IMG/VR virus record: IMGVR_UViG_3300024518_006055 | Coordinates: 1-41,834 of that record | Length of the DNA stretch: 41,834 nt | Direction: 5' to 3' (one strand) | Source: a virus | In this document: in pieces, positions 1 to 41,834 of the stretch | How positions within the stretch are numbered: the stretch's first letter is position 1 | Layout of the letters: the number at the start of each line of letters is the position of its first letter | Position numbers and translations under genes: made by a program | The notes under the pieces: generated by a model | What the model saw: the letters and a program-made list of their open reading frames with translations, nothing else | What the model was told of the DNA's origin: nothing | Databases searched by the model: none

Positions 1-60
1 CACGTTTTCCCGCTTCCCGAGCGCAAGTCTATGAAGCAGATCATCGGAGAGCAGGAATGA
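1..60 (+). CDS. 3' end of a small gene cut by the left edge
   Basis: Frame 1 is open from the first base to the TGA at 58-60 (19 residues, ending ...KQIIGEQE). Its codons have G or C at the third position in about 14 of 19 cases; the frame that would fuse to the next gene has only about 5 of 19, so frame 1 is the coding frame. The stop overlaps the ATG at 57 (ATGA), the usual junction in this genome. The 5' part probably lies at 41804-41834 if the genome is circular. No function is recognised. Confidence 0.55.
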   Translation, partial: HVFPLPERKSMKQIIGEQE

Positions 61-416
61 GACGTAGAGGCCGTCACCCGCCCCAGGATATCGCCGTCAA
101 GTGGCAGAACGAGAAGCCCAAGGTTCTCATCGAGGCCACGGAGCAGTTGGCGCGCGAGGACATCCTCGAGGACTTCGACCCCAACGCTATCGACACCGAG
201 GACGGCTGGATGCGCATGGCGATCTCGATCGTCCATTCCTCTGAGTCGCTGCCGTCTGATCGCATCAAGGCTTTGTCCATCATCGAGAAGGTAAAAGGAT
301 GGTCCAAGAGCAAAGACCTGGAGCTGGAGAAGATGTCGGACGAGGATCTGGTGAAGCAGCTTTTCGGCTTCATGATTCCGACGCTGAAGGCGATCGAGGT
401 ACTCGCCGTCGAGTAG
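57..416 (+). CDS. putative small terminase subunit (by position)
   Basis: This encodes 119 residues with a basic N-terminus (MRRRGRHPP) and a mostly helical, acidic remainder. GGAG at 46-49 sits 7 nt before the ATG. It lies directly upstream of the large terminase, where tailed phages usually encode the DNA-recognition subunit of the packaging motor, and its size fits. I see no diagnostic helix-turn-helix motif, so the assignment rests on position and size. It could be another small protein of the packaging cassette. Confidence 0.4.
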   Translation: MRRRGRHPPQDIAVKWQNEKPKVLIEATEQLAREDILEDFDPNAIDTEDGWMRMAISIVHSSESLPSDRIKALSIIEKVKGWSKSKDLELEKMSDEDLVKQLFGFMIPTLKAIEVLAVE

Positions 417-470
417 TTTGCCGGGTGATCCGCCGCCCAGGGAAGTCCACGGCGCTCAGAGAGTGGCTCG

Positions 471-2189
471 ATGCTCACCGTTGAGGAGCTTCTCAAGCAG
501 AGCCGCCAGAAGACGCTGAAGCGCGCCGGTGGGCGGAAGATGCCGAAGAACCTCGCGAAGTTCAAAGCCTTCTGCTCGATGTCGCTTTTGGCCCAGGAGC
601 GTGACGCCGCCCAGGAGCTTCTCCCCTTGGCGCGCGAGTTCGTTCGTCGCACCAAACACCTCTACTACCACTACAAGCCGGCGAACCACCCTCGTCGCAA
701 CCAGGTCGCCTTCCACTGCTCGGACGCCGTTATCCGGCTCGTCAAAGGGGGCAACCGCTCAGGGAAATCGCACGGCACGGCGATGGACGTCTCCATGGCT
801 GTGCGCGGTGAGCACCCGGTGATCCCCGAGCCTGAGAAAGATCAACTCTTCTGGATCGTCTCGGCGAAGTACCGCACGCTGCAGAACGGCATCTGGAAGC
901 ATCTGAAGAAGATGCTGCCGCCGTGGGACATTGTGCGTTACGGCCCCAACGTGCCGAACTACGACATGCCGTCGTTCCTCGTCTATCGGCACAAGCACTC
1001 GGTGACCGGCGTCTACTACCACCACACGATCGAGTTCCTTTCGTCCTCTGGTGGAGAGCAGGCGCGTGAGCGCATGACTAGTGCTCCGGTGGACTATATA
1101 TGTGTCGATGAGGAGATCGACTGGCGCACCTGGGACGAGCTCCGCGCGCGCATCATCGACACCGGTGGGCGCATTGCCATATCGGCGACACTCTACCGCT
1201 CAGACCCTTGGCTGCTCGACCTCGAGGAGTTCGCGCTGTCGGACCCCGATATCGACTGCTTCACGCTCAACACCGAGCAGGCACTCGAGGACGGCCATAT
1301 CCACGAGCGGCAGTTCAAGCAGCTCGTCAAGGGCATGACGAAGGAGGAGTACGCGGTACGTATCCTCGGTGAGTCGCGCCGTGCTTACGGACGTGTCTAC
1401 TCGAACCTCACCGAGAAGAACATAATGGCCGACGACTTCATTCCCAAGGACTGGCGTCGTTACTGTGCTATCGACCCGGGGCATTCCACCGCGGCGGTTC
1501 TGTACATCGCCGCTCTGCCCACCGGCCATTACTGGGTCTACCGCGAGATCTACCTCCAAAAGTCCGACTGGAAAGAACTCGCCGTCGCCATGCGTCAGGC
1601 CGAAGGATGGGTCTGGGACGAGCAGCGGGAGCTTTGGAAACCCGGACCGAACTACGAGTCGATCTACGTGCGGCTGATCGATCCGGCGGGTTTCGCCCAC
1701 ACCATGACCGGTGAGCAGGGCGCTGGGGATCTCCTCAACGTGCACTACGGCTTCGACTGCGTGCCGGCAAGGAACGATGTCGAGTACGGCATCTCTCTCT
1801 GCCGGCGTGACCTCGAGAACGAGATCAACGGCAAGCCGGTGTGCAGGATCTTCGAGTCGTGCCTCTACTTCCAGCGGGAGCTCAGTCGCTACAAGCGTGC
1901 GGTGGATACGGCCGATGCGCGCAAGCACGAACGTCGTGCGGTACCGATCCGGCGTGACAACCACCTCATGGACGACTGGCGCTACATCAAGATCTACGGC
2001 ATCGAGCCGTCTGTGGACTCCTCGGGGATGCCGGCTGAGGAGGTGCAACGTGTTGGTGGTCTACTCGGCGCCTCGGGGGGTCCTCTCACCACCGAAGGAA
2101 ACGCCATCGCCGCGGCGCGTAAGGCGATCTTCAAGCCCGGCGACGAACGCCAAGCGGTACACTCTCAGGGCCTAGGAGACCAGTACTGA
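471..2189 (+). CDS. terL: terminase large subunit
   Basis: This 572-residue protein is the ATP-driven motor and nuclease that packages DNA into the prohead through the portal. The ATPase half has a Walker A loop GGNRSGKS at about residues 93-100, a Walker B segment YICVDEE at about 209-215, and a coupling motif ISAT at about 237-240. The nuclease half has the RNase H-like acidic residues expected of the family: AIDPGHS (Asp near 335), LIDPAG (Asp near 404) and MDDW (Asp near 501-502). Length is typical. It follows the putative small subunit after a short gap, and head genes follow it. Confidence 0.95.
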   Translation: MLTVEELLKQSRQKTLKRAGGRKMPKNLAKFKAFCSMSLLAQERDAAQELLPLAREFVRRTKHLYYHYKPANHPRRNQVAFHCSDAVIRLVKGGNRSGKSHGTAMDVSMAVRGEHPVIPEPEKDQLFWIVSAKYRTLQNGIWKHLKKMLPPWDIVRYGPNVPNYDMPSFLVYRHKHSVTGVYYHHTIEFLSSSGGEQARERMTSAPVDYICVDEEIDWRTWDELRARIIDTGGRIAISATLYRSDPWLLDLEEFALSDPDIDCFTLNTEQALEDGHIHERQFKQLVKGMTKEEYAVRILGESRRAYGRVYSNLTEKNIMADDFIPKDWRRYCAIDPGHSTAAVLYIAALPTGHYWVYREIYLQKSDWKELAVAMRQAEGWVWDEQRELWKPGPNYESIYVRLIDPAGFAHTMTGEQGAGDLLNVHYGFDCVPARNDVEYGISLCRRDLENEINGKPVCRIFESCLYFQRELSRYKRAVDTADARKHERRAVPIRRDNHLMDDWRYIKIYGIEPSVDSSGMPAEEVQRVGGLLGASGGPLTTEGNAIAAARKAIFKPGDERQAVHSQGLGDQY

Positions 2190-2280
2190 TGGCGCCCAGC
2201 CCTTGCCAGCCCTCGCGCTCTGCGGTAGACCTACTGTCGCTGACAACGTCAATGGAGAAGCCTCGGGAGGCCACTGTCTG

Positions 2281-2475
2281 ATGGGACGTCACGAACAGGT
2301 CGCCAACCTCAAGGCTGAGTTTGCTGCTGACAAGCTCAGGGCCGTTGACGATCCCAAGCGCTGCGACTTCGCCGCTTGCGCTGGGGATGTGGAGAAGATC
2401 CTGGCGGACGGTGGAGCTCTGACAATATCCGGCGGATCGGTCACCGTGACCGCCTCGTACCATTCCCTGAAGTAA
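2281..2475 (+). CDS. small protein of unknown function after terL
   Basis: This encodes 64 residues beginning MGRHEQVANLK. The start at 2281 is preferred because GGGAGG lies about 10 nt upstream; an ATG-initiated reading from 2203 adds a segment unlike its neighbours. The C-terminal third is Gly/Ser/Thr-rich and beta-like (GGALTISGGSVTVTAS), as in small virion decoration or tail-associated proteins. It is co-oriented with terL and the next structural gene. No family is recognised. Confidence 0.6.
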   Translation: MGRHEQVANLKAEFAADKLRAVDDPKRCDFAACAGDVEKILADGGALTISGGSVTVTASYHSLK

Positions 2476-2487
2476 AGGACACGACAG

Positions 2488-2931
2488 ATGGCAGACTGGC
2501 ACGTCAACGTACGCAACAAGATCCTCGGCCACATCCTCGCAGGCACCGCGTACACCCAGCCGATAGAATCGAACAATGTCTATCTGGCCCTCGGAACAGC
2601 GATAAATGCGAGCACTGGGGTAATCACCGAGATAGGTACTAGTGTCGGTTACGCGCGGAAATCGATCTCCATCCTATCTGCGGGGACGGACAATCTGGGC
2701 GACCCTTCTGCGGGGGAGGTCAAAAATAACGCGGTCATTTCCTTCGGTCCTTGCGCCACGACCGCCTGGGGAGCGGTGACTCATTTTGCAATCTTGTCGG
2801 AGGCCTCCGCCGCCGCCAGTGTGGACAACACCATCATCTCTAAAGCTCTGACCACCTCGCGAACTGTGGCGGTTGGCGATTCGGCGGAGTTCGCGGTAGA
2901 TGCTCTCGACATCTCGCTGACATCGGCCTAA
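2488..2931 (+). CDS. phage virion/tail-associated structural protein
   Basis: This 147-residue protein has the layout of a recurrent phage structural family: an N-terminal helix (NKILGHILAGTAY), a YLALGTA strand, a GYAR element, the signature WGAVTHFAI at about residues 93-101, and a C-terminal segment where increased AVGDSAEFA-type strands occur. Proteins of this type occur near tail-fibre and minor virion genes and are thought to be structural. The stop TAA overlaps the next ATG. The exact place in the particle cannot be read from sequence. Confidence 0.55.
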   Translation: MADWHVNVRNKILGHILAGTAYTQPIESNNVYLALGTAINASTGVITEIGTSVGYARKSISILSAGTDNLGDPSAGEVKNNAVISFGPCATTAWGAVTHFAILSEASAAASVDNTIISKALTTSRTVAVGDSAEFAVDALDISLTSA

Positions 2932-3239
2932 TGGCAATCCGCGACCTGACGGACGCGGAGCTTGACGCAGCCATATTCGCCGAGGTCTACGGATCGGCGG
3001 GCACCGCCGAGGCGTACACGTCGAGTCTCACGCTGGTCGAGGAGGCGATGGGCGGCGGTCTCGGCCTGTACTCATCGGGCGCGCAGCGGTATCGATGGCA
3101 CACTCTACAGTCTGACGGCACGGCATCGGTATCCCCAGCGCCAGCGGGCACAATGGTCTACGTCGAGGATCGCATCGGAACCACGGCGGCGAGACGCTAC
3201 GCAGAGGCCCTGCTCGAAGCCGGGAGAGGTGACGCGTAA
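2931..3239 (+). CDS. hypothetical protein
   Basis: This encodes 102 residues, with an acidic helical N-terminus (DLTDAELDAAIFAEV), a Gly-rich centre, and a C-terminal helix (RRYAEALLEAGRG). Start and stop overlap the flanking genes by one base each (TAATG), so translational coupling is likely. No Shine-Dalgarno is obvious at its own start, which fits coupling. It sits among virion genes and may be a minor structural protein. No known motif is seen. Confidence 0.55.
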   Translation: MAIRDLTDAELDAAIFAEVYGSAGTAEAYTSSLTLVEEAMGGGLGLYSSGAQRYRWHTLQSDGTASVSPAPAGTMVYVEDRIGTTAARRYAEALLEAGRGDA

Positions 3240-4831
3240 TGGCAATCGCTATCATTGCTGGACCCACCACCGCCACGGGTGCCGAAGATAGCAGCTTCAG
3301 CATCGCCAGCGGCATCGCGAACCACGCCGGGACTGACAAGTGCCTCGTGGTGTGCCTGACGTGGCTGGCGGAGTCGAATATCACCGTCAGCAGCGTGGAA
3401 CTCGCAGGAACGAGCTATGACTTCACAAGCGCTGGGGTACAGCAGCACGACTATGCCACGGGCGTCGGCTCGTCGATCTGGTACGTCGTAGACCCCGGAC
3501 AGGTGTCGAATGCGGTTGCGGTGAACTTCAGCGGCGATGCGACATTCTTCGTCGCCGCGTCGATGCTGCTCTCAGGCGTCGACCAGACAACCCCGGCACT
3601 CGCCGCCGTCGGAGCCTTCGGGAGTGGCTCCGCACCCTCGGTCAGCATCTCATCGACTGCCGCGACGACAGACGACTGGGGCATCGATGCCGTCTCGCAT
3701 ACAGAGTCGACGATGTCATCGGCTGGCAGCGGCCAGGTCAACACGTGGGGAACGGCGGCAGAAGATGACCAGATGGGGGCGGGCTCCACGAAGCCAGCCT
3801 CGGCGGGTAGCGGTGTCACCCTATCGTGGTCGATGGGATCGTCGGCCAATTGGACGTCGCAGGGCCTGTTGGTCCAAGCAGCCGCCGCCGGAGGCACGAC
3901 GCACGCTCTCGCGGGGGCGGCTACCGGGACGGGCTCGACGGCTGGAGCGGCGAGAAGGGTCCAGTCTCTGGGGGGGGCGGGAGCCGCGAGCGGTGGCGCA
4001 GGCGGATCGCTGGGCTTGCGTCTGTCGTTCGCGGGATCAGCGGTAGTGACATGTAGCGGAGCCGGTGATGCCCTCTTGGCGAAGGGTGTCGCTGGTTCTG
4101 CTGCGGGCGCGGGCTCTGCGAGCGGGGACCTGACCCGCACGACTGACCAGCTAGCGGGGACCGCGACCGGTACGGGAGGCGCGGCCGGGGACCTGACCCG
4201 CACGATCGACCAGCTAGCGGGGACCGCGACCGGTACGGGAGGCGCGGCCGGGGACCTGACCCGCACGATCGACCAGCTTGTGGGGGCTGCCTCCGCAGCG
4301 GGTTCTGCGTTGGGATCTATCTCGGCGCAGACTCGGGCACTCTCCGGTACCGCTACGGCGACGGGCGCAGTTGAGGCGAGTACCAGCGAGAGCTTCCCGC
4401 TCGCAGGTGCCGCCTCCGCGACGGGTGCTGTGTCCGCTTCGATGTCCCCGTTGCCTTTTCGCGGGTCAGCGTCCGCCGCTTCCGGGTCGACTGGCGACCT
4501 CGTGCGGACTACGGACCAGCTTTCGGGGGTGGCGACCGCTGACGGTGCGGCTGTCGGTGACCTGACGCTCCTGGAAGTCGATCAGCTATCAGGCATCGCA
4601 ACCGGGACGGCAGGCGCGGCGGGTGCTGTCGTCCTCACAAGCCGAATCTCGGGTGTCGCAACCGGTACGGCAGGCGCGGCGGGTGCTGTCGTCCAGGTTG
4701 TCAACCTGTCGCCTGTTCACTGGTCGGTGGTGATGATCGACCAGGTAGAAGCAAACGTCGTCATGGTCGACAAGATCGAGGCCTCTATCACGATGGACGA
4801 CGAGAATCCGATTGACTTGCAGCAGGGATAG
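3239..4831 (+). CDS. repeat-rich tail fibre/adhesin-like protein
   Basis: This 530-residue protein has three parts. Residues 1 to about 220 resemble a beta-sandwich module found in phage and secreted proteins (hydrophobic LVVCLTWL and IWYVVDPG strands, SGVDQTTPAL turn, closing SQGLLVQAAAA). Residues about 220-490 are low-complexity Ala/Gly/Thr repeats such as QLAGTATGTGGAAGDLTRT. The C-terminus (from about residue 495) has alternating VVMIDQVEANVVMVDKIEAS strands. GGAGAGG precedes the ATG. An elongated or surface-displayed virion protein is likely; the exact role is inferred. Confidence 0.6.
   Translation: MAIAIIAGPTTATGAEDSSFSIASGIANHAGTDKCLVVCLTWLAESNITVSSVELAGTSYDFTSAGVQQHDYATGVGSSIWYVVDPGQVSNAVAVNFSGDATFFVAASMLLSGVDQTTPALAAVGAFGSGSAPSVSISSTAATTDDWGIDAVSHTESTMSSAGSGQVNTWGTAAEDDQMGAGSTKPASAGSGVTLSWSMGSSANWTSQGLLVQAAAAGGTTHALAGAATGTGSTAGAARRVQSLGGAGAASGGAGGSLGLRLSFAGSAVVTCSGAGDALLAKGVAGSAAGAGSASGDLTRTTDQLAGTATGTGGAAGDLTRTIDQLAGTATGTGGAAGDLTRTIDQLVGAASAAGSALGSISAQTRALSGTATATGAVEASTSESFPLAGAASATGAVSASMSPLPFRGSASAASGSTGDLVRTTDQLSGVATADGAAVGDLTLLEVDQLSGIATGTAGAAGAVVLTSRISGVATGTAGAAGAVVQVVNLSPVHWSVVMIDQVEANVVMVDKIEASITMDDENPIDLQQG
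4124..4278 (+). repeat. 63-bp tandem repeat inside the adhesin-like gene
   Basis: Two nearly identical 63-bp units (4124-4186 and 4187-4249) are followed by a third partial unit from 4250. Each unit starts GGGGACCTGACCCGCACGA and encodes 21 residues, so the array stays in frame. Further degenerate copies continue on both sides (for example 4597-4637 and 4655-4694). The near-identity of the units points to recent duplication or slippage, which would change the length of the repeat domain. Confidence 0.9.
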
Positions 4832-4846
4832 GGGGATTCTCCACAC

Positions 4847-5158
4847 ATGACCGTGCTCAAAGGACTTGTGGAAGGATCGGAATCACCGGTGGTGGTTTCG
4901 CTCTTCAACCAGACCGACGGGCTGGCGGCGGACCTCACGGGCTACACAGCGATCTCGTTCAAGTACCGCATCGACGGCGGCACCTTAGTGGAGAAGACCC
5001 CGACGGTCACTACCGCGGCGAGCGGCCTTGTCACCTGGACCCCAGCGACCACCGACTTGACGCCAGGTGGGCTCGCAGGGCGCTTCGCGTGGACAGATGC
5101 GAGCTCGAAGGTCCACAAGAGCGAGCAGGTCACAGCGACGATAGATCAGGACGCCTGA
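4847..5158 (+). CDS. BppU-like immunoglobulin-type baseplate/tail protein
   Basis: This 103-residue protein has the pattern of the N-terminal domain of baseplate upper proteins: a first strand after MTVLKGL, LFNQTDGLAADLTGYT, SFKYRIDGG, a GLVTWTPATTDLTPG turn and a GRFAWTDASSKVHKSE strand. In the family this Ig-like fold anchors tail fibres or forms small spacers. Here the domain stands alone, so it may be a short fibre or adaptor piece. The stop overlaps the next start. Confidence 0.55.
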   Translation: MTVLKGLVEGSESPVVVSLFNQTDGLAADLTGYTAISFKYRIDGGTLVEKTPTVTTAASGLVTWTPATTDLTPGGLAGRFAWTDASSKVHKSEQVTATIDQDA

Positions 5159-5547
5159 TGGGATATGAGCTGAACCTACTTTTCGCCGCTCTGGGATCCC
5201 TGCTCGCAGCGGGTGTCCTAGTATTCCTCGGCTTTGCGCTGACGCAGCGTGCCGCGAGTGCGGGCAAGGAGGATCTCCTCAAGGTACTGAGTGGCTTTCG
5301 TGCCGACGCGCAGAAGGAACGCAAGTCAGCGCGCGACGACTACCGCTACCTGGTGAATCTCCTCTCGGCGCGTGAGCCTATGGCCATGCAGCAGCTCGAG
5401 CAGATCTCCCAGATGACCAACCCCCCGGCTCCGCCCCCGGAGCCCGAGGGACCCCTACAAGAAGATCTCGTCTTCCCCAGTGACTACGACGAGGCACTCG
5501 CCGAGGCCCAGCGCCGCGGCGTCAAGTTACCCGAACCAGTGATCTAG
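5158..5547 (+). CDS. single-pass membrane protein, unknown function
   Basis: This encodes 129 residues from the ATG overlapping the previous stop (TGATG). A longer reading from 5089 would run into the coding region of the previous gene and is rejected. Residues about 5-29 form one hydrophobic segment (LNLLFAALGSLLAAGVLVFL), followed by a charged helical stretch (KEDLLKVLSG...DAQKERKSARDD) and a Pro-rich acidic tail. It could be a holin-like or envelope-associated protein, or a virion component; nothing decides this. Confidence 0.55.
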   Translation: MGYELNLLFAALGSLLAAGVLVFLGFALTQRAASAGKEDLLKVLSGFRADAQKERKSARDDYRYLVNLLSAREPMAMQQLEQISQMTNPPAPPPEPEGPLQEDLVFPSDYDEALAEAQRRGVKLPEPVI

Positions 5548-5560
5548 AAGGAGGCTGTCC

Positions 5561-7708
5561 GTGGCTTTGCCGTACAACGCCGGCAGGCAACGCCCCCCGA
5601 GGGAATTCCACGAGACAGACCTCAACAACGACCAACATATACTTGAGTTTGTCGAAGGCCGCTGGCGGACCCGCACCCAGCGTCGCCTGCACTGGGAACG
5701 CTCCTGGCTCTACCAGGTGGCCATGTTCGCCGGCCAGCAGTGGCTCGACTGGTCGAACTCCGCTCGGCGTCTGGTCTCTCCCCCAGCGCCCACCTGGCGA
5801 CAGCGTCTGACGATCAACCGCATCCAGGTCGTCGCCCGCAAAACGCTCGCCAACGTCCTGCGTCAGCAGCCCATCTGGACGGTCGTTCCCGCTACCGGCG
5901 ACGTCGATGACATGGCCACCGCCGGCGTCTCTAGCAAAGTGCTCGAGGGCAAGTGGTACGAGCTCCTCATGGACGAGAAGCTCGTCGAGCTCTTCAGCTG
6001 GGTGTCGGTCTGCGGCAACGGCTTTCTCCGCACCTACTGGGACAAGACCGCCGGCGGGGAGATGACGGTCAAGCCCTCGGACCTCGACCCCAAGGCGCTC
6101 AACGGCGACAGTAAGGACCCCTCCTCCGACGGCGTCGGCCGTATGCAGAAGATCTTCGGTGGCCGCAAGCGCGACCAGCGAAAGGGCAAGCGCGTCATGA
6201 TCGGCGACGTCGGCATCGAGGTGCTGTCGCCCTTCCAAGTCGACCTCGTCGATGACGAGACGGACTTCTGTCGCACACGCGGCGTCATCGACACACGTAT
6301 GCGCTCGCCGCTCGATATCGAGGAGCTCCACGGCGTCAAGCTGCCGCCGGACACGACACGCGGCCAGTCGATCACCGCCTTCTTCCAGGACCAACTCGCC
6401 AACCTCTCGGGCGCCGCCAGCGGCCAGTTCACATCATCTGGGCAGCAAGAGAAGTCCCAGATCCTCGAACACACGATCTCTATCCGCGCCTGCCCGAAGC
6501 ACCCCAAAGGCCTCTGGGCCACCATCGGCGGCGGCAAGGTTCTGGCGCGCGGCGACCTCGAACAGGGCTTCCCCTACGAGTTCTTCAGCGAGATAAAAGT
6601 GCCAGGCAGGTTCTGGGGGACCTGCGCCCTCGAGCAGTGCATCCCCATGCAACTCGAGGTGAATCGCGGGCGCTCGCAGATGGTCGAGACGCGCAACATT
6701 CACTCGAAGCCCAAGTGGCTGATCCCCAACGGCTCGGGCGTGCCGGTCGGCTCTCCGACCTCGGAGCCCGGAGAGAAGATCCCCTACCAGGGAATGGCCA
6801 GGCCCGAGCAGATCACGCCGCCACCGATACCGGCCTACGTCGCGCAGACGATTCAGCACGCCATCGACGACATCGAGCAGGTCAGCGCGCAGCACGAACC
6901 AACGAACGCGCAGGCGCCAGGTTCCGTCCGTTCTGGAGTTGGGATTGCGCAGCTCCAGGAGGCCGACTTCGCCATCCTGGCGCCGTTCTTCCTCACCAGC
7001 GAGCAGGCCCTGGCGCGCAGCGGCAAGACCGTTCTGCAGCTCATCCACGCCCACTACAAGGAGAAGCGCCTCTCCAAGATGGTCGGCCCGAACTACGAGG
7101 TCGACAGCTTCTTCTTCCTCGGCGGCGACCTCATGGGCAAGCAGGGCGGCAAGCCGAACGTTGACTACTTCGACGTACGGGTGCGCCTCGGCTCTCAACT
7201 CCCCCAGAGTAAACAGGGGCGCATCCAGTTTGTCATAGATATGGTGCAGAACGGCATCTGGCACCCCGAAACGCACGGCGACAAGATCGAGGAAGTCCTC
7301 CGGATCGGGGCCGACGAGCGACTGCTGACCGACAAGCAACTCGATCGGCAGAACGCCATGCGCAACAACATCGAGATGATGAAGACCAAGAAGCCCGCCA
7401 TGGTCCATCCCTCCGACGACCATGCCGTGCACCTCGACTCGCTGCGGCGCTTCCAGAAACTGCCGGCGTACCGAAAAGCGCTGGAGAAAGACCCCGAGCT
7501 CGACCTGGTCTTCCAGGCCGTAGCTGACGCGCATCGTGAGGAGGAAGAGCGAGCTATCGCCCACGCCAACTTCCTCGCCGGAGGTGCTCCACCACCTGGT
7601 CCTGGCGGTGGCGGCGGCGGGCAACCAAACGCCCAGCCGCCCCTGGGGGAAGGCGTGGGCGACCTACTTGGAGCCGTCGCGGACTCAGGAGTACCACTCA
7701 GCGGATAG
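5561..7708 (+). CDS. portal protein
   Basis: This 715-residue protein forms the ring at the capsid vertex through which DNA passes. It starts at GTG 5561, with AAGGAGG at 5549-5555. The N-terminal part has the P22-type portal pattern: WLYQVAMFAGQQW, then RLTINRIQVVARKTLANVL and QPIWTVVPATGD, then a long segment up to the INRGRSQMVETRN-like stretch near residue 370. The C-terminus is Pro/Gly-rich (a run of six Gly). Length suits short-tailed phages. Position between terminase and scaffold/capsid genes supports the call. Confidence 0.9.
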   Translation: MALPYNAGRQRPPREFHETDLNNDQHILEFVEGRWRTRTQRRLHWERSWLYQVAMFAGQQWLDWSNSARRLVSPPAPTWRQRLTINRIQVVARKTLANVLRQQPIWTVVPATGDVDDMATAGVSSKVLEGKWYELLMDEKLVELFSWVSVCGNGFLRTYWDKTAGGEMTVKPSDLDPKALNGDSKDPSSDGVGRMQKIFGGRKRDQRKGKRVMIGDVGIEVLSPFQVDLVDDETDFCRTRGVIDTRMRSPLDIEELHGVKLPPDTTRGQSITAFFQDQLANLSGAASGQFTSSGQQEKSQILEHTISIRACPKHPKGLWATIGGGKVLARGDLEQGFPYEFFSEIKVPGRFWGTCALEQCIPMQLEVNRGRSQMVETRNIHSKPKWLIPNGSGVPVGSPTSEPGEKIPYQGMARPEQITPPPIPAYVAQTIQHAIDDIEQVSAQHEPTNAQAPGSVRSGVGIAQLQEADFAILAPFFLTSEQALARSGKTVLQLIHAHYKEKRLSKMVGPNYEVDSFFFLGGDLMGKQGGKPNVDYFDVRVRLGSQLPQSKQGRIQFVIDMVQNGIWHPETHGDKIEEVLRIGADERLLTDKQLDRQNAMRNNIEMMKTKKPAMVHPSDDHAVHLDSLRRFQKLPAYRKALEKDPELDLVFQAVADAHREEEERAIAHANFLAGGAPPPGPGGGGGGQPNAQPPLGEGVGDLLGAVADSGVPLSG

Positions 7709-7717
7709 GAGACGACT

Positions 7718-7867
7718 ATGCCCAAAGACGTGGGATACGCACCGAAGAAGAAAAAGCTCAGTGATCTGAAGATCGCCGGCGGAGCGAAGGGACGCAAGAA
7801 GGCGCTCCTGGGCCTGCGCCTGTCGCTCGGACAGGGACCCCGCAAGAGCGGAGGAAAACGCGCATGA
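7718..7867 (+). CDS. 49-aa very basic protein
   Basis: A short frame starts at ATG 7718 with GGAG about 7 nt upstream and ends at TGA 7865-7867, overlapping the next ATG at 7864. The product is extremely Lys/Arg/Gly-rich (GYAPKKKKLSDLK near the N-terminus, GPRKSGGKRA at the end). It lies between portal and scaffold genes. A nucleic-acid-binding or capsid-interior role is possible, but no family is recognised. Confidence 0.65.
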   Translation: MPKDVGYAPKKKKLSDLKIAGGAKGRKKALLGLRLSLGQGPRKSGGKRA

Positions 7868-8244
7868 GCGACGAAGGCACCACGGTCACCGAAGATCCGC
7901 CGGCGGTACCCGAGACCCCCGTGGAGACCCCGGAAACGGCACCCTCGCCGCCGCCTGAGCCGGCACCCGCTCCCGAGCCGCGGATACCTTCCGACCCCGC
8001 CGAGCCCATGAGCCCCGCGGGCCTCAAGGACTGTATCTCCGGCTTCGAGTTCAAGGGACGCTCGATCGACCTCTGCGTCGCGGAAGTCGAGGAGCTCTGC
8101 TTGATCGGCCTGAAGATCCTGGAGATGGTCCCCGCCGCTGACGCGAGGCGCTACAAGCAGGTCGCCACGAGCGCCTGGGGCGACGTCATCAGCCACAAAC
8201 GCAAGTCGATGGAAAGTGTCCACAAGAAGGCCAAAGGAGTCTAA
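7864..8244 (+). CDS. Pro-rich N-terminus protein in the head cluster
   Basis: This encodes 126 residues. The first 45 or so are Pro/Glu/Thr-rich and disordered (PPAVPETPVETPETAPS...). The remainder is a compact domain with CISGFEFKGRSIDLCVAEVEELCLIG and a basic C-terminal end (HKRKSMESVHKKAKGV). It is coupled to its upstream neighbour and spaced 2 nt from the scaffold-like gene. It may assist head assembly, but that is inference from location. Confidence 0.6.
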   Translation: MSDEGTTVTEDPPAVPETPVETPETAPSPPPEPAPAPEPRIPSDPAEPMSPAGLKDCISGFEFKGRSIDLCVAEVEELCLIGLKILEMVPAADARRYKQVATSAWGDVISHKRKSMESVHKKAKGV

Positions 8245-8246
8245 CC

Positions 8247-9182
8247 ATGGAGTACCAGAACACCGGCGTGCAGCCGACCATCGATGCGGAGGCCGGAGCG
8301 CCCGGGAATCTCTCAGCGCCGCCACCGAACCCCACCGCGCCGCAGCCCCAAGCGGGCCAGCCGAACCTCATCAACGACCCGCAGCACGGGCCGCGCTACC
8401 AAGGGCAAGGAGACCGTGCGCTCGAGATGCAGCCGGCGAACCAGGCCTACGCCCCTGCCGCGCCTCCGCAGGCAGCGCCAGTGGCTCCCGCCGCGCCCGA
8501 GACGACGGCTCCCTTCATGACCATGGACTACGGCGGCAAGTCCTACGAGCTCACCGAGGACCTGACGCGCGAAGCGGTGCAGCTCGCCTTCGAGGGCATC
8601 GCCAACTCCAACGATCAGCAGGAAGTCCCGGCCGCGCCACCGGTGGTAGAGCCGACCGCGGTGCAACCACAGCCCGTTCAGCCGCAGTTCGCTGACCCGG
8701 CGCTACAGACGATGCACGATCGTCTCGGCACGCTCGAGGGCGAACTGCAGACCGCGAACGAGTCGGCGCGCGTCGCTAACGAGACCGCGCAGTCGGTCCA
8801 GCAAGCGCGCAACGTCGAGATGATCGACCGCGAGATCACCTCCGCTATCGGCGAGAACCAGATGTTCAGCGCTCACAGCGCCGACACCGCCACCGGCGAC
8901 ATGATCAAGCGCAACATCGTCGACGTCATGACGCGCAACCCGAACATGAGCGCCGCGAGCGCCACGGAGCAGGTCGCCGAGACCATGGGCTCCTTCGTCG
9001 CCAGCGACCGCGAGAGTTGGATCGCCGGCAAGGTCGGCGCCGCGGGTAACGCCGGCCCGCAGCCCGGAGGGATCTCCCCTGGCTACACCAAGCGAGAGTT
9101 CAGCCCGGCGGAGTACAACTCCTCGGCGCACACCCAAGCTATGACAGACTACGCCGCTTCCCTGATCCAGGGTCGGGAGTAA
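8247..9182 (+). CDS. putative scaffolding protein
   Basis: This encodes 311 residues. Residues 1 to about 145 are Pro/Ala/Gln-rich and probably disordered, with one short ordered block (TMDYGGKSYELTEDLTREAV). Residues about 150-200 form a coiled coil (MHDRLGTLEGELQTANESARVANETAQ). The last 100 residues are helical then Gly/Ser-rich. An extended, coiled-coil protein directly upstream of the major capsid protein is the usual signature of an internal scaffold. The sequence itself does not match a family I can name. Confidence 0.6.
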   Translation: MEYQNTGVQPTIDAEAGAPGNLSAPPPNPTAPQPQAGQPNLINDPQHGPRYQGQGDRALEMQPANQAYAPAAPPQAAPVAPAAPETTAPFMTMDYGGKSYELTEDLTREAVQLAFEGIANSNDQQEVPAAPPVVEPTAVQPQPVQPQFADPALQTMHDRLGTLEGELQTANESARVANETAQSVQQARNVEMIDREITSAIGENQMFSAHSADTATGDMIKRNIVDVMTRNPNMSAASATEQVAETMGSFVASDRESWIAGKVGAAGNAGPQPGGISPGYTKREFSPAEYNSSAHTQAMTDYAASLIQGRE

Positions 9183-9233
9183 GCAACCGAAACACGAGCC
9201 CGAAGCCAAGGCTCACACAAGGAGTTCGATAAA

Positions 9234-10577
9234 ATGGCCGGGTTCACCGTGGCCGATATCACCAACCTGTCGAAGGAGTTCTACGACAACAAGATTCACG
9301 ACCTGATCGACAGGTCAACGATCTTGAGTGACTACGTCACGAAGTCCTCGGAAGGTTGGGACGGCAACAACTTCAACGTCACTGTTCACACGCAACGCAA
9401 CTGGGGCTTCGGAGCTCGTGGAGATGACGGCGATCAGACCGACATCGACACGGCCCAGAAGTCGCTTCCCACTGCGCGCAAGCAGACCCACAACCGAGCG
9501 CAGTACCAGGCGAAGTACATGTATCAGGTCATCCGCCTGACCTCGCCTGCCGTGGCTCGCTTGCGCACCAACGCCGGTGCTCTCGTCTCTCTCGTCAAAA
9601 GCGAGATCGACGGCGCCATGGACGACGCGCGCAAGAACCAGAACCGCGTCTGCTGGCACGACGGCTCCGGCGTCCTCACCGAGACGACGGTCAACACTGG
9701 GGTCAACCTCATCGACGTGCTTTCAGCGAAGCACTGCAAGGTCGGCCAGTTCATCGACATCGTCGAGAACGACAACGACGGTAACAAGATCGCCGATAGT
9801 CGCGAGATCACGGCGGTGGATATGTCGACCGCCGGCGCACACACCATCACGATCTCGGGCGCCGTGATCACCACCAGCGTGAATGACCGCGTCGTCCTCG
9901 AGGACGACCGAGGTGCGGCCGCGGGGACCTACCCCACGCGCATGTACCCCTGGGGGATCCAGGCGCTCGTTAACCCCGACGACCCCGAGACGGCCGCGGC
10001 AGCTGGTGGCGGCGGAAACACCAACGGCATCGAAGAGGACGTCGGCGGTATCGACCGCACCGACGTGCCGGAGTGGGCGAGCCAACTGACCAACACCGCG
10101 ACCGAGGACGAAGTGGTCTTCGGCGACTTCGACGCGGCCTTCGACAAGGGCCCCGAGGCTGTCGGGCTCGAGCCGGAGATCATCCTCACGAGCTACGCCG
10201 GCAAGCGCGCGTATGCTGACCTCTTCCTCAGCAACCGTCGCTACGCCCCAGGGAACGTGACGCTCCAGGGCGGCTACACGGGGCTCGAGTACAACGGCAT
10301 CGGGATCTTCCCTGACACCGACGCGAGCTTCGCTTCCGGCGGGAACTTCGACTCGGAGGATTCCACCACCATCCAGGACATGCAGGCGTACTACTACCTG
10401 CGTCTTTCTGACCTGCGCCACCTGATCCTCAGGGACTGGCACTGGGCGGACGACGACGGCAACCGCTTCAAGTGGGACGCCAACAAGGACGCCTACATCG
10501 CGTACCTCAGGAAGTACGCGGAGTTCGGCACCGTGCGCCCCAACGGCATGGGTATCCTCAACGTAGGCGGCAGGTAA
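9234..10577 (+). CDS. major capsid protein
   Basis: This 447-residue protein forms the capsid shell. AAGGAG lies upstream of the ATG. Typical coat features include RNWGFGARGDDGDQTDIDT, a YQVIRLTSPAVARLRTNAGA segment, KSEIDGAMDDARKNQNRVCW with a following HDGSG turn, and a C-terminal part YYYLRLSDLRHLILRDW. This pattern fits HK97-fold coat proteins of the P22/N4-like kind, although the subfamily is uncertain. Position after the scaffold-like gene supports the call. A strong hairpin follows the stop. Confidence 0.85.
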   Translation: MAGFTVADITNLSKEFYDNKIHDLIDRSTILSDYVTKSSEGWDGNNFNVTVHTQRNWGFGARGDDGDQTDIDTAQKSLPTARKQTHNRAQYQAKYMYQVIRLTSPAVARLRTNAGALVSLVKSEIDGAMDDARKNQNRVCWHDGSGVLTETTVNTGVNLIDVLSAKHCKVGQFIDIVENDNDGNKIADSREITAVDMSTAGAHTITISGAVITTSVNDRVVLEDDRGAAAGTYPTRMYPWGIQALVNPDDPETAAAAGGGGNTNGIEEDVGGIDRTDVPEWASQLTNTATEDEVVFGDFDAAFDKGPEAVGLEPEIILTSYAGKRAYADLFLSNRRYAPGNVTLQGGYTGLEYNGIGIFPDTDASFASGGNFDSEDSTTIQDMQAYYYLRLSDLRHLILRDWHWADDDGNRFKWDANKDAYIAYLRKYAEFGTVRPNGMGILNVGGR

Positions 10578-10602
10578 GCCATTTCTTCCCTTCTGAAGAG
10601 GC

Positions 10603-10632
10603 GGGGAGCCCAGACACTCTCCTGGGCTCCCC
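10603..10632 (+). terminator. strong hairpin after the capsid gene
   Basis: A perfect 11-bp stem, GGGGAGCCCAG (10603-10613) with CTGGGCTCCCC (10622-10632), encloses an 8-nt loop. No T-run follows (next bases CAGATCGATG), so this is not a standard intrinsic terminator. It probably stabilises the capsid mRNA 3' end or partly attenuates downstream transcription, which would help give high capsid expression relative to the next gene. Confidence 0.7.
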
Positions 10633-10639
10633 CAGATCG

Positions 10640-11209
10640 ATGCTTACATTCACGAAGAACGAAAAAGTCGATCGGAGCAGGCGCCGAGCTCTAACGTTCG
10701 CTACGCGGGCTCAGTTGGCTTCGGGGAGCCCAAAGAGTGCGCCGCCGAGTAAGGCACTGCTCCGTGAGATGCGCCAGACGGACTCGGAGCTCGAGTTCTA
10801 CTGGCACCCACATCTCGAGCGCTGGTACCTCTACCGCGTCGTCGTCAAGGGCGGTTGCCCTGGGGACGACAAGATGATGAAGATGCTGGCGCTCACAGGG
10901 CCCAAGGGAGAGTTTCGCCCTCCTGGGGTCTGGGCGCTCGAGGAGCTCAAGGCGCGCGAGCTGCGACACTTCAGTGAGCGCAGCCACAAGCACGCCACGA
11001 GCGAGTATCTGAAGAAGCAGCACAAGAGAGATCGCGCTATCCACAAGGATCGCGACCGTGAGCAGGACGAGCTGACGACCGAGATGGGCAAGAGCTACGC
11101 GGACTGCTTTCGTGAGAAGAACTACGTCAGCAACACGACGGTGAGCAACGAGATCAAGGCGAATCCTGGGCGGACACTCATCCACGGAGAGGGTGGGAGG
11201 AAGACTTGA
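10640..11209 (+). CDS. hypothetical protein after major capsid
   Basis: This encodes 189 residues from ATG 10640; earlier starts in the same frame lie inside the capsid gene and are rejected. The N-terminus is basic (KNEKVDRSRRRALTF), the centre has aromatic residues (ELEFYWHPHLERWYLYRVV), and the C-terminal half is charged and helical (KKQHKRDRAIHKDRDREQDE). No good Shine-Dalgarno is seen 5' of 10640, where the hairpin lies, so expression may be low or start at a later codon. The stop overlaps the TTG start of the tailspike gene. Confidence 0.55.
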   Translation: MLTFTKNEKVDRSRRRALTFATRAQLASGSPKSAPPSKALLREMRQTDSELEFYWHPHLERWYLYRVVVKGGCPGDDKMMKMLALTGPKGEFRPPGVWALEELKARELRHFSERSHKHATSEYLKKQHKRDRAIHKDRDREQDELTTEMGKSYADCFREKNYVSNTTVSNEIKANPGRTLIHGEGGRKT

Positions 11210-13470
11210 CCCGTGCCGTTGACCCAGCTAGTAACGGCGCCCACGGGACCATCGACGGTGCCGTCACGGCTGTGGCTACGTCTTGCACTCTCCTGGGGGG
11301 TTTCGCCGACCTACCGACGATAGCCTCGGGCGACGGTCACCAACTCGTCGTCTGGGACAACACGAACTACGAGACGATCGAGGACGCCAAGGCGGGCACC
11401 GACGCCTACGATATCGCTCGCATCACGACGCGCTCAAGCGGCACCGTGAGTGTCATGGTGCGCGGCCAGGAAGGCGTCACCGCGATTGCCTGGAGCGACA
11501 CTTGGCGTTGGGACTTCAACCCCACCGCCAAGACCCAGGACGACATCTCCGCCGGCATAGAGGACGGAGACGGCCACTGGGAGAACCCCATCAGGCCACC
11601 GCACAACGGTCTGTGGGACGGCTCGAACGACTCCACCCCACTGGGCTCGGCGATCTCCACGGCGCACTCATCGAACCGCAAGGTGCACCTCCCAGGCGGC
11701 ACCGGCAGCGTCGATACGATCTCCCTCTCTGCCGCCGACCAGATCGAGATCGTCGGCCTCGGCATGACGAAGTCGATCATTCAGCACAGGGCGTCAGCTT
11801 CGGACTCTATGTTCGAGCACGACGCCGGGGCGAACCTCTCGCTCTTCGTGATGCGCGATCTGACGATCGACGGCAACAAGGACAACCTCGGGAGCCGTGT
11901 CCACCGAGCGATCGAGATCCGCGCCGATATTGCGATCTTTGAAAGGGTTGAGTTCAAGAACACCATCAAGGCGGCGGTCAGCTTGCTGCAGGTCTCGAAG
12001 TACGCGATCTTCAAGGATTGCTACTTCCACGACTGCGCTCTTCACGGCGGCAGTGCCGATCAAGACTCGGGCTTCATTCTCATCGGCAAGACGGTCGCTG
12101 ACTCCGCCACTGAGCAGTCGACGGTCTACGTAGAGAACTGCTACTTCGAGCAGCCCGCCCTCTTGGCCGAGGGTGACGGTGCTTACGGCATTGTCTCGAA
12201 CCCAGATGAGACCCTCAATCAGCGCATCGTCGTCAAGAACTGCGATTTCCTCAACATCGGTCAGTACAACGCGGCGAACAGCAACTTCTCCGCTGCGGTC
12301 CACATCTACGAGGACGGCGACGGCTCGATCATCGAGGGCAACAACTTCACGAACTGCCCCTACACGGCGATCCGCGCCCAGATGTCGAGCAACCTCCGCA
12401 TCCAAGGCAACACGATCGGCGCCACGAGTCAGTACACGACGGTCGCGACCGGTGCGATCTCTATCGAGGACCGCGTGCAGTCGGTCGCGGCGACCAACAA
12501 GAACGTCAAGATTCTCGACAACACAGTCACCGGCACGGACTTTGACTTCGGACTCGTTGTCGACTTCGCCGCGAGCTACGAGCTCACCGGCCTGACTGTG
12601 CGTGGCAACGAGTTCGACGGCCAGGTTGGCGGGGCGCTGATCAATCACGTCGTTGGAGACATCAAGTTCGTAGAGAACACCTGGCGCGGTCTCACCGGGA
12701 ACGTCAACAACCGGCACCCGATCGAGGCGGACAACTTCACCTCGCAGACGGATGTCCTGATCACCGGAAACCACTTCAACAACCTGCAGCGCGGCGCGGT
12801 CGATATCACCCCGAGCTCAGGGCAGAACGTCCGCGTCACTTCCTACGGCAACTCGATCGAGAACATCGGTCAGGGCACCGCAGAGCACGCCTTCGACGTT
12901 CGCAACGTCGACAGCTTCCACGCCTGGGGCAACGTCTTCGACGCTCTGCCGGGCTCGAAGGAGAACTACCACTACGTCGCGGTCACCGACGTGCAGGTTG
13001 ATGTCCTCGGCCAACTCTTCTTCACCGACACCGGTGACGTTGGGCTCGATGTGGGGCTCTACCGCTCTGCTCTCAACGTCCTGAAGACCGACGACGAGAT
13101 TGACGTCAGCAAGAAGGCGACACTCTACCGTATCCACAGCGGGGGCGCCGCGCTCGTCGCCGGGAACATCATTCCCAACGCCAACTGGGGTGGTGCCGCG
13201 ACCATCACGTCTGTCGCCGGGACCGACACGGCCGGCACCTTTATCGTCACGGCCTCAACGACGCCCGGGGCGAACCCAACATTGACGATCACCTTCACCG
13301 ACGGCACCTTCGACGATGCTCCGATTGTGGTAGTGACGCGAGTCGCAGGGGCTCAGTTGACGGTCGCCGACTCTTGGGTGACGACGGCGGCGACACTCGT
13401 CATCACCTTCAACGGCACTCCCCTTGACGCAGAAACTTTCACCTACGCCTTCCACACGATCGGTCAGTAA
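11206..13470 (+). CDS. tailspike with right-handed beta-helix
   Basis: This 754-residue protein starts at TTG 11206 behind GGGAGGAAG. After an N-terminal head-binding-like part (residues 1 to about 120), residues about 150-620 show short regular turns of pectate-lyase type: FKDCYFHDC, VYVENCYFEQP, IVVKNCDFLN, IIEGNNFTNC, LRIQGNTIG, ILDNTVTG. The C-terminal 75 residues (FIVTASTTPGANPTLTITF...) resemble a beta-sandwich lectin-like end found on phage fibres. Such spikes bind and often cleave surface polysaccharide. Catalytic residues cannot be assigned by eye. Confidence 0.8.
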   Translation: MTRAVDPASNGAHGTIDGAVTAVATSCTLLGGFADLPTIASGDGHQLVVWDNTNYETIEDAKAGTDAYDIARITTRSSGTVSVMVRGQEGVTAIAWSDTWRWDFNPTAKTQDDISAGIEDGDGHWENPIRPPHNGLWDGSNDSTPLGSAISTAHSSNRKVHLPGGTGSVDTISLSAADQIEIVGLGMTKSIIQHRASASDSMFEHDAGANLSLFVMRDLTIDGNKDNLGSRVHRAIEIRADIAIFERVEFKNTIKAAVSLLQVSKYAIFKDCYFHDCALHGGSADQDSGFILIGKTVADSATEQSTVYVENCYFEQPALLAEGDGAYGIVSNPDETLNQRIVVKNCDFLNIGQYNAANSNFSAAVHIYEDGDGSIIEGNNFTNCPYTAIRAQMSSNLRIQGNTIGATSQYTTVATGAISIEDRVQSVAATNKNVKILDNTVTGTDFDFGLVVDFAASYELTGLTVRGNEFDGQVGGALINHVVGDIKFVENTWRGLTGNVNNRHPIEADNFTSQTDVLITGNHFNNLQRGAVDITPSSGQNVRVTSYGNSIENIGQGTAEHAFDVRNVDSFHAWGNVFDALPGSKENYHYVAVTDVQVDVLGQLFFTDTGDVGLDVGLYRSALNVLKTDDEIDVSKKATLYRIHSGGAALVAGNIIPNANWGGAATITSVAGTDTAGTFIVTASTTPGANPTLTITFTDGTFDDAPIVVVTRVAGAQLTVADSWVTTAATLVITFNGTPLDAETFTYAFHTIGQ

Positions 13471-13670
13471 TGTACGGCGACAGTCAGTACGGCAGCATGA
13501 ATTACTCCTTCGGCCCCCAGCCTCCTGTGGACGCGACGAACGTCGTAGGTGAGACTCTAGGGTGCGGGGAGACGGCGACCACCGGCGCAACTCTCGGATG
13601 TTCTGAAAACGCAACCACAGGCGCGGCACTCGGATGCTCTGAGGCCGCAACAACAGGAGAGGTATTATGA
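13470..13670 (+). CDS. short repeat protein with TLGC/ATTG repeats
   Basis: This encodes 66 residues. The start overlaps the tailspike stop (TAATG) and the stop overlaps the next ATG (ATGA). The C-terminal half repeats a 12-residue unit about three times (ATTGATLGCSEN, ATTGAALGCSEA, ATTGEVL), each with one Cys. Repeats of this type suggest a small extended beta structure, perhaps accessory to the spike. No family is recognised. Confidence 0.6.
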   Translation: MYGDSQYGSMNYSFGPQPPVDATNVVGETLGCGETATTGATLGCSENATTGAALGCSEAATTGEVL

Positions 13671-13822
13671 GCAACTACAAAAACCCCGACATGCTCACCT
13701 GGCAGGGCGCGCACGACTTCGGAAGCATCCTTGATGGTGCGGAAGAGGCGGCTGATATCAGTGTCCCCGGCACCGTCGACCTCGGGTCCGGAACTCTCAA
13801 GGTCATCGTCTTCAAGGTGTAG
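13667..13822 (+). CDS. 51-aa protein, tail cluster
   Basis: A short frame starts at ATG 13667 behind CAGGAGAGG and ends at TAG 13820-13822. It encodes an acidic protein with aromatic N-terminus (NPDMLTWQGAHDFGS) and a beta-like end (GTVDLGSGTLKVIVFKV). It is coupled to the preceding repeat protein by an ATGA overlap and is followed after 3 nt by the next start. It is probably a small tail-associated protein; the role is unknown. Confidence 0.65.
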   Translation: MSNYKNPDMLTWQGAHDFGSILDGAEEAADISVPGTVDLGSGTLKVIVFKV

Positions 13823-13825
13823 GTT

Positions 13826-14485
13826 GTGACAGCCGCTAAGATGATCGCGCTTCTGCGCTCTTACCTCGACGACATCCACGGGGATAAGTGGAAGCCAGAG
13901 AAGTGTCTCGAGACTCTCTCGATGGCGCAGCAGGAGCTTGCCAACCTGGCGGAAGAGAGCTTCGCTGACCTGACGCAAGGCTGCGCCAACCTGACGGTCG
14001 TGGCGAGCGACAACGATCGCTACGAGTTCACTTTGCCGGCGGACTTCACTCGGCTCGAGAGAGCGGAGAAGGTCGTCTCAGGTGGGCGCGCTGTCCCTGC
14101 GACTCACGTCGACTTCTTCGACGCGGAGAGCGGCAAGACCGCCTTCGATGTCTTCTACGCGCTGGGCACGAGCTCCAACCCGGTGGTCTACATCCGAGGG
14201 AACAAGCTCGGGGTCGTCTTCCCCGGTGAGGCCTACACATTACGTATATTCTACTTGAGGTCCCTCACCGAGCTGGACGATCCCAACGACGTCTCGGAGA
14301 TCCCTGCGTCCTTCCACTCGCTGGTGGTGCTTCACGCCACCGCTCTGGGTAAAGCGCAGGAGGGGCGCGGTGGTCTGACCCCGGACCAACGGGTGATCTA
14401 CGATCGGCAGATGGCCGCCTTCCTGGGCCACGCCATGCACCGCAACGCGCGTCTCCATCAGACGGTCACTTATGTGGAGCACTGA
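13826..14485 (+). CDS. head-tail adaptor / tail tubular A-like protein
   Basis: This 219-residue protein starts at GTG 13826. Recognisable elements are an N-terminal helical pair (MIALLRSYLDDIHGDKW, KCLETLSMAQQELANL), the strand FTLPADFTRLERAEKV, a YIRGNKLGVVFPGEAYTLRIFYLR block, and a C-terminal helix after PASFHSLVVLHATALGKAQEG. This arrangement is common in adaptor (tail tubular A-type) proteins that join portal and tail in short-tailed phages. It is followed immediately by the large tail hub candidate. Confidence 0.6.
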   Translation: MTAAKMIALLRSYLDDIHGDKWKPEKCLETLSMAQQELANLAEESFADLTQGCANLTVVASDNDRYEFTLPADFTRLERAEKVVSGGRAVPATHVDFFDAESGKTAFDVFYALGTSSNPVVYIRGNKLGVVFPGEAYTLRIFYLRSLTELDDPNDVSEIPASFHSLVVLHATALGKAQEGRGGLTPDQRVIYDRQMAAFLGHAMHRNARLHQTVTYVEH

Positions 14486-16251
14486 TGCCGGTAATCCCCT
14501 TCGACGGCCCGTTCATCGGCCTGAACACACGCAAGGAGTCTTCGAAGCTCTCCCAAGGAGAGGCTGAGTTCTGCGAGAACGTCGACCTCGACCGCGGCAC
14601 GGTGAAGACGCGCCCTGGGCACGCGGAGCTTGAGTCGATCTCCGGGCTACCGCTCGGTGCCTTCGACTACCGCAAGTCCGACGGCACGGTGGTGCAACTC
14701 GTCAAGATCGGCGCGCAGCTTTACTCCGGCGCGCTCGGCTCACTCGCCACGGTCACCGGTGCCGGCTCACTTTCTGCCACCAACATGGCGGAGTTTGTCG
14801 GCTTCAACGATCGCGTCTACTTCGCTGACGGCGCGTCGGGCCTCATGGTCACCGACGGCACGAACGCCTACGCGGCGCAGATCGCCCGACCGACCACCAA
14901 GATGACGGTGGCCACCGGTTCAGGGTCTGCCGTCCAGCGCGGCGACTACGACTACAAGTACACCTACTACTCGACGACCTGGGGCCAGGAGAGCCCGGCG
15001 AGCCCTGTCTCGAGCGTCCTCACGGTTGGGACAAACGTGCACGTCGTGATGGACGACTGGGACGTCACGACGAACGACGTGCGGGTCGACAAGTTCCGTA
15101 TCTACCGCCGCGATATAAGCGCTTCCGAGACGCTCTGGCGCCACGTCAAGGACATCGCTATCCCGGCGACGAGCGCCACGGAGGTCACTGACACGGCGCG
15201 CGATAACGACGTCTCGCGCACGATCATTGCGCCACTGTCGGTCGCCAACCCGGTGCCCGCCGCGGTCGCCCACCTGACGCTCCAGTCCGGGGTCATGCTG
15301 GCAGTAGAGGAGGACTCGAACACCGTCTACTACTCGCTGCCGGCCAGGCCGTGGTTCATGGTCAACTCGATCCCGGTCGGCAGCGACAAGGACGCCGACC
15401 CCGTCGTGGCGCTTTTCAACCACGGGGGCCTGGCCTACGCCGCGAAGCGCCAGTCTCTCTGGGTGATCTCCGGCAACACCGAGGACACCATCGGCTCCTT
15501 CCTGATCTCTGACGAGGGCGGCTGCTACGCCGCCAACTCGGTCGTCCACGGCATGGACGCCACCTACTGGGTCGGCGAGAACACGGCCTGGATCTTCGAC
15601 GGCGACAAGCCGCGGGAGATCTCAGACCCGGTCGAGCCCGAGTTTTCCGGGCGGGTCTACTCGCGCGACCCCTTCCTCGTCGGCGCCTACGACTACGACT
15701 GCAAAGCTGTCGTCTGGAGCTACACCCCTGCGGGGCAGACGACCAACACGAAGCAACTCGTCTACTTCGAGCGCAACTCGAAGCTCAACGGCACGCCGAG
15801 TTGGGCCTTCTGGGCGCTGGGGACGATCTCGACGCTGCTCAGGTACACCGACGCGACGTCGAAGGACCGGCTCTTCATGTACGCCACCAGTGCCGGGAGT
15901 TTGCGCAAGCTCGCCCCGGACACCGACGACGCCGGCACCGCGGTCAAGATCACCTGGCGCACCGGCAAGCAGGACTACGGCCTGCCGACGAAGCAGAAGA
16001 CCTTCCACGATATCGACATCGAGGGCGCTCACTCCGCCGCCTCGGCGCGCCTCGGGGTGCGCTACCGCATCGACGGCAGCGACATCGTCCACGAGTCCGG
16101 TGAGTTCTGGGACCCCAAGCTGCGCGCCGTGAAGCGTGTCCACCTCGGACGTCGTGCCCGAGACTTCCGTCTCGAGGTCTACTCGACAGCCGGGCTGGTG
16201 GAGGTCACAGGGTGGTCGATGACGCTGGACGCAGCAGGGAGACGCCTGTGA
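14485..16251 (+). CDS. tail hub / beta-propeller-like tail protein
   Basis: This 588-residue protein begins with FDGPFIGLNTRKESSKLSQGEAEFCENVDLDRG, a start typical of tail tubular B or nozzle proteins, then shows repeated beta units: FNDRVYFADGASGLMVTDG, DYKYTYYSTTWGQESPASPVSS, FRIYRRDI, LWVISGNTEDTI, AWIFDGDKPREIS. Such proteins form the tail tip below the adaptor. GGAG precedes the ATG by 8 nt, and the start follows the adaptor stop by one-base overlap. The order adaptor then hub matches short-tailed phages. Confidence 0.6.
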   Translation: MPVIPFDGPFIGLNTRKESSKLSQGEAEFCENVDLDRGTVKTRPGHAELESISGLPLGAFDYRKSDGTVVQLVKIGAQLYSGALGSLATVTGAGSLSATNMAEFVGFNDRVYFADGASGLMVTDGTNAYAAQIARPTTKMTVATGSGSAVQRGDYDYKYTYYSTTWGQESPASPVSSVLTVGTNVHVVMDDWDVTTNDVRVDKFRIYRRDISASETLWRHVKDIAIPATSATEVTDTARDNDVSRTIIAPLSVANPVPAAVAHLTLQSGVMLAVEEDSNTVYYSLPARPWFMVNSIPVGSDKDADPVVALFNHGGLAYAAKRQSLWVISGNTEDTIGSFLISDEGGCYAANSVVHGMDATYWVGENTAWIFDGDKPREISDPVEPEFSGRVYSRDPFLVGAYDYDCKAVVWSYTPAGQTTNTKQLVYFERNSKLNGTPSWAFWALGTISTLLRYTDATSKDRLFMYATSAGSLRKLAPDTDDAGTAVKITWRTGKQDYGLPTKQKTFHDIDIEGAHSAASARLGVRYRIDGSDIVHESGEFWDPKLRAVKRVHLGRRARDFRLEVYSTAGLVEVTGWSMTLDAAGRRL

Positions 16252-17084
16252 GCGCTCCCTTCTCCAAGCTCTACCGCCACCGCGACCACAAGATCGAAGC
16301 GGAGATGGCGAACCTCTATGCGGTCGTCACGAGCCTGCGTCAGAACGCCAGAGGGATCAACGCCAGAGCCTACGCCGAAGCGCTCAAGAACGAGTGGGGT
16401 GACCACGAGCTCGCCGTTCTCGAGCGCTACATGAACGGCAAGACACGCGCCGAGGGTTTCCGCATAGAGGCCACCCACACCATCGACGGCGTAGACCCTC
16501 TTGCCGCGCTCTACGTTGACGCCACGGCGGGCGCGTCAGGGTCAGGTATCCCGGTGGCTTTCTATCTCCAAAGTGGCGCTGGTCTCAACTCCTACTTGAT
16601 CGACCACACTGGGGCCTGCGCCGCCGCAGTGAAAATCAACCAGACCGGAACGACCGGATACGCGCTCCACCTGGAGACGACCAACTTCTCCGATGAGATT
16701 CTTCGCATCGACTCTTCCGGCACCCACACGGGGAACTACATCGAGACGGACAACGGCGCGGTCTGCAACAACGCCGGGGCCTGGGTCAACGCCTCGTCCG
16801 CGGCGCTGAAGGACATCAAGGATGTCGCCGGTGTCGACGATGTCCTCGGGGACATCCTCGACATCCCGCTTTACCGCTACCGCATGAAGTCTGACGCCAG
16901 TGGGCCGGTCTACATGGGCGCCATGGCGGAGGACTGGAACCGCATCTTCGGCGACCGCTCACCGGGCGGGATCGGCGGTGTGGACGCTGCCATGGTTTCG
17001 CTCGCCGGTGTACAATCGCTGGCCAAGAAGGTAGAAGCGCTCGAGGAGCGCATACGACAACTGGAGGCTTCCCATGCCCCTTGA
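16248..17084 (+). CDS. tail fibre with S74 intramolecular chaperone
   Basis: This encodes 278 residues from GTG 16248 (GTGA overlap with the hub stop). The N-terminal 75 residues are helical and basic, the centre is Gly/Thr/Asp-rich beta structure, and the last 100 residues form a peptidase S74 module: an ASSAALKDIK motif (candidate Ser and Lys of the autocleavage dyad near residues 182-190), LYRYRMKSDA, YMGAMAEDWNRIFGD, and a trimerising coiled coil KKVEALEERIRQLEA. S74 domains fold trimeric fibres and then cut themselves off. Cleavage here is inferred. Confidence 0.8.
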   Translation: MSAPFSKLYRHRDHKIEAEMANLYAVVTSLRQNARGINARAYAEALKNEWGDHELAVLERYMNGKTRAEGFRIEATHTIDGVDPLAALYVDATAGASGSGIPVAFYLQSGAGLNSYLIDHTGACAAAVKINQTGTTGYALHLETTNFSDEILRIDSSGTHTGNYIETDNGAVCNNAGAWVNASSAALKDIKDVAGVDDVLGDILDIPLYRYRMKSDASGPVYMGAMAEDWNRIFGDRSPGGIGGVDAAMVSLAGVQSLAKKVEALEERIRQLEASHAP

Positions 17085-17979
17085 TTCCACGACCGGCGGT
17101 TCGTCGACCCTCTCACAGCGGGCTGCCCGTCACGGCGGCTCTGCGGCCTCGAGAGCTCGCGGCAGCTCGACGATCGCGCCACCGGCTCCGGGCTCTCAGA
17201 CCACCGGCCAGCGCCGGAGCTCGAACCCGAACCGTTCGGGGAACACGAGCGGCAACCCTGCCAGGAACGTCGGCCCCTTCCAGAGCGTGGGCAACCTCGG
17301 GTCGCGCAACGCCCGCTTTCGCCAGCCACAAGGCTTGGCCGATCGTGCGCGAGCGCTGCTCGGCCCCCTCGGGCAGCTCTACGAGGGCCAGTTGACCCGC
17401 CAGGACGCGCCGCTGTTCGAGGCGGGTCTCAACATGCAGCAGATCCTCCAGACGCTCGAGGATCGCGATCGGGCCTACGGGCTGCTTCAGGGCGCGAGGG
17501 ATTCTGTCGGCCAGAGCCGCGCCTCGACGATGGCCCGTGAGCTTGGGATCTCGAGGGCGCAGGAGCCCGGCCCTTTCTCCGAGGAGCAACTCGACTCCCA
17601 GCGCACAGCGATCACCGAGCAGGGCGCCCTGGGCTTCCAGGACTCTCGAGAGCAGGCGCTTGCGGAGCTCGCCACACGCGGCTCTGGTGGCGCCACGGCG
17701 GCCTTCCAGCTGGCCAGGCTGCAGCAGGCGGCTGCGGCGCAGACACAGCAGCAGCAGTCGGGCTTCGAGCTCGCCGTCGCCCAGGCACGCGAGGAGGCGC
17801 AGCGCCAGAACCTCGCGCAACTCTACGGCATCTCAAGCGAGGAGGAGGAGCGCGGGCTCAACCTCCAGACGCTCATGGCGCAGCTTCTGGCGGAGACGGA
17901 ACGAGCGCCGATCGACCTCTCAGGGCTCATCGCTAGCCCGCCGGGAGCCGGCTACATTGTCGGTCAGCAGCCCTACTAG
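17074..17979 (+). CDS. Ala/Gln-rich putative internal virion protein
   Basis: This 301-residue protein starts at ATG 17074 behind GGAGG. Residues 1 to about 75 are Ser/Gly/Arg-rich and disordered. The rest is helical and Ala/Gln/Glu-rich (QLARLQQAAAAQTQQQQSG, LAVAQAREEAQRQNLAQLYG). It is the first of four consecutive genes ahead of the terminator that look like ejection/internal virion proteins. Family membership cannot be shown. Confidence 0.5.
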   Translation: MPLDSTTGGSSTLSQRAARHGGSAASRARGSSTIAPPAPGSQTTGQRRSSNPNRSGNTSGNPARNVGPFQSVGNLGSRNARFRQPQGLADRARALLGPLGQLYEGQLTRQDAPLFEAGLNMQQILQTLEDRDRAYGLLQGARDSVGQSRASTMARELGISRAQEPGPFSEEQLDSQRTAITEQGALGFQDSREQALAELATRGSGGATAAFQLARLQQAAAAQTQQQQSGFELAVAQAREEAQRQNLAQLYGISSEEEERGLNLQTLMAQLLAETERAPIDLSGLIASPPGAGYIVGQQPY

Positions 17980-17988
17980 GAGCCTGTC

Positions 17989-18555
17989 ATGCCACTTCAG
18001 AGCCAGTACGGGATCGGAGGCCTCGGAGGAGGGAACTCGACGCTCGGGATGCTGCAGAATCTCCAGCGGACCCGCGACTTCACCAAGGCCTCGCACAAGC
18101 AGTACGAGGCGGGCCGCGAGGGCGCATGGGTCGGCCTCGGCGCGGACATCCTCGGGGCTATCCCAGGTGTCGGTGGTATCCTCAGCGGCCTCACGCGCTC
18201 GGCCTACGGCGCGGCGACCTTGGGCCGCGACCTCGCCGGCGCGACCGGCACAGCAGCGTCCCCGGTGCAGTCGCGGACGGCGGCGACCGGCACGACGGAC
18301 GCCTTGGCCTTCCTGGCGCAACTCACCGCGGAGCGCGCAGCGCGCGGTCGAGCGGAGAAGCTCGCAGAGCTTCAGAAGCTCACAGCAATCGCCGGCGGCG
18401 CTGGCCAGGCGGCAGGCGGGATCGGTGGTTTCTTAGCGCAGGACAAGGCGGCCCCGGGCGTTGGTGTTAAGCCGAAGGTCGGCGCCACCTCGTCACTCGG
18501 CGGGTCGAACCGCGGCCCCTCGGGCGGCGGTCAGTTTGCAGGAGCAGGAATCTGA
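17989..18555 (+). CDS. Gly/Ala-rich putative internal virion protein
   Basis: This encodes 188 residues; TAGGAG precedes the ATG. A Gly-rich hydrophobic stretch at about residues 46-66 (WVGLGADILGAIPGVGGIL) and another at about 134-150 (AIAGGAGQAAGGIGGFLA) could insert into membranes, as expected of ejection proteins. It lies between two other candidates of the same class and overlaps the next start by one base. Confidence 0.5.
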   Translation: MPLQSQYGIGGLGGGNSTLGMLQNLQRTRDFTKASHKQYEAGREGAWVGLGADILGAIPGVGGILSGLTRSAYGAATLGRDLAGATGTAASPVQSRTAATGTTDALAFLAQLTAERAARGRAEKLAELQKLTAIAGGAGQAAGGIGGFLAQDKAAPGVGVKPKVGATSSLGGSNRGPSGGGQFAGAGI

Positions 18556-19892
18556 TGGTTCAAGGAATCTCGAGCATCGGCTCACGGACGCTCGGCACCG
18601 GCACCAACACCGCCAACACGATTCTCGGGGCGCAGGGTATCGCCGAGTCTCGCAAGCGGCGCAAGAGCGACGACAAGAACGCTCGGGCGCAGCAGCTTCT
18701 AGCAATCGCAGGTCTCGTCGGTCAAGGTGTGACGACCGGTCTCGGTGCCTACGCCAAGATCTCCGAAGGCGCGAAGGACCGCGAGGGGCGTCTCGATGTC
18801 GAGCGTGAGCGCGGCAAGGAAGACCGTCTCACTGAAGTAGAGAAGCAGAAGACCATCGACGCGGGGCGGAAAGATCGTGTGCTCGACGACATCCGGGCCA
18901 GAACGTCGGCGAACAAGTTGGACGCTGCGTTTCGTGAGTGGCTCCTACGCAAAGCCACAATCGGGGAGATGAAGATCCCGGTTACTGAGAAGGCTCTCTT
19001 ACTGAAGGCAGCCGAGCAGAAGTACCAGCGAGCGGTCGACGATATCAACCAGCGAGCGGCTGAACTTGGCGAGGTCGGTGGCCTGCAAACGCCAACAGTT
19101 GAAGCCCCGTTCCCAACCGTCCCGCCGCCTGCTGCCGTCTCCCAGATCCCGCCGGAGATCGGTAGCCCTCCTGCGCCTACAGTCGAGAGCCTTCGCCAGG
19201 CTCTTGCCGATCGAAATGCTTTCAGACGTTCGCAGCCAGAACTCGACGACGTGGGGCACGAAGCAGCGGCCCTAGAACTCTTGCGGGAGCATCTTGTCAA
19301 TCTCGCTGCCCAAGAGGATGTCCCCCCTGCGCTACAGGACATTTTCTCAGATGACCCCAGGCAGCTCAGGACTGCTGACCCGCAGACGGCAGCGCTCACA
19401 ACGCTGAAGCTCATCATGCAGGCCGACCCCCAGGAGCGCCAGAGCCTCATTCAGGCGATCACTCAGCAGCGTGGCGGACAGTTCCCTGGTTCTACGGCCG
19501 GGCTCCCGGAATTCCTCACGAAGCATGATATGGGCCCTATCATGTACGCCCTCGGCAAGGGTCTCGGCGGCCGCCCGTCAGACTTGACGATGAGCGCTTC
19601 TGACCGAGTTGGCCTGCTGCTGAACTTGGCTGCGTCTGAGGCCGGGGTGCAGTACCCGAGACCTGGGCTCTACGGGCTGCTGCGTCAGGGACAGAAAGAA
19701 ACGCTTGGGCCATTCCCCCACCAGGGCACAGACCAGGAGCGTCTGCTGCACGGCTTGCGCATGGTCGAAGCGCTAACCGACGACGAGAGTGAGTTCCAGG
19801 GCCGGCTTGGGCGTGGGCTATCAAACTTCGGCAATCCGTCCATCACCCCTAGCCCCTTCGACGCTCTGAAGGAGCGTCTGCGCAGGCCGTAA
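18555..19892 (+). CDS. putative internal virion protein
   Basis: This 445-residue protein has a Gly/Ala-rich hydrophobic segment at about residues 47-65 (LLAIAGLVGQGVTTGLGAYA), a long charged helix (residues about 70-180), a Pro-rich linker (about 187-215, FPTVPPPAAVSQIPP) and a helical C-terminal half. The stop is 1 nt before the next start. The mix of membrane-prone segment and long helices fits proteins ejected with DNA. No catalytic motif is seen. Confidence 0.5.
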   Translation: MVQGISSIGSRTLGTGTNTANTILGAQGIAESRKRRKSDDKNARAQQLLAIAGLVGQGVTTGLGAYAKISEGAKDREGRLDVERERGKEDRLTEVEKQKTIDAGRKDRVLDDIRARTSANKLDAAFREWLLRKATIGEMKIPVTEKALLLKAAEQKYQRAVDDINQRAAELGEVGGLQTPTVEAPFPTVPPPAAVSQIPPEIGSPPAPTVESLRQALADRNAFRRSQPELDDVGHEAAALELLREHLVNLAAQEDVPPALQDIFSDDPRQLRTADPQTAALTTLKLIMQADPQERQSLIQAITQQRGGQFPGSTAGLPEFLTKHDMGPIMYALGKGLGGRPSDLTMSASDRVGLLLNLAASEAGVQYPRPGLYGLLRQGQKETLGPFPHQGTDQERLLHGLRMVEALTDDESEFQGRLGRGLSNFGNPSITPSPFDALKERLRRP

Positions 19893-19893
19893 C

Positions 19894-22800
19894 ATGGCGA
19901 TCTCTCCGGAAGCCACCCGCAAAATCCTGCTCGGGAACGACAGTTTGGGGGCGTTTGAGGAGGCTATCTCAGGCGCTGCCAAGGCGGCGCCCGGAACGGT
20001 GAAATCTCCCCCTGGGGTGCTCTCCCGCATCGGCCGCTTCATAGACACTCCAGGGCGAGCTGTGAGGACAGCGCTCACTGGGAGAAAGGACGCTACAGGG
20101 CATGACGTCCTCGAAAAGCTCTTCGGCATCCGCAACAAGGAGGGCAAGTTCGACGTCACCGACATACTTGCCTTCGCCGCCGAAGTCGGCCTCGACCCCC
20201 TGAACCTCCTCGTCGGTGTCGGCTCGCTGACCAAGGCCGGGAAGCTCGCCAAGGCCTTCGGCACGGTCGCCCACCAGCGCAAGGCGGTGCAGAACGCCCT
20301 GAGGGACGCCAAGGCGATCGGCGATGTCGCTCGGGTCGCCCGCGAGACCGACACGCTGGCGCAGATCACCAAGCGGGGCGAGGATCTCGGCCGGCAACTC
20401 GACAAGATGGGTGCCTCTAGGGAACTAGCCAAGGGAGCCTCCGCTCAGGCCAAGGAGTCAGTAGCCCAGCGCCAGGCCATCCGCTTCGGCATCCCCTTCA
20501 CCGACATCGGCATCGGTGCACGCGGCGCCCCGGTCCTCGGCGCGTTGGGGAAGGCCGGCAAGGCGCTCGCGGAGACGGGCCCCGGCAAGGGCTTGCGCGC
20601 TCTCTTCAACCCCGACACGTTCCGTCTCGCCGACGGCACGCTGGTCAACCGCAGTGAAGGTCTCGCAGCTCACCTCGCCCACGGCCGTGGTGAGCGCATC
20701 GGCTCGCTGCAGCGTCAGCCCGAGACTGTGGAGCAACTCACTGAACTGCTCGGCAAGGCCGACGTCGGACCTGAGGACTTCCAGGACCTCAAGGGCGCGC
20801 GGGAGGTGAAGACTAGCCCCGAGCTTGCAGAGACCGCCCGGCGTCTCCAAGGACAGGTCAGCCAGCAACCACTCGCTGTCGGCACCTTCGTGCGCTCCGC
20901 GGACCGCGGTAACTGGGGCACCATCCTGGAGCTCGACGAGAACATCGCTCTCGTGCAGTTCATCGGCCCCGACGGCGCGAGGGTCCAGAAGGAGATCCCG
21001 CTCTCGGAGTTGCGTCGTGGCTCCCGAGAGGGTCAGGCCTTGCAGAAGGTCGAGCACGCCCTCGACCCTGAAACGGCCCTGACACGGGCGGACGCTCGTC
21101 TGGAGTCAGCGAACAAGGCGCTCGAGAGATCAGAGAAGAGTCTCGAGAAGGCAAAGCTGGCGCCCCATAGCGCCAAGTCTGGGGAAGCCATCACTCGCGC
21201 GGACAAGCGTGTCGCGAAGGCGACCGCAGCCGTGGAGCGTGCCGAGAAGGCCAAGAAGGTTCTCAACAATCTGCTCGCCCACCAGTCTGCCGGCTTGGAG
21301 GCGCGAGCGGAGCCCGCCATGGGTCGGCTGGTCGCCTACCTCAAGGGGCAGACCACCCAACTGCGCGGCCTCGAGGTCGCCGCCGGAGCACGAGCGTCCT
21401 CCAGCGCGCTGCGCGACGGCCTGATCCACTACATGGAGCGTACCCTCAGCCCCGAAGCAGCGCAGTTCCTGGCGGAGAACCGCGAGGGCCGCGACTTCAT
21501 GGCCAAGCTCGTGAAGGATCTCTCGACCAAGGGTCCGTCCCAGATCGCTCGCCAGGACAACCTCTTCGACGAGTTCACCGCCGCGATCGACGAGTTCTTC
21601 CAGAAGGAGCGCGGGCTCAAGGGCCCGTGGTTCGAGGCTAACCCCGCTGTCTCGCTCGCGGCGCGCAAGGTCGAGTCGGAGATGGTCATCACCAACGCCT
21701 CCACGGCGCAGGGGATCGCACGAGAGTTCGCCAAGCACCCCTCGGAGCTCGGCCCCCTCGGCGGTGTGCCGGTCGAGGAGTTCCTGCAGAAGGCACCGGT
21801 CCACCGGCTGGCGCAAGAGGGTATCGACCTCGGCGGCACCGAGGCGGCGACCCGTGCCGCGCTGGCACAGACGGATCTCGGGGGGAAGCTGATCCCGACG
21901 GAGATCGCCGAGGAGGCCTACGAGGCCTTCAAGCGCATGACCGCGCCGGAGGAGATCACGCGCTTCTTCAAGGGCTGGGAGAAGATCACCGGGCTGATCA
22001 AGGGCTCGATCACGCTGCCCTTCCCGGCCTTCCACGTTCGCAACCTCTTCAGCGACTCGATCCTCTCGTGGGTCTCCGGCGCCTTCGACTTCCGCAACGT
22101 CGGCCGTGCCCTGCGTGTCGCCACCGGGAAGGACCAGGAAACCCTGGCGCTGCTCGAGCGCTCGGGAGCGATCTCCGGGACCCACGTACGCCAGATCAAG
22201 CAGCAGTCGCTCGGCGCTGGGCGAGGAGCCGACGCCGCAGACGTCACGTCCACGCTGCTCGGGCCGACCGCCAAGGCGCGCGGCGAGAAGTTCCTGGGCA
22301 AGGCGAAGGAGGGCTTCAAGAAGGGCTTCGGAAAGTTCGCCGGATTCAGTGAGACCTTCAGTCGTGCGCAGCACTTCTTCACCCGTAAGGCGCAGGGCTG
22401 GACCGACGCCGAAGCTGCCGCCGACATCTCCAAGGTGCTTTTCGATTACGGAAAAATCACCAAGGCTGAGAGGGGAATTTCATCGACGATTCTCTTCTAC
22501 ACCTGGACGAGGAAGGTCATCCCCTCGATCTTCAGGAACTACCTCGAGAACCCCCGGAAGATGGCGCTGCTGACACGCGCCACCGTGCAGCCTACGGCGC
22601 AGCGAGAGGAGATCGCGCTCCCGAGCTTCATCCGTGAGAGCTCGGCGATCCCCGCTGACGCACTCGCCGCGGAGGGCGAGAAGGGATTCATTACCGGCAT
22701 CGGCTCGCCGCTGGAGGAACTGCAGAAGTTCGACCCGACGACGTCGACCGGCGGACTCTCTGGTGCCGTCGGCCAGATCCTGCGGAAGATCGGCACGCAA

Positions 22801-23421
22801 CTCAACCCGCTGCTGAAGTTCCCCGCAGAGCTCGCCACCGGTAAAGACCTCTTCCTCAACAAGGACATCGTCGACCTCAACAAGGTGCCCACCGCGGGGC
22901 GCGTGATCCCCGGGCTCAGAGAGATCATCGGCGCGCAGGAGCAGGAGCTCCCCGGCGGTGGCGTGCGCCACGTCGGCGACCCCTTCAAGCTCCACGCTCT
23001 GCGTCAAGCGCCGTGGTCGCGTGCGCTGAAGACGCTCGGGCAACTCATAGACATCGGCGGTGAGGCGATCGGCAAGGACCCCGACCCGCGCAAGAGCTGG
23101 GGCCAGCAGCTGGCTATCGTGCTCACCGGTCTCAGGGCCGCGTCACTCGACGAGGTCGACCTCGCTCGTGCGGAAGAAGGCCAACTGCGCGACGAGGCGC
23201 TCGGCATGATCCGCCAGGGGAAGGTCGGTCGCTTCGACACCTTCTTCGCCACCGACAAGGACCGCACGCAGTTTAAGACTGGGCTCTCGAAACTCGAGCA
23301 GCAACTCATGGGAGCGCTCGAGGAGTCAGAAGGCGAGGTCTTCCTCAAGCAACTGCGTGCAAGCTCGGAGCGTCGCCGTACGCTCTTCGGTGAGGCCGAG
23401 GCCCAGAAGCAGGCGCGATGA
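19894..23421 (+). CDS. large internal virion / polyvalent-type protein
   Basis: This 1175-residue protein is the largest in the window. A small SH3/KOW-like element occurs at about residues 330-375 (GNWGTILELDENIALVQFIG), followed by a charged coiled region (about 390-470). The region at about 690-880 carries motifs common in large polyvalent or ejection proteins: LPFPAFHVRNLFSDSIL and KVLFDYGKITKAERGIS followed by LFYTWTRKVIPSIFRN. The C-terminus is helical. Its place as the last late gene suggests an ejected internal protein. No lytic transglycosylase motif was found by eye. Confidence 0.6.
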   Translation: MAISPEATRKILLGNDSLGAFEEAISGAAKAAPGTVKSPPGVLSRIGRFIDTPGRAVRTALTGRKDATGHDVLEKLFGIRNKEGKFDVTDILAFAAEVGLDPLNLLVGVGSLTKAGKLAKAFGTVAHQRKAVQNALRDAKAIGDVARVARETDTLAQITKRGEDLGRQLDKMGASRELAKGASAQAKESVAQRQAIRFGIPFTDIGIGARGAPVLGALGKAGKALAETGPGKGLRALFNPDTFRLADGTLVNRSEGLAAHLAHGRGERIGSLQRQPETVEQLTELLGKADVGPEDFQDLKGAREVKTSPELAETARRLQGQVSQQPLAVGTFVRSADRGNWGTILELDENIALVQFIGPDGARVQKEIPLSELRRGSREGQALQKVEHALDPETALTRADARLESANKALERSEKSLEKAKLAPHSAKSGEAITRADKRVAKATAAVERAEKAKKVLNNLLAHQSAGLEARAEPAMGRLVAYLKGQTTQLRGLEVAAGARASSSALRDGLIHYMERTLSPEAAQFLAENREGRDFMAKLVKDLSTKGPSQIARQDNLFDEFTAAIDEFFQKERGLKGPWFEANPAVSLAARKVESEMVITNASTAQGIAREFAKHPSELGPLGGVPVEEFLQKAPVHRLAQEGIDLGGTEAATRAALAQTDLGGKLIPTEIAEEAYEAFKRMTAPEEITRFFKGWEKITGLIKGSITLPFPAFHVRNLFSDSILSWVSGAFDFRNVGRALRVATGKDQETLALLERSGAISGTHVRQIKQQSLGAGRGADAADVTSTLLGPTAKARGEKFLGKAKEGFKKGFGKFAGFSETFSRAQHFFTRKAQGWTDAEAAADISKVLFDYGKITKAERGISSTILFYTWTRKVIPSIFRNYLENPRKMALLTRATVQPTAQREEIALPSFIRESSAIPADALAAEGEKGFITGIGSPLEELQKFDPTTSTGGLSGAVGQILRKIGTQLNPLLKFPAELATGKDLFLNKDIVDLNKVPTAGRVIPGLREIIGAQEQELPGGGVRHVGDPFKLHALRQAPWSRALKTLGQLIDIGGEAIGKDPDPRKSWGQQLAIVLTGLRAASLDEVDLARAEEGQLRDEALGMIRQGKVGRFDTFFATDKDRTQFKTGLSKLEQQLMGALEESEGEVFLKQLRASSERRRTLFGEAEAQKQAR

Positions 23422-23450
23422 AAAAAGGCGGAGCCCTCCGACTCCGCCTT
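23421..23450 (-). terminator. leftward intrinsic terminator
   Basis: A 9-bp stem AAGGCGGAG (23425-23433) / CTCCGCCTT (23442-23450) with an 8-nt loop is preceded on the + strand by A6 (23421-23426). In a leftward transcript the hairpin is therefore followed by U6, the classical form. It closes the leftward recombination operon; on the + strand there is no T-run, so late transcripts may read further or use the hairpin only for 3' protection. Confidence 0.85.
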
Positions 23451-23477
23451 CACGCTCTACACTTCGAACACCCGCGA

Positions 23478-24431
23478 TCAAGACGGTTGCTCGATATGTG
23501 TGATCTTCGTGGTTGTTCGACCACCGCCTTTCTTGATCTCGAGTAGCCAGTCGCCGACGACCAGCTTGGTGTCGTCCTGAGCTTTCGCCCACTCTTTGAT
23601 ACGCTTGTCGGCTTTTGCGAAGACTTTGTGCTCAGGCTGCGAGCACTCGCGGGCCATGAGCAGCCCGGCGATCTCCTCAACCTCGATGAACTTGATCGGT
23701 GGCTCACCCACCCTCGCAGGCAGGCACGACCCGAGGTGCTCACAGCGCCCGCAGACGTCCTCGTCCCACGGGATACGATCGGGCGGCTCGTCGCACTCGA
23801 CCGCCAGGTTGATATCCTCGGCGCGACGGATCAGTTCCTCGCCGAGATCGTAGTCCAACTCGATGACGACCTGCGCGAGCTCCCCGGTCTGCTTGTTCTT
23901 GCAGAGCAGACAGCCGACTGGGCTCGCCTTCATGAGCATATATAGAACGAGCTGGCCGCAGTACTTCTTGAGCCAACTCTTCGAGCCGAAGGCCTCCTCG
24001 ACTTCCGCCCACTCGTAGCTCGCCGCCCCGCGCTTGAAGATGCCCTGCCAGATGTTGCCGCTCATGCTTTTGACGTCGACCGGGAAGGCTTCGACCGGCG
24101 CACCCGCTTCGCTCTCGGTGCAGACCATGGCGTCAACGTGGCCGGTGATCTGGTACTCGGGCCACTCGAGAGAGACCTGCTGCTCTATCACCTGGAACCC
24201 GGCGTCTTCAAGGTCGCGGAGTACCTGGCGCTCGTGGAGATCTCCTTCCTGGAAGATCAGCTTCAGGGTATCGTTGGGCTCGGCCGCGGCGCTCCACGCA
24301 GTGCGTGCATAAAACAGAGATCTTGAGCAGTCGTGTCCCAGCGCGCTCGCCCGGTTCGACCGGCACGGAAATTTCTTGTACCGGGCGAGGCGTGCCTTTT
24401 GAACCGCGCCGGCGATGTCGGGGACCTTCAT
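23478..24431 (-). CDS. Cas4/RecB-type nuclease with four-Cys cluster
   Basis: This 317-residue PD-(D/E)XK nuclease has GHVDAMV (Asp near 100), PVDVKSM (Asp 119, Lys 121) and a QLVLY motif (Gln 160, Tyr 164), the order seen in RecB/Cas4 nucleases. One Cys near residue 35 and the cluster C227xxC230xxxxxC236 suggest an iron-sulphur cluster as in Cas4 and AddB. In phages such exonucleases resect DNA for annealing. It is the last gene of the leftward operon, coupled (ATGA) to a 53-aa gene and then an annealing-type protein. Confidence 0.8.
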   Translation of the reverse strand: MKVPDIAGAVQKARLARYKKFPCRSNRASALGHDCSRSLFYARTAWSAAAEPNDTLKLIFQEGDLHERQVLRDLEDAGFQVIEQQVSLEWPEYQITGHVDAMVCTESEAGAPVEAFPVDVKSMSGNIWQGIFKRGAASYEWAEVEEAFGSKSWLKKYCGQLVLYMLMKASPVGCLLCKNKQTGELAQVVIELDYDLGEELIRRAEDINLAVECDEPPDRIPWDEDVCGRCEHLGSCLPARVGEPPIKFIEVEEIAGLLMARECSQPEHKVFAKADKRIKEWAKAQDDTKLVVGDWLLEIKKGGGRTTTKITHIEQPS

Positions 24432-24589
24432 GCGAGAAGCCTATTCAACTCGACTTGGGCGGTACCCTCACGAGTGGCAGCGCCCAGGCCGTCTATCAGT
24501 TGGACGACGACGCTAGCGCAGAAGCCTTCTGACTCCCCCGTCGTTGGGGCGATGTCGATCTGCCGCAGGACACAGAGCTCTTCGCTCAC
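24428..24589 (-). CDS. 53-aa protein between annealing protein and nuclease
   Basis: A short leftward frame starts at GTG 24589, which overlaps the upstream stop as GTGA, and ends at TGA 24428-24430, which overlaps the nuclease start as ATGA. Both junctions match the tight coupling used throughout the genome. It encodes a small protein with an EELCVLRQIDIAP start and an SVVVQLIDGLGAAT helix. It may be a partner of either recombination protein. No family is recognised. Confidence 0.65.
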   Translation of the reverse strand: MSEELCVLRQIDIAPTTGESEGFCASVVVQLIDGLGAATREGTAQVELNRLLA

Positions 24590-25635
24590 GCTCCACCCCC
24601 CTTCGCCTTGCGGTCGTCGGCGAGGAACTCGCGCACCCTCTCCAGCACCTTCTTGCGCCGGAAGGCGTGGCCCGAGCGGATACGGTTGAGGTCGCGCGTG
24701 GCTCCGACCATCTGCCCGTCCTTCTCGAACTCGGTCGCCGTCTCGAGCCAAGCGTAGGCGCCCTGCTCGTTGCCACCAGCGAGTTCCTGACAGGCGGACC
24801 AGATCTCCGCGACGGCGTCGTCGGCGCTGGGCTCCGGGTCCGGGGCTCTGGCGCTGGGGAACTCCTCCTGTACCCAGTCGGGCGGTGGGGCCGCTGCCGG
24901 GTTCAGTATCTCTCTCACCGCCGCCGTGCCTTCGACGTCGCTCGGTTCTGGCTTGAAGGGGTGAGGCGGGGCCTGCTGCGGGGGGCCTTCCGTCATCCGC
25001 ACGCCACCTTCGATCGGCTTCGACTGCAGATGCGCAGGCGCTCCGCGCTCCTCGTAGCGCTGGGGTGCAGGTCTCGGGGCTGGCTTGGGCTTCTCGTACT
25101 TCACCTCGTGGACTGGCCCGTCGAGTTGCCGCGGGTCGATGCCATCGATCCCGAGGATCGCCTTCGTCGCTCGGTTGTAGGCCTTGGTGACCGCCTTCAT
25201 CTCGACGGACGGCAGGTCGATCTCCGACAGCGGCAGACGCATACCGCCCTTCATGCTGAAGAACTTGTCGTTCGTGTTGCTGACGCCCTTCTCCCCGACC
25301 TCACGCCCCTTGTACTTGGCGGTGACGGTCGCGGTGTAGGTGATAACCTCCTGGCCGTCGATGAAGCTCGTCACCGCCTCGGTCACCGGCTCGCTGAAGG
25401 AGACACCGAAGAGCGTGGCCACCTTCTGGGTGCCGCTCTTCTTCAGGTACATCTTCCCGCCGAGCTTCTCCCAGTCGTTGCGGTTGGTGACGCTGAGTGC
25501 GAGTTGGGTCGAGCGCCTGACGAGGTCCACCGCCGCCTCGACCACGGCGAGATCAGCTGCGGTGATCACGAGTTCCATGGGTGCCTGCGGCACGATCTCG
25601 GTTGACTCTACCCGTACCAGTTCCTGTTCGCTCAT
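24586..25635 (-). CDS. single-strand annealing-like recombination protein
   Basis: This encodes 349 residues with AAAGGAGG upstream of the ATG. Residues about 30-170 form a compact domain with LVRRSTQLALSVTNRNDWE, an FGVSFSEPVTE strand, TYTATVTAKYKGREVGE, and VEMKAVTKAYNRATKAILG, a C-terminal helix pattern like that of RecT/Erf/Rad52-type phage annealing proteins. Residues about 180-265 are a Pro-rich linker and the last 80 form a separate helical domain. Being in an operon with a RecB-like exonuclease supports a two-component recombination system. The exact annealing family is unsure. Confidence 0.6.
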   Translation of the reverse strand: MSEQELVRVESTEIVPQAPMELVITAADLAVVEAAVDLVRRSTQLALSVTNRNDWEKLGGKMYLKKSGTQKVATLFGVSFSEPVTEAVTSFIDGQEVITYTATVTAKYKGREVGEKGVSNTNDKFFSMKGGMRLPLSEIDLPSVEMKAVTKAYNRATKAILGIDGIDPRQLDGPVHEVKYEKPKPAPRPAPQRYEERGAPAHLQSKPIEGGVRMTEGPPQQAPPHPFKPEPSDVEGTAAVREILNPAAAPPPDWVQEEFPSARAPDPEPSADDAVAEIWSACQELAGGNEQGAYAWLETATEFEKDGQMVGATRDLNRIRSGHAFRRKKVLERVREFLADDRKAKGGGA

Positions 25636-25763
25636 GAGGCCTCCTTTGTGAGAAAAATGGCCGCCCCCTCTCCCGGTAGGCGGCCCAGCAGCGTACCACC
25701 ACGTATGTTCTCTTCACCCTTCGCCAAGGGCTCCGCGGCTACTGGTGTTTTTACTTGCGGCAT
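25632..25763 (-). CDS. possible 43-aa leader gene of the recombination operon
   Basis: A short leftward frame from ATG 25763 ends at TGA 25632-25634, overlapping the next start (ATGA). It encodes MPQVKTPVAAEPLAKGEEN-type sequence with no motif. No clear Shine-Dalgarno precedes its ATG, and the AAAGGAGG near its end serves the next gene. It could be a real coupled gene or just leader RNA. Confidence 0.35.
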   Translation of the reverse strand: MPQVKTPVAAEPLAKGEENIRGGTLLGRLPGEGAAIFLTKEAS

Positions 25764-25795
25764 CGTAGTCGATCGGGTTTGATAGCACCAGAGTT

Positions 25796-25815
25796 TTAAT
25801 GAAAGGTTAATGAAA
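25796..25815. promoter_or_regulatory. tandem 11-bp operator-like repeats, TTAATGAAA
   Basis: TTAATGAAA occurs at 25796-25804 and again at 25807-25815, exactly 11 bp apart (one helical turn). The pair lies between the leftward recombination operon and the rightward ribbon-helix-helix gene, where a divergent control region is expected. A closely related tandem pair (TTCATGAAG) occurs at 28148. I see no confident -35/-10 pair beside it. Confidence 0.6.
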
Positions 25816-25819
25816 AACA

Positions 25820-25978
25820 ATGCCCGACACAAAACGACCAGATCCGGTACCCTTCGCCTCGCAGCTCCCGAAGAGCACGAAGCGGCGCCTCAAGTCTACC
25901 GCGATCAAGAACCGATTGAAAATATGGCAGGCTCTCGACGACGCGGTCAACGAGTACTGCGACAAGATGAAGACATAA
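25820..25978 (+). CDS. ribbon-helix-helix regulator, 52 aa
   Basis: A frame from ATG 25820 to TAA 25976-25978 encodes a basic N-terminus followed by PFASQLPKSTKRRLKSTAIK and a helix DDAVNEYCDK. This matches the ribbon-helix-helix pattern (beta strand with QLP, then RRLK helix, then second helix ending EY.DK) of Arc/ParG-like regulators. These bind as dimers to tandem short repeats one helical turn apart, such as those ending 5 nt before this gene. Autoregulation and control of the divergent recombination operon are inferred. Confidence 0.65.
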   Translation: MPDTKRPDPVPFASQLPKSTKRRLKSTAIKNRLKIWQALDDAVNEYCDKMKT

Positions 25979-26156
25979 CACCTTCCTTCCTGCGGCCCAG
26001 GCGAGCTGACCTTCCTCTGTCTGTGTGTTCAACCGCGATTCAGGTCAGCAATCCTCAACCAGACCCAAACGCAGGCGGGACGGCTCCTGCTGCCCCATAT
26101 CGGGAGCCCACTCTTCCCGCCTTCCGCCTGGGCCGTCCTTCCCTTATCATGAAGCC

Positions 26157-26702
26157 ATGCGCTGGCTTGCCCTCGCACTGCTGCTCACTTCCTGCAGCGG
26201 CTACGACCGCTACTCGTCAACCTCTGTCGGCGCAGTCTCTGACGGCGAGCTCCTCACCGACACGCGAGTGGGCGCCTACCTCCGCACCGAAGTCGTAGAC
26301 CCAGGGATCGCGATCGATGTCACACACGGGCTGCTGGACGAAGCGACTGAGACTACCGCCACCCCCATGCTGCTCCTACGGTATCGGTTTCGAACCGTCG
26401 AGTACCTCTCAGCATACGTGGGAGCGGGACCCGTTCTTGCACATGCTTCAGGACTCAGTGACAGCGAAGCAGGGCTCGGCGTGGACGTTCGTACAGGAGT
26501 GGCCTACTACTGGGGCGACGTCCTTGGTCAGCCCGCGGCGCTCTTCGTCGAAGCCCGACTGCTCTACCGAGACTTGACGCTCGAGAGAGACGCCGTGATG
26601 GGCATGGACGAGCACTGCCGGCCCATTGTGATACGAGAAGGTGAACGTGAAGATCTCAGTGGCGAGATCGCTTTTCTCATCGGCATCACCGTAGGGTTGT
26701 AG
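26157..26702 (+). CDS. lipoprotein with outer-membrane beta-barrel-like body
   Basis: This encodes 181 residues from ATG 26157, chosen because it gives a clean lipoprotein signal (MRWLALALLLTSC, lipid Cys near residue 13). The mature part has alternating strands with glycine-rich turns: RVGAYLRTEVVDPGIAIDV, MLLLRYRFRTVEYLSAYVG, AGLGVDVRTGVAYYWG, LFVEARLLYRDLTL and a final FLIGITVGL. This is the look of a small outer-membrane barrel. Phage envelope proteins of this sort can block superinfection or alter the host surface; the role here is not shown. Confidence 0.55.
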   Translation: MRWLALALLLTSCSGYDRYSSTSVGAVSDGELLTDTRVGAYLRTEVVDPGIAIDVTHGLLDEATETTATPMLLLRYRFRTVEYLSAYVGAGPVLAHASGLSDSEAGLGVDVRTGVAYYWGDVLGQPAALFVEARLLYRDLTLERDAVMGMDEHCRPIVIREGEREDLSGEIAFLIGITVGL

Positions 26703-26704
26703 CT

Positions 26705-27133
26705 ATGAACAAGAAAGAATGGATGGGCGTGGGCCAGCAGATCGGCTGGTGGGTCTTTGCTGCGGTAGTTGTGTTCGTTGGGGTGTCGCTGCTCACGGGC
26801 TGCACGGCAATCGCGACCATGGGAGAGAAGCTCGAAGTCTCCCGCCAACTCGCGGACTTCAAAGCTGCCACCGACGAGAAGGCAGAACTCAAGGCCGAGG
26901 AGACCGCCAAGCGGCTCGTCAAGGAACTTGTTGACGACATGCCGGCCAAGGTTAAGACGGAAGTGACGTCGCTCGGGATCACTGAGCCGCTGATCGAGCA
27001 CATGAACGACCAGCACGAGTCCGAGGGCGACATACCTTGGGAGAACCGAGGCGAGCAGGGGGTTATCCTTGCCATGGTCCTTGATCGGCTCAATGAGCGC
27101 CGAAAGAAGAAGAAGGCCGAAGCCTCAGGCTAG
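26705..27133 (+). CDS. lipoprotein with helical periplasmic domain
   Basis: This 142-residue protein has a signal ending in a lipobox (VSLLTGC, Cys near residue 33), preceded by a hydrophobic WWVFAAVVVFVGV core. The mature part is helical and charged (EKLEVSRQLADFKAATDEKAELKAEETAKRL) with a very basic end (RLNERRKKKKAEASG). It starts 2 nt after the previous gene. An outer spanin or other envelope-spanning lysis or exclusion role is possible, though it is longer than usual outer spanins. Confidence 0.5.
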   Translation: MNKKEWMGVGQQIGWWVFAAVVVFVGVSLLTGCTAIATMGEKLEVSRQLADFKAATDEKAELKAEETAKRLVKELVDDMPAKVKTEVTSLGITEPLIEHMNDQHESEGDIPWENRGEQGVILAMVLDRLNERRKKKKAEASG

Positions 27134-27444
27134 GCTGACATCTTCCCCCAGACCCAAGCGCCGATCGCGGCTGCCACGCCGAGAGTCAGCGCGGACAGCA
27201 TTGCCATGAGCCGCCTGAGCACTCGGTCGTGTTGCCGCACCTTCACGCGCAGGCCGTCCTTCTCATCGTCGCCAGACAACTCGTGGCGCAGATCGCGAAC
27301 GTTTCGGGCCAGAGTGTCGACGAGTTCGCTCAGGCGTTTGATTTCGTTTTGTAGCTCAGAGTTCTTGTTCGCCGCCACGAACTCCCGTTGTTGCTGTGCC
27401 AAAGCTTCTTCTATCGCCTTTTCAGCCGGACTTGGTTCTGTCAT
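27130..27444 (-). CDS. coiled-coil protein with C-terminal membrane anchor
   Basis: This 104-residue protein runs convergent to the lipoprotein gene, with a 4-bp overlap at the stops. Residues 1-75 form a charged helix (SELQNEIKRLSELVDTLARNV, RVKVRQHDRVLRRLM) and residues about 80-100 a single membrane helix (LSALTLGVAAAIGAWVWG). The layout is like XhlA/hemolysin-type phage membrane proteins that accompany holins. AAGGAC precedes the ATG. Function is inferred only from topology. Confidence 0.55.
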   Translation of the reverse strand: MTEPSPAEKAIEEALAQQQREFVAANKNSELQNEIKRLSELVDTLARNVRDLRHELSGDDEKDGLRVKVRQHDRVLRRLMAMLSALTLGVAAAIGAWVWGKMSA

Positions 27445-27561
27445 TGTCGTCCTTGAAACGTACCGTGGCGACAGCGACCTTACCGGAAGGGATGCCAGAG
27501 ACGAAGGCTTGGTTGAGGCCGATCTCTACACGGGTGTCGTCACTGGGGAGTATTCAGTCAT
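27422..27561 (-). pseudogene. 46-aa gene broken at a CCCC run
   Basis: On the - strand ATG 27561 (AAGGG just upstream) opens MTEYSP, then a stop soon follows. One extra C in the CCCC run (+ strand GGGG at 27545-27548) joins it to a good frame reading DDTRVEIGLNQAFVSGIPS and VAVATVRFKDDNDRTKSG, ending at TGA 27422-27424 and overlapping the next gene's start. That frame alone has no usable start codon. It is either a sequencing error or a real frameshift. No function is recognised. Confidence 0.5.
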
Positions 27562-27666
27562 TTACCCTTAGCCATTACGGCCTTCGTCTGTAGGTGCTGT
27601 GCGTGCGGGTTTTCGTTCCCAAGATTACTCTCGAAGCGGCCATTTTCTGCTACGCTGGAGCGTATC

Positions 27667-27882
27667 ATGTTGAGTGATACCGAGATAGCTCTCAACACCA
27701 TACAGAGGGCGATCCACGAAGCCCTCGAGTGGAGTGAGGGTAAGCGCCAGCGGTTCTACCGCGGTATCGTCATCACGGACCTGCGGCTCGCCCTCTTGGC
27801 GAGTCGCCAACTCAAGGAGGAGCTATGCTCAGGCGGAGAATCTACCTCACCCTCGTCCTCTTCGGAGCCTCCGGACTCGTAG
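27667..27882 (+). CDS. small helical protein
   Basis: This encodes 71 residues: an N-terminal helix (SDTEIALNTIQRAIHEALEW), a basic middle (GKRQRFYRGIVITDLRLALLASRQLKEEL) and a short Ser/Pro tail that overlaps the start of the next gene by 58 nt in another frame. GGAG lies about 9 nt before the ATG. The Ser/Pro tail could simply be read-through of overlapping DNA. No family is recognised. Confidence 0.5.
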   Translation: MLSDTEIALNTIQRAIHEALEWSEGKRQRFYRGIVITDLRLALLASRQLKEELCSGGESTSPSSSSEPPDS

Positions 27883-28145
27883 GCTGCGGGGCCTACCAGC
27901 GCCCGGCAACTTCAGAGGGAGAGGCTGCGAAGTTTGACTTCGGTGCGCTCGCCGGCGACCTCATGACCGCGATCGGCACTGTCAAGGAGGTGGCGACAGA
28001 GGTCTCCGCGGCGAAGGCGAGCGGTGAGGACCCGGACCTCTTCTCCCTCGGCGAGCTGATCATCGGCGGTCTCTTTGGTACCACCCTCCTCGGGGCGGCA
28101 GCCAACAAGCTCCGCAAAATGAAACCGCCCGCCGAAGGCACTTGA
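27825..28145 (+). CDS. lipoprotein with internal membrane helix
   Basis: This 106-residue protein has AAGGAGGAG ahead of ATG 27825. It starts with a lipoprotein signal (RRRIYLTLVLFGASGLVGC, Cys near 21). A second hydrophobic segment lies at about residues 77-94 (LGELIIGGLFGTTLLGAA) and the end is basic (NKLRKMKPP). Two membrane attachments in about 100 residues suggest a small envelope protein, perhaps for lysis or exclusion. It is the third lipoprotein gene within 2 kb. Confidence 0.55.
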   Translation: MLRRRIYLTLVLFGASGLVGCGAYQRPATSEGEAAKFDFGALAGDLMTAIGTVKEVATEVSAAKASGEDPDLFSLGELIIGGLFGTTLLGAAANKLRKMKPPAEGT

Positions 28146-28147
28146 CT

Positions 28148-28167
28148 TTCATGAAGCCTTCATGAAG
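28148..28167. promoter_or_regulatory. tandem 11-bp palindromic operator-like repeats, TTCATGAAG
   Basis: TTCATGAAG occurs at 28148-28156 and 28159-28167, 11 bp apart; the core TTCATGAA is a perfect palindrome. TTGACT at 28142-28147 could be a -35 box, but a good -10 is not evident. The pair resembles the tandem site at 25796 in sequence and spacing. It lies at the start of the non-coding leader in front of the rightward early operon, so it may control that transcript. Confidence 0.6.
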
Positions 28168-28189
28168 ATGAGGGCATGAAACCGAGTTG

Positions 28190-28298
28190 CCACCCGGTTA
28201 TCAGCGACGCCAAGAGGACGGCAGGATCGTCTCAAACTTCCCGCCGCGTCGGCCCCACACCGATGCCTCACGCTGGTTATGTAGCCGGGTGGTTTTTT
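28190..28298 (+). ncRNA. candidate structured RNA closed by a terminator-like stem
   Basis: CCACCCGG (28190-28197) pairs perfectly with CCGGGTGG (28285-28292), followed at once by T6 (28293-28298). Inside, CAGCG (28202-28206) pairs with CGCTG (28271-28275), and GACGC (28206-28210) can pair with GCGTC (28246-28250). The whole could fold into a stacked, about 100-nt RNA ending as an intrinsic terminator. It lies between the tandem operator and the pentamer array. It may be a regulatory RNA or a leader attenuator. No known class is recognised. Confidence 0.5.
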
Positions 28299-28326
28299 AT
28301 TGCCCAACAGGTCTCCTTGAAGCAAG

Positions 28327-29004
28327 GGAGCGGAGACGAAGGGATGCGAACCGAGTGGAACTGATACGAACCGCCCAAAGGGAGGGGAATGGAAGCGAGT
28401 GGACCTGAAACGATCGGAATGGACAGGAAGGGAGGCGACGCGACAGGACTGGATCCGAAGCGAACCGCACAAGAAGAACCAAAGCGAGCCGACGGGAACC
28501 GACGGGAGACGATAGGACTCGAACGGACCAGACAGGAGAGGAGTGGATCTGAAGCGAACCGCACAAAGCGAGCCAAGACGAAAGGACTGGAGATCACTGG
28601 AGTGGAGCCGATGCGAGACGAGCCGACCCGACACGACCCGAGACGAAAGGAACCGCACAAAGGGAAGGGATGGGACTTGATCCGACGTGATCCGACACGA
28701 TCGGAATCGATCCGATGCGAACCGCGCAAAGCGAAACTAGTGGATGGGAGACGAAAGGAGTCGACGCGAGTGGAAAGGACACGAGACGAACCGCACAAAG
28801 CGAACCGACTCGACGCGAGGGGAGTCGAAAGGCTTGGACAGGAGACGACGGGACACGAAACGAGTCGCACAAAACGAAAGGACTGGAGTCGATTTGATGC
28901 GACGCGACTGGAAGGGAGGGGAAGGGACGCGATCCGAAGCGAACCGCGCAAAGCGATCGGATACGAAGTGACGACGAAGCGACTGGACGCCAGGCGAGAC
29001 GAAA
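28327..29004. repeat. SGANN pentamer array with eight 9-mer separators
   Basis: About 678 bp are built of consecutive 5-bp units S-G-A-N-N (for example GGAGC, CGAAG, GGATG), about 121 in all, with GA kept in nearly every unit and the last two bases variable. The 9-mer CGCRCAAAG (one CGCCCAAAG, one CGCACAAGA, one CGCACAAAA) interrupts at 28372, 28466, 28560, 28654, 28723, 28792, 28866 and 28945. Between separators there are exactly 17, 17, 17, 12, 12, 13 and 14 pentamers. Long open frames here are artefacts: on the - strand, NNTCS units cannot form a stop in any frame. The separator spacings (94, 94, 94, 69, 69, 74, 79) do not preserve a reading frame, so it is probably non-coding. Confidence 0.95.
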
Positions 29005-29047
29005 CGCTTTCTAACCAACCGCAACATGCTTCAAGGAGAAACGTCGC

Positions 29048-29653
29048 ATGTACACACACCTATACGCACGGATCAAGGGAACCGTACCGCAGTTGCAGAA
29101 CAATGGGCTCCGTAAGGACCCGCTCTACTACTGGACGAAGCAGCTCGGGAAGATCTCCAAGAAGACGAAGAAGACTGACGAAGATCACATGGCCATGCGC
29201 GAGGCGGAGTTCAAGGGCTCGCTCTACTGCCTCGACGACGAGAAGGGCGGGCCGATCTACTGGCCCTCGGATAACATCCACGCCTGCATCAAGACCGCCG
29301 CCAAGATGAAGAAGCTCGGCAAGGTGGTCGACACCGCGGTCGTCGTCAAGTCGCCCGGCGGTATGCTCCATCACAAGGGGCCGAAGACTCGCGACGCACT
29401 CTGGGACGCCGGCGAGGAGTTCCGCCTCTTGAAGCCCACGAAGCGCGGTATCATGAGCTGCCGGCCGTGCTTCCGTGAGTGGGAGGTCGAGTTCTCACTG
29501 ATCTTCCTCGAGGAGCTGCTCAACGCCGAGGACATGAAGCAGCTGATCCTCGACGCCGGCCGCTTCATCGGCCTCAGCGACTGGCCCCGACGCTACGGTC
29601 TCTTCGAGGTCGTCGAGTTCAAGAACGAGGAGGTCGAAGTCCATGTCCGCTGA
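29048..29653 (+). CDS. conserved-looking phage protein, first gene of early operon
   Basis: This encodes 201 residues, with CAAGGAGAA before the ATG. It has DPLYYWTKQLGKISKKTKKTDED, an LYCLDDEKGGPIYWPSDNIHACIKTAAKM block, and a C-terminal LSDWPRRYGLFEVVEF. Proteins with this general layout occur in phage early regions near recombination or replication genes, but I cannot name a function. The pentamer array is its leader. The next gene overlaps by 11 nt. Confidence 0.65.
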   Translation: MYTHLYARIKGTVPQLQNNGLRKDPLYYWTKQLGKISKKTKKTDEDHMAMREAEFKGSLYCLDDEKGGPIYWPSDNIHACIKTAAKMKKLGKVVDTAVVVKSPGGMLHHKGPKTRDALWDAGEEFRLLKPTKRGIMSCRPCFREWEVEFSLIFLEELLNAEDMKQLILDAGRFIGLSDWPRRYGLFEVVEFKNEEVEVHVR

Positions 29654-30116
29654 CGCGCAGTTGCCAGTGAAGCAGAAGGAAGTCCTCGCGATGACGGTCG
29701 AGCACTTCAAGGGAGAGCTCGGGCCGGGAACCTATATCCCACCGGAGACCGTCGAGAAGATCGTCGGCTCCAAGCGCCACCTCGCCGAGTACTCCCTGGG
29801 TGTGACGAAGGCCGCGAAGGCGATCTCTGCCTACGTCGAGGTGCTCACGGGCAAGGCCGTCTGGGTGCGCCAGCAGGACTACGGCATCCGCATCCTCGAG
29901 CCCAAGGAGGCCGGCGAGCACAGTATGCACGTCGCCTACTCGAAGCTCGACCAAGCCGACAAGGCTTTCACCCGCGGCGTGGCGTGTGTCTCGCCCAGCG
30001 ACTTCGACAGCGACGCCGAACGCGATAGCTTCTACGCTCGGCAGCGGCAGCTCGCGCTGATCATCATGCACACCAAGAACGTGCAGGTCGCCGACGTACC
30101 CGGCGGTAGCATCTGA
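29643..30116 (+). CDS. early-operon hypothetical protein
   Basis: This 157-residue protein has GAGGAGG upstream of the ATG, inside the previous gene. It is mixed helix/strand: KQKEVLAMTVEHFKGELG, TYIPPETVEKIVGSKRHLAEY, GVTKAAKAISAYVEVLTGKAVWVR, and a C-terminal RQRQLALIIMHTKNVQVADV. No catalytic motif stands out. It may act together with the 29048 product, with which it is coupled. The stop overlaps the next start (TGATG). Confidence 0.6.
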   Translation: MSADAQLPVKQKEVLAMTVEHFKGELGPGTYIPPETVEKIVGSKRHLAEYSLGVTKAAKAISAYVEVLTGKAVWVRQQDYGIRILEPKEAGEHSMHVAYSKLDQADKAFTRGVACVSPSDFDSDAERDSFYARQRQLALIIMHTKNVQVADVPGGSI

Positions 30117-30349
30117 TGACAGACAAACTACCGCACGGCCTTGAACCACTGCCCGAAGAGGGCAACGTATCTCAGTGGTCGTGGCAGCTTGCGTACGCCT
30201 ACTCAGCGGCTCTGGAGGAGTGCCTCAAGGACCGAAAGCTCACCGTCTCGGAGGCTCTCAACCAGACCCGCGCGAAATCGCGCGAGGCGATACGTGAGGG
30301 CGTCCGAGAGTCTTACTGGCAGCGAGAAGCAGGGAAGGCGATATCATGA
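30116..30349 (+). CDS. small early protein
   Basis: This encodes 77 residues, with an N-terminal Pro/Glu stretch, an aromatic-rich helix (QWSWQLAYAYSAALEECLKDR) and a basic C-terminal helix (SREAIREGVRESYWQREAG). The start overlaps the previous stop by one base and the end overlaps the next start. No family is recognised. Confidence 0.55.
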   Translation: MTDKLPHGLEPLPEEGNVSQWSWQLAYAYSAALEECLKDRKLTVSEALNQTRAKSREAIREGVRESYWQREAGKAIS

Positions 30350-30579
30350 AGAAGTACACCGTCGAGATCGAGTACGACGACGTCAGTGAGGACTGGTACC
30401 TCCAGTGCAACGACATCGGCTTCGAGGGTAACGACGACAACCTCGGGAACCTGTTCTTCCAGCTCAAACTCCACCTGCTCTCTGACAGTGGCGCGGTGGA
30501 CTTCGTGCAAAAGCCGCTCACGAAGGAAGAGATCGCCGAGCGGATCGCCCGCAGCATGAAAAGGACCGAGGAAGTATGA
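30346..30579 (+). CDS. small early protein
   Basis: This 77-residue protein follows AGGGAAGG and is coupled on both sides by ATGA overlaps. It begins with a beta pair (KKYTVEIEYDDVSEDWYLQCND) and ends in a helix (LTKEEIAERIARSMKRTEEV). The fold could be an alpha/beta antitoxin- or HicB-like small domain, but key residues of those families are not seen. It is not assigned. Confidence 0.55.
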   Translation: MKKYTVEIEYDDVSEDWYLQCNDIGFEGNDDNLGNLFFQLKLHLLSDSGAVDFVQKPLTKEEIAERIARSMKRTEEV

Positions 30580-30776
30580 TCCGTTTCCAAGTCCGCTCCG
30601 ACGACGACGACAAGGCCCCGAGCGTCTTGGCGCAGGAGTTGTTGAACCGCGTGTGGCAGGACAACGAGCCTGAGATCCTCGCAGCTATCAGTGAAATCCT
30701 CGCCGGCGCGGACGAGGAAGAGGTCTACGTCAGGCTGGGAAAAAAGATCGGGCTTGACTTGCCGGAGGAATCATGA
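30576..30776 (+). CDS. small acidic early protein
   Basis: This encodes 66 residues behind CGAGGAAG. It has a short basic strand at the start (MIRFQVRSDDDDK) and then acidic helices (AQELLNRVWQDNEPEILAAISEIL). The stop TGA lies in an ATGA overlap with an ATG at 30773 that has a good GGAGGA site, although the sequence after that ATG does not look like a usual gene (see the RNA cluster). Confidence 0.55.
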   Translation: MIRFQVRSDDDDKAPSVLAQELLNRVWQDNEPEILAAISEILAGADEEEVYVRLGKKIGLDLPEES

Positions 30777-30790
30777 AGAGTTACGGGTAT

Positions 30791-30858
30791 GGTCTGGCAA
30801 CCAAAAACACGCAGAAAAACTCCCCTCGTGCAGTTGCCAGACCGCATAGCGAGGGGAG
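30791..30858 (+). ncRNA. H-type pseudoknot formed by two interlaced perfect stems
   Basis: Stem 1 is GGTCTGGCAAC (30791-30801) with GTTGCCAGACC (30833-30843), 11 bp. Stem 2 is CTCCCCTCG (30820-30828) with CGAGGGGAG (30850-30858), 9 bp. The 5' arm of stem 2 lies in the loop of stem 1 and its 3' arm lies beyond stem 1, the order of an H-type pseudoknot (loops 18, 4 and 6 nt, the first A-rich). If not formed together, the stems are mutually alternative. The 3' arm of stem 2 contains a Shine-Dalgarno (GGGGAGG) for ATG 30864. Confidence 0.7.
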
Positions 30859-30863
30859 GCTTT

Positions 30864-31214
30864 ATGGGCCGGCGACCGGTGAAACGGAAGCACGGGGGAG
30901 AGTTGCCATCGTGGCCTTTCCCCCAGGTGGCCCACCTTTTTGCTTATCGGGAAGCGGTCAGCGCGCTGACCGTGGTGCGTCGTCTAACGGCAGGACCCCG
31001 ACCAACGGATCACGGACGGCCGTCTGTGTCCCCGCAGGCGTCGGTGATGCGGGTTCGAGTCCCGCCGCGCTCCCGACTTTCAATCCTCGCACCCGTCTCA
31101 GCAGGAGCGCGGTCTTCCACAAGCTCCGGTCGAGTTGGCATCTCGAAAATCAGCCCCTTGCGAGGCTCGTTCACGCTGTCGATCTGGAATCCTGCGGACA
31201 TCACTCTCGACTAG
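30864..31214 (+). CDS. doubtful gene controlled by the pseudoknot
   Basis: ATG 30864 has GGGGAGG 4-5 nt upstream, inside stem 2 of the pseudoknot. The 116-codon frame (MGRRPVKRKHGGELPSWPFP...) runs across the hairpins and the tRNA-like gene to TAG 31212-31214. The first 45 residues could be a real short protein; the rest reads through the tRNA T-arm (MRVRVPPRS), a typical artefact. If the frame is used, the pseudoknot would limit its translation. A frame from 30773 is also open here. Coding is not established. Confidence 0.25.
   Translation: MGRRPVKRKHGGELPSWPFPQVAHLFAYREAVSALTVVRRLTAGPRPTDHGRPSVSPQASVMRVRVPPRSRLSILAPVSAGARSSTSSGRVGISKISPLRGSFTLSIWNPADITLD
30894..30924 (+). other. 13-bp hairpin with a TT bulge
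   Basis: GGGGGAGAG (30894-30902) pairs with CTTTCCCCC (30916-30924, one G-U), and after a two-base bulge (TT 30903-30904) GCCA (30905-30908) pairs with TGGC (30912-30915) around a TCG loop. It lies 36 nt after the pseudoknot and immediately before a short terminator-like hairpin. Together these look like one structured transcript. Confidence 0.65.
30925..30941 (+). terminator. short intrinsic terminator-like hairpin
   Basis: AGGTG (30925-30929), a GCC triloop, and CACCT (30933-30937) are followed by TTTT (to 30941). It begins at the base following the 13-bp hairpin. Five pairs is short for an intrinsic terminator, but the T-run is in the right place. It would separate the early operon and pseudoknot from the tRNA-like gene. 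Confidence 0.5.
30955..30972. promoter_or_regulatory. perfect 18-bp palindrome next to the tRNA-like gene
   Basis: CGGTCAGCGCGCTGACCG is a perfect palindrome (two 9-bp arms, no spacer). It ends exactly one base before the first base assigned to the tRNA-like gene (30973). It could be an operator or dimeric protein site, a recombination site, or a cruciform or RNA hairpin marking the tRNA 5' end. Confidence 0.6.
30973..31073 (+). tRNA. tRNA-like gene with a 37-nt anticodon loop
   Basis: The D arm GTCT-AACGGCA-GGAC (30982-30996), anticodon stem CCGAC/GTCGG (30998-31002, 31040-31044), 4-nt variable loop and T arm GCGGG-TTCGAGT-CCCGC (31049-31065) are all canonical and correctly spaced. The acceptor (30973-30979 with 31066-31072) has four Watson-Crick pairs, two G-U and one T-C mismatch at the end. 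The anticodon loop is 37 nt, not 7, and contains a hairpin CACGGAC-GGCC-GTCTGTG (31011-31028). No U33 is seen, so identity is undetermined. It may carry an intron-like insert or be a non-decoding tRNA mimic. Confidence 0.6.
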
Positions 31215-31319
31215 GAGCCACCGGACTCCGAACCGGGCATGGGCTCGCAGCCCAGCCGTCGAGACGAGCAGGAGGTCGAAGACTCCTCGGAGGGAACCGG
31301 GGGACAGAGCGGATCTAGC

Positions 31320-31541
31320 ATGAGAGACACAGAACGAAGACTCCTGGTCGCGGTGGCCGATTGCGTTTGCTGGCTCTGCGAGCATGCTCGGGGATCGACG
31401 CCGGGAGAGACTGATCCGCTGGAAGAGACTGATATTCTCGAGGCGATCGAGGCGATCCGCGAGCAAGACCTCATCGACCAGGAGTTCTTAGTGATGGAGC
31501 AGCAGGCCATGCAGGGGGACGATGAGATTTCTCCCGGGTAA
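31320..31541 (+). CDS. small acidic early protein
   Basis: This encodes 73 residues from ATG 31320. A start at 31239 in the same frame adds a Ser/Glu/Gly-rich segment without a ribosome site and is not preferred. The protein has a Cys pair in a hydrophobic helix (VAVADCVCWLCEHARG) and an acidic C-terminal helix (DILEAIEAIREQDLIDQEFLV). No family is recognised. The next gene overlaps its 3' end by 20 nt. Confidence 0.5.
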   Translation: MRDTERRLLVAVADCVCWLCEHARGSTPGETDPLEETDILEAIEAIREQDLIDQEFLVMEQQAMQGDDEISPG

Positions 31542-31752
31542 CACTGCCGCAGTTTGTCCGACCTGGAGCCGGAAGCACTTCTTCTGCCGGGTCTGCCACA
31601 AGACCGATCGACCTCACCACGGGCACGGGCGGTGTACTCGGTGCTTTCAGAGGATCGAGTATCAACTCAGGTACGCTCACGACCGCGAGGCGAAGCCGTT
31701 GCCCCGCGGCGGCAAGGTGCAGAGGAAAGGGATCGGAGATCGAGAATGGTGA
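31522..31752 (+). CDS. small zinc-ribbon protein
   Basis: This encodes 76 residues behind GGGGGA. Two Cys pairs, CRVCHKTDRP (about residues 22-25) and GRCTRCFQR (about 38-41), separated by a His-rich loop (HHGHG), form a plausible zinc-binding ribbon. The C-terminal half is basic (REAKPLPRGGKVQRKG). Nucleic-acid or protein binding is likely, the target unknown. The stop overlaps the next gene. Confidence 0.6.
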   Translation: MRFLPGNTAAVCPTWSRKHFFCRVCHKTDRPHHGHGRCTRCFQRIEYQLRYAHDREAKPLPRGGKVQRKGIGDREW

Positions 31753-32033
31753 AGTGGAAAAGATGGTTCAAGCATCCGGAGAAGGAACACTGGAGCGTCG
31801 CCGAGGCGCGCAGCCGAGAAGCGGCAGAGAGCCAGGCCGAGGACGCGGCACGGACCGAAGAGGGCAAACGGATGGTCCGAGAGCACGAGCGCAAGACACA
31901 GAGACGCGCCGCCGACCTTGCAGTTATCGTCCAGCATTTTGTCTGGTGGGACGACTCGACGCAGAGCTACAAGGCGATCGAGGGCGCCGAGCCGCTCAGT
32001 GCGATGGGCGTGGCGATGAAGGCAGTGCCATGA
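31746..32033 (+). CDS. charged helical early protein
   Basis: This encodes 95 residues from ATG 31746; upstream starts in the frame fall inside the zinc-ribbon gene. The first 60 residues are almost entirely charged helix (HPEKEHWSVAEARSREAAES, EEGKRMVREHERKTQRR), then a beta-like part (VIVQHFVWWDDSTQSYKAIEG). No family is recognised. It is coupled to both neighbours by overlaps. Confidence 0.5.
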   Translation: MVKWKRWFKHPEKEHWSVAEARSREAAESQAEDAARTEEGKRMVREHERKTQRRAADLAVIVQHFVWWDDSTQSYKAIEGAEPLSAMGVAMKAVP

Positions 32034-32404
32034 AGTGGACCGACCAGGAGGTACAGCACGTCTTCGACCCCTTCCATGGGCTTTGGCGCGACTCCCCGGC
32101 TCCTGAGGAGTGGGAGAATTTCCTCGAACTTGTTAACGGGAAAATCGCTGCGAAGTTTGTCGCGGCGGCGATCCGCCGGGTGAAGAGCAACCAGACCGAC
32201 CGCAACTTCCGCCCGGCGACCGGAGTTTTCCTCGCCGAGCTGTCCTCCGACATGCCGGGCCCCTCGACCGAGGTGCCGGCCCTCCCAGACCAGGTCCACG
32301 ACCCCCACGATCTCCTCCACGCGACGCTGGAGGCCGCTAAGCCCGAGGACGCCTGGCTCTGCGAGATCGTCAAGAAGAGCCGCAGAGAGAGGCAGAGAGC
32401 ATGA
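32030..32404 (+). CDS. early-operon protein, possibly replication-associated
   Basis: This encodes 124 residues from ATG 32030 (ATGA-type overlap). It starts with MKWTDQEVQHVFDPFHGLW, has a central helix (EEWENFLELVNGKIAAKFVAAAI) and then NFRPATGVFLAELSSD. The FRP.TG.FLAEL type of element recalls N-terminal parts of phage replication adaptor proteins, but this is a weak resemblance. The C-terminus is basic (KKSRRERQRA). Treat function as unknown. Confidence 0.5.
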   Translation: MKWTDQEVQHVFDPFHGLWRDSPAPEEWENFLELVNGKIAAKFVAAAIRRVKSNQTDRNFRPATGVFLAELSSDMPGPSTEVPALPDQVHDPHDLLHATLEAAKPEDAWLCEIVKKSRRERQRA

Positions 32405-32619
32405 CGGAACCAAAATGCGCCGCCGGAGCTTGCTCTGAGCCCGGCACACACCTTTGCTCCTGGCAGTTCGAGTCGTTTGGTATCGACTTCGCGCTGTGCG
32501 GGATGCACCAGAGCATGATCGCCTTGGAGTGGATGCCACTCCTGAGAAATCTATCCCAGGGGGAAACGGTGGACGGTGGTGAAGAGACAGAGGCACAAGT
32601 ACAACGCGAAGAAGACTGA
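32401..32619 (+). CDS. Cys-rich small protein
   Basis: This 72-residue protein has four Cys and a His in a zinc-finger-like layout: PKCAAGACSEPGTHLC in the first 20 residues and ALCGMHQS near residue 34. The end is acidic. It overlaps both neighbours: the ATG overlaps the previous stop, and the next gene begins within its last 44 nt. It is probably a small metal-binding protein; no family name is assigned. Confidence 0.5.
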   Translation: MTEPKCAAGACSEPGTHLCSWQFESFGIDFALCGMHQSMIALEWMPLLRNLSQGETVDGGEETEAQVQREED

Positions 32620-32887
32620 GCTCGACGGGATCAAGTTCGACTCGAAGAAGGAAGCGTCCTACTACACGAAGCTGAAGCTCTTGCAGCGTGCTGGCGAGGT
32701 GGTCTTCTTCCTCCGGCAGGTCCCGTTCCACCTACCGGGCGGGGTTCGTTTTGTTTGTGACTTCCAGGTCTTCTGGGCCGACGGTACAGTAACCTTTGAC
32801 GACCCGAAGGGTTACCTGACCGACGTCTACAAGCTGAAGAAGCGCCAAGTCGAAAGTTCTTACCCAGTAGAGATCCGGGAGATCTGA
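32576..32887 (+). CDS. DUF1064-type phage nuclease
   Basis: This 103-residue protein starts at GTG 32576. It matches the DUF1064 family: KYNAKKTELDGIKFDSKKEA at the start, a YYTKLKLLQRAGEV helix, VRFVCDFQVFW with its Asp, and the closing DDPKGYLTDVYKLKKR. The family is related to Holliday-junction or RecU-like nucleases; the E of SKKEA, the D of VCDF and the D/K of DDPKG are the likely active-site residues. It probably resolves or trims branched DNA during replication and packaging. Confidence 0.8.
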   Translation: MVKRQRHKYNAKKTELDGIKFDSKKEASYYTKLKLLQRAGEVVFFLRQVPFHLPGGVRFVCDFQVFWADGTVTFDDPKGYLTDVYKLKKRQVESSYPVEIREI

Positions 32888-32920
32888 AGCGCGCCGCTAC
32901 TACAGGAAGAAGCAAGAGCC

Positions 32921-33256
32921 ATGATTGACGACGACGAGCTCGACGAGGCCACCGAGATCGGTGAGATGCTGCTCGGGGGGCACGAGGCCAACAACGCCCT
33001 ACTGCGCTGCGACGAGGACCGCTACGGCGAGGGCTTCCACCGCAACGTCATCATCGCAGCACGGGGCTCTCTGCAGCGTTTCGCCCGCATCGAGACGACC
33101 TGGATGTCGCGCCAACTCCTGAAGACGGTCACGCCTCCGGAGGACGCCACAGAGCCGCAGGCTGCGGAACTCCTGGCTCGGGTGCGGGCCTATCTCAGCG
33201 AGATGATCGGCTTCGGCGAGGCGGCTCTTCAGTCGAGGCGCTCCCTGGCTCCTTGA
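32921..33256 (+). CDS. last gene of the rightward early operon
   Basis: This encodes 111 residues, acidic at the start (DDDELDEATEIGEMLLGG) and helical later (RGSLQRFARIETTWMSRQLL, AAELLARVRAYLSEMIGFGEAAL). It runs convergent to the methyltransferase locus and overlaps its 3' end by 28 nt. No family is recognised. No clear terminator is seen between the two operons. Confidence 0.5.
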   Translation: MIDDDELDEATEIGEMLLGGHEANNALLRCDEDRYGEGFHRNVIIAARGSLQRFARIETTWMSRQLLKTVTPPEDATEPQAAELLARVRAYLSEMIGFGEAALQSRRSLAP

Positions 33257-34113
33257 AGCCATGCTGCTCGCACCACTGCTGGAACCTGCCCATTCCCAAG
33301 GGCTCTAAGGCGGTCCACCCGATTGTTCACGTTCTTTGCAACTCGCGGGGTGGTCTCCGTGCCCATGCTGCTTTGTTCGCGCATGACAGGCTGCACGCTG
33401 TTTCCCTCGCGCGTTTGTAGGTGAAGGTCTTCCCGCAATGGACACACGCCGTCGTCTTGGTGTGCCCCTCCCATCTCTGCTCCGCGTGCAGCACCCCGTG
33501 GCACGTCGCGCAAAGAGTCTGGACGTTCTTCGGGTTGTTGTTCCACGGGTCGCTGTCCTTGTGGTGGGCCTGAAGGGTCGTTGTCCCACCACACAACTCG
33601 CACGCCGTCTTTCGTAGCTTGCGGGCTCGTTTGTGCGAGCCACTCTTGGAAATCGTCATGGTTAATCGGCTCCAGTGATGTCCAGTTTCTCGGCCAGTTC
33701 ATCAGCCACTCGACCCACGTCGGGTTCAGGGATCCACCAGTCCGCCGAGCCGTCGCATCCGTCAGCGTCGTGCCTGAATGTCTGCCGCTCGCGGTCGAGT
33801 AGCCCTCGGCCCCGCTCGACTTCGCATCCCCGGCGGTCGGCGTCGGCCACGTCTGCCGGGCGATTGCAGTTACCAGATCGTCCCCCCCGCTCTCCGGGCG
33901 ATGCATTCTCGCATAGTCCGGGCCGCTCGGCGATGACTTCGGCGTCGGGAACTTCACCACCGCTGACGGGAGAGTCAGGTCCCCCTTGCTGCCGCGCTGG
34001 TTCGGCCCGCCCTTGCTGCCGTCCGTTGCTTTCGGAGTGGGGAACATAGTCACCGCGCTCTCGAGCCCGACTTGGCGCTTCTTTCCGTCCGGCGTCCTGC
34101 CTGTCCGCGTCAT
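33229..34113 (-). CDS. C-terminal methyltransferase part in an overlapping frame
   Basis: This leftward frame is +1 relative to the N-terminal methyltransferase frame. It reads as the second half of a C5-cytosine methyltransferase: variable recognition-type repeats (TMFPTPKATDGSKGG, TWPTPTAGDAKSSG), LNPTWVEWLMNWPRNWTSLE, and motif X NNRVDRLRALGNGQVPAVV. The frame is open much further upstream; ATG 34113 (AGGAAG upstream) is a plausible start, ATG 34230 another. It is missing from the N-terminal frame, which stops at 33662. It may act as a beta subunit, or be joined by a frameshift. Confidence 0.55.
   Translation of the reverse strand: MTRTGRTPDGKKRQVGLESAVTMFPTPKATDGSKGGPNQRGSKGDLTLPSAVVKFPTPKSSPSGPDYARMHRPESGGDDLVTAIARQTWPTPTAGDAKSSGAEGYSTASGRHSGTTLTDATARRTGGSLNPTWVEWLMNWPRNWTSLEPINHDDFQEWLAQTSPQATKDGVRVVWWDNDPSGPPQGQRPVEQQPEERPDSLRDVPRGAARGAEMGGAHQDDGVCPLREDLHLQTREGNSVQPVMREQSSMGTETTPRVAKNVNNRVDRLRALGNGQVPAVVRAAWLQGARERLD
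33327..33659 (-). CDS. HNH endonuclease overlapping the methyltransferase end
   Basis: This encodes 110 residues in the third frame. The HNH motif is clear: CELCGG, then LQAHHKDSD, WNNNPKNVQTLCATCHGVLH (about residues 20-58). A second zinc knuckle follows (CVHCGKTFTYKRARETACSL). It starts 3 nt after the stop of the N-terminal methyltransferase frame and overlaps the C-terminal frame completely, so the same DNA encodes two proteins. HNH enzymes nick DNA for homing or packaging. It may be mobile. Confidence 0.75.
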   Translation of the reverse strand: MTISKSGSHKRARKLRKTACELCGGTTTLQAHHKDSDPWNNNPKNVQTLCATCHGVLHAEQRWEGHTKTTACVHCGKTFTYKRARETACSLSCANKAAWARRPPRELQRT

Positions 34114-34642
34114 CCCGCTCTTCGGCTTCCTGCCCCCGTTCGGTACGTTGGGTGTGGGCCACAATCCAGAGGCGGTCCCGCCGATGCGGCGCTCCCGTTT
34201 CGGACGCGGCGATACAATCCCACTCCGCATCGTAGCCCGCTTCGGCAAGGTCTTTGATGATGCGTCCAAAGTAGCCACTGGAAATGAGACCTGGGACGTT
34301 TTCGAGGAGGCACCACTCGGGCTGGACTCCTCGGATGATCTCGATCGTCGCGGGCCAGAGGTTTCGCTCGTCGTCCTCGCCTCGTCGCCGACCAGCGACG
34401 CTGAAGGGCTGGCACGGGAAGCCGGCAGAGACGATATCCACTCGCCCACGCCACGGCGCACAATCGAAGGTTCGAACGTCATCCCAGATCGGGAAGCACG
34501 GGAGAATGCCGTCCTCTTGTCGGCGAAGCAGGACCTCTCGAGCGAACGCATCCTTTTCAACCGCGCACACGACGCGGAATCCAAGGAGGTGCGTTCCGAG
34601 AATTCCTCCGCCGGCTCCGGCAAAGAGGGCGAGTTCACGCAA
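33662..34642 (-). CDS. C5-cytosine DNA methyltransferase, N-terminal catalytic part
   Basis: This 326-residue protein starts at TTG 34642 (MRELALFAGAGGG; AAGGACGGG upstream). It contains motif I FAGAGGG, motif IV GFPCQPFSVAG with the catalytic Cys near residue 76, motif VI ENVPG and motif VIII HRRDRLWIVA. It ends ...GRVADELAEKLDITGAD without motif X, which is found in the overlapping +1 frame. Methylation of phage DNA against restriction is the usual role. The start overlaps the previous HNH gene by 8 nt. Without motif X it should need the second frame's product. Confidence 0.8.
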   Translation of the reverse strand: MRELALFAGAGGGILGTHLLGFRVVCAVEKDAFAREVLLRRQEDGILPCFPIWDDVRTFDCAPWRGRVDIVSAGFPCQPFSVAGRRRGEDDERNLWPATIEIIRGVQPEWCLLENVPGLISSGYFGRIIKDLAEAGYDAEWDCIAASETGAPHRRDRLWIVAHTQRTERGQEAEERDDADRQDAGRKEAPSRARERGDYVPHSESNGRQQGRAEPARQQGGPDSPVSGGEVPDAEVIAERPGLCENASPGERGGRSGNCNRPADVADADRRGCEVERGRGLLDRERQTFRHDADGCDGSADWWIPEPDVGRVADELAEKLDITGAD

Positions 34643-35051
34643 AGGTCCCGTCCTTTCGTCGCGTTCTCTTCGCTGCCGTCTCCTTCCCGTGGAGCTTGGA
34701 GTGCTCCGACCGCGTCATCAGTTGGAGGTTGACCAGACGGTTGTCCTTTCTGTCTCCGTTCCGGTGGTGGACGACCTCGGTTTTCCGTATCCGCCGGCCG
34801 ATCGACAACTCCATCACTATTACATGCTCGGCGATCATCTTCCGGCCGTCGCGGAACGGGTGGAGCACCGCGAAGACCTTCAAGTACCCGTCGCTGTCCG
34901 TCGACTGCTTGTAGACCTTCCCCTTCTGAGGTCCGGTCTTCTGGCCCTTCCGCATCGCTCCCTTGCGTACGCTGGCGCAGCTCTTGGAGCAGTACACTTG
35001 CTCCTTCCTGGCCTTCTGGAACTCCCCTTGGCAGTGCTGACATCTGGTCAT
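34635..35051 (-). CDS. HNH endonuclease upstream of the methyltransferase
   Basis: This 138-residue protein has AAGGAGGG before the ATG. An N-terminal zinc finger (MTRCQHCQGEFQKARKEQ, YCSKSCAS) is followed by an HNH_3-type domain: MIAEHVIVMELSIGRRI, VVHHRNGDRKDNRLVNLQLM, and a closing SEHSKLH (about residues 70-125). It lies between the integrase and the methyltransferase. It probably nicks DNA and may be a free-standing homing endonuclease. Confidence 0.8.
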   Translation of the reverse strand: MTRCQHCQGEFQKARKEQVYCSKSCASVRKGAMRKGQKTGPQKGKVYKQSTDSDGYLKVFAVLHPFRDGRKMIAEHVIVMELSIGRRIRKTEVVHHRNGDRKDNRLVNLQLMTRSEHSKLHGKETAAKRTRRKDGTFA

Positions 35052-35102
35052 CTTTGGACCCTCCTTCGAGGGATTCTACCAGACGAAGAGAATAATGCCA
35101 GC

Positions 35103-36050
35103 TCATTCATCGGGCTCCTTCTCCTTTTCTCTGGCCGCCCACAGCGCGTCGTAGGCCGGCTTGACGTCCGCCTCCTCGATCAGCGAGTAGTAGCGGAAGG
35201 TCGTCTCGCTCTGGTGCCCGGTGCATGCCATGATCGCCTCGCGCGGCAAGTTGGCCTTCTGCCGGGCGTCGGTGACCCAGGTCACCCGCAGATCGTGGAC
35301 GCGGTACTCCGGGTCGAGCCCCAGAGCCTCGAGCGCCGGGTTCCAGTGGTACTTCTTGTACTTCTCGATGATCGGCTTGTACTCCCCGCCGGGAGCCGTC
35401 GTCCACCAGACCCACGGGCAACCACGAGCACGATTGCGCAGCCGATCTTTGATGATCTCCAGCGTCGGCGATCCGTCGTGGAGCGGCATGGCCAGCGCCC
35501 GCCCATTCTTCGTTCTCTTCCACAGAATGTGGCGATTCTTGGGGTTTCCCAGGAATACCTGGTCCCAGGAAAGGAAGCGGATCTCCTTCGCCCGGCGCGG
35601 ACAGTGAAACAGCATGTGGAAGAAGCTCGAGTAGGGCTCGTCACAGTAGTCGACGATCCTCATGAGCTCCTCCTCCTCGATGTGCCGACCGCGCACGTTC
35701 TTCTGCGCCTTGGGTAGATCGATCCACGGGATATAGCTCACGAGCTCCCGCTGGTAGGCCCACTCCAGAGCCCGCGCAAGCTCGTAGACGTAGCAGCGCA
35801 CCGTCTGGGGCGACAGCTTCTGGTGCTTCCTCAGGTGACGCTCCAGCGTGTCCCCCGTGGCCGTCGTGAGCTCGTGCGGGGCGTCGTCCCGAAAGTAGTG
35901 CGCCAGCCACTTGAGCCGGCAGACGCGCGACGCCAGACCGGTGCGCTCCAGCCCACGGTTCGACTCGTGGTCGACGTAGCGGGCGATGATCTCCGGCATC
36001 CCCATGCGGCGCTCGATATCCGAGCGGACTACTGGCTCTGGTCCTTGCAA
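35103..36050 (-). CDS. int: tyrosine recombinase (phage integrase)
   Basis: This 315-residue protein starts at TTG 36050 in the longest form; ATG at 36005 or 35999 is also possible. It has an N-terminal arm/SAM-like domain (RVCRLKWLAHYFRD, YVYELARALEWAYQREL) and a catalytic domain with box I Arg (CPRRAKEIRFL, about residue 152), HDLRVTW (His and Arg, about 251-254), GHQSETTFRYY (His about 280, Tyr nucleophile about 289). It integrates and excises the phage. The core attachment site is not identified. Neighbours are HNH and methyltransferase genes downstream. Confidence 0.85.
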   Translation of the reverse strand: MQGPEPVVRSDIERRMGMPEIIARYVDHESNRGLERTGLASRVCRLKWLAHYFRDDAPHELTTATGDTLERHLRKHQKLSPQTVRCYVYELARALEWAYQRELVSYIPWIDLPKAQKNVRGRHIEEEELMRIVDYCDEPYSSFFHMLFHCPRRAKEIRFLSWDQVFLGNPKNRHILWKRTKNGRALAMPLHDGSPTLEIIKDRLRNRARGCPWVWWTTAPGGEYKPIIEKYKKYHWNPALEALGLDPEYRVHDLRVTWVTDARQKANLPREAIMACTGHQSETTFRYYSLIEEADVKPAYDALWAAREKEKEPDE

Positions 36051-36211
36051 GTCTCGAGTACTCTCGTCTTTTGGATAGTGTAGATCCCCAAGTGCTGGCG
36101 CTCGCGCAGATAATCCGCAGCGTCTTCGGCGTCCTCACGGGTGAGGTAGGTCCCTCCTTTGACGCGCCCCGACGGCTTGTCGAGGATGAGGTAGACGTAG
36201 CGTTCAGGCAT
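36029..36211 (-). CDS. small protein before the integrase
   Basis: This encodes 60 residues from ATG 36211; longer readings fall into the next gene. It begins with a beta pair (PERYVYLILDKPSGRVKGG) and a helix (LTREDAEDAADYLRER), then IYTIQKTRVLETC. It overlaps the upstream gene by 8 nt and the integrase start by 22 nt. The pattern could be a small regulator or excision-associated factor, but no family is recognised. Confidence 0.5.
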   Translation of the reverse strand: MPERYVYLILDKPSGRVKGGTYLTREDAEDAADYLRERQHLGIYTIQKTRVLETCKDQSQ

Positions 36212-36482
36212 CGCGGGTGGCCTCGCACTTGACGCAGATATAGCCTCTCGGCCCGCCCATCGCCCACTCATGCTCGCAGGGCTTGGGCCGGCAGTACCCC
36301 TCCCCGCGCAGCTCCCGCAGCAGGGCCTGTAGCTTGCACTCGGGACAGTCACCGAACCGCACTCCGGCGTGGACCGTCACCGGCAAGTCCTGCATCACCT
36401 CCACGCACCGCGCAAGCTGCTTGGTCTGCCGGTTGAGCTTCAGGTGCAGGTCGCCCCACTCTTTCGGCGTTACGTCAGTCAT
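36204..36482 (-). CDS. small protein with zinc-ribbon cysteines
   Basis: This 92-residue protein has an N-terminal helix (KEWGDLHLKLNRQTKQLARC) and Cys pairs CPECK (about residues 46-49) and CVKCEAT (about 83-86), plus CRPKPCEHEW between. It is probably zinc-binding. It overlaps both neighbours by 8 nt. No function is known. Confidence 0.5.
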   Translation of the reverse strand: MTDVTPKEWGDLHLKLNRQTKQLARCVEVMQDLPVTVHAGVRFGDCPECKLQALLRELRGEGYCRPKPCEHEWAMGGPRGYICVKCEATRDA

Positions 36483-36771
36483 TGATATTCTCCAGTCCCA
36501 GCGCCTGCGCGGCGGCCGGCTTGTCAGTCATGGGGTTCCCTCCACACTCCTCGACGGTCGCGCCGAGTGCGTGGGCCAGCGCCTCGACGCTCGTGTGCCC
36601 CGTGTGCAGATCTGGCCGGCTGGGCAGCAGATCCCGCAGCGGCAGGTCGGCGAGCGAGACGGTCCCCTCGTCGCTGGCCTCGTCGATCGCGGCGCGAATG
36701 ATGTCGGCGTCGGCGTCGTCTGCGGTGATCGTGATGTCACCGTAGCGGATCGTGCGGGGGGTCTCGTTCAT
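36475..36771 (-). CDS. acidic small protein
   Basis: This encodes 98 residues. An N-terminal strand (TIRYGDITITADDADAD) is followed by a helical acidic part and a hydrophobic block (TSVEALAHALGATVEECGG). Its leader is a 25-bp direct repeat (36773-36797) of the sequence near 37069-37093, containing CAGGAGA as ribosome site. No family is recognised. Confidence 0.5.
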   Translation of the reverse strand: MNETPRTIRYGDITITADDADADIIRAAIDEASDEGTVSLADLPLRDLLPSRPDLHTGHTSVEALAHALGATVEECGGNPMTDKPAAAQALGLENIND

Positions 36772-36809
36772 CGTCTCGGTCTCCTGTCGCAGTCGGTTGC
36801 GGTGTGGTG

Positions 36810-36832
36810 CGGGGGAGGAGCGGCCTCCCCCG
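36810..36832. terminator. 9-bp hairpin between small leftward genes
   Basis: CGGGGGAGG (36810-36818) and CCTCCCCCG (36824-36832) form a perfect stem with a 5-nt loop. No T-run follows on either strand. It may act as mRNA stabiliser or weak terminator between the Ala-rich gene and the next small gene. Confidence 0.5.
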
Positions 36833-36845
36833 TGTCGTTGTCGTT

Positions 36846-37112
36846 TCAGCTACGGGCGGCGTCGCAGGCGGCGTCGCGGGCGGCGTCGCGGGCGGCGTTG
36901 TAGGCGGTGCGGGCGGTGTGGTAGGCGGTGCGGGCGGCGTCGCGGGCGTCGTAGGCATCGCAGACGGCGGTGCGGGCGTCGCTGTAGTCGACGAATGCGT
37001 CGCGGGCGGCGGCGCCGGCGGCTTCGAGGGCGTCGGTCGTGGTCGTGGTCGTGGTCGTCATCGTCTCGGTCTCGGTCTCCTGTCGCAGTCGGTCTGACTT
37101 GTCACTCGCCAT
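36846..37112 (-). CDS. Ala/Asp-rich four-residue repeat protein
   Basis: This encodes 88 residues from ATG 37112 (GGGAGA plus the AATCTGACC leader upstream); ATG 37061 is an alternative start with its own CAGGAGA leader. After a run of Thr, the C-terminal 55 residues repeat ARDA/ARTA-like units (ARTAYHTARTAYNAARDAA) every four residues, coded by 12-bp GCGGCGTCGCGG-type repeats. The product is likely a long helix with charged faces. Function is unknown. Confidence 0.5.
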   Translation of the reverse strand: MASDKSDRLRQETETETMTTTTTTTTDALEAAGAAARDAFVDYSDARTAVCDAYDARDAARTAYHTARTAYNAARDAARDAACDAARS

Positions 37113-37141
37113 GGTCAGATTCTCCCTTGGCTTCAGTAGAT

Positions 37142-37201
37142 GCCCCCGTGCCTCTCGCCACAACACGGCGCCTGGCTCGGCGCTCTAGAGGACACGGGGG
37201 C
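37142..37201. other. 14-bp hairpin in the intergenic space
   Basis: GCCCCCGTG (37142-37150) plus CCTCT (37151-37155) pair with AGAGG (37187-37191) and CACGGGGGC (37193-37201), with one bulged A at 37192. The loop is about 30 nt. It fills most of the gap between 37112 and 37216. No T-run is present in the leftward direction. An attenuator or 5' stability element is possible. Confidence 0.55.
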
Positions 37202-37215
37202 GAAGAAAAGAAGGG

Positions 37216-37473
37216 TCAGGCTTTCTCGGCGGCGTCCGCGGCGACACTCGCTCCCTGATCATAGAGCCTCTGGGCCTCGACGATCGAGACGTTCACCGTC
37301 AGCGGGTAGAGCACCGTGTGCTCGCTCTGGCGCTCGTTCAGCGCCCTGAGGGCGAAGAGCCCGTCATCGCTCTCCGCCTCGACGTCGGTGAGCCGACCGC
37401 CCGAGACCAGCGCGTAGAAGTTCTGACGCTCCCCGCTACGAGGTTTGGGGGTGACGAAGTAGATCGATTCCAT
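37216..37473 (-). CDS. small protein, leftward unit
   Basis: This encodes 85 residues from ATG 37473, just after the repeated AATCTGACC leader; upstream codons in the frame fall within the leader. It has a beta pair (ESIYFVTPKPRSGERQNFYAL) and a helix (DDGLFALRALNERQSEH), then LYPLTVNVSIVEAQRLYDQ. No family is recognised. Confidence 0.55.
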   Translation of the reverse strand: MESIYFVTPKPRSGERQNFYALVSGGRLTDVEAESDDGLFALRALNERQSEHTVLYPLTVNVSIVEAQRLYDQGASVAADAAEKA

Positions 37474-37487
37474 GGTCAGATTCTCCA

Positions 37488-37514
37488 GGTCAGATTCTTG
37501 ACGTGCCACAGCTC
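37488..37514 (-). promoter_or_regulatory. repeated 27-bp leader, copy 1
   Basis: On the - strand GAGCTGTGGCAC, one variable base, then TCAAGAATCTGACC lies directly upstream of the 37473 gene. A second copy is at 37855-37881, differing at one base, upstream of the 37833 gene. The 3' part (AGAATCTGACC) occurs again immediately before the ATGs at 37473 and 37112. It probably is a duplicated promoter or leader module that drives each small unit. Confidence 0.6.
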
Positions 37515-37532
37515 TCCCGGCTGCGGTCGAGA

Positions 37533-37569
37533 AAAGCCCCGGCAGTCTACTCGAGACTGCCGGAGCTTT
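37533..37569 (-). terminator. leftward terminator
   Basis: CCGGCAGTCT (37539-37548) and AGACTGCCGG (37554-37563) form a 10-bp stem with a 5-nt loop. On the - strand AAAGC/GCTTT and a U-G pair extend it to 16 bp; the same position is a C-A mismatch on the + strand. TTTT lies at the end of the leftward hairpin. It separates the 37580 gene from the next leader copy. Confidence 0.7.
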
Positions 37570-37579
37570 CAAGAAGCGC

Positions 37580-37654
37580 TCATGAAAAGTCGTCGGGTTT
37601 GATGACGATAAAGCAGACGGCCGCGAAGAGGATGACGCATAGGAGCTCGATCAT
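37580..37654 (-). CDS. 24-aa membrane peptide
   Basis: A tiny leftward frame begins at ATG 37654, overlapping the previous stop as ATGA, and ends at 37580. The product is one hydrophobic helix (IELLCVILFAAVCFIVI) with a short polar end. Tight coupling supports its being translated. It could be a small membrane effector; no function is known. Confidence 0.5.
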   Translation of the reverse strand: MIELLCVILFAAVCFIVIKPDDFS

Positions 37655-37833
37655 CGCTTGGCCCCCAGTTCGAGCTCGGCGCAGATACGCGCCAGGGTGG
37701 CGAGCTCTTCGGCCAGGTGGCCGCGGGACTCGCTCGTGCCGTTGGCCAGGTGAGTAACTGCCGATCGGGCGACGTCGCCAAGACCGACGATGAGGACGGC
37801 CAGCGGATCGGGTCGAGTTCGTGTGTCTCGCAT
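37651..37833 (-). CDS. small protein, leftward unit
   Basis: This encodes 60 residues from ATG 37833. It starts with RDTRTRPDPLAVLIVGLGDVA, followed by helices (LAEELATLARICAELEL). Two GGAGA sites lie upstream. It follows the second copy of the repeated leader. No family is recognised. Confidence 0.5.
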   Translation of the reverse strand: MRDTRTRPDPLAVLIVGLGDVARSAVTHLANGTSESRGHLAEELATLARICAELELGAKR

Positions 37834-37854
37834 GTCTCTCCGAGTTTCTCCGAG

Positions 37855-37881
37855 GGTCAGATTCTTGAAGTGCCACAGCTC
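37855..37881 (-). promoter_or_regulatory. repeated 27-bp leader, copy 2
   Basis: This copy differs from the one at 37488-37514 at one base. It is 22 nt upstream of ATG 37833 on the leftward strand. Both copies have a strong hairpin a short way upstream, so each small unit has the order hairpin, leader, gene. A promoter function is inferred from repetition and position; I do not see textbook -35/-10 boxes. Confidence 0.55.
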
Positions 37882-37919
37882 ATCGGCGTCATCCTTCTTT
37901 TTTTCCGCCTGCCAGAAGG

Positions 37920-37950
37920 GGCCCGGCGCCCGCACTCGCGGCGCCGGGCC
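37920..37950. other. 11-bp GC-rich hairpin
   Basis: GGCCCGGCGCC (37920-37930) pairs perfectly with GGCGCCGGGCC (37940-37950) around a 9-nt loop. An A/T run (T7 at 37909-37915 on the + strand) lies to its left, so leftward transcripts would have A residues after the stem, not U. It lies between the 38021 and 37833 units and may insulate them. Confidence 0.6.
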
Positions 37951-37955
37951 GGGAA

Positions 37956-38021
37956 TCACCAGAAGAGCAGGATGGCGACGAGTGCGATGGCTCCGGCGAC
38001 CATGCAGATTATTGAGCGCAC
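37956..38021 (-). CDS. possible 21-aa membrane peptide
   Basis: A tiny frame from GTG 38021 (or ATG 38003) ends at 37956 and encodes a hydrophobic stretch MVAGAIALVAILLFW. It starts 4 nt after the stop of the gene at 38026. No ribosome site is clear. It may be real, like the 24-aa peptide nearby, but the evidence is thin. Confidence 0.3.
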   Translation of the reverse strand: MRSIICMVAGAIALVAILLFW

Positions 38022-38025
38022 ACGG

Positions 38026-38775
38026 CTAGTGAGTGAGAAAGGCAACGTTTGGTCCTCCTTTGTGGAAACACATACCGCAGCTGCCGCAATCGGGCGATCG
38101 GCCGGTTTGCTCCGGGCATATCGGGATGCGGAGCTCGCCCTCGGGGCCGGAGGGCAGAACCCCGCGTGGTCGTAACGACTTGGGCATCTTGAGCACGTCC
38201 GCTTTGCGGATTGCGCTGGCCCATGCGATACGGTATCCCATCGCTTGAGCGTCAATTGCTTGCGCGAGGGTGTGGACGCTCGCGAACATCTCCATCCCAG
38301 TAGCGACGAGGAAACGTCGATGGGGCGCCAGCGCGCGCCACGCATGAGTATAGGACCACGCCGGCAAGGGCTTACGGCCGAGAACGGCGCGAGCTTTGTT
38401 GGCGATACGGCGCGCCCTGAGGACAGCCCACAAGTACGGCCGGTCTATGCGGCCGTTCCGCAACCAGTCCCCACCGATATGCCATCTCGAGGCTTTGCTG
38501 TCCGATGCTGTCAGCTGCGCCGCGAGAGAATTAGACCACGCAAGCCAGTCGATATCGCCGAAGTTGCGCGCCCACGATGTCTTGACGATGGGGGTCGACA
38601 TGTGGCCACGTTGCGCGTAACAGAACGAATCTAGGAAAGCACAGATTCCATCTTCTGAGTCCGGGTCGTTGGGGCACGATGGACCGACCGGTCTCGAGAC
38701 GGAGGAGATGCGGCCACCTAACTTGGCGGCTCCTCCTTCTTTTAAGGGCTTGTGGATTGTGAGACTACTCGGCAT
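38026..38775 (-). CDS. Cys-rich Gp88-like phage protein
   Basis: This encodes 249 residues from ATG 38775; longer readings fall in the upstream gene. The pattern is that of a Cys-rich phage family: CPNDPDSEDGICAFLDSFCYAQRG near the start, SRWHIGGDWLRNGRID in the middle (about residue 90), PAWSYTHAWRALAP (about 130), and a C-terminal ICPEQTGRSPDCGSCGMCFHKG cluster. Such Cys clusters suggest a metal or Fe-S site. The biochemical activity is not known to me. It overlaps the upstream stop by 11 nt. Confidence 0.6.
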   Translation of the reverse strand: MPSSLTIHKPLKEGGAAKLGGRISSVSRPVGPSCPNDPDSEDGICAFLDSFCYAQRGHMSTPIVKTSWARNFGDIDWLAWSNSLAAQLTASDSKASRWHIGGDWLRNGRIDRPYLWAVLRARRIANKARAVLGRKPLPAWSYTHAWRALAPHRRFLVATGMEMFASVHTLAQAIDAQAMGYRIAWASAIRKADVLKMPKSLRPRGVLPSGPEGELRIPICPEQTGRSPDCGSCGMCFHKGGPNVAFLTH

Positions 38776-38968
38776 CGGGGATGCGTCCGTTGTCGTCGCG
38801 GTAGGCTTCGTCCGGGCCACCGTCGAAGGGGTCAGAGTCGAGCTCGCAGGAAGACACCCGGCTATCAGGGTCGATGCCGAAGAGAGTCTCGTAGACTGTG
38901 TACAGCTGGTTGCTGTCGGCAAGAAGAAGGGCGCAGCCAATCTCTTCGAGAAGCTGTGGGCGTTCCAT
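38765..38968 (-). CDS. small acidic protein
   Basis: This encodes 67 residues: a helical start (ERPQLLEEIGCALLLADSNQ, TVYETLFGIDPD) and an acidic end (DPFDGGPDEAYRDDNG). It is the first gene after a leftward terminator, and overlaps the next start. No family is recognised. Confidence 0.5.
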   Translation of the reverse strand: MERPQLLEEIGCALLLADSNQLYTVYETLFGIDPDSRVSSCELDSDPFDGGPDEAYRDDNGRIPDAE

Positions 38969-38990
38969 GGGTAGTACTCCCGTTGTGGTA

Positions 38991-39028
38991 GGAAAAGAGA
39001 AACGGGACCTGGCAACGAGCCAGATCCC
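38991..39028 (-). terminator. leftward intrinsic terminator
   Basis: GGGACCTGGC (39004-39013) and GCCAGATCCC (39019-39028) flank a 5-nt loop. In a leftward transcript all ten pairs form, one as G-U; on the + strand that pair would be C-A. It is followed leftward by GTTTCTCTTTTCC (39003-38991). This ends the 39583-39045 transcript before the 38968 gene. Confidence 0.75.
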
Positions 39029-39044
39029 TTGGCGTGAAGGCTAG

Positions 39045-39389
39045 TTAGTTGTCCGGGTCGAGAAGCCCAGCAAACTCGAAGTCTTCCAGCATTGCGGCGG
39101 CACCGTCGGTATCGTCGCCTAACAAATCGCAGATGGTCTTGACGTCCTCCAAGTAATCCTTGAAGGCCCCGGCCGGTTTGCCGTCGGAATCAATGCTTGT
39201 CACGTCGAGAACACCGTCTCCAGCCTTCCGAGCACGTTCGTTCTCGCGGCAACAGGCACACCGAATGATGGTAGAACCCCGGACATCCCATGGGATGTCA
39301 GGCGTTGAGCAGGCGTTGAGCAGATGTCGAACATCGTAGATGTGGGAGACCTCCCACGGTTCCCCGCAGCGTGTGCAGATGATATCCAT
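39045..39389 (-). CDS. zinc-binding phage protein
   Basis: This encodes 114 residues with GGGAGGAAG before ATG 39389. The start MDIICTRCGEPWEVSHIYDV carries a CxxC with a Trp, followed later by CACCRENERARK, the usual form of a phage protein family with a CxxCGEPW zinc site. The C-terminal half is acidic (YLEDVKTICDLLGDDTDGAA). The start overlaps the previous stop (TGATG). Function is unknown. Confidence 0.6.
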   Translation of the reverse strand: MDIICTRCGEPWEVSHIYDVRHLLNACSTPDIPWDVRGSTIIRCACCRENERARKAGDGVLDVTSIDSDGKPAGAFKDYLEDVKTICDLLGDDTDGAAAMLEDFEFAGLLDPDN

Positions 39390-39583
39390 CAGACTTCCTC
39401 CCGAAGCGGATTGCCCGAGCGATAGCTGCGGAGGGCTGCGCGGAGTTCCATCTCGGATTTCCCGTGGATGTAGCGCCGGGTGGTGATGTTCTTGAAGCTC
39501 GCGGCACCGTCGCGTAACTCCATCAACATCCACAAAGGACGCTCGGATTCGGGGAGAAGATCCCAAAGGGGCGAGTTCTGCAT
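39389..39583 (-). CDS. first gene of the leftward operon
   Basis: This encodes 64 residues with AGGAGCT upstream of the ATG. It has LWDLLPESERPLWMLMELRD and a basic helical end (MELRAALRSYRSGNPL). It might bind nucleic acid, but no motif is definite. Its promoter should lie in the divergent region to the right. Confidence 0.5.
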   Translation of the reverse strand: MQNSPLWDLLPESERPLWMLMELRDGAASFKNITTRRYIHGKSEMELRAALRSYRSGNPLREEV

Positions 39584-40309
39584 GACTTGAGCTCCTAGTG
39601 ACGGTTGTGGTCGTCCGGGGAGACTGGTGCCCCCCTCATTGCTATCCCTGGGTACAAGGTGATCGGGGGAGAAATCTGGACTTTCTTTTTCTGCGCCGTG
39701 GCACGGGGAATGGCTTCTTGACAGAGCTTCGGATATCGAGCCAGATGTCCGTTGTTCCGGTTACAATGGGGAAGGCGGCAACGAAGGGGTTGTTTCGCCA
39801 CCAGACACCACCAGACGGCCTACGACCCGCTATGCTGCGCCCGCACTCGCGGCGGGGGTCGATCGGTACCTCGGGCTCCTTTCCTCGTGAGACAGGATAC
39901 TGTTTCACCATGTATTCCACTGTATCTCAGTCCTTTCAGCTGGTTGATACGCTTTGTTGCTGTTTGCTAGTGTTTCGTGGTGCCCGCTACTACGGGTTGG
40001 ACGTAAGTACAGTCGTGGAAAGGTCTTATGTACGTTCTGCCACGGTATAGTCCATACAATGGCAAGAATGACGTAAGTGCAGGCGGCAAAAGGACATAGC
40101 GTGTTCTCGGGGAGGCTGGATGTGCGTAATACGGCCTATAGGGCCCCTCCCGGCGGGTCCGACGACACTTCCGGCGGCGATAGAGATACTATGCATCTGC
40201 GGTTGCAACCTATCTAGAAACGGGAGTTTGACTTACGCCCTCACCAGCTTCATGAAACTCCCCTGCAGAAATCGGTGACTTTCCCCCCTCAAAGCGCTAA
40301 GATCAAGCC
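39584..40309. promoter_or_regulatory. divergent control region before the late operon
   Basis: This 726-bp region has no convincing gene. Weak leftward frames exist at 39595-39801 (GTG start) and 39642-39920. Sites seen: a palindrome GGTTGCAACC at 40201-40210; the inverted pair GGGAGTTT (40222-40229) and AAACTCCC (40255-40262); a single TTCATGAA at 40249-40256, the same core as the tandem operator at 28148; TTGACT at 40228-40233 as a possible -35. It probably holds the promoters of the leftward and late rightward operons. Confidence 0.5.
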
Positions 40310-40882
40310 ATGCCAGAACTTGAGGTCCTCGGAGGCGGTAGAGCGTACTCAGTAGCCCTTGACGAGGAGGATTTCGCTTGGGCATCGCTGTGTCCGCCGC
40401 GTTGGTATTGCCGTTCGGCGCGGGATTCTCGGAAGCGTTTTGTCTTCCGGCCGGTGAAGATGATCCGGGCTTGTGACGGTTCGAAGACTTCGCGCTTCCA
40501 GTATCTGGCGCGGGTGATTCTCCGGGCTCGGGCGGGTTTCGCTGTGACCTACCGGGACGGGGACCCGCTCAACCTTCGGCGTTCCAACTTGCGCTTGGTG
40601 GAGACTGCGGAGTTGCCGCGTCTTTCGGCGAAATCTCGGCGTCGTCGTGGTGGGCGGCGGGACACCCCGTTCTACGGCGTCTACCATCTTGGTCGTAGCG
40701 GTAGGTGGCAGGCTTCGCTTAGAGTTTCGGGGAAGTTGCTGCATCTCGGTGTTTTTGAGACACCTGAGGAGGCGGCGGTGGTCTATGACGCTGCGGTTCG
40801 CTCCCACGGGCTGGATCGTCGGCGGCTGAACTTTGCGGTCCCAGTGGAGGTGGAGACATGCAGGATCGAGATCGAGCGGTGA
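40310..40882 (+). CDS. AP2-domain protein with degenerate HNH
   Basis: This encodes 190 residues. Residues about 65-98 resemble an HNH_3 module (FQYLARVILRARAGFAVTYR, DPLNLRRSNLRLV), but the key His of the VDH element is replaced (AVTYRDGDP), so cleavage is doubtful. Residues about 121-178 form an AP2 DNA-binding domain: FYGVYHLGRSGRWQASLRV, LHLGVFETPEEAAVVYDAA and the closing RLNF. As first gene of the late operon it may have become a DNA-binding regulator or packaging factor. Otherwise it is a homing-type HNH relic. Confidence 0.7.
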   Translation: MPELEVLGGGRAYSVALDEEDFAWASLCPPRWYCRSARDSRKRFVFRPVKMIRACDGSKTSRFQYLARVILRARAGFAVTYRDGDPLNLRRSNLRLVETAELPRLSAKSRRRRGGRRDTPFYGVYHLGRSGRWQASLRVSGKLLHLGVFETPEEAAVVYDAAVRSHGLDRRRLNFAVPVEVETCRIEIER

Positions 40883-41409
40883 AGGAGATTGCGGGCATGA
40901 TCTCGGCGGTGACGCCTGAGCGTCCGCCGGAGCGGCTGCGTCTTTTCGAGGTCACGCATTCCAGGACCTCGGGGCTTTCCACGGTCCTGGGGACCTTCGA
41001 GGCGGAGCGGGTTCTCTGTCGAGACGGCACGCTGGTCGTAGAGCGTCAGTGCGAGACTGGGCCGATCTCAGCTCTCGGTCGTCGCGAGATGACGGCCTTG
41101 GCGATCTACGCCCCTGGTGCCTGGACCTCGGTGAAGGAGATCGAGCCGGCGCCGGAGTTCGAGATCCCCGCTGGGCTGGAGGAGTCCTTCGGTGAGTTCC
41201 CCGGTGCGGAGGACAACGCGCCGCTGCCGGATCTCTCCACCGAGGAGCAGACCTTGGGCGACGTCGTCGAGCGCCAGCGGGAGTCCTACGAGACGGTCCC
41301 GATCGTCTCCACCGAGGAGCTCGCTGGCATCAACGAAGACCCGGCAGATCTCGAGGCCCAGGAAGAGCCGGAAGAGGACCCTGTCGAAGCGGAGGACCAA
41401 GCCCCATGA
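40858..41409 (+). CDS. acidic late-operon protein
   Basis: This encodes 183 residues from ATG 40858, within the end of the previous gene. The first 85 residues are mixed (RPPERLRLFEVTHSRTSG, GTLVVERQCETGPISALG), and the rest is very acidic and disordered (EEPEEDPVEAEDQAP at the end). It precedes the packaging genes. No family is recognised. The stop overlaps the next ATG. Confidence 0.55.
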   Translation: MQDRDRAVKEIAGMISAVTPERPPERLRLFEVTHSRTSGLSTVLGTFEAERVLCRDGTLVVERQCETGPISALGRREMTALAIYAPGAWTSVKEIEPAPEFEIPAGLEESFGEFPGAEDNAPLPDLSTEEQTLGDVVERQRESYETVPIVSTEELAGINEDPADLEAQEEPEEDPVEAEDQAP

Positions 41410-41807
41410 AAGATCCCACCGACCTGCGTCTCACTCGCGAAGAGCTCGAGCGCATGGCAACGCTGCTCACGCGCTCCTCTGCGAAAGAGAAGGACTGGAA
41501 GGTCTCGGGCATCATGGTCAACACCGACGGCGGCTCCCCGGTCGCTGATGTCATGAGCTCGATCCGTGCGGACTTCTACCTCGTCGCCGAGGCGCCGCAC
41601 TTCTTTCGGCGGGTTCTCGAGGCCTACGGCGTCTCTGTCGTTGAGACCGCGAAGGTCGTTGACGAGCCCGACCCTAGATCGGCGAAGGAGAAGGTCAGGC
41701 GGCGTCAGAAGCGCGACGTCACTGCACGGAACGCTCGTTACGAGAAGGACGTCAAGAAGCAGCGCAAGCGAGGAAATGACGGGGCTTTTATCCCCTCACA
41801 GGCATGA
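41406..41807 (+). CDS. basic-tailed late-operon protein
   Basis: This encodes 133 residues. The first 90 form a compact domain (DLRLTREELERMATLLTRSS, ADFYLVAEAPHFFRRVLEAYG), the last 40 are very basic (SAKEKVRRRQKRDVTARNAR, KDVKKQRKRG). A DNA- or RNA-binding tail is likely. It is coupled to both neighbours (ATGA). Its place near the terminase genes could mean a role in packaging. Confidence 0.55.
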   Translation: MKDPTDLRLTREELERMATLLTRSSAKEKDWKVSGIMVNTDGGSPVADVMSSIRADFYLVAEAPHFFRRVLEAYGVSVVETAKVVDEPDPRSAKEKVRRRQKRDVTARNARYEKDVKKQRKRGNDGAFIPSQA

Positions 41808-41834
41808 TGGAACGGAGATCATTCCTCAAGAAGC
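41804..41834 (+). CDS. 5' end of a gene cut by the right edge
   Basis: ATG 41804 overlaps the previous stop (ATGA) and opens MMERRSFLKK before the window ends. If the genome is circular with the final C shared with base 1, it continues in frame into 1-60, giving a 29-residue protein that ends in the ATGA at 57-60. With an exact end-to-start join it would instead enter a frame with atypical codons. Confidence 0.5.
   Translation, partial: MMERRSFLKK

Follow-up and report, generated by a model that had tools for sequence, protein, structure and literature searches.

The question raised by this locus is what kind of element is formed by a 678-bp tract of pentamers in which a GA dinucleotide is held almost constant while the last two bases are nearly free. 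The tract lies in a viral contig of 41,834 nucleotides (IMG/VR record IMGVR_UViG_3300024518_006055), which was analysed at its full length and is called the window here. Our data indicate that it is very probably a VIPR locus, that is, a functioning guide array together with its Vipr and Vap proteins. VIPR is an RNA-guided system first described in a 2026 preprint, which in its main description lists as components the ancestral RAMP protein Vipr, a vap gene and vrRNAs built of YNNGG repeats; DNA is recognised through the NN pairs of these repeats, one base being skipped between pairs (PMC13142463). The same description words the scaffold as 'GGY/NN motifs, or a related consensus', distinguishes seven types, reports several array architectures and assigns the VIPR of phage SUSP1, whose Vipr is the tested one, to type II (PMC13142463).

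The array is highly regular (Table 1). Re-measurement agreed exactly with the preliminary description in the position of the array, the eight separators and their spacings of 94, 94, 94, 69, 69, 74 and 79 bp, and most of its block sizes held as well; only the second of the blocks given as 17 pentamers consists of 15 pentamers and a 19-nt separator. Among the 113 in-register units, position 2 is G in 110 and position 3 is A in 112, while the first base (C57, G47, T8, A1) follows S as a strong preference and not as the rule that had been proposed. Positions 4 and 5 are nearly even in composition (A34 C30 G29 T20 and C30 A30 G30 T23) and all 16 NN dinucleotides are present, in line with the claim that these two bases are almost free. 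The scaffold is lost in a few pentamers of blocks 2-6 (AGACA, CAAGA, TCACT, CTAGT, GGCTT). Pairs of GA at a lag of 5 number 99, where 2000 dinucleotide-shuffled sequences give 23.8 on average (sd 4.2) and at most 41, and the best 300-bp segment holds 45 of them in the array versus 6 elsewhere in the contig. Further GC-rich tandem repeats, which are probably coding, occur at 36855-37035 and 4121-4285 (12/21/42-bp units of the GGCGGCGTCGCA type and a 63-bp repeat).

Table 1. Features of the pentamer locus in coordinates of the window.
Feature	Position	Strand	Remarks
Long stem-loop, then T-run	28189..28293	+	just 5' of the array; ends in GTGGTTTTTT
Pentamer array	28327..29004	+	678 bp; ends 43 bp before vipr
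g0	28327..28371	+	putative vrRNA block, 9 pentamers, short
Separators CGCRCAAAG, n = 8	28372..28953	+	9 nt each, except 19 nt at 28466; starts at 28372, 28466, 28560, 28654, 28723, 28792, 28866 and 28945
g1	28381..28465	+	putative vrRNA block, 17 pentamers
g2	28485..28559	+	putative vrRNA block, 15 pentamers
g3	28569..28653	+	putative vrRNA block, 17 pentamers, two degenerate
g4	28663..28722	+	putative vrRNA block, 12 pentamers
g5	28732..28791	+	putative vrRNA block, 12 pentamers
g6	28801..28865	+	putative vrRNA block, 13 pentamers
g7	28875..28944	+	putative vrRNA block, 14 pentamers
g8	28954..29004	+	degenerate last block, 1-nt frame slip at ~28974
vipr	29048..29653	+	201 aa, RAMP (Cas7-like), PHROG_4652, E 7.7e-40
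vap1-like accessory gene	29643..30116	+	157 aa, 11-bp overlap with vipr

In a pairwise comparison of the guides, no pair had four or more NN in common at aligned positions. This bears out the earlier view that the blocks are not copies of one another and supports patterning by function instead of duplication. The first base showed no clear dependence on the neighbouring NN (p 0.05-0.79), and S was therefore rejected as a carrier of information. With separators of 9 nt and spacers constrained at three of five positions the array is not CRISPR, and its NN entropy is too high for a simple microsatellite, a class that makes up most of the low-entropy matches to the pattern; both exclusions had been anticipated from the letters. 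The 9-nt separator may be parsed into an SGCNN unit followed by a linker of 4 nt, and it would mark the guide boundaries. A conserved hairpin was not found in the separators: the stem of the candidate CGC-ACAAA-GCG is broken in several of them, whose 3' side reads GGG or ACG. Likewise, three stretches of the array that were folded did not exceed their shuffles (z +1.3, -1.5 and -0.8), so that a structured 3' tail is not evident; Rfam matched nothing in the window or in three array loci, and a tRNA/tmRNA search returned zero hits in seven array contigs. Just upstream, the segment 28183-28300 reaches a folding energy of -48 kcal/mol (z -2.97), and the stem-loop within it appears from its sequence to be a terminator-like or leader structure. 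In addition, tandem TTCATGAA palindromes (28147-28172, TTGACTTTCATGAAGCCTTCATGAAG) adjoin a -35-like hexamer 150 bp 5' of the array and are a possible operator of the operon.

The array is the leader of the operon beginning at 29048, as had been proposed, and its linkage to the first gene of this operon extends to dozens of phages. When IMG/VR was searched for exact matches to twelve SGANN triplets, 69 contigs were found, of which about 30 are low in NN entropy and mostly microsatellites; the others have an NN entropy of about 2.5-3.9 bits of 4 and give, as 38 loci plus the window, 39 high-entropy arrays. A PHROG_4652 homolog of the window's first downstream protein is present at 33 of these 39 loci, counted as contigs and not as independent lineages since some are overlapping copies of one virus, and it lies on the array strand in 33 of 33. 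In the reverse direction, the protein profile retrieved 80 contigs, and 52 of the 57 examined (window included) carry 5-nt arrays beside the vipr gene, with GGC, GGT or GGA scaffolds on the sense strand and positions both downstream and upstream of the gene. Thus, where the preliminary description had considered that relatives might show ordinary coding sequence, they carry the same type of array, and the open reading frames that run through the window's array are without a PHROG match. The gene also occurs in named phages, namely Felixounavirus (wV8 and SUSP1 among others), Gordonia, Mycobacterium and Pseudomonas phages, and GGY-type pentamers adjoin it in those inspected (wV8, MakoManhole, LESphi2, Medea1). 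One further record, GU169904 ('Staphylococcus phage SA1', L086), bears a Felixounavirus-type VIPR locus, and its host label may be wrong. Close relatives of the window were not found in IMG/VR via vipr or terminase, the structural region had no match in the phage DNA collection, and an attempt with the family profile on GTDB genomes found no relative.

PHROG_4652 is a family of unknown function. The AlphaFold2 model of the window Vipr, built with 64 homologs, has a pLDDT of 91.8 and a pTM of 0.86; its best 50 PDB matches all belong to CRISPR effector complexes, and nearly every chain is of the Csm3, Cmr or type VII Cas7 type, with a top match at E 3e-5 and probability 1.0. According to this model, the protein is predicted to fold as a Cas7/Csm3-type RAMP. 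It aligns with SUSP1 Vipr at E 4e-34. The vap1-like gene matches a profile of 57 vap proteins, built without the window, at E 1e-7 and by hhalign at E 1.7e-4 (probability 50%), and judged by this vap sequence the system is probably type II-like. The window Vipr is nonetheless unusual: its G-loop reads DWPRR where DWRPR is near-invariant (RP to PR), GLF replaces a near-invariant GRF, and there is a 3-residue gap. In a tree of 81 Viprs it stands alone on a long branch, close to other xGA systems in a part of the tree that is not resolved. The xGA label requires at least five changes on this tree, which implies that the third scaffold base (A versus C/T) was switched repeatedly. Near the window, the A type is tracked by W72 and S177 (numbered as in the window Vipr; G-loop), with L042 and L005 as exceptions; as residues that distinguish GGA from GGY proteins, these two positions are only leads and are confounded by ancestry.

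Since VIPR homology, fold, vap and linkage coincide, each block is best read as a vrRNA guide with SGA as scaffold and NN as read-out, and the linkage of the array to a RAMP leads to the expectation of a RAMP with a 5-nt RNA footprint that reads NN, as the VIPR description says. If the locus works as the preprint describes for VIPR, it would be transcribed, its RNA would be processed and form an RNP, and rival phages would be repressed. Transcription of the array's + strand would yield a precursor that contains about eight vrRNAs and precedes vipr and vap, and Vipr would oligomerise on each guide with one subunit per five nucleotides, holding the SGA triplet and exposing the two variable bases for pairing. 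The target would be double-stranded DNA in which a single base separates each NN pair from the next (NNxNNxNN); NN would typically correspond to the first two bases of successive codons and the wobble base would be skipped. Bound to such a target, the complex may repress genes that belong to competing phages or prophages in the host they share, aided by the DNA-binding Vap.

The decoding rule itself could be examined in a relative. Three guides were read from the P. aeruginosa prophage LESphi2 (guide region L175:5570-5930, OQ594955) and compared with five other P. aeruginosa phages (L176, L177, L178, L179 and L180). With a one-base skip, vrRNA1 matches 20 of 22 bases in F_MX1987sp and CF3a, vrRNA2 matches 21 of 22 in F_MX1987sp, and vrRNA3 matches 20 of 22 in F10, JBD68 and CF54a, the CF54a site lying within an annotated Mnt-like regulator. 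Skips of 0 and 2 as well as shuffled guides attain only 15-17 of 22, and the full matches at skip 3 are the array itself. The skipped base is the wobble position of an open frame in the targets, and the phages vary there (GAC GAG CGC, GAT GAA CGC). These three guides with named targets independently support the one-base-skip rule of the preprint.

The guides of the window did not yield a target in its 41.8 kb, where skip-1 matches did not rise above shuffled guides and self-targeting was accordingly rejected, nor in ~1.9 Mb of related loci, in IMG/VR for g1, g3, g4 and g7 or in GTDB genomes for g1; these scans demand 8-10 exact NN in a row and would miss a target mismatched inside the core. 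Eight matches to an 8-NN core extended no better than chance. As no phage in the collections is closely related to this one, its competitors have probably gone unsampled as well. Guides decoded to peptides gave no significant match, and the in-frame resemblance of g2 to a recombinase motif, ARTR[DE]YLTP[HQ][DE]V, was not substantiated. Across 127 SGA-class guides, NN fits codon positions 1-2 with a log-likelihood of 197, where a control that treats the bases as independent gives 88±24, and the pair formed across the scaffold by N2 and the following N1 scores -43 and shows no codon fit; this is a composition test that alone cannot separate skip lengths, and the seven guides of the window do not suffice for it by themselves. 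It lends indirect support to the view that SGA guides use the same code as GGY guides.

Other explanations of the locus have to be weighed against these data. Degenerate pentamers, the frame slip in the last block, the short first block and the odd residues in the Vipr G-loop would also be seen if the VIPR locus had decayed and array and Vipr were disused relics; since near-invariant residues are changed and the branch is long and isolated, an altered or lost function of this Vipr is possible. However, the middle G and the A of the scaffold are intact in 110 and 112 of 113 units, vipr and vap are open and overlapping, and the fold is predicted with high confidence, so that we consider decay improbable. 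Autoregulation of the TRAP type, in which ~100 triplets in the gene's own leader would serve as a multi-site RNA-binding leader and not as guides, deserves attention because the array is the 5' leader of vipr and a terminator-like structure lies just 5' of it. TRAP is a protein that binds (G/U)AG triplets in the trp leader, and its sites resemble the pattern of the window, in which a fixed triplet recurs every 5 nt with two free bases in between. Yet the arrays of relatives also lie downstream of the gene, the separators split the array into discrete blocks that differ in NN, the NN of the SGA class look like codon positions 1-2, and decoding of guides from this family has led to real targets. 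The product of the adjacent gene is a RAMP and not TRAP, the TRAP family was absent among the searched neighbours, and the triplet of the window is SGA, all of which leaves such a leader very unlikely.

The suggestion of a multi-site protein-binding array was thus right in spirit, as the transcript should carry many RAMP copies; the NN described as nearly free would be the information that specifies the target. A protein-coding repeat or a DNA-level element (replication origin, packaging or partition site) has hardly any probability left. ORFs of 260-306 aa do run open through the array, but they match no PHROG family and a 5-nt unit with free NN yields no constrained peptide, while the location on the vipr strand in all 33 loci fits RNA and not a strand-neutral DNA site. 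Neither the replication or packaging locus nor the RNA sponge of the preliminary description found support.

Read as a guide array with its Vipr and Vap, the locus belongs to a newly reported and possibly pre-CRISPR form of RNA-guided DNA recognition that phages aim at each other. Set against the main description in the preprint, it would be a new and divergent VIPR, with SGA for GGY, 9-nt separators for the structured tail and a very divergent Vipr. The packing of many guides into 678 bp without evident structured tails is useful for finding the roles of scaffold triplet and tail, and the repeated switch of the third base provides a natural set of Viprs in which to seek the residues that read the scaffold. 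It is tempting to speculate, though we consider this rather unlikely, that the scaffold triplet is an evolving compatibility code, switched several times between xGY and xGA, by which rival VIPRs cannot cross-load guides; the window, where the first base is relaxed, the G-loop is rearranged and guides lacking tails would be cut from a single precursor, might then represent an undescribed subtype.

Among related systems, the VIPR of Escherichia phage SUSP1 shares a RAMP protein (36% identical over 187 aa), an adjoining vap1-like gene and, on the operon's sense strand, 5-nt repeats that combine a constant triplet with a hypervariable NN. In contrast, the SUSP1 scaffold is GGY, and four ~100-nt vrRNAs with an invariant structured 3' tail are placed around the genes, whereas in the window about eight guides are packed compactly into a single array upstream of the genes and divided by 9-nt separators; the repeats per guide are 9-16 in SUSP1 and 12-17 in the full blocks of the window. 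The VIPRs of Pseudomonas prophages (LESphi2; P. fulva clade of PMC13142463) likewise have vipr followed by the vap gene and guides upstream, but use a GGC/GGT scaffold and longer tails between guides. The architecture of the window recurs in compact SGA arrays from IMG/VR (L004/L028, L034/L035, L019 and L043), with blocks of roughly 7-20 units and 9-nt separators that join an SGCNN unit to a linker of 4 nt; their separator letters differ (GGCTGTARY, GGCCGTARC, CGCAGTAAC and GGCAGTNNN) and their Viprs belong to other, distant clades. Many other SGA loci, unlike the window, have tails of 24-60 nt. tRNA-like elements with a T-arm and acceptor stem (e.g. GCTCGGATGGTCGCAGGTGGGGTTCGACTCCCCACCCGAGC) adjoin pentamer tracts at L079:1652-1692, 2984-3024 and 3101-3143 and at L026:6840-7170, where ARAGORN called no tRNA; they are possibly vrRNA 3' tails or processing signals. 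Apart from a lone Cas4-like exonuclease (23478-24431, - strand; PHROG_1990, E 2.8e-28), no cas effector or adaptation genes were found among the proteins searched. With class 1 CRISPR arrays and Cas7 the locus nevertheless shares a RAMP backbone protein and discrete guides with a common boundary element, the difference being identical repeats there and a discontinuous 5-nt code in the window.

Follow-up and report, generated by a model that had tools for sequence, protein, structure and literature searches.

A phage cytosine methyltransferase probably split between overlapping reading frames, with two HNH genes nested in its second half

The stretch analysed here is positions 1 to 41,834 of IMG/VR record IMGVR_UViG_3300024518_006055 (hereafter the window), in which tailed-phage genes (terminase, portal, head, tail spike) surround a methyltransferase locus with an integrase immediately upstream of it. 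We propose, with a probability of roughly 0.78, that this locus encodes a two-subunit C5 methyltransferase in overlapping frames, in which motif X would have shifted to the beta subunit by duplication and HNH genes would then have entered beta. By computation, we found both frames to be under selection, located the motifs in each, observed that motif X changes frame among relatives and that beta stays open through the HNH genes. The features of the locus are the following, with the evidence for each in brackets.

33662..34642, minus strand: alpha chain (frame A), C5 methyltransferase motifs I-VIII (PF00145, phrog_363, relatives)
33229..35106, minus strand: beta ORF (frame B = A+1), 625 codons (phrog_1008, stop-codon and conservation tests)
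34228..34230, minus strand: candidate internal beta start, MRSGIVSP (sequence; start site of Toaka gp82, MRAG)
33682..33729, minus strand: motif IX, LNPTWVEWLMNWPRNW, in frame B (conserved across the family: z 39-41 over 34 non-insert loci)
33280..33309, minus strand: motif X, LRALGNGQVP, in frame B in the window (in frame A in non-insert relatives)
33327..33659, minus strand: HNH2, in frame A+2 (= B+1), nested in beta (phrog_1271, E 7.7e-14; 15 HNH loci)
34635..35051, minus strand: HNH1, sharing the frame of HNH2, within the 5' part of beta (PF13392, E 4.8e-13)
35101..35110, minus strand: double start ATGAATGAGC, upstream of HNH1 (alpha (MNEL) and beta (MSW) starts of relatives)

The frames of the original prediction are all present on the minus strand at the positions it gave. 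Frame A encodes 326 aa (34642-33662) from a TTG start, and motifs I, IV, VI and VIII in one chain mark it as a C5 methyltransferase, with matches to PF00145 over residues 2-177 (E 3.8e-37) and to phrog_363 (E 9.7e-62). As had been claimed, it stops upstream of motif X. The bases of motif IX are read in frame A, one base earlier, as EPDVGRVADELAEKLD, and the end of the frame, WWIPEPDVGRVAD, is by its sequence a remnant of the alpha C-terminus that is complete in non-insert relatives. In one relative, L101, we noticed a frame change inside alpha.

The missing half had been placed in the +1 frame, and there we indeed recognise by pattern a motif IX (LNPTWVEWLMNWP at 33729) and a motif X (RLRALGNGQVP), as well as WPTP repeats that resemble a TRD, all within a frame B that is open from an ATG at 35106 to 33229 (625 aa) and runs through HNH1, alpha and HNH2. 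The WPTP-repeat region is matched by phrog_1008, a methyltransferase family of PHROG (E 1.7e-23), and the consensus LNPxWVEWLMGFPxGW resembles motif IX of M.HhaI. Beta had no match to a Pfam family, its profile retrieved no C5 methyltransferase from the PDB (best match E 0.81) and its structure model was poor (mean pLDDT 47.8, pTM 0.26), so that what identifies the target-recognition region and motif IX is their sequence pattern, where they lie and their likeness to single-chain relatives.

Beta may start either at ATG 35106 or at the internal ATG 34230. The former resembles the MSWLFS starts of relatives, with ATGAATGAGCTGG at 35110 repeating their double start and ATGAATGAGC at 35101..35110 overlapping the integrase stop; the latter matches the site at which the annotated beta gene of Toaka, gp82, begins (MRAG). 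In insert loci, conservation of frame B already covers the opening third of alpha (PDKMTAFSRLSRFGMTFKPL, z 20 and 14), suggesting that beta begins near the alpha start there. Alpha genes of the NE type start with ATGAATGAG, GTGAATGAG or similar, the beta ATG following 4 nt after the alpha start, and their asparagine codon is AAT in 16 of 16 distinct NE-type starts versus 18 of 56 elsewhere in NE- and NV-type alpha genes. The beta frame is broken in some loci, namely L089 (inside the HNH), L018 and L029.

Scans with A, B and HNH2 found 80, 27 and 1 relative loci, respectively, the single one for HNH2 being a weak match at the protein level, and a search of genome contigs found two. By tblastn, B lies in A+1 in nearly all loci and the HNH, where present, in A+2. 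Alpha could be traced in 107 loci, with an IX-like motif and motif X both recognised in 64 of them. The motif IX pattern occurs in A+1 in all 74 loci that have it and in the alpha frame in none, and thus relatives with one uninterrupted frame differing by a single indel, which had been named as the sign of a sequencing error or a dead gene, did not turn up. The classical motif IX pattern is likewise absent from alpha in all 107 loci scanned; the pattern behind the count of 74 missed 33 of these, nearly all of which show variant MGFP-like sites in the +1 frame (L030 shows none).

Motif X behaves differently in two groups of loci. In the 64 loci it lies in frame A in 41, in frame B in 23 (window included) and in A+2 in none (in L064, X was not recognised). 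Where X is in A, the spacing from IX to X is 53 nt in 38 loci, 62 nt in one and 116 nt in two, versus 11 different values from 171 to 447 nt where X is in B, and alpha stops upstream of X in all 23 loci of the latter kind. A core of motif IX, M[GN][FYLW]Pxx[WH], was found at most 111 nt upstream of X in A+1 in 66 of 72 distinct loci (26 loci without recognisable X in A being left out of this count), at exactly 38 nt in 56 of those 66, and in neither A nor A+2 in any; codon resampling gave a mean of 0.28 and a maximum of 2.

Single-chain relatives are only distant (30% identity), as in mycobacteriophage Batiatus, where gp66 unites motifs I-VIII, the same kind of TRD, IX and X within a single ORF (E 2e-12). 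In Toaka, gp83 and gp82 correspond to the two halves and are annotated as overlapping genes (E 1e-17). Elsewhere annotation covers one half: in the E. coli PT62 prophage, alpha is annotated (WP_230069165.1) and beta lies in the +1 frame without annotation; in Pseudomonas phage VB_PaD_phPA-G, beta is annotated as hypothetical and alpha has no annotation; and in Klebsiella phage BUCT711 a short alpha is the sole annotated half. The comparison across relatives supports what had been claimed from the window, i.e. a split C5 methyltransferase with overlapping alpha and beta frames.

To assess both readings, we drew codons from each locus's own usage while holding one protein fixed, and found both to be under selection. 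With alpha fixed, the 33 non-insert loci have 1, 1 and 1 stops in frame B over three segments (-90..-50, -50..VIII and VIII..end), compared with means of 27, 39 and 47. The 19 insert loci (window included, near-identical L003, L085, L096 and L097 omitted) have no B stop from 130 codons before VIII to the end, compared with expected means of 14, 12, 38 and 21 per segment, and 7 versus 23 expected over the first codons. Frame +2, used as a control, showed no comparable depletion. With B fixed, frame A of the non-insert loci has 0 stops versus 132 expected (range 100-153). A shadow ORF was rejected on this codon resampling.

Conservation of B given alpha was measured in 34 of the 38 loci with the 53 nt spacing, duplicates and truncated ones being left out (the near-copy L019 was also dropped for the stop test, giving 33). 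It peaks at SYDPDSSSW (z 24), ETWPRAGMTR (z 29) and motif IX (z 39 and 41) and stays below z 8 across the first 140 alpha columns; as many loci share ancestry, such z-scores and counts overstate independence and should be read against single-coding segments and the control in frame +2, in which the baseline z can reach about 8, or 25 for +2 at places where B itself is strongly conserved. The first two peaks overlie alpha motifs V-VIII, indicating that both products are needed there, and the overlap is truly double-coding in non-insert loci. For the window alone, the chance of a stop-free B is 0.08 over alpha, 0.04 over HNH2 and 0.0065 over HNH1, i.e. its open frame B is firm only through HNH1 and the comparison with relatives. 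The alpha tail behaves differently in the two groups: in insert loci, with B fixed, alpha has 58 stops after VIII versus 120 expected, and the EPDVGRVA block is conserved in alpha at z 3.8 versus 14.7 in non-insert loci. The alpha tail is thus relaxed in insert loci, as expected once motif X has moved.

The HNH gene predicted in the third frame (33327-33659) is present in A+2, encodes 110 aa with zinc-binding cysteines and has an ATG start that follows the stop of alpha by two bases (TAACCATG); in four of the 15 HNH loci (window, L092, L093 and L098) the HNH start directly adjoins the stop codon of alpha or overlaps it. HNH1 is also nested in the beta ORF, which adds to the original prediction, and its stop overlaps the region of the alpha TTG start. 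The idea that three products share this DNA holds for two readings at a time. It does not hold for any long stretch, because HNH2 starts at 33659, past the end of frame A at 33662, and only about 8 bases (34635-34642) can be read in all three frames.

HNH2 is a hidden insertion, i.e. an HNH in another frame within a host frame that remains open. With the HNH held fixed, the 15 HNH loci have one B stop (in L089) versus 105 expected (87-123), leaving B open through the HNH in 14 of them, and with B fixed the HNH has 0 stops versus 26 expected (17-37). Residues of B show clear conservation where they border the insertion (AFNPKEFQRW, z 16; WWDRDPSQAP, z 19; PRVAK, z 12) and only weak conservation in the middle of HNH2 (z 3-7), which fits a linker but would also result if stops were simply being avoided. 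In the 15 HNH loci examined, the HNH interrupts the beta segment between WWDxDPS and PRVA, and in L101 and L105, which have no HNH, B reads WWxxEP..PRV..RLKA(I/L)GNGQVP uninterrupted. This segment of L101 and L105 is collinear with the alpha C-terminus of L004 (scoring 125 and 114, where shuffling gave at most 52 and 42), and the window shows both readings, with frame A giving WWIPEPDVGRVADELA and frame B WWDNDPS...TPRVAKNVNNRVDRLRALGNGQVP. A relic of the beta tail lies downstream of the HNH in all 15 loci, and we discount it as independent evidence because it is implied by the conserved bases of motif X. For HNH1, no relative in viral contigs was confirmed and none lay at the matching place, so that translation of beta through HNH1 would be indicated by the open frame and the start.

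Several other readings of the locus have to be weighed. The original prediction offered a +1 frameshift product as an option, and a programmed +1 ribosomal frameshift joining alpha motifs I-VIII to B would, in insert loci, yield I-VIII, TRD, IX and X in order with a single shift, an order that exists in a single-chain enzyme (Batiatus gp66). However, B is constrained upstream of VIII, where a fused chain would not yet have left frame A, non-insert loci would require a second shift back to reach X, and beta-type starts are present (the ATG 4 nt after the alpha start, and the AAT codon in all 16 NE-type starts). We thus consider frameshifting unlikely, the constraint on B over alpha motifs V-VIII favouring two polypeptides as far as sequence can tell. 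That frame B is a real second protein with another job, e.g. an inhibitor or a DNA-binding protein, would fit a beta which by itself has neither a Pfam match nor a confident fold, but this seems quite improbable given that beta holds IX and X, that alpha has no IX in any of the 107 loci scanned by pattern, that Batiatus gp66 joins beta regions to I-VIII in one chain and that X switches between alpha and beta across loci.

Group I introns often house HNH genes, and removal of the HNH region as a spliced intron or intein, joining IX to X, would restore an uninterrupted segment as seen in L101 and L105. Nevertheless, the HNH leaves frame B free of stops in 14 of 15 loci, a property for which a spliced intron would have no use, and we rejected this candidate, which we regard as very improbable, as Rfam gave no match at E <= 1 within 33000-35400 and Pfam no intein domain at the locus. 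A methyltransferase broken by an indel, with the HNH as debris, could be invoked on the grounds that single-chain relatives exist and that a few loci have stops in beta, but the frames recur in 64 loci with both readings strongly selected; a sequencing error or pseudogene was ruled out by this recurrence, and we give the idea next to no credence.

In M.EcoHK31I, beta is nested in alpha. M.EcoHK31I (YGGCCR) and M.AquI (CYCGRG) are two-polypeptide C5 methyltransferases: the larger subunit of the former is described as carrying motifs I-VIII and X, with a predicted TRD, and the smaller one IX, and in the latter alpha carries I-VIII and beta the distal variable region, IX and X (PMC3404938). A likeness to both had been claimed, and it can be apportioned by layout: the motif layout of M.EcoHK31I recurs in the 41 loci whose X lies in frame A, and that of M.AquI, with alpha I-VIII and beta IX-X on separate ORFs, in the window and 22 further loci. 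Compared by layout, the window differs from M.EcoHK31I in having X in beta and HNHs inside beta, and from M.AquI in that the ORFs overlap over hundreds of codons, with HNHs in the third frame. Furthermore, the TRD-like repeats lie in beta here, unlike the TRD predicted in the larger subunit of M.EcoHK31I in the same description.

Hidden out-of-frame HNH insertions in phage methylases were published in 2025 for the ShiLan domain and Pacc40 gp60, with a methylase frame free of stops and no intron or intein found (PMC11855218; PMC9957025 is an earlier paper on the methylase of that study). The window is alike in having an out-of-frame HNH in a phage methylase whose frame remains open, but HNH2 lies in the second (+1) frame relative to beta, unlike the third frame of the ShiLan HNH, and the host ORF here itself overlaps alpha; the genes that host ShiLan-type HNHs are presented as single methylase ORFs, and neither 'subunit' nor 'split' appears in the text (PMC11855218). 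The mycobacteriophage pairs Toaka gp83/gp82 and Dorothy gp71/gp72 likewise divide the motifs between alpha (I-VIII) and beta (TRD-IX-X), each pair being annotated as two methylases whose genes overlap, albeit with overlaps of 101 nt and 23 nt, respectively, and no HNH inside, unlike the window. In the open-access literature, a scope that leaves most subscription journals outside, we found no report of a nested-beta family in phages, of a split methylase combined with an HNH or of a transfer of motif X. The breadth of nested beta, the transfer of motif X and the two HNHs in one beta ORF appear to be new, the hidden HNHs being already published.

In the two-subunit reading that we prefer, alpha would bind AdoMet and supply the catalytic motifs I-VIII, and beta, translated separately from the same RNA, would supply the target-recognition region, IX and, in the lineage of the window, X; the two would pair to form an active enzyme modifying phage DNA, probably against host restriction. 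The ancestral layout would have had X in alpha and beta nested within alpha. A duplication of the 3' end could then have given beta a copy of the C-terminal segment of alpha with X, leaving alpha free to shorten, after which an HNH homing-type gene may have entered the appended segment in the beta+1 frame, with beta reading through it as a linker. In the window, a second HNH would have entered the 5' part of beta; in L100 and L002, the HNH would have been lost locally. From the sequences we infer that alpha and beta are translated separately, pair and methylate DNA, that the HNH genes are homing elements, and in what order the events took place.

In a tree of alpha (98 rows), the label 'X in B' needs 7 changes, at least 3 of them forced by supported branches, the bootstrap being not settled. 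One locus with X in B and an HNH (L095) is sister to a locus with X in A and no HNH (L114; support 100/91). Loci with and without HNH both occur in the family, those without a full HNH being L101, L105 and L100. A short HNH remnant was seen in L100 and a degraded HNH in L002.

In bacteria and their viruses, genes on the same strand rarely overlap over a long stretch with selection demonstrable in each frame. Here the other frame supplies a conserved motif of the enzyme, which gives each reading a plain role to be expected of it. On balance, we lean towards a wider view in which a large family of phage 'cytosine methyltransferases' would consist of half-enzymes, the half with TRD and motif IX lying in the +1 frame and largely unannotated; the overlap would have been resolved repeatedly by a 3' duplication moving X to beta, HNHs would exploit the linker thus freed, and the window would be an extreme case. 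If true, many annotated cytosine methyltransferases of phages and prophages would be inactive when cloned as the annotated frame alone. The family would also offer a natural series of a motif moving from one subunit to the other, and an HNH start placed at the alpha stop suggests a simple route by which a hidden HNH may be translated.

At the start of the beta ORF in the window, which carries TRD-like repeats and motifs IX and X, the ATG overlaps the stop codon of the integrase gene within an ATGA (35103-35110, minus strand), and translation of the integrase and the methyltransferase may therefore be coupled. The further loci considered here are the following.

L101, about 2509-3107: alpha (methyltransferase motifs I-VIII) with a frame change; L126 is a copy
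L139:1499-2260, E. coli PCP07014 prophage: methyltransferase, a pseudogene according to RefSeq (internal stop)
L114:2500-3228, Pseudomonas phage VB_PaD_phPA-G: annotated beta frame
L142:108-1913, Staphylococcus phage CUB-EPI_14 gp45: classical single-chain C5 methyltransferase
L143:501-1590, Mycobacterium phage Dorothy gp71/gp72: methylase as two overlapping ORFs
Window 40310-40882, plus strand: additional HNH endonuclease (phrog_99, E 1.1e-14)

In L101 and its copy, residues 1-88 of alpha are read in f1 and residues 73-212 in f3, with the switch falling between motifs IV and V; the locus is conserved apart from this change, which is either an indel or an error. Both halves seem to be broken in the PCP07014 prophage, since the alpha and beta readings both show stops, close together. 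The annotation of VB_PaD_phPA-G covers the beta frame only, labelled as a hypothetical protein, and the alpha methyltransferase on the same bases is absent from it.

Searching with HNH2, the HNH nuclease gene nested in the window's beta ORF, retrieved an open HNH-like ORF (E 7e-5) in the +1 frame of CUB-EPI_14 gp45, immediately upstream of motif IX, apparently a further case of a hidden HNH insertion within a phage methylase. The phrog_99 HNH endonuclease sits toward the opposite end of the window record.

Dorothy gp71/gp72 are close relatives of the single-chain methylase of mycobacteriophage Batiatus (gp66), divided into two overlapping ORFs; the pair is a natural fission inside one family.
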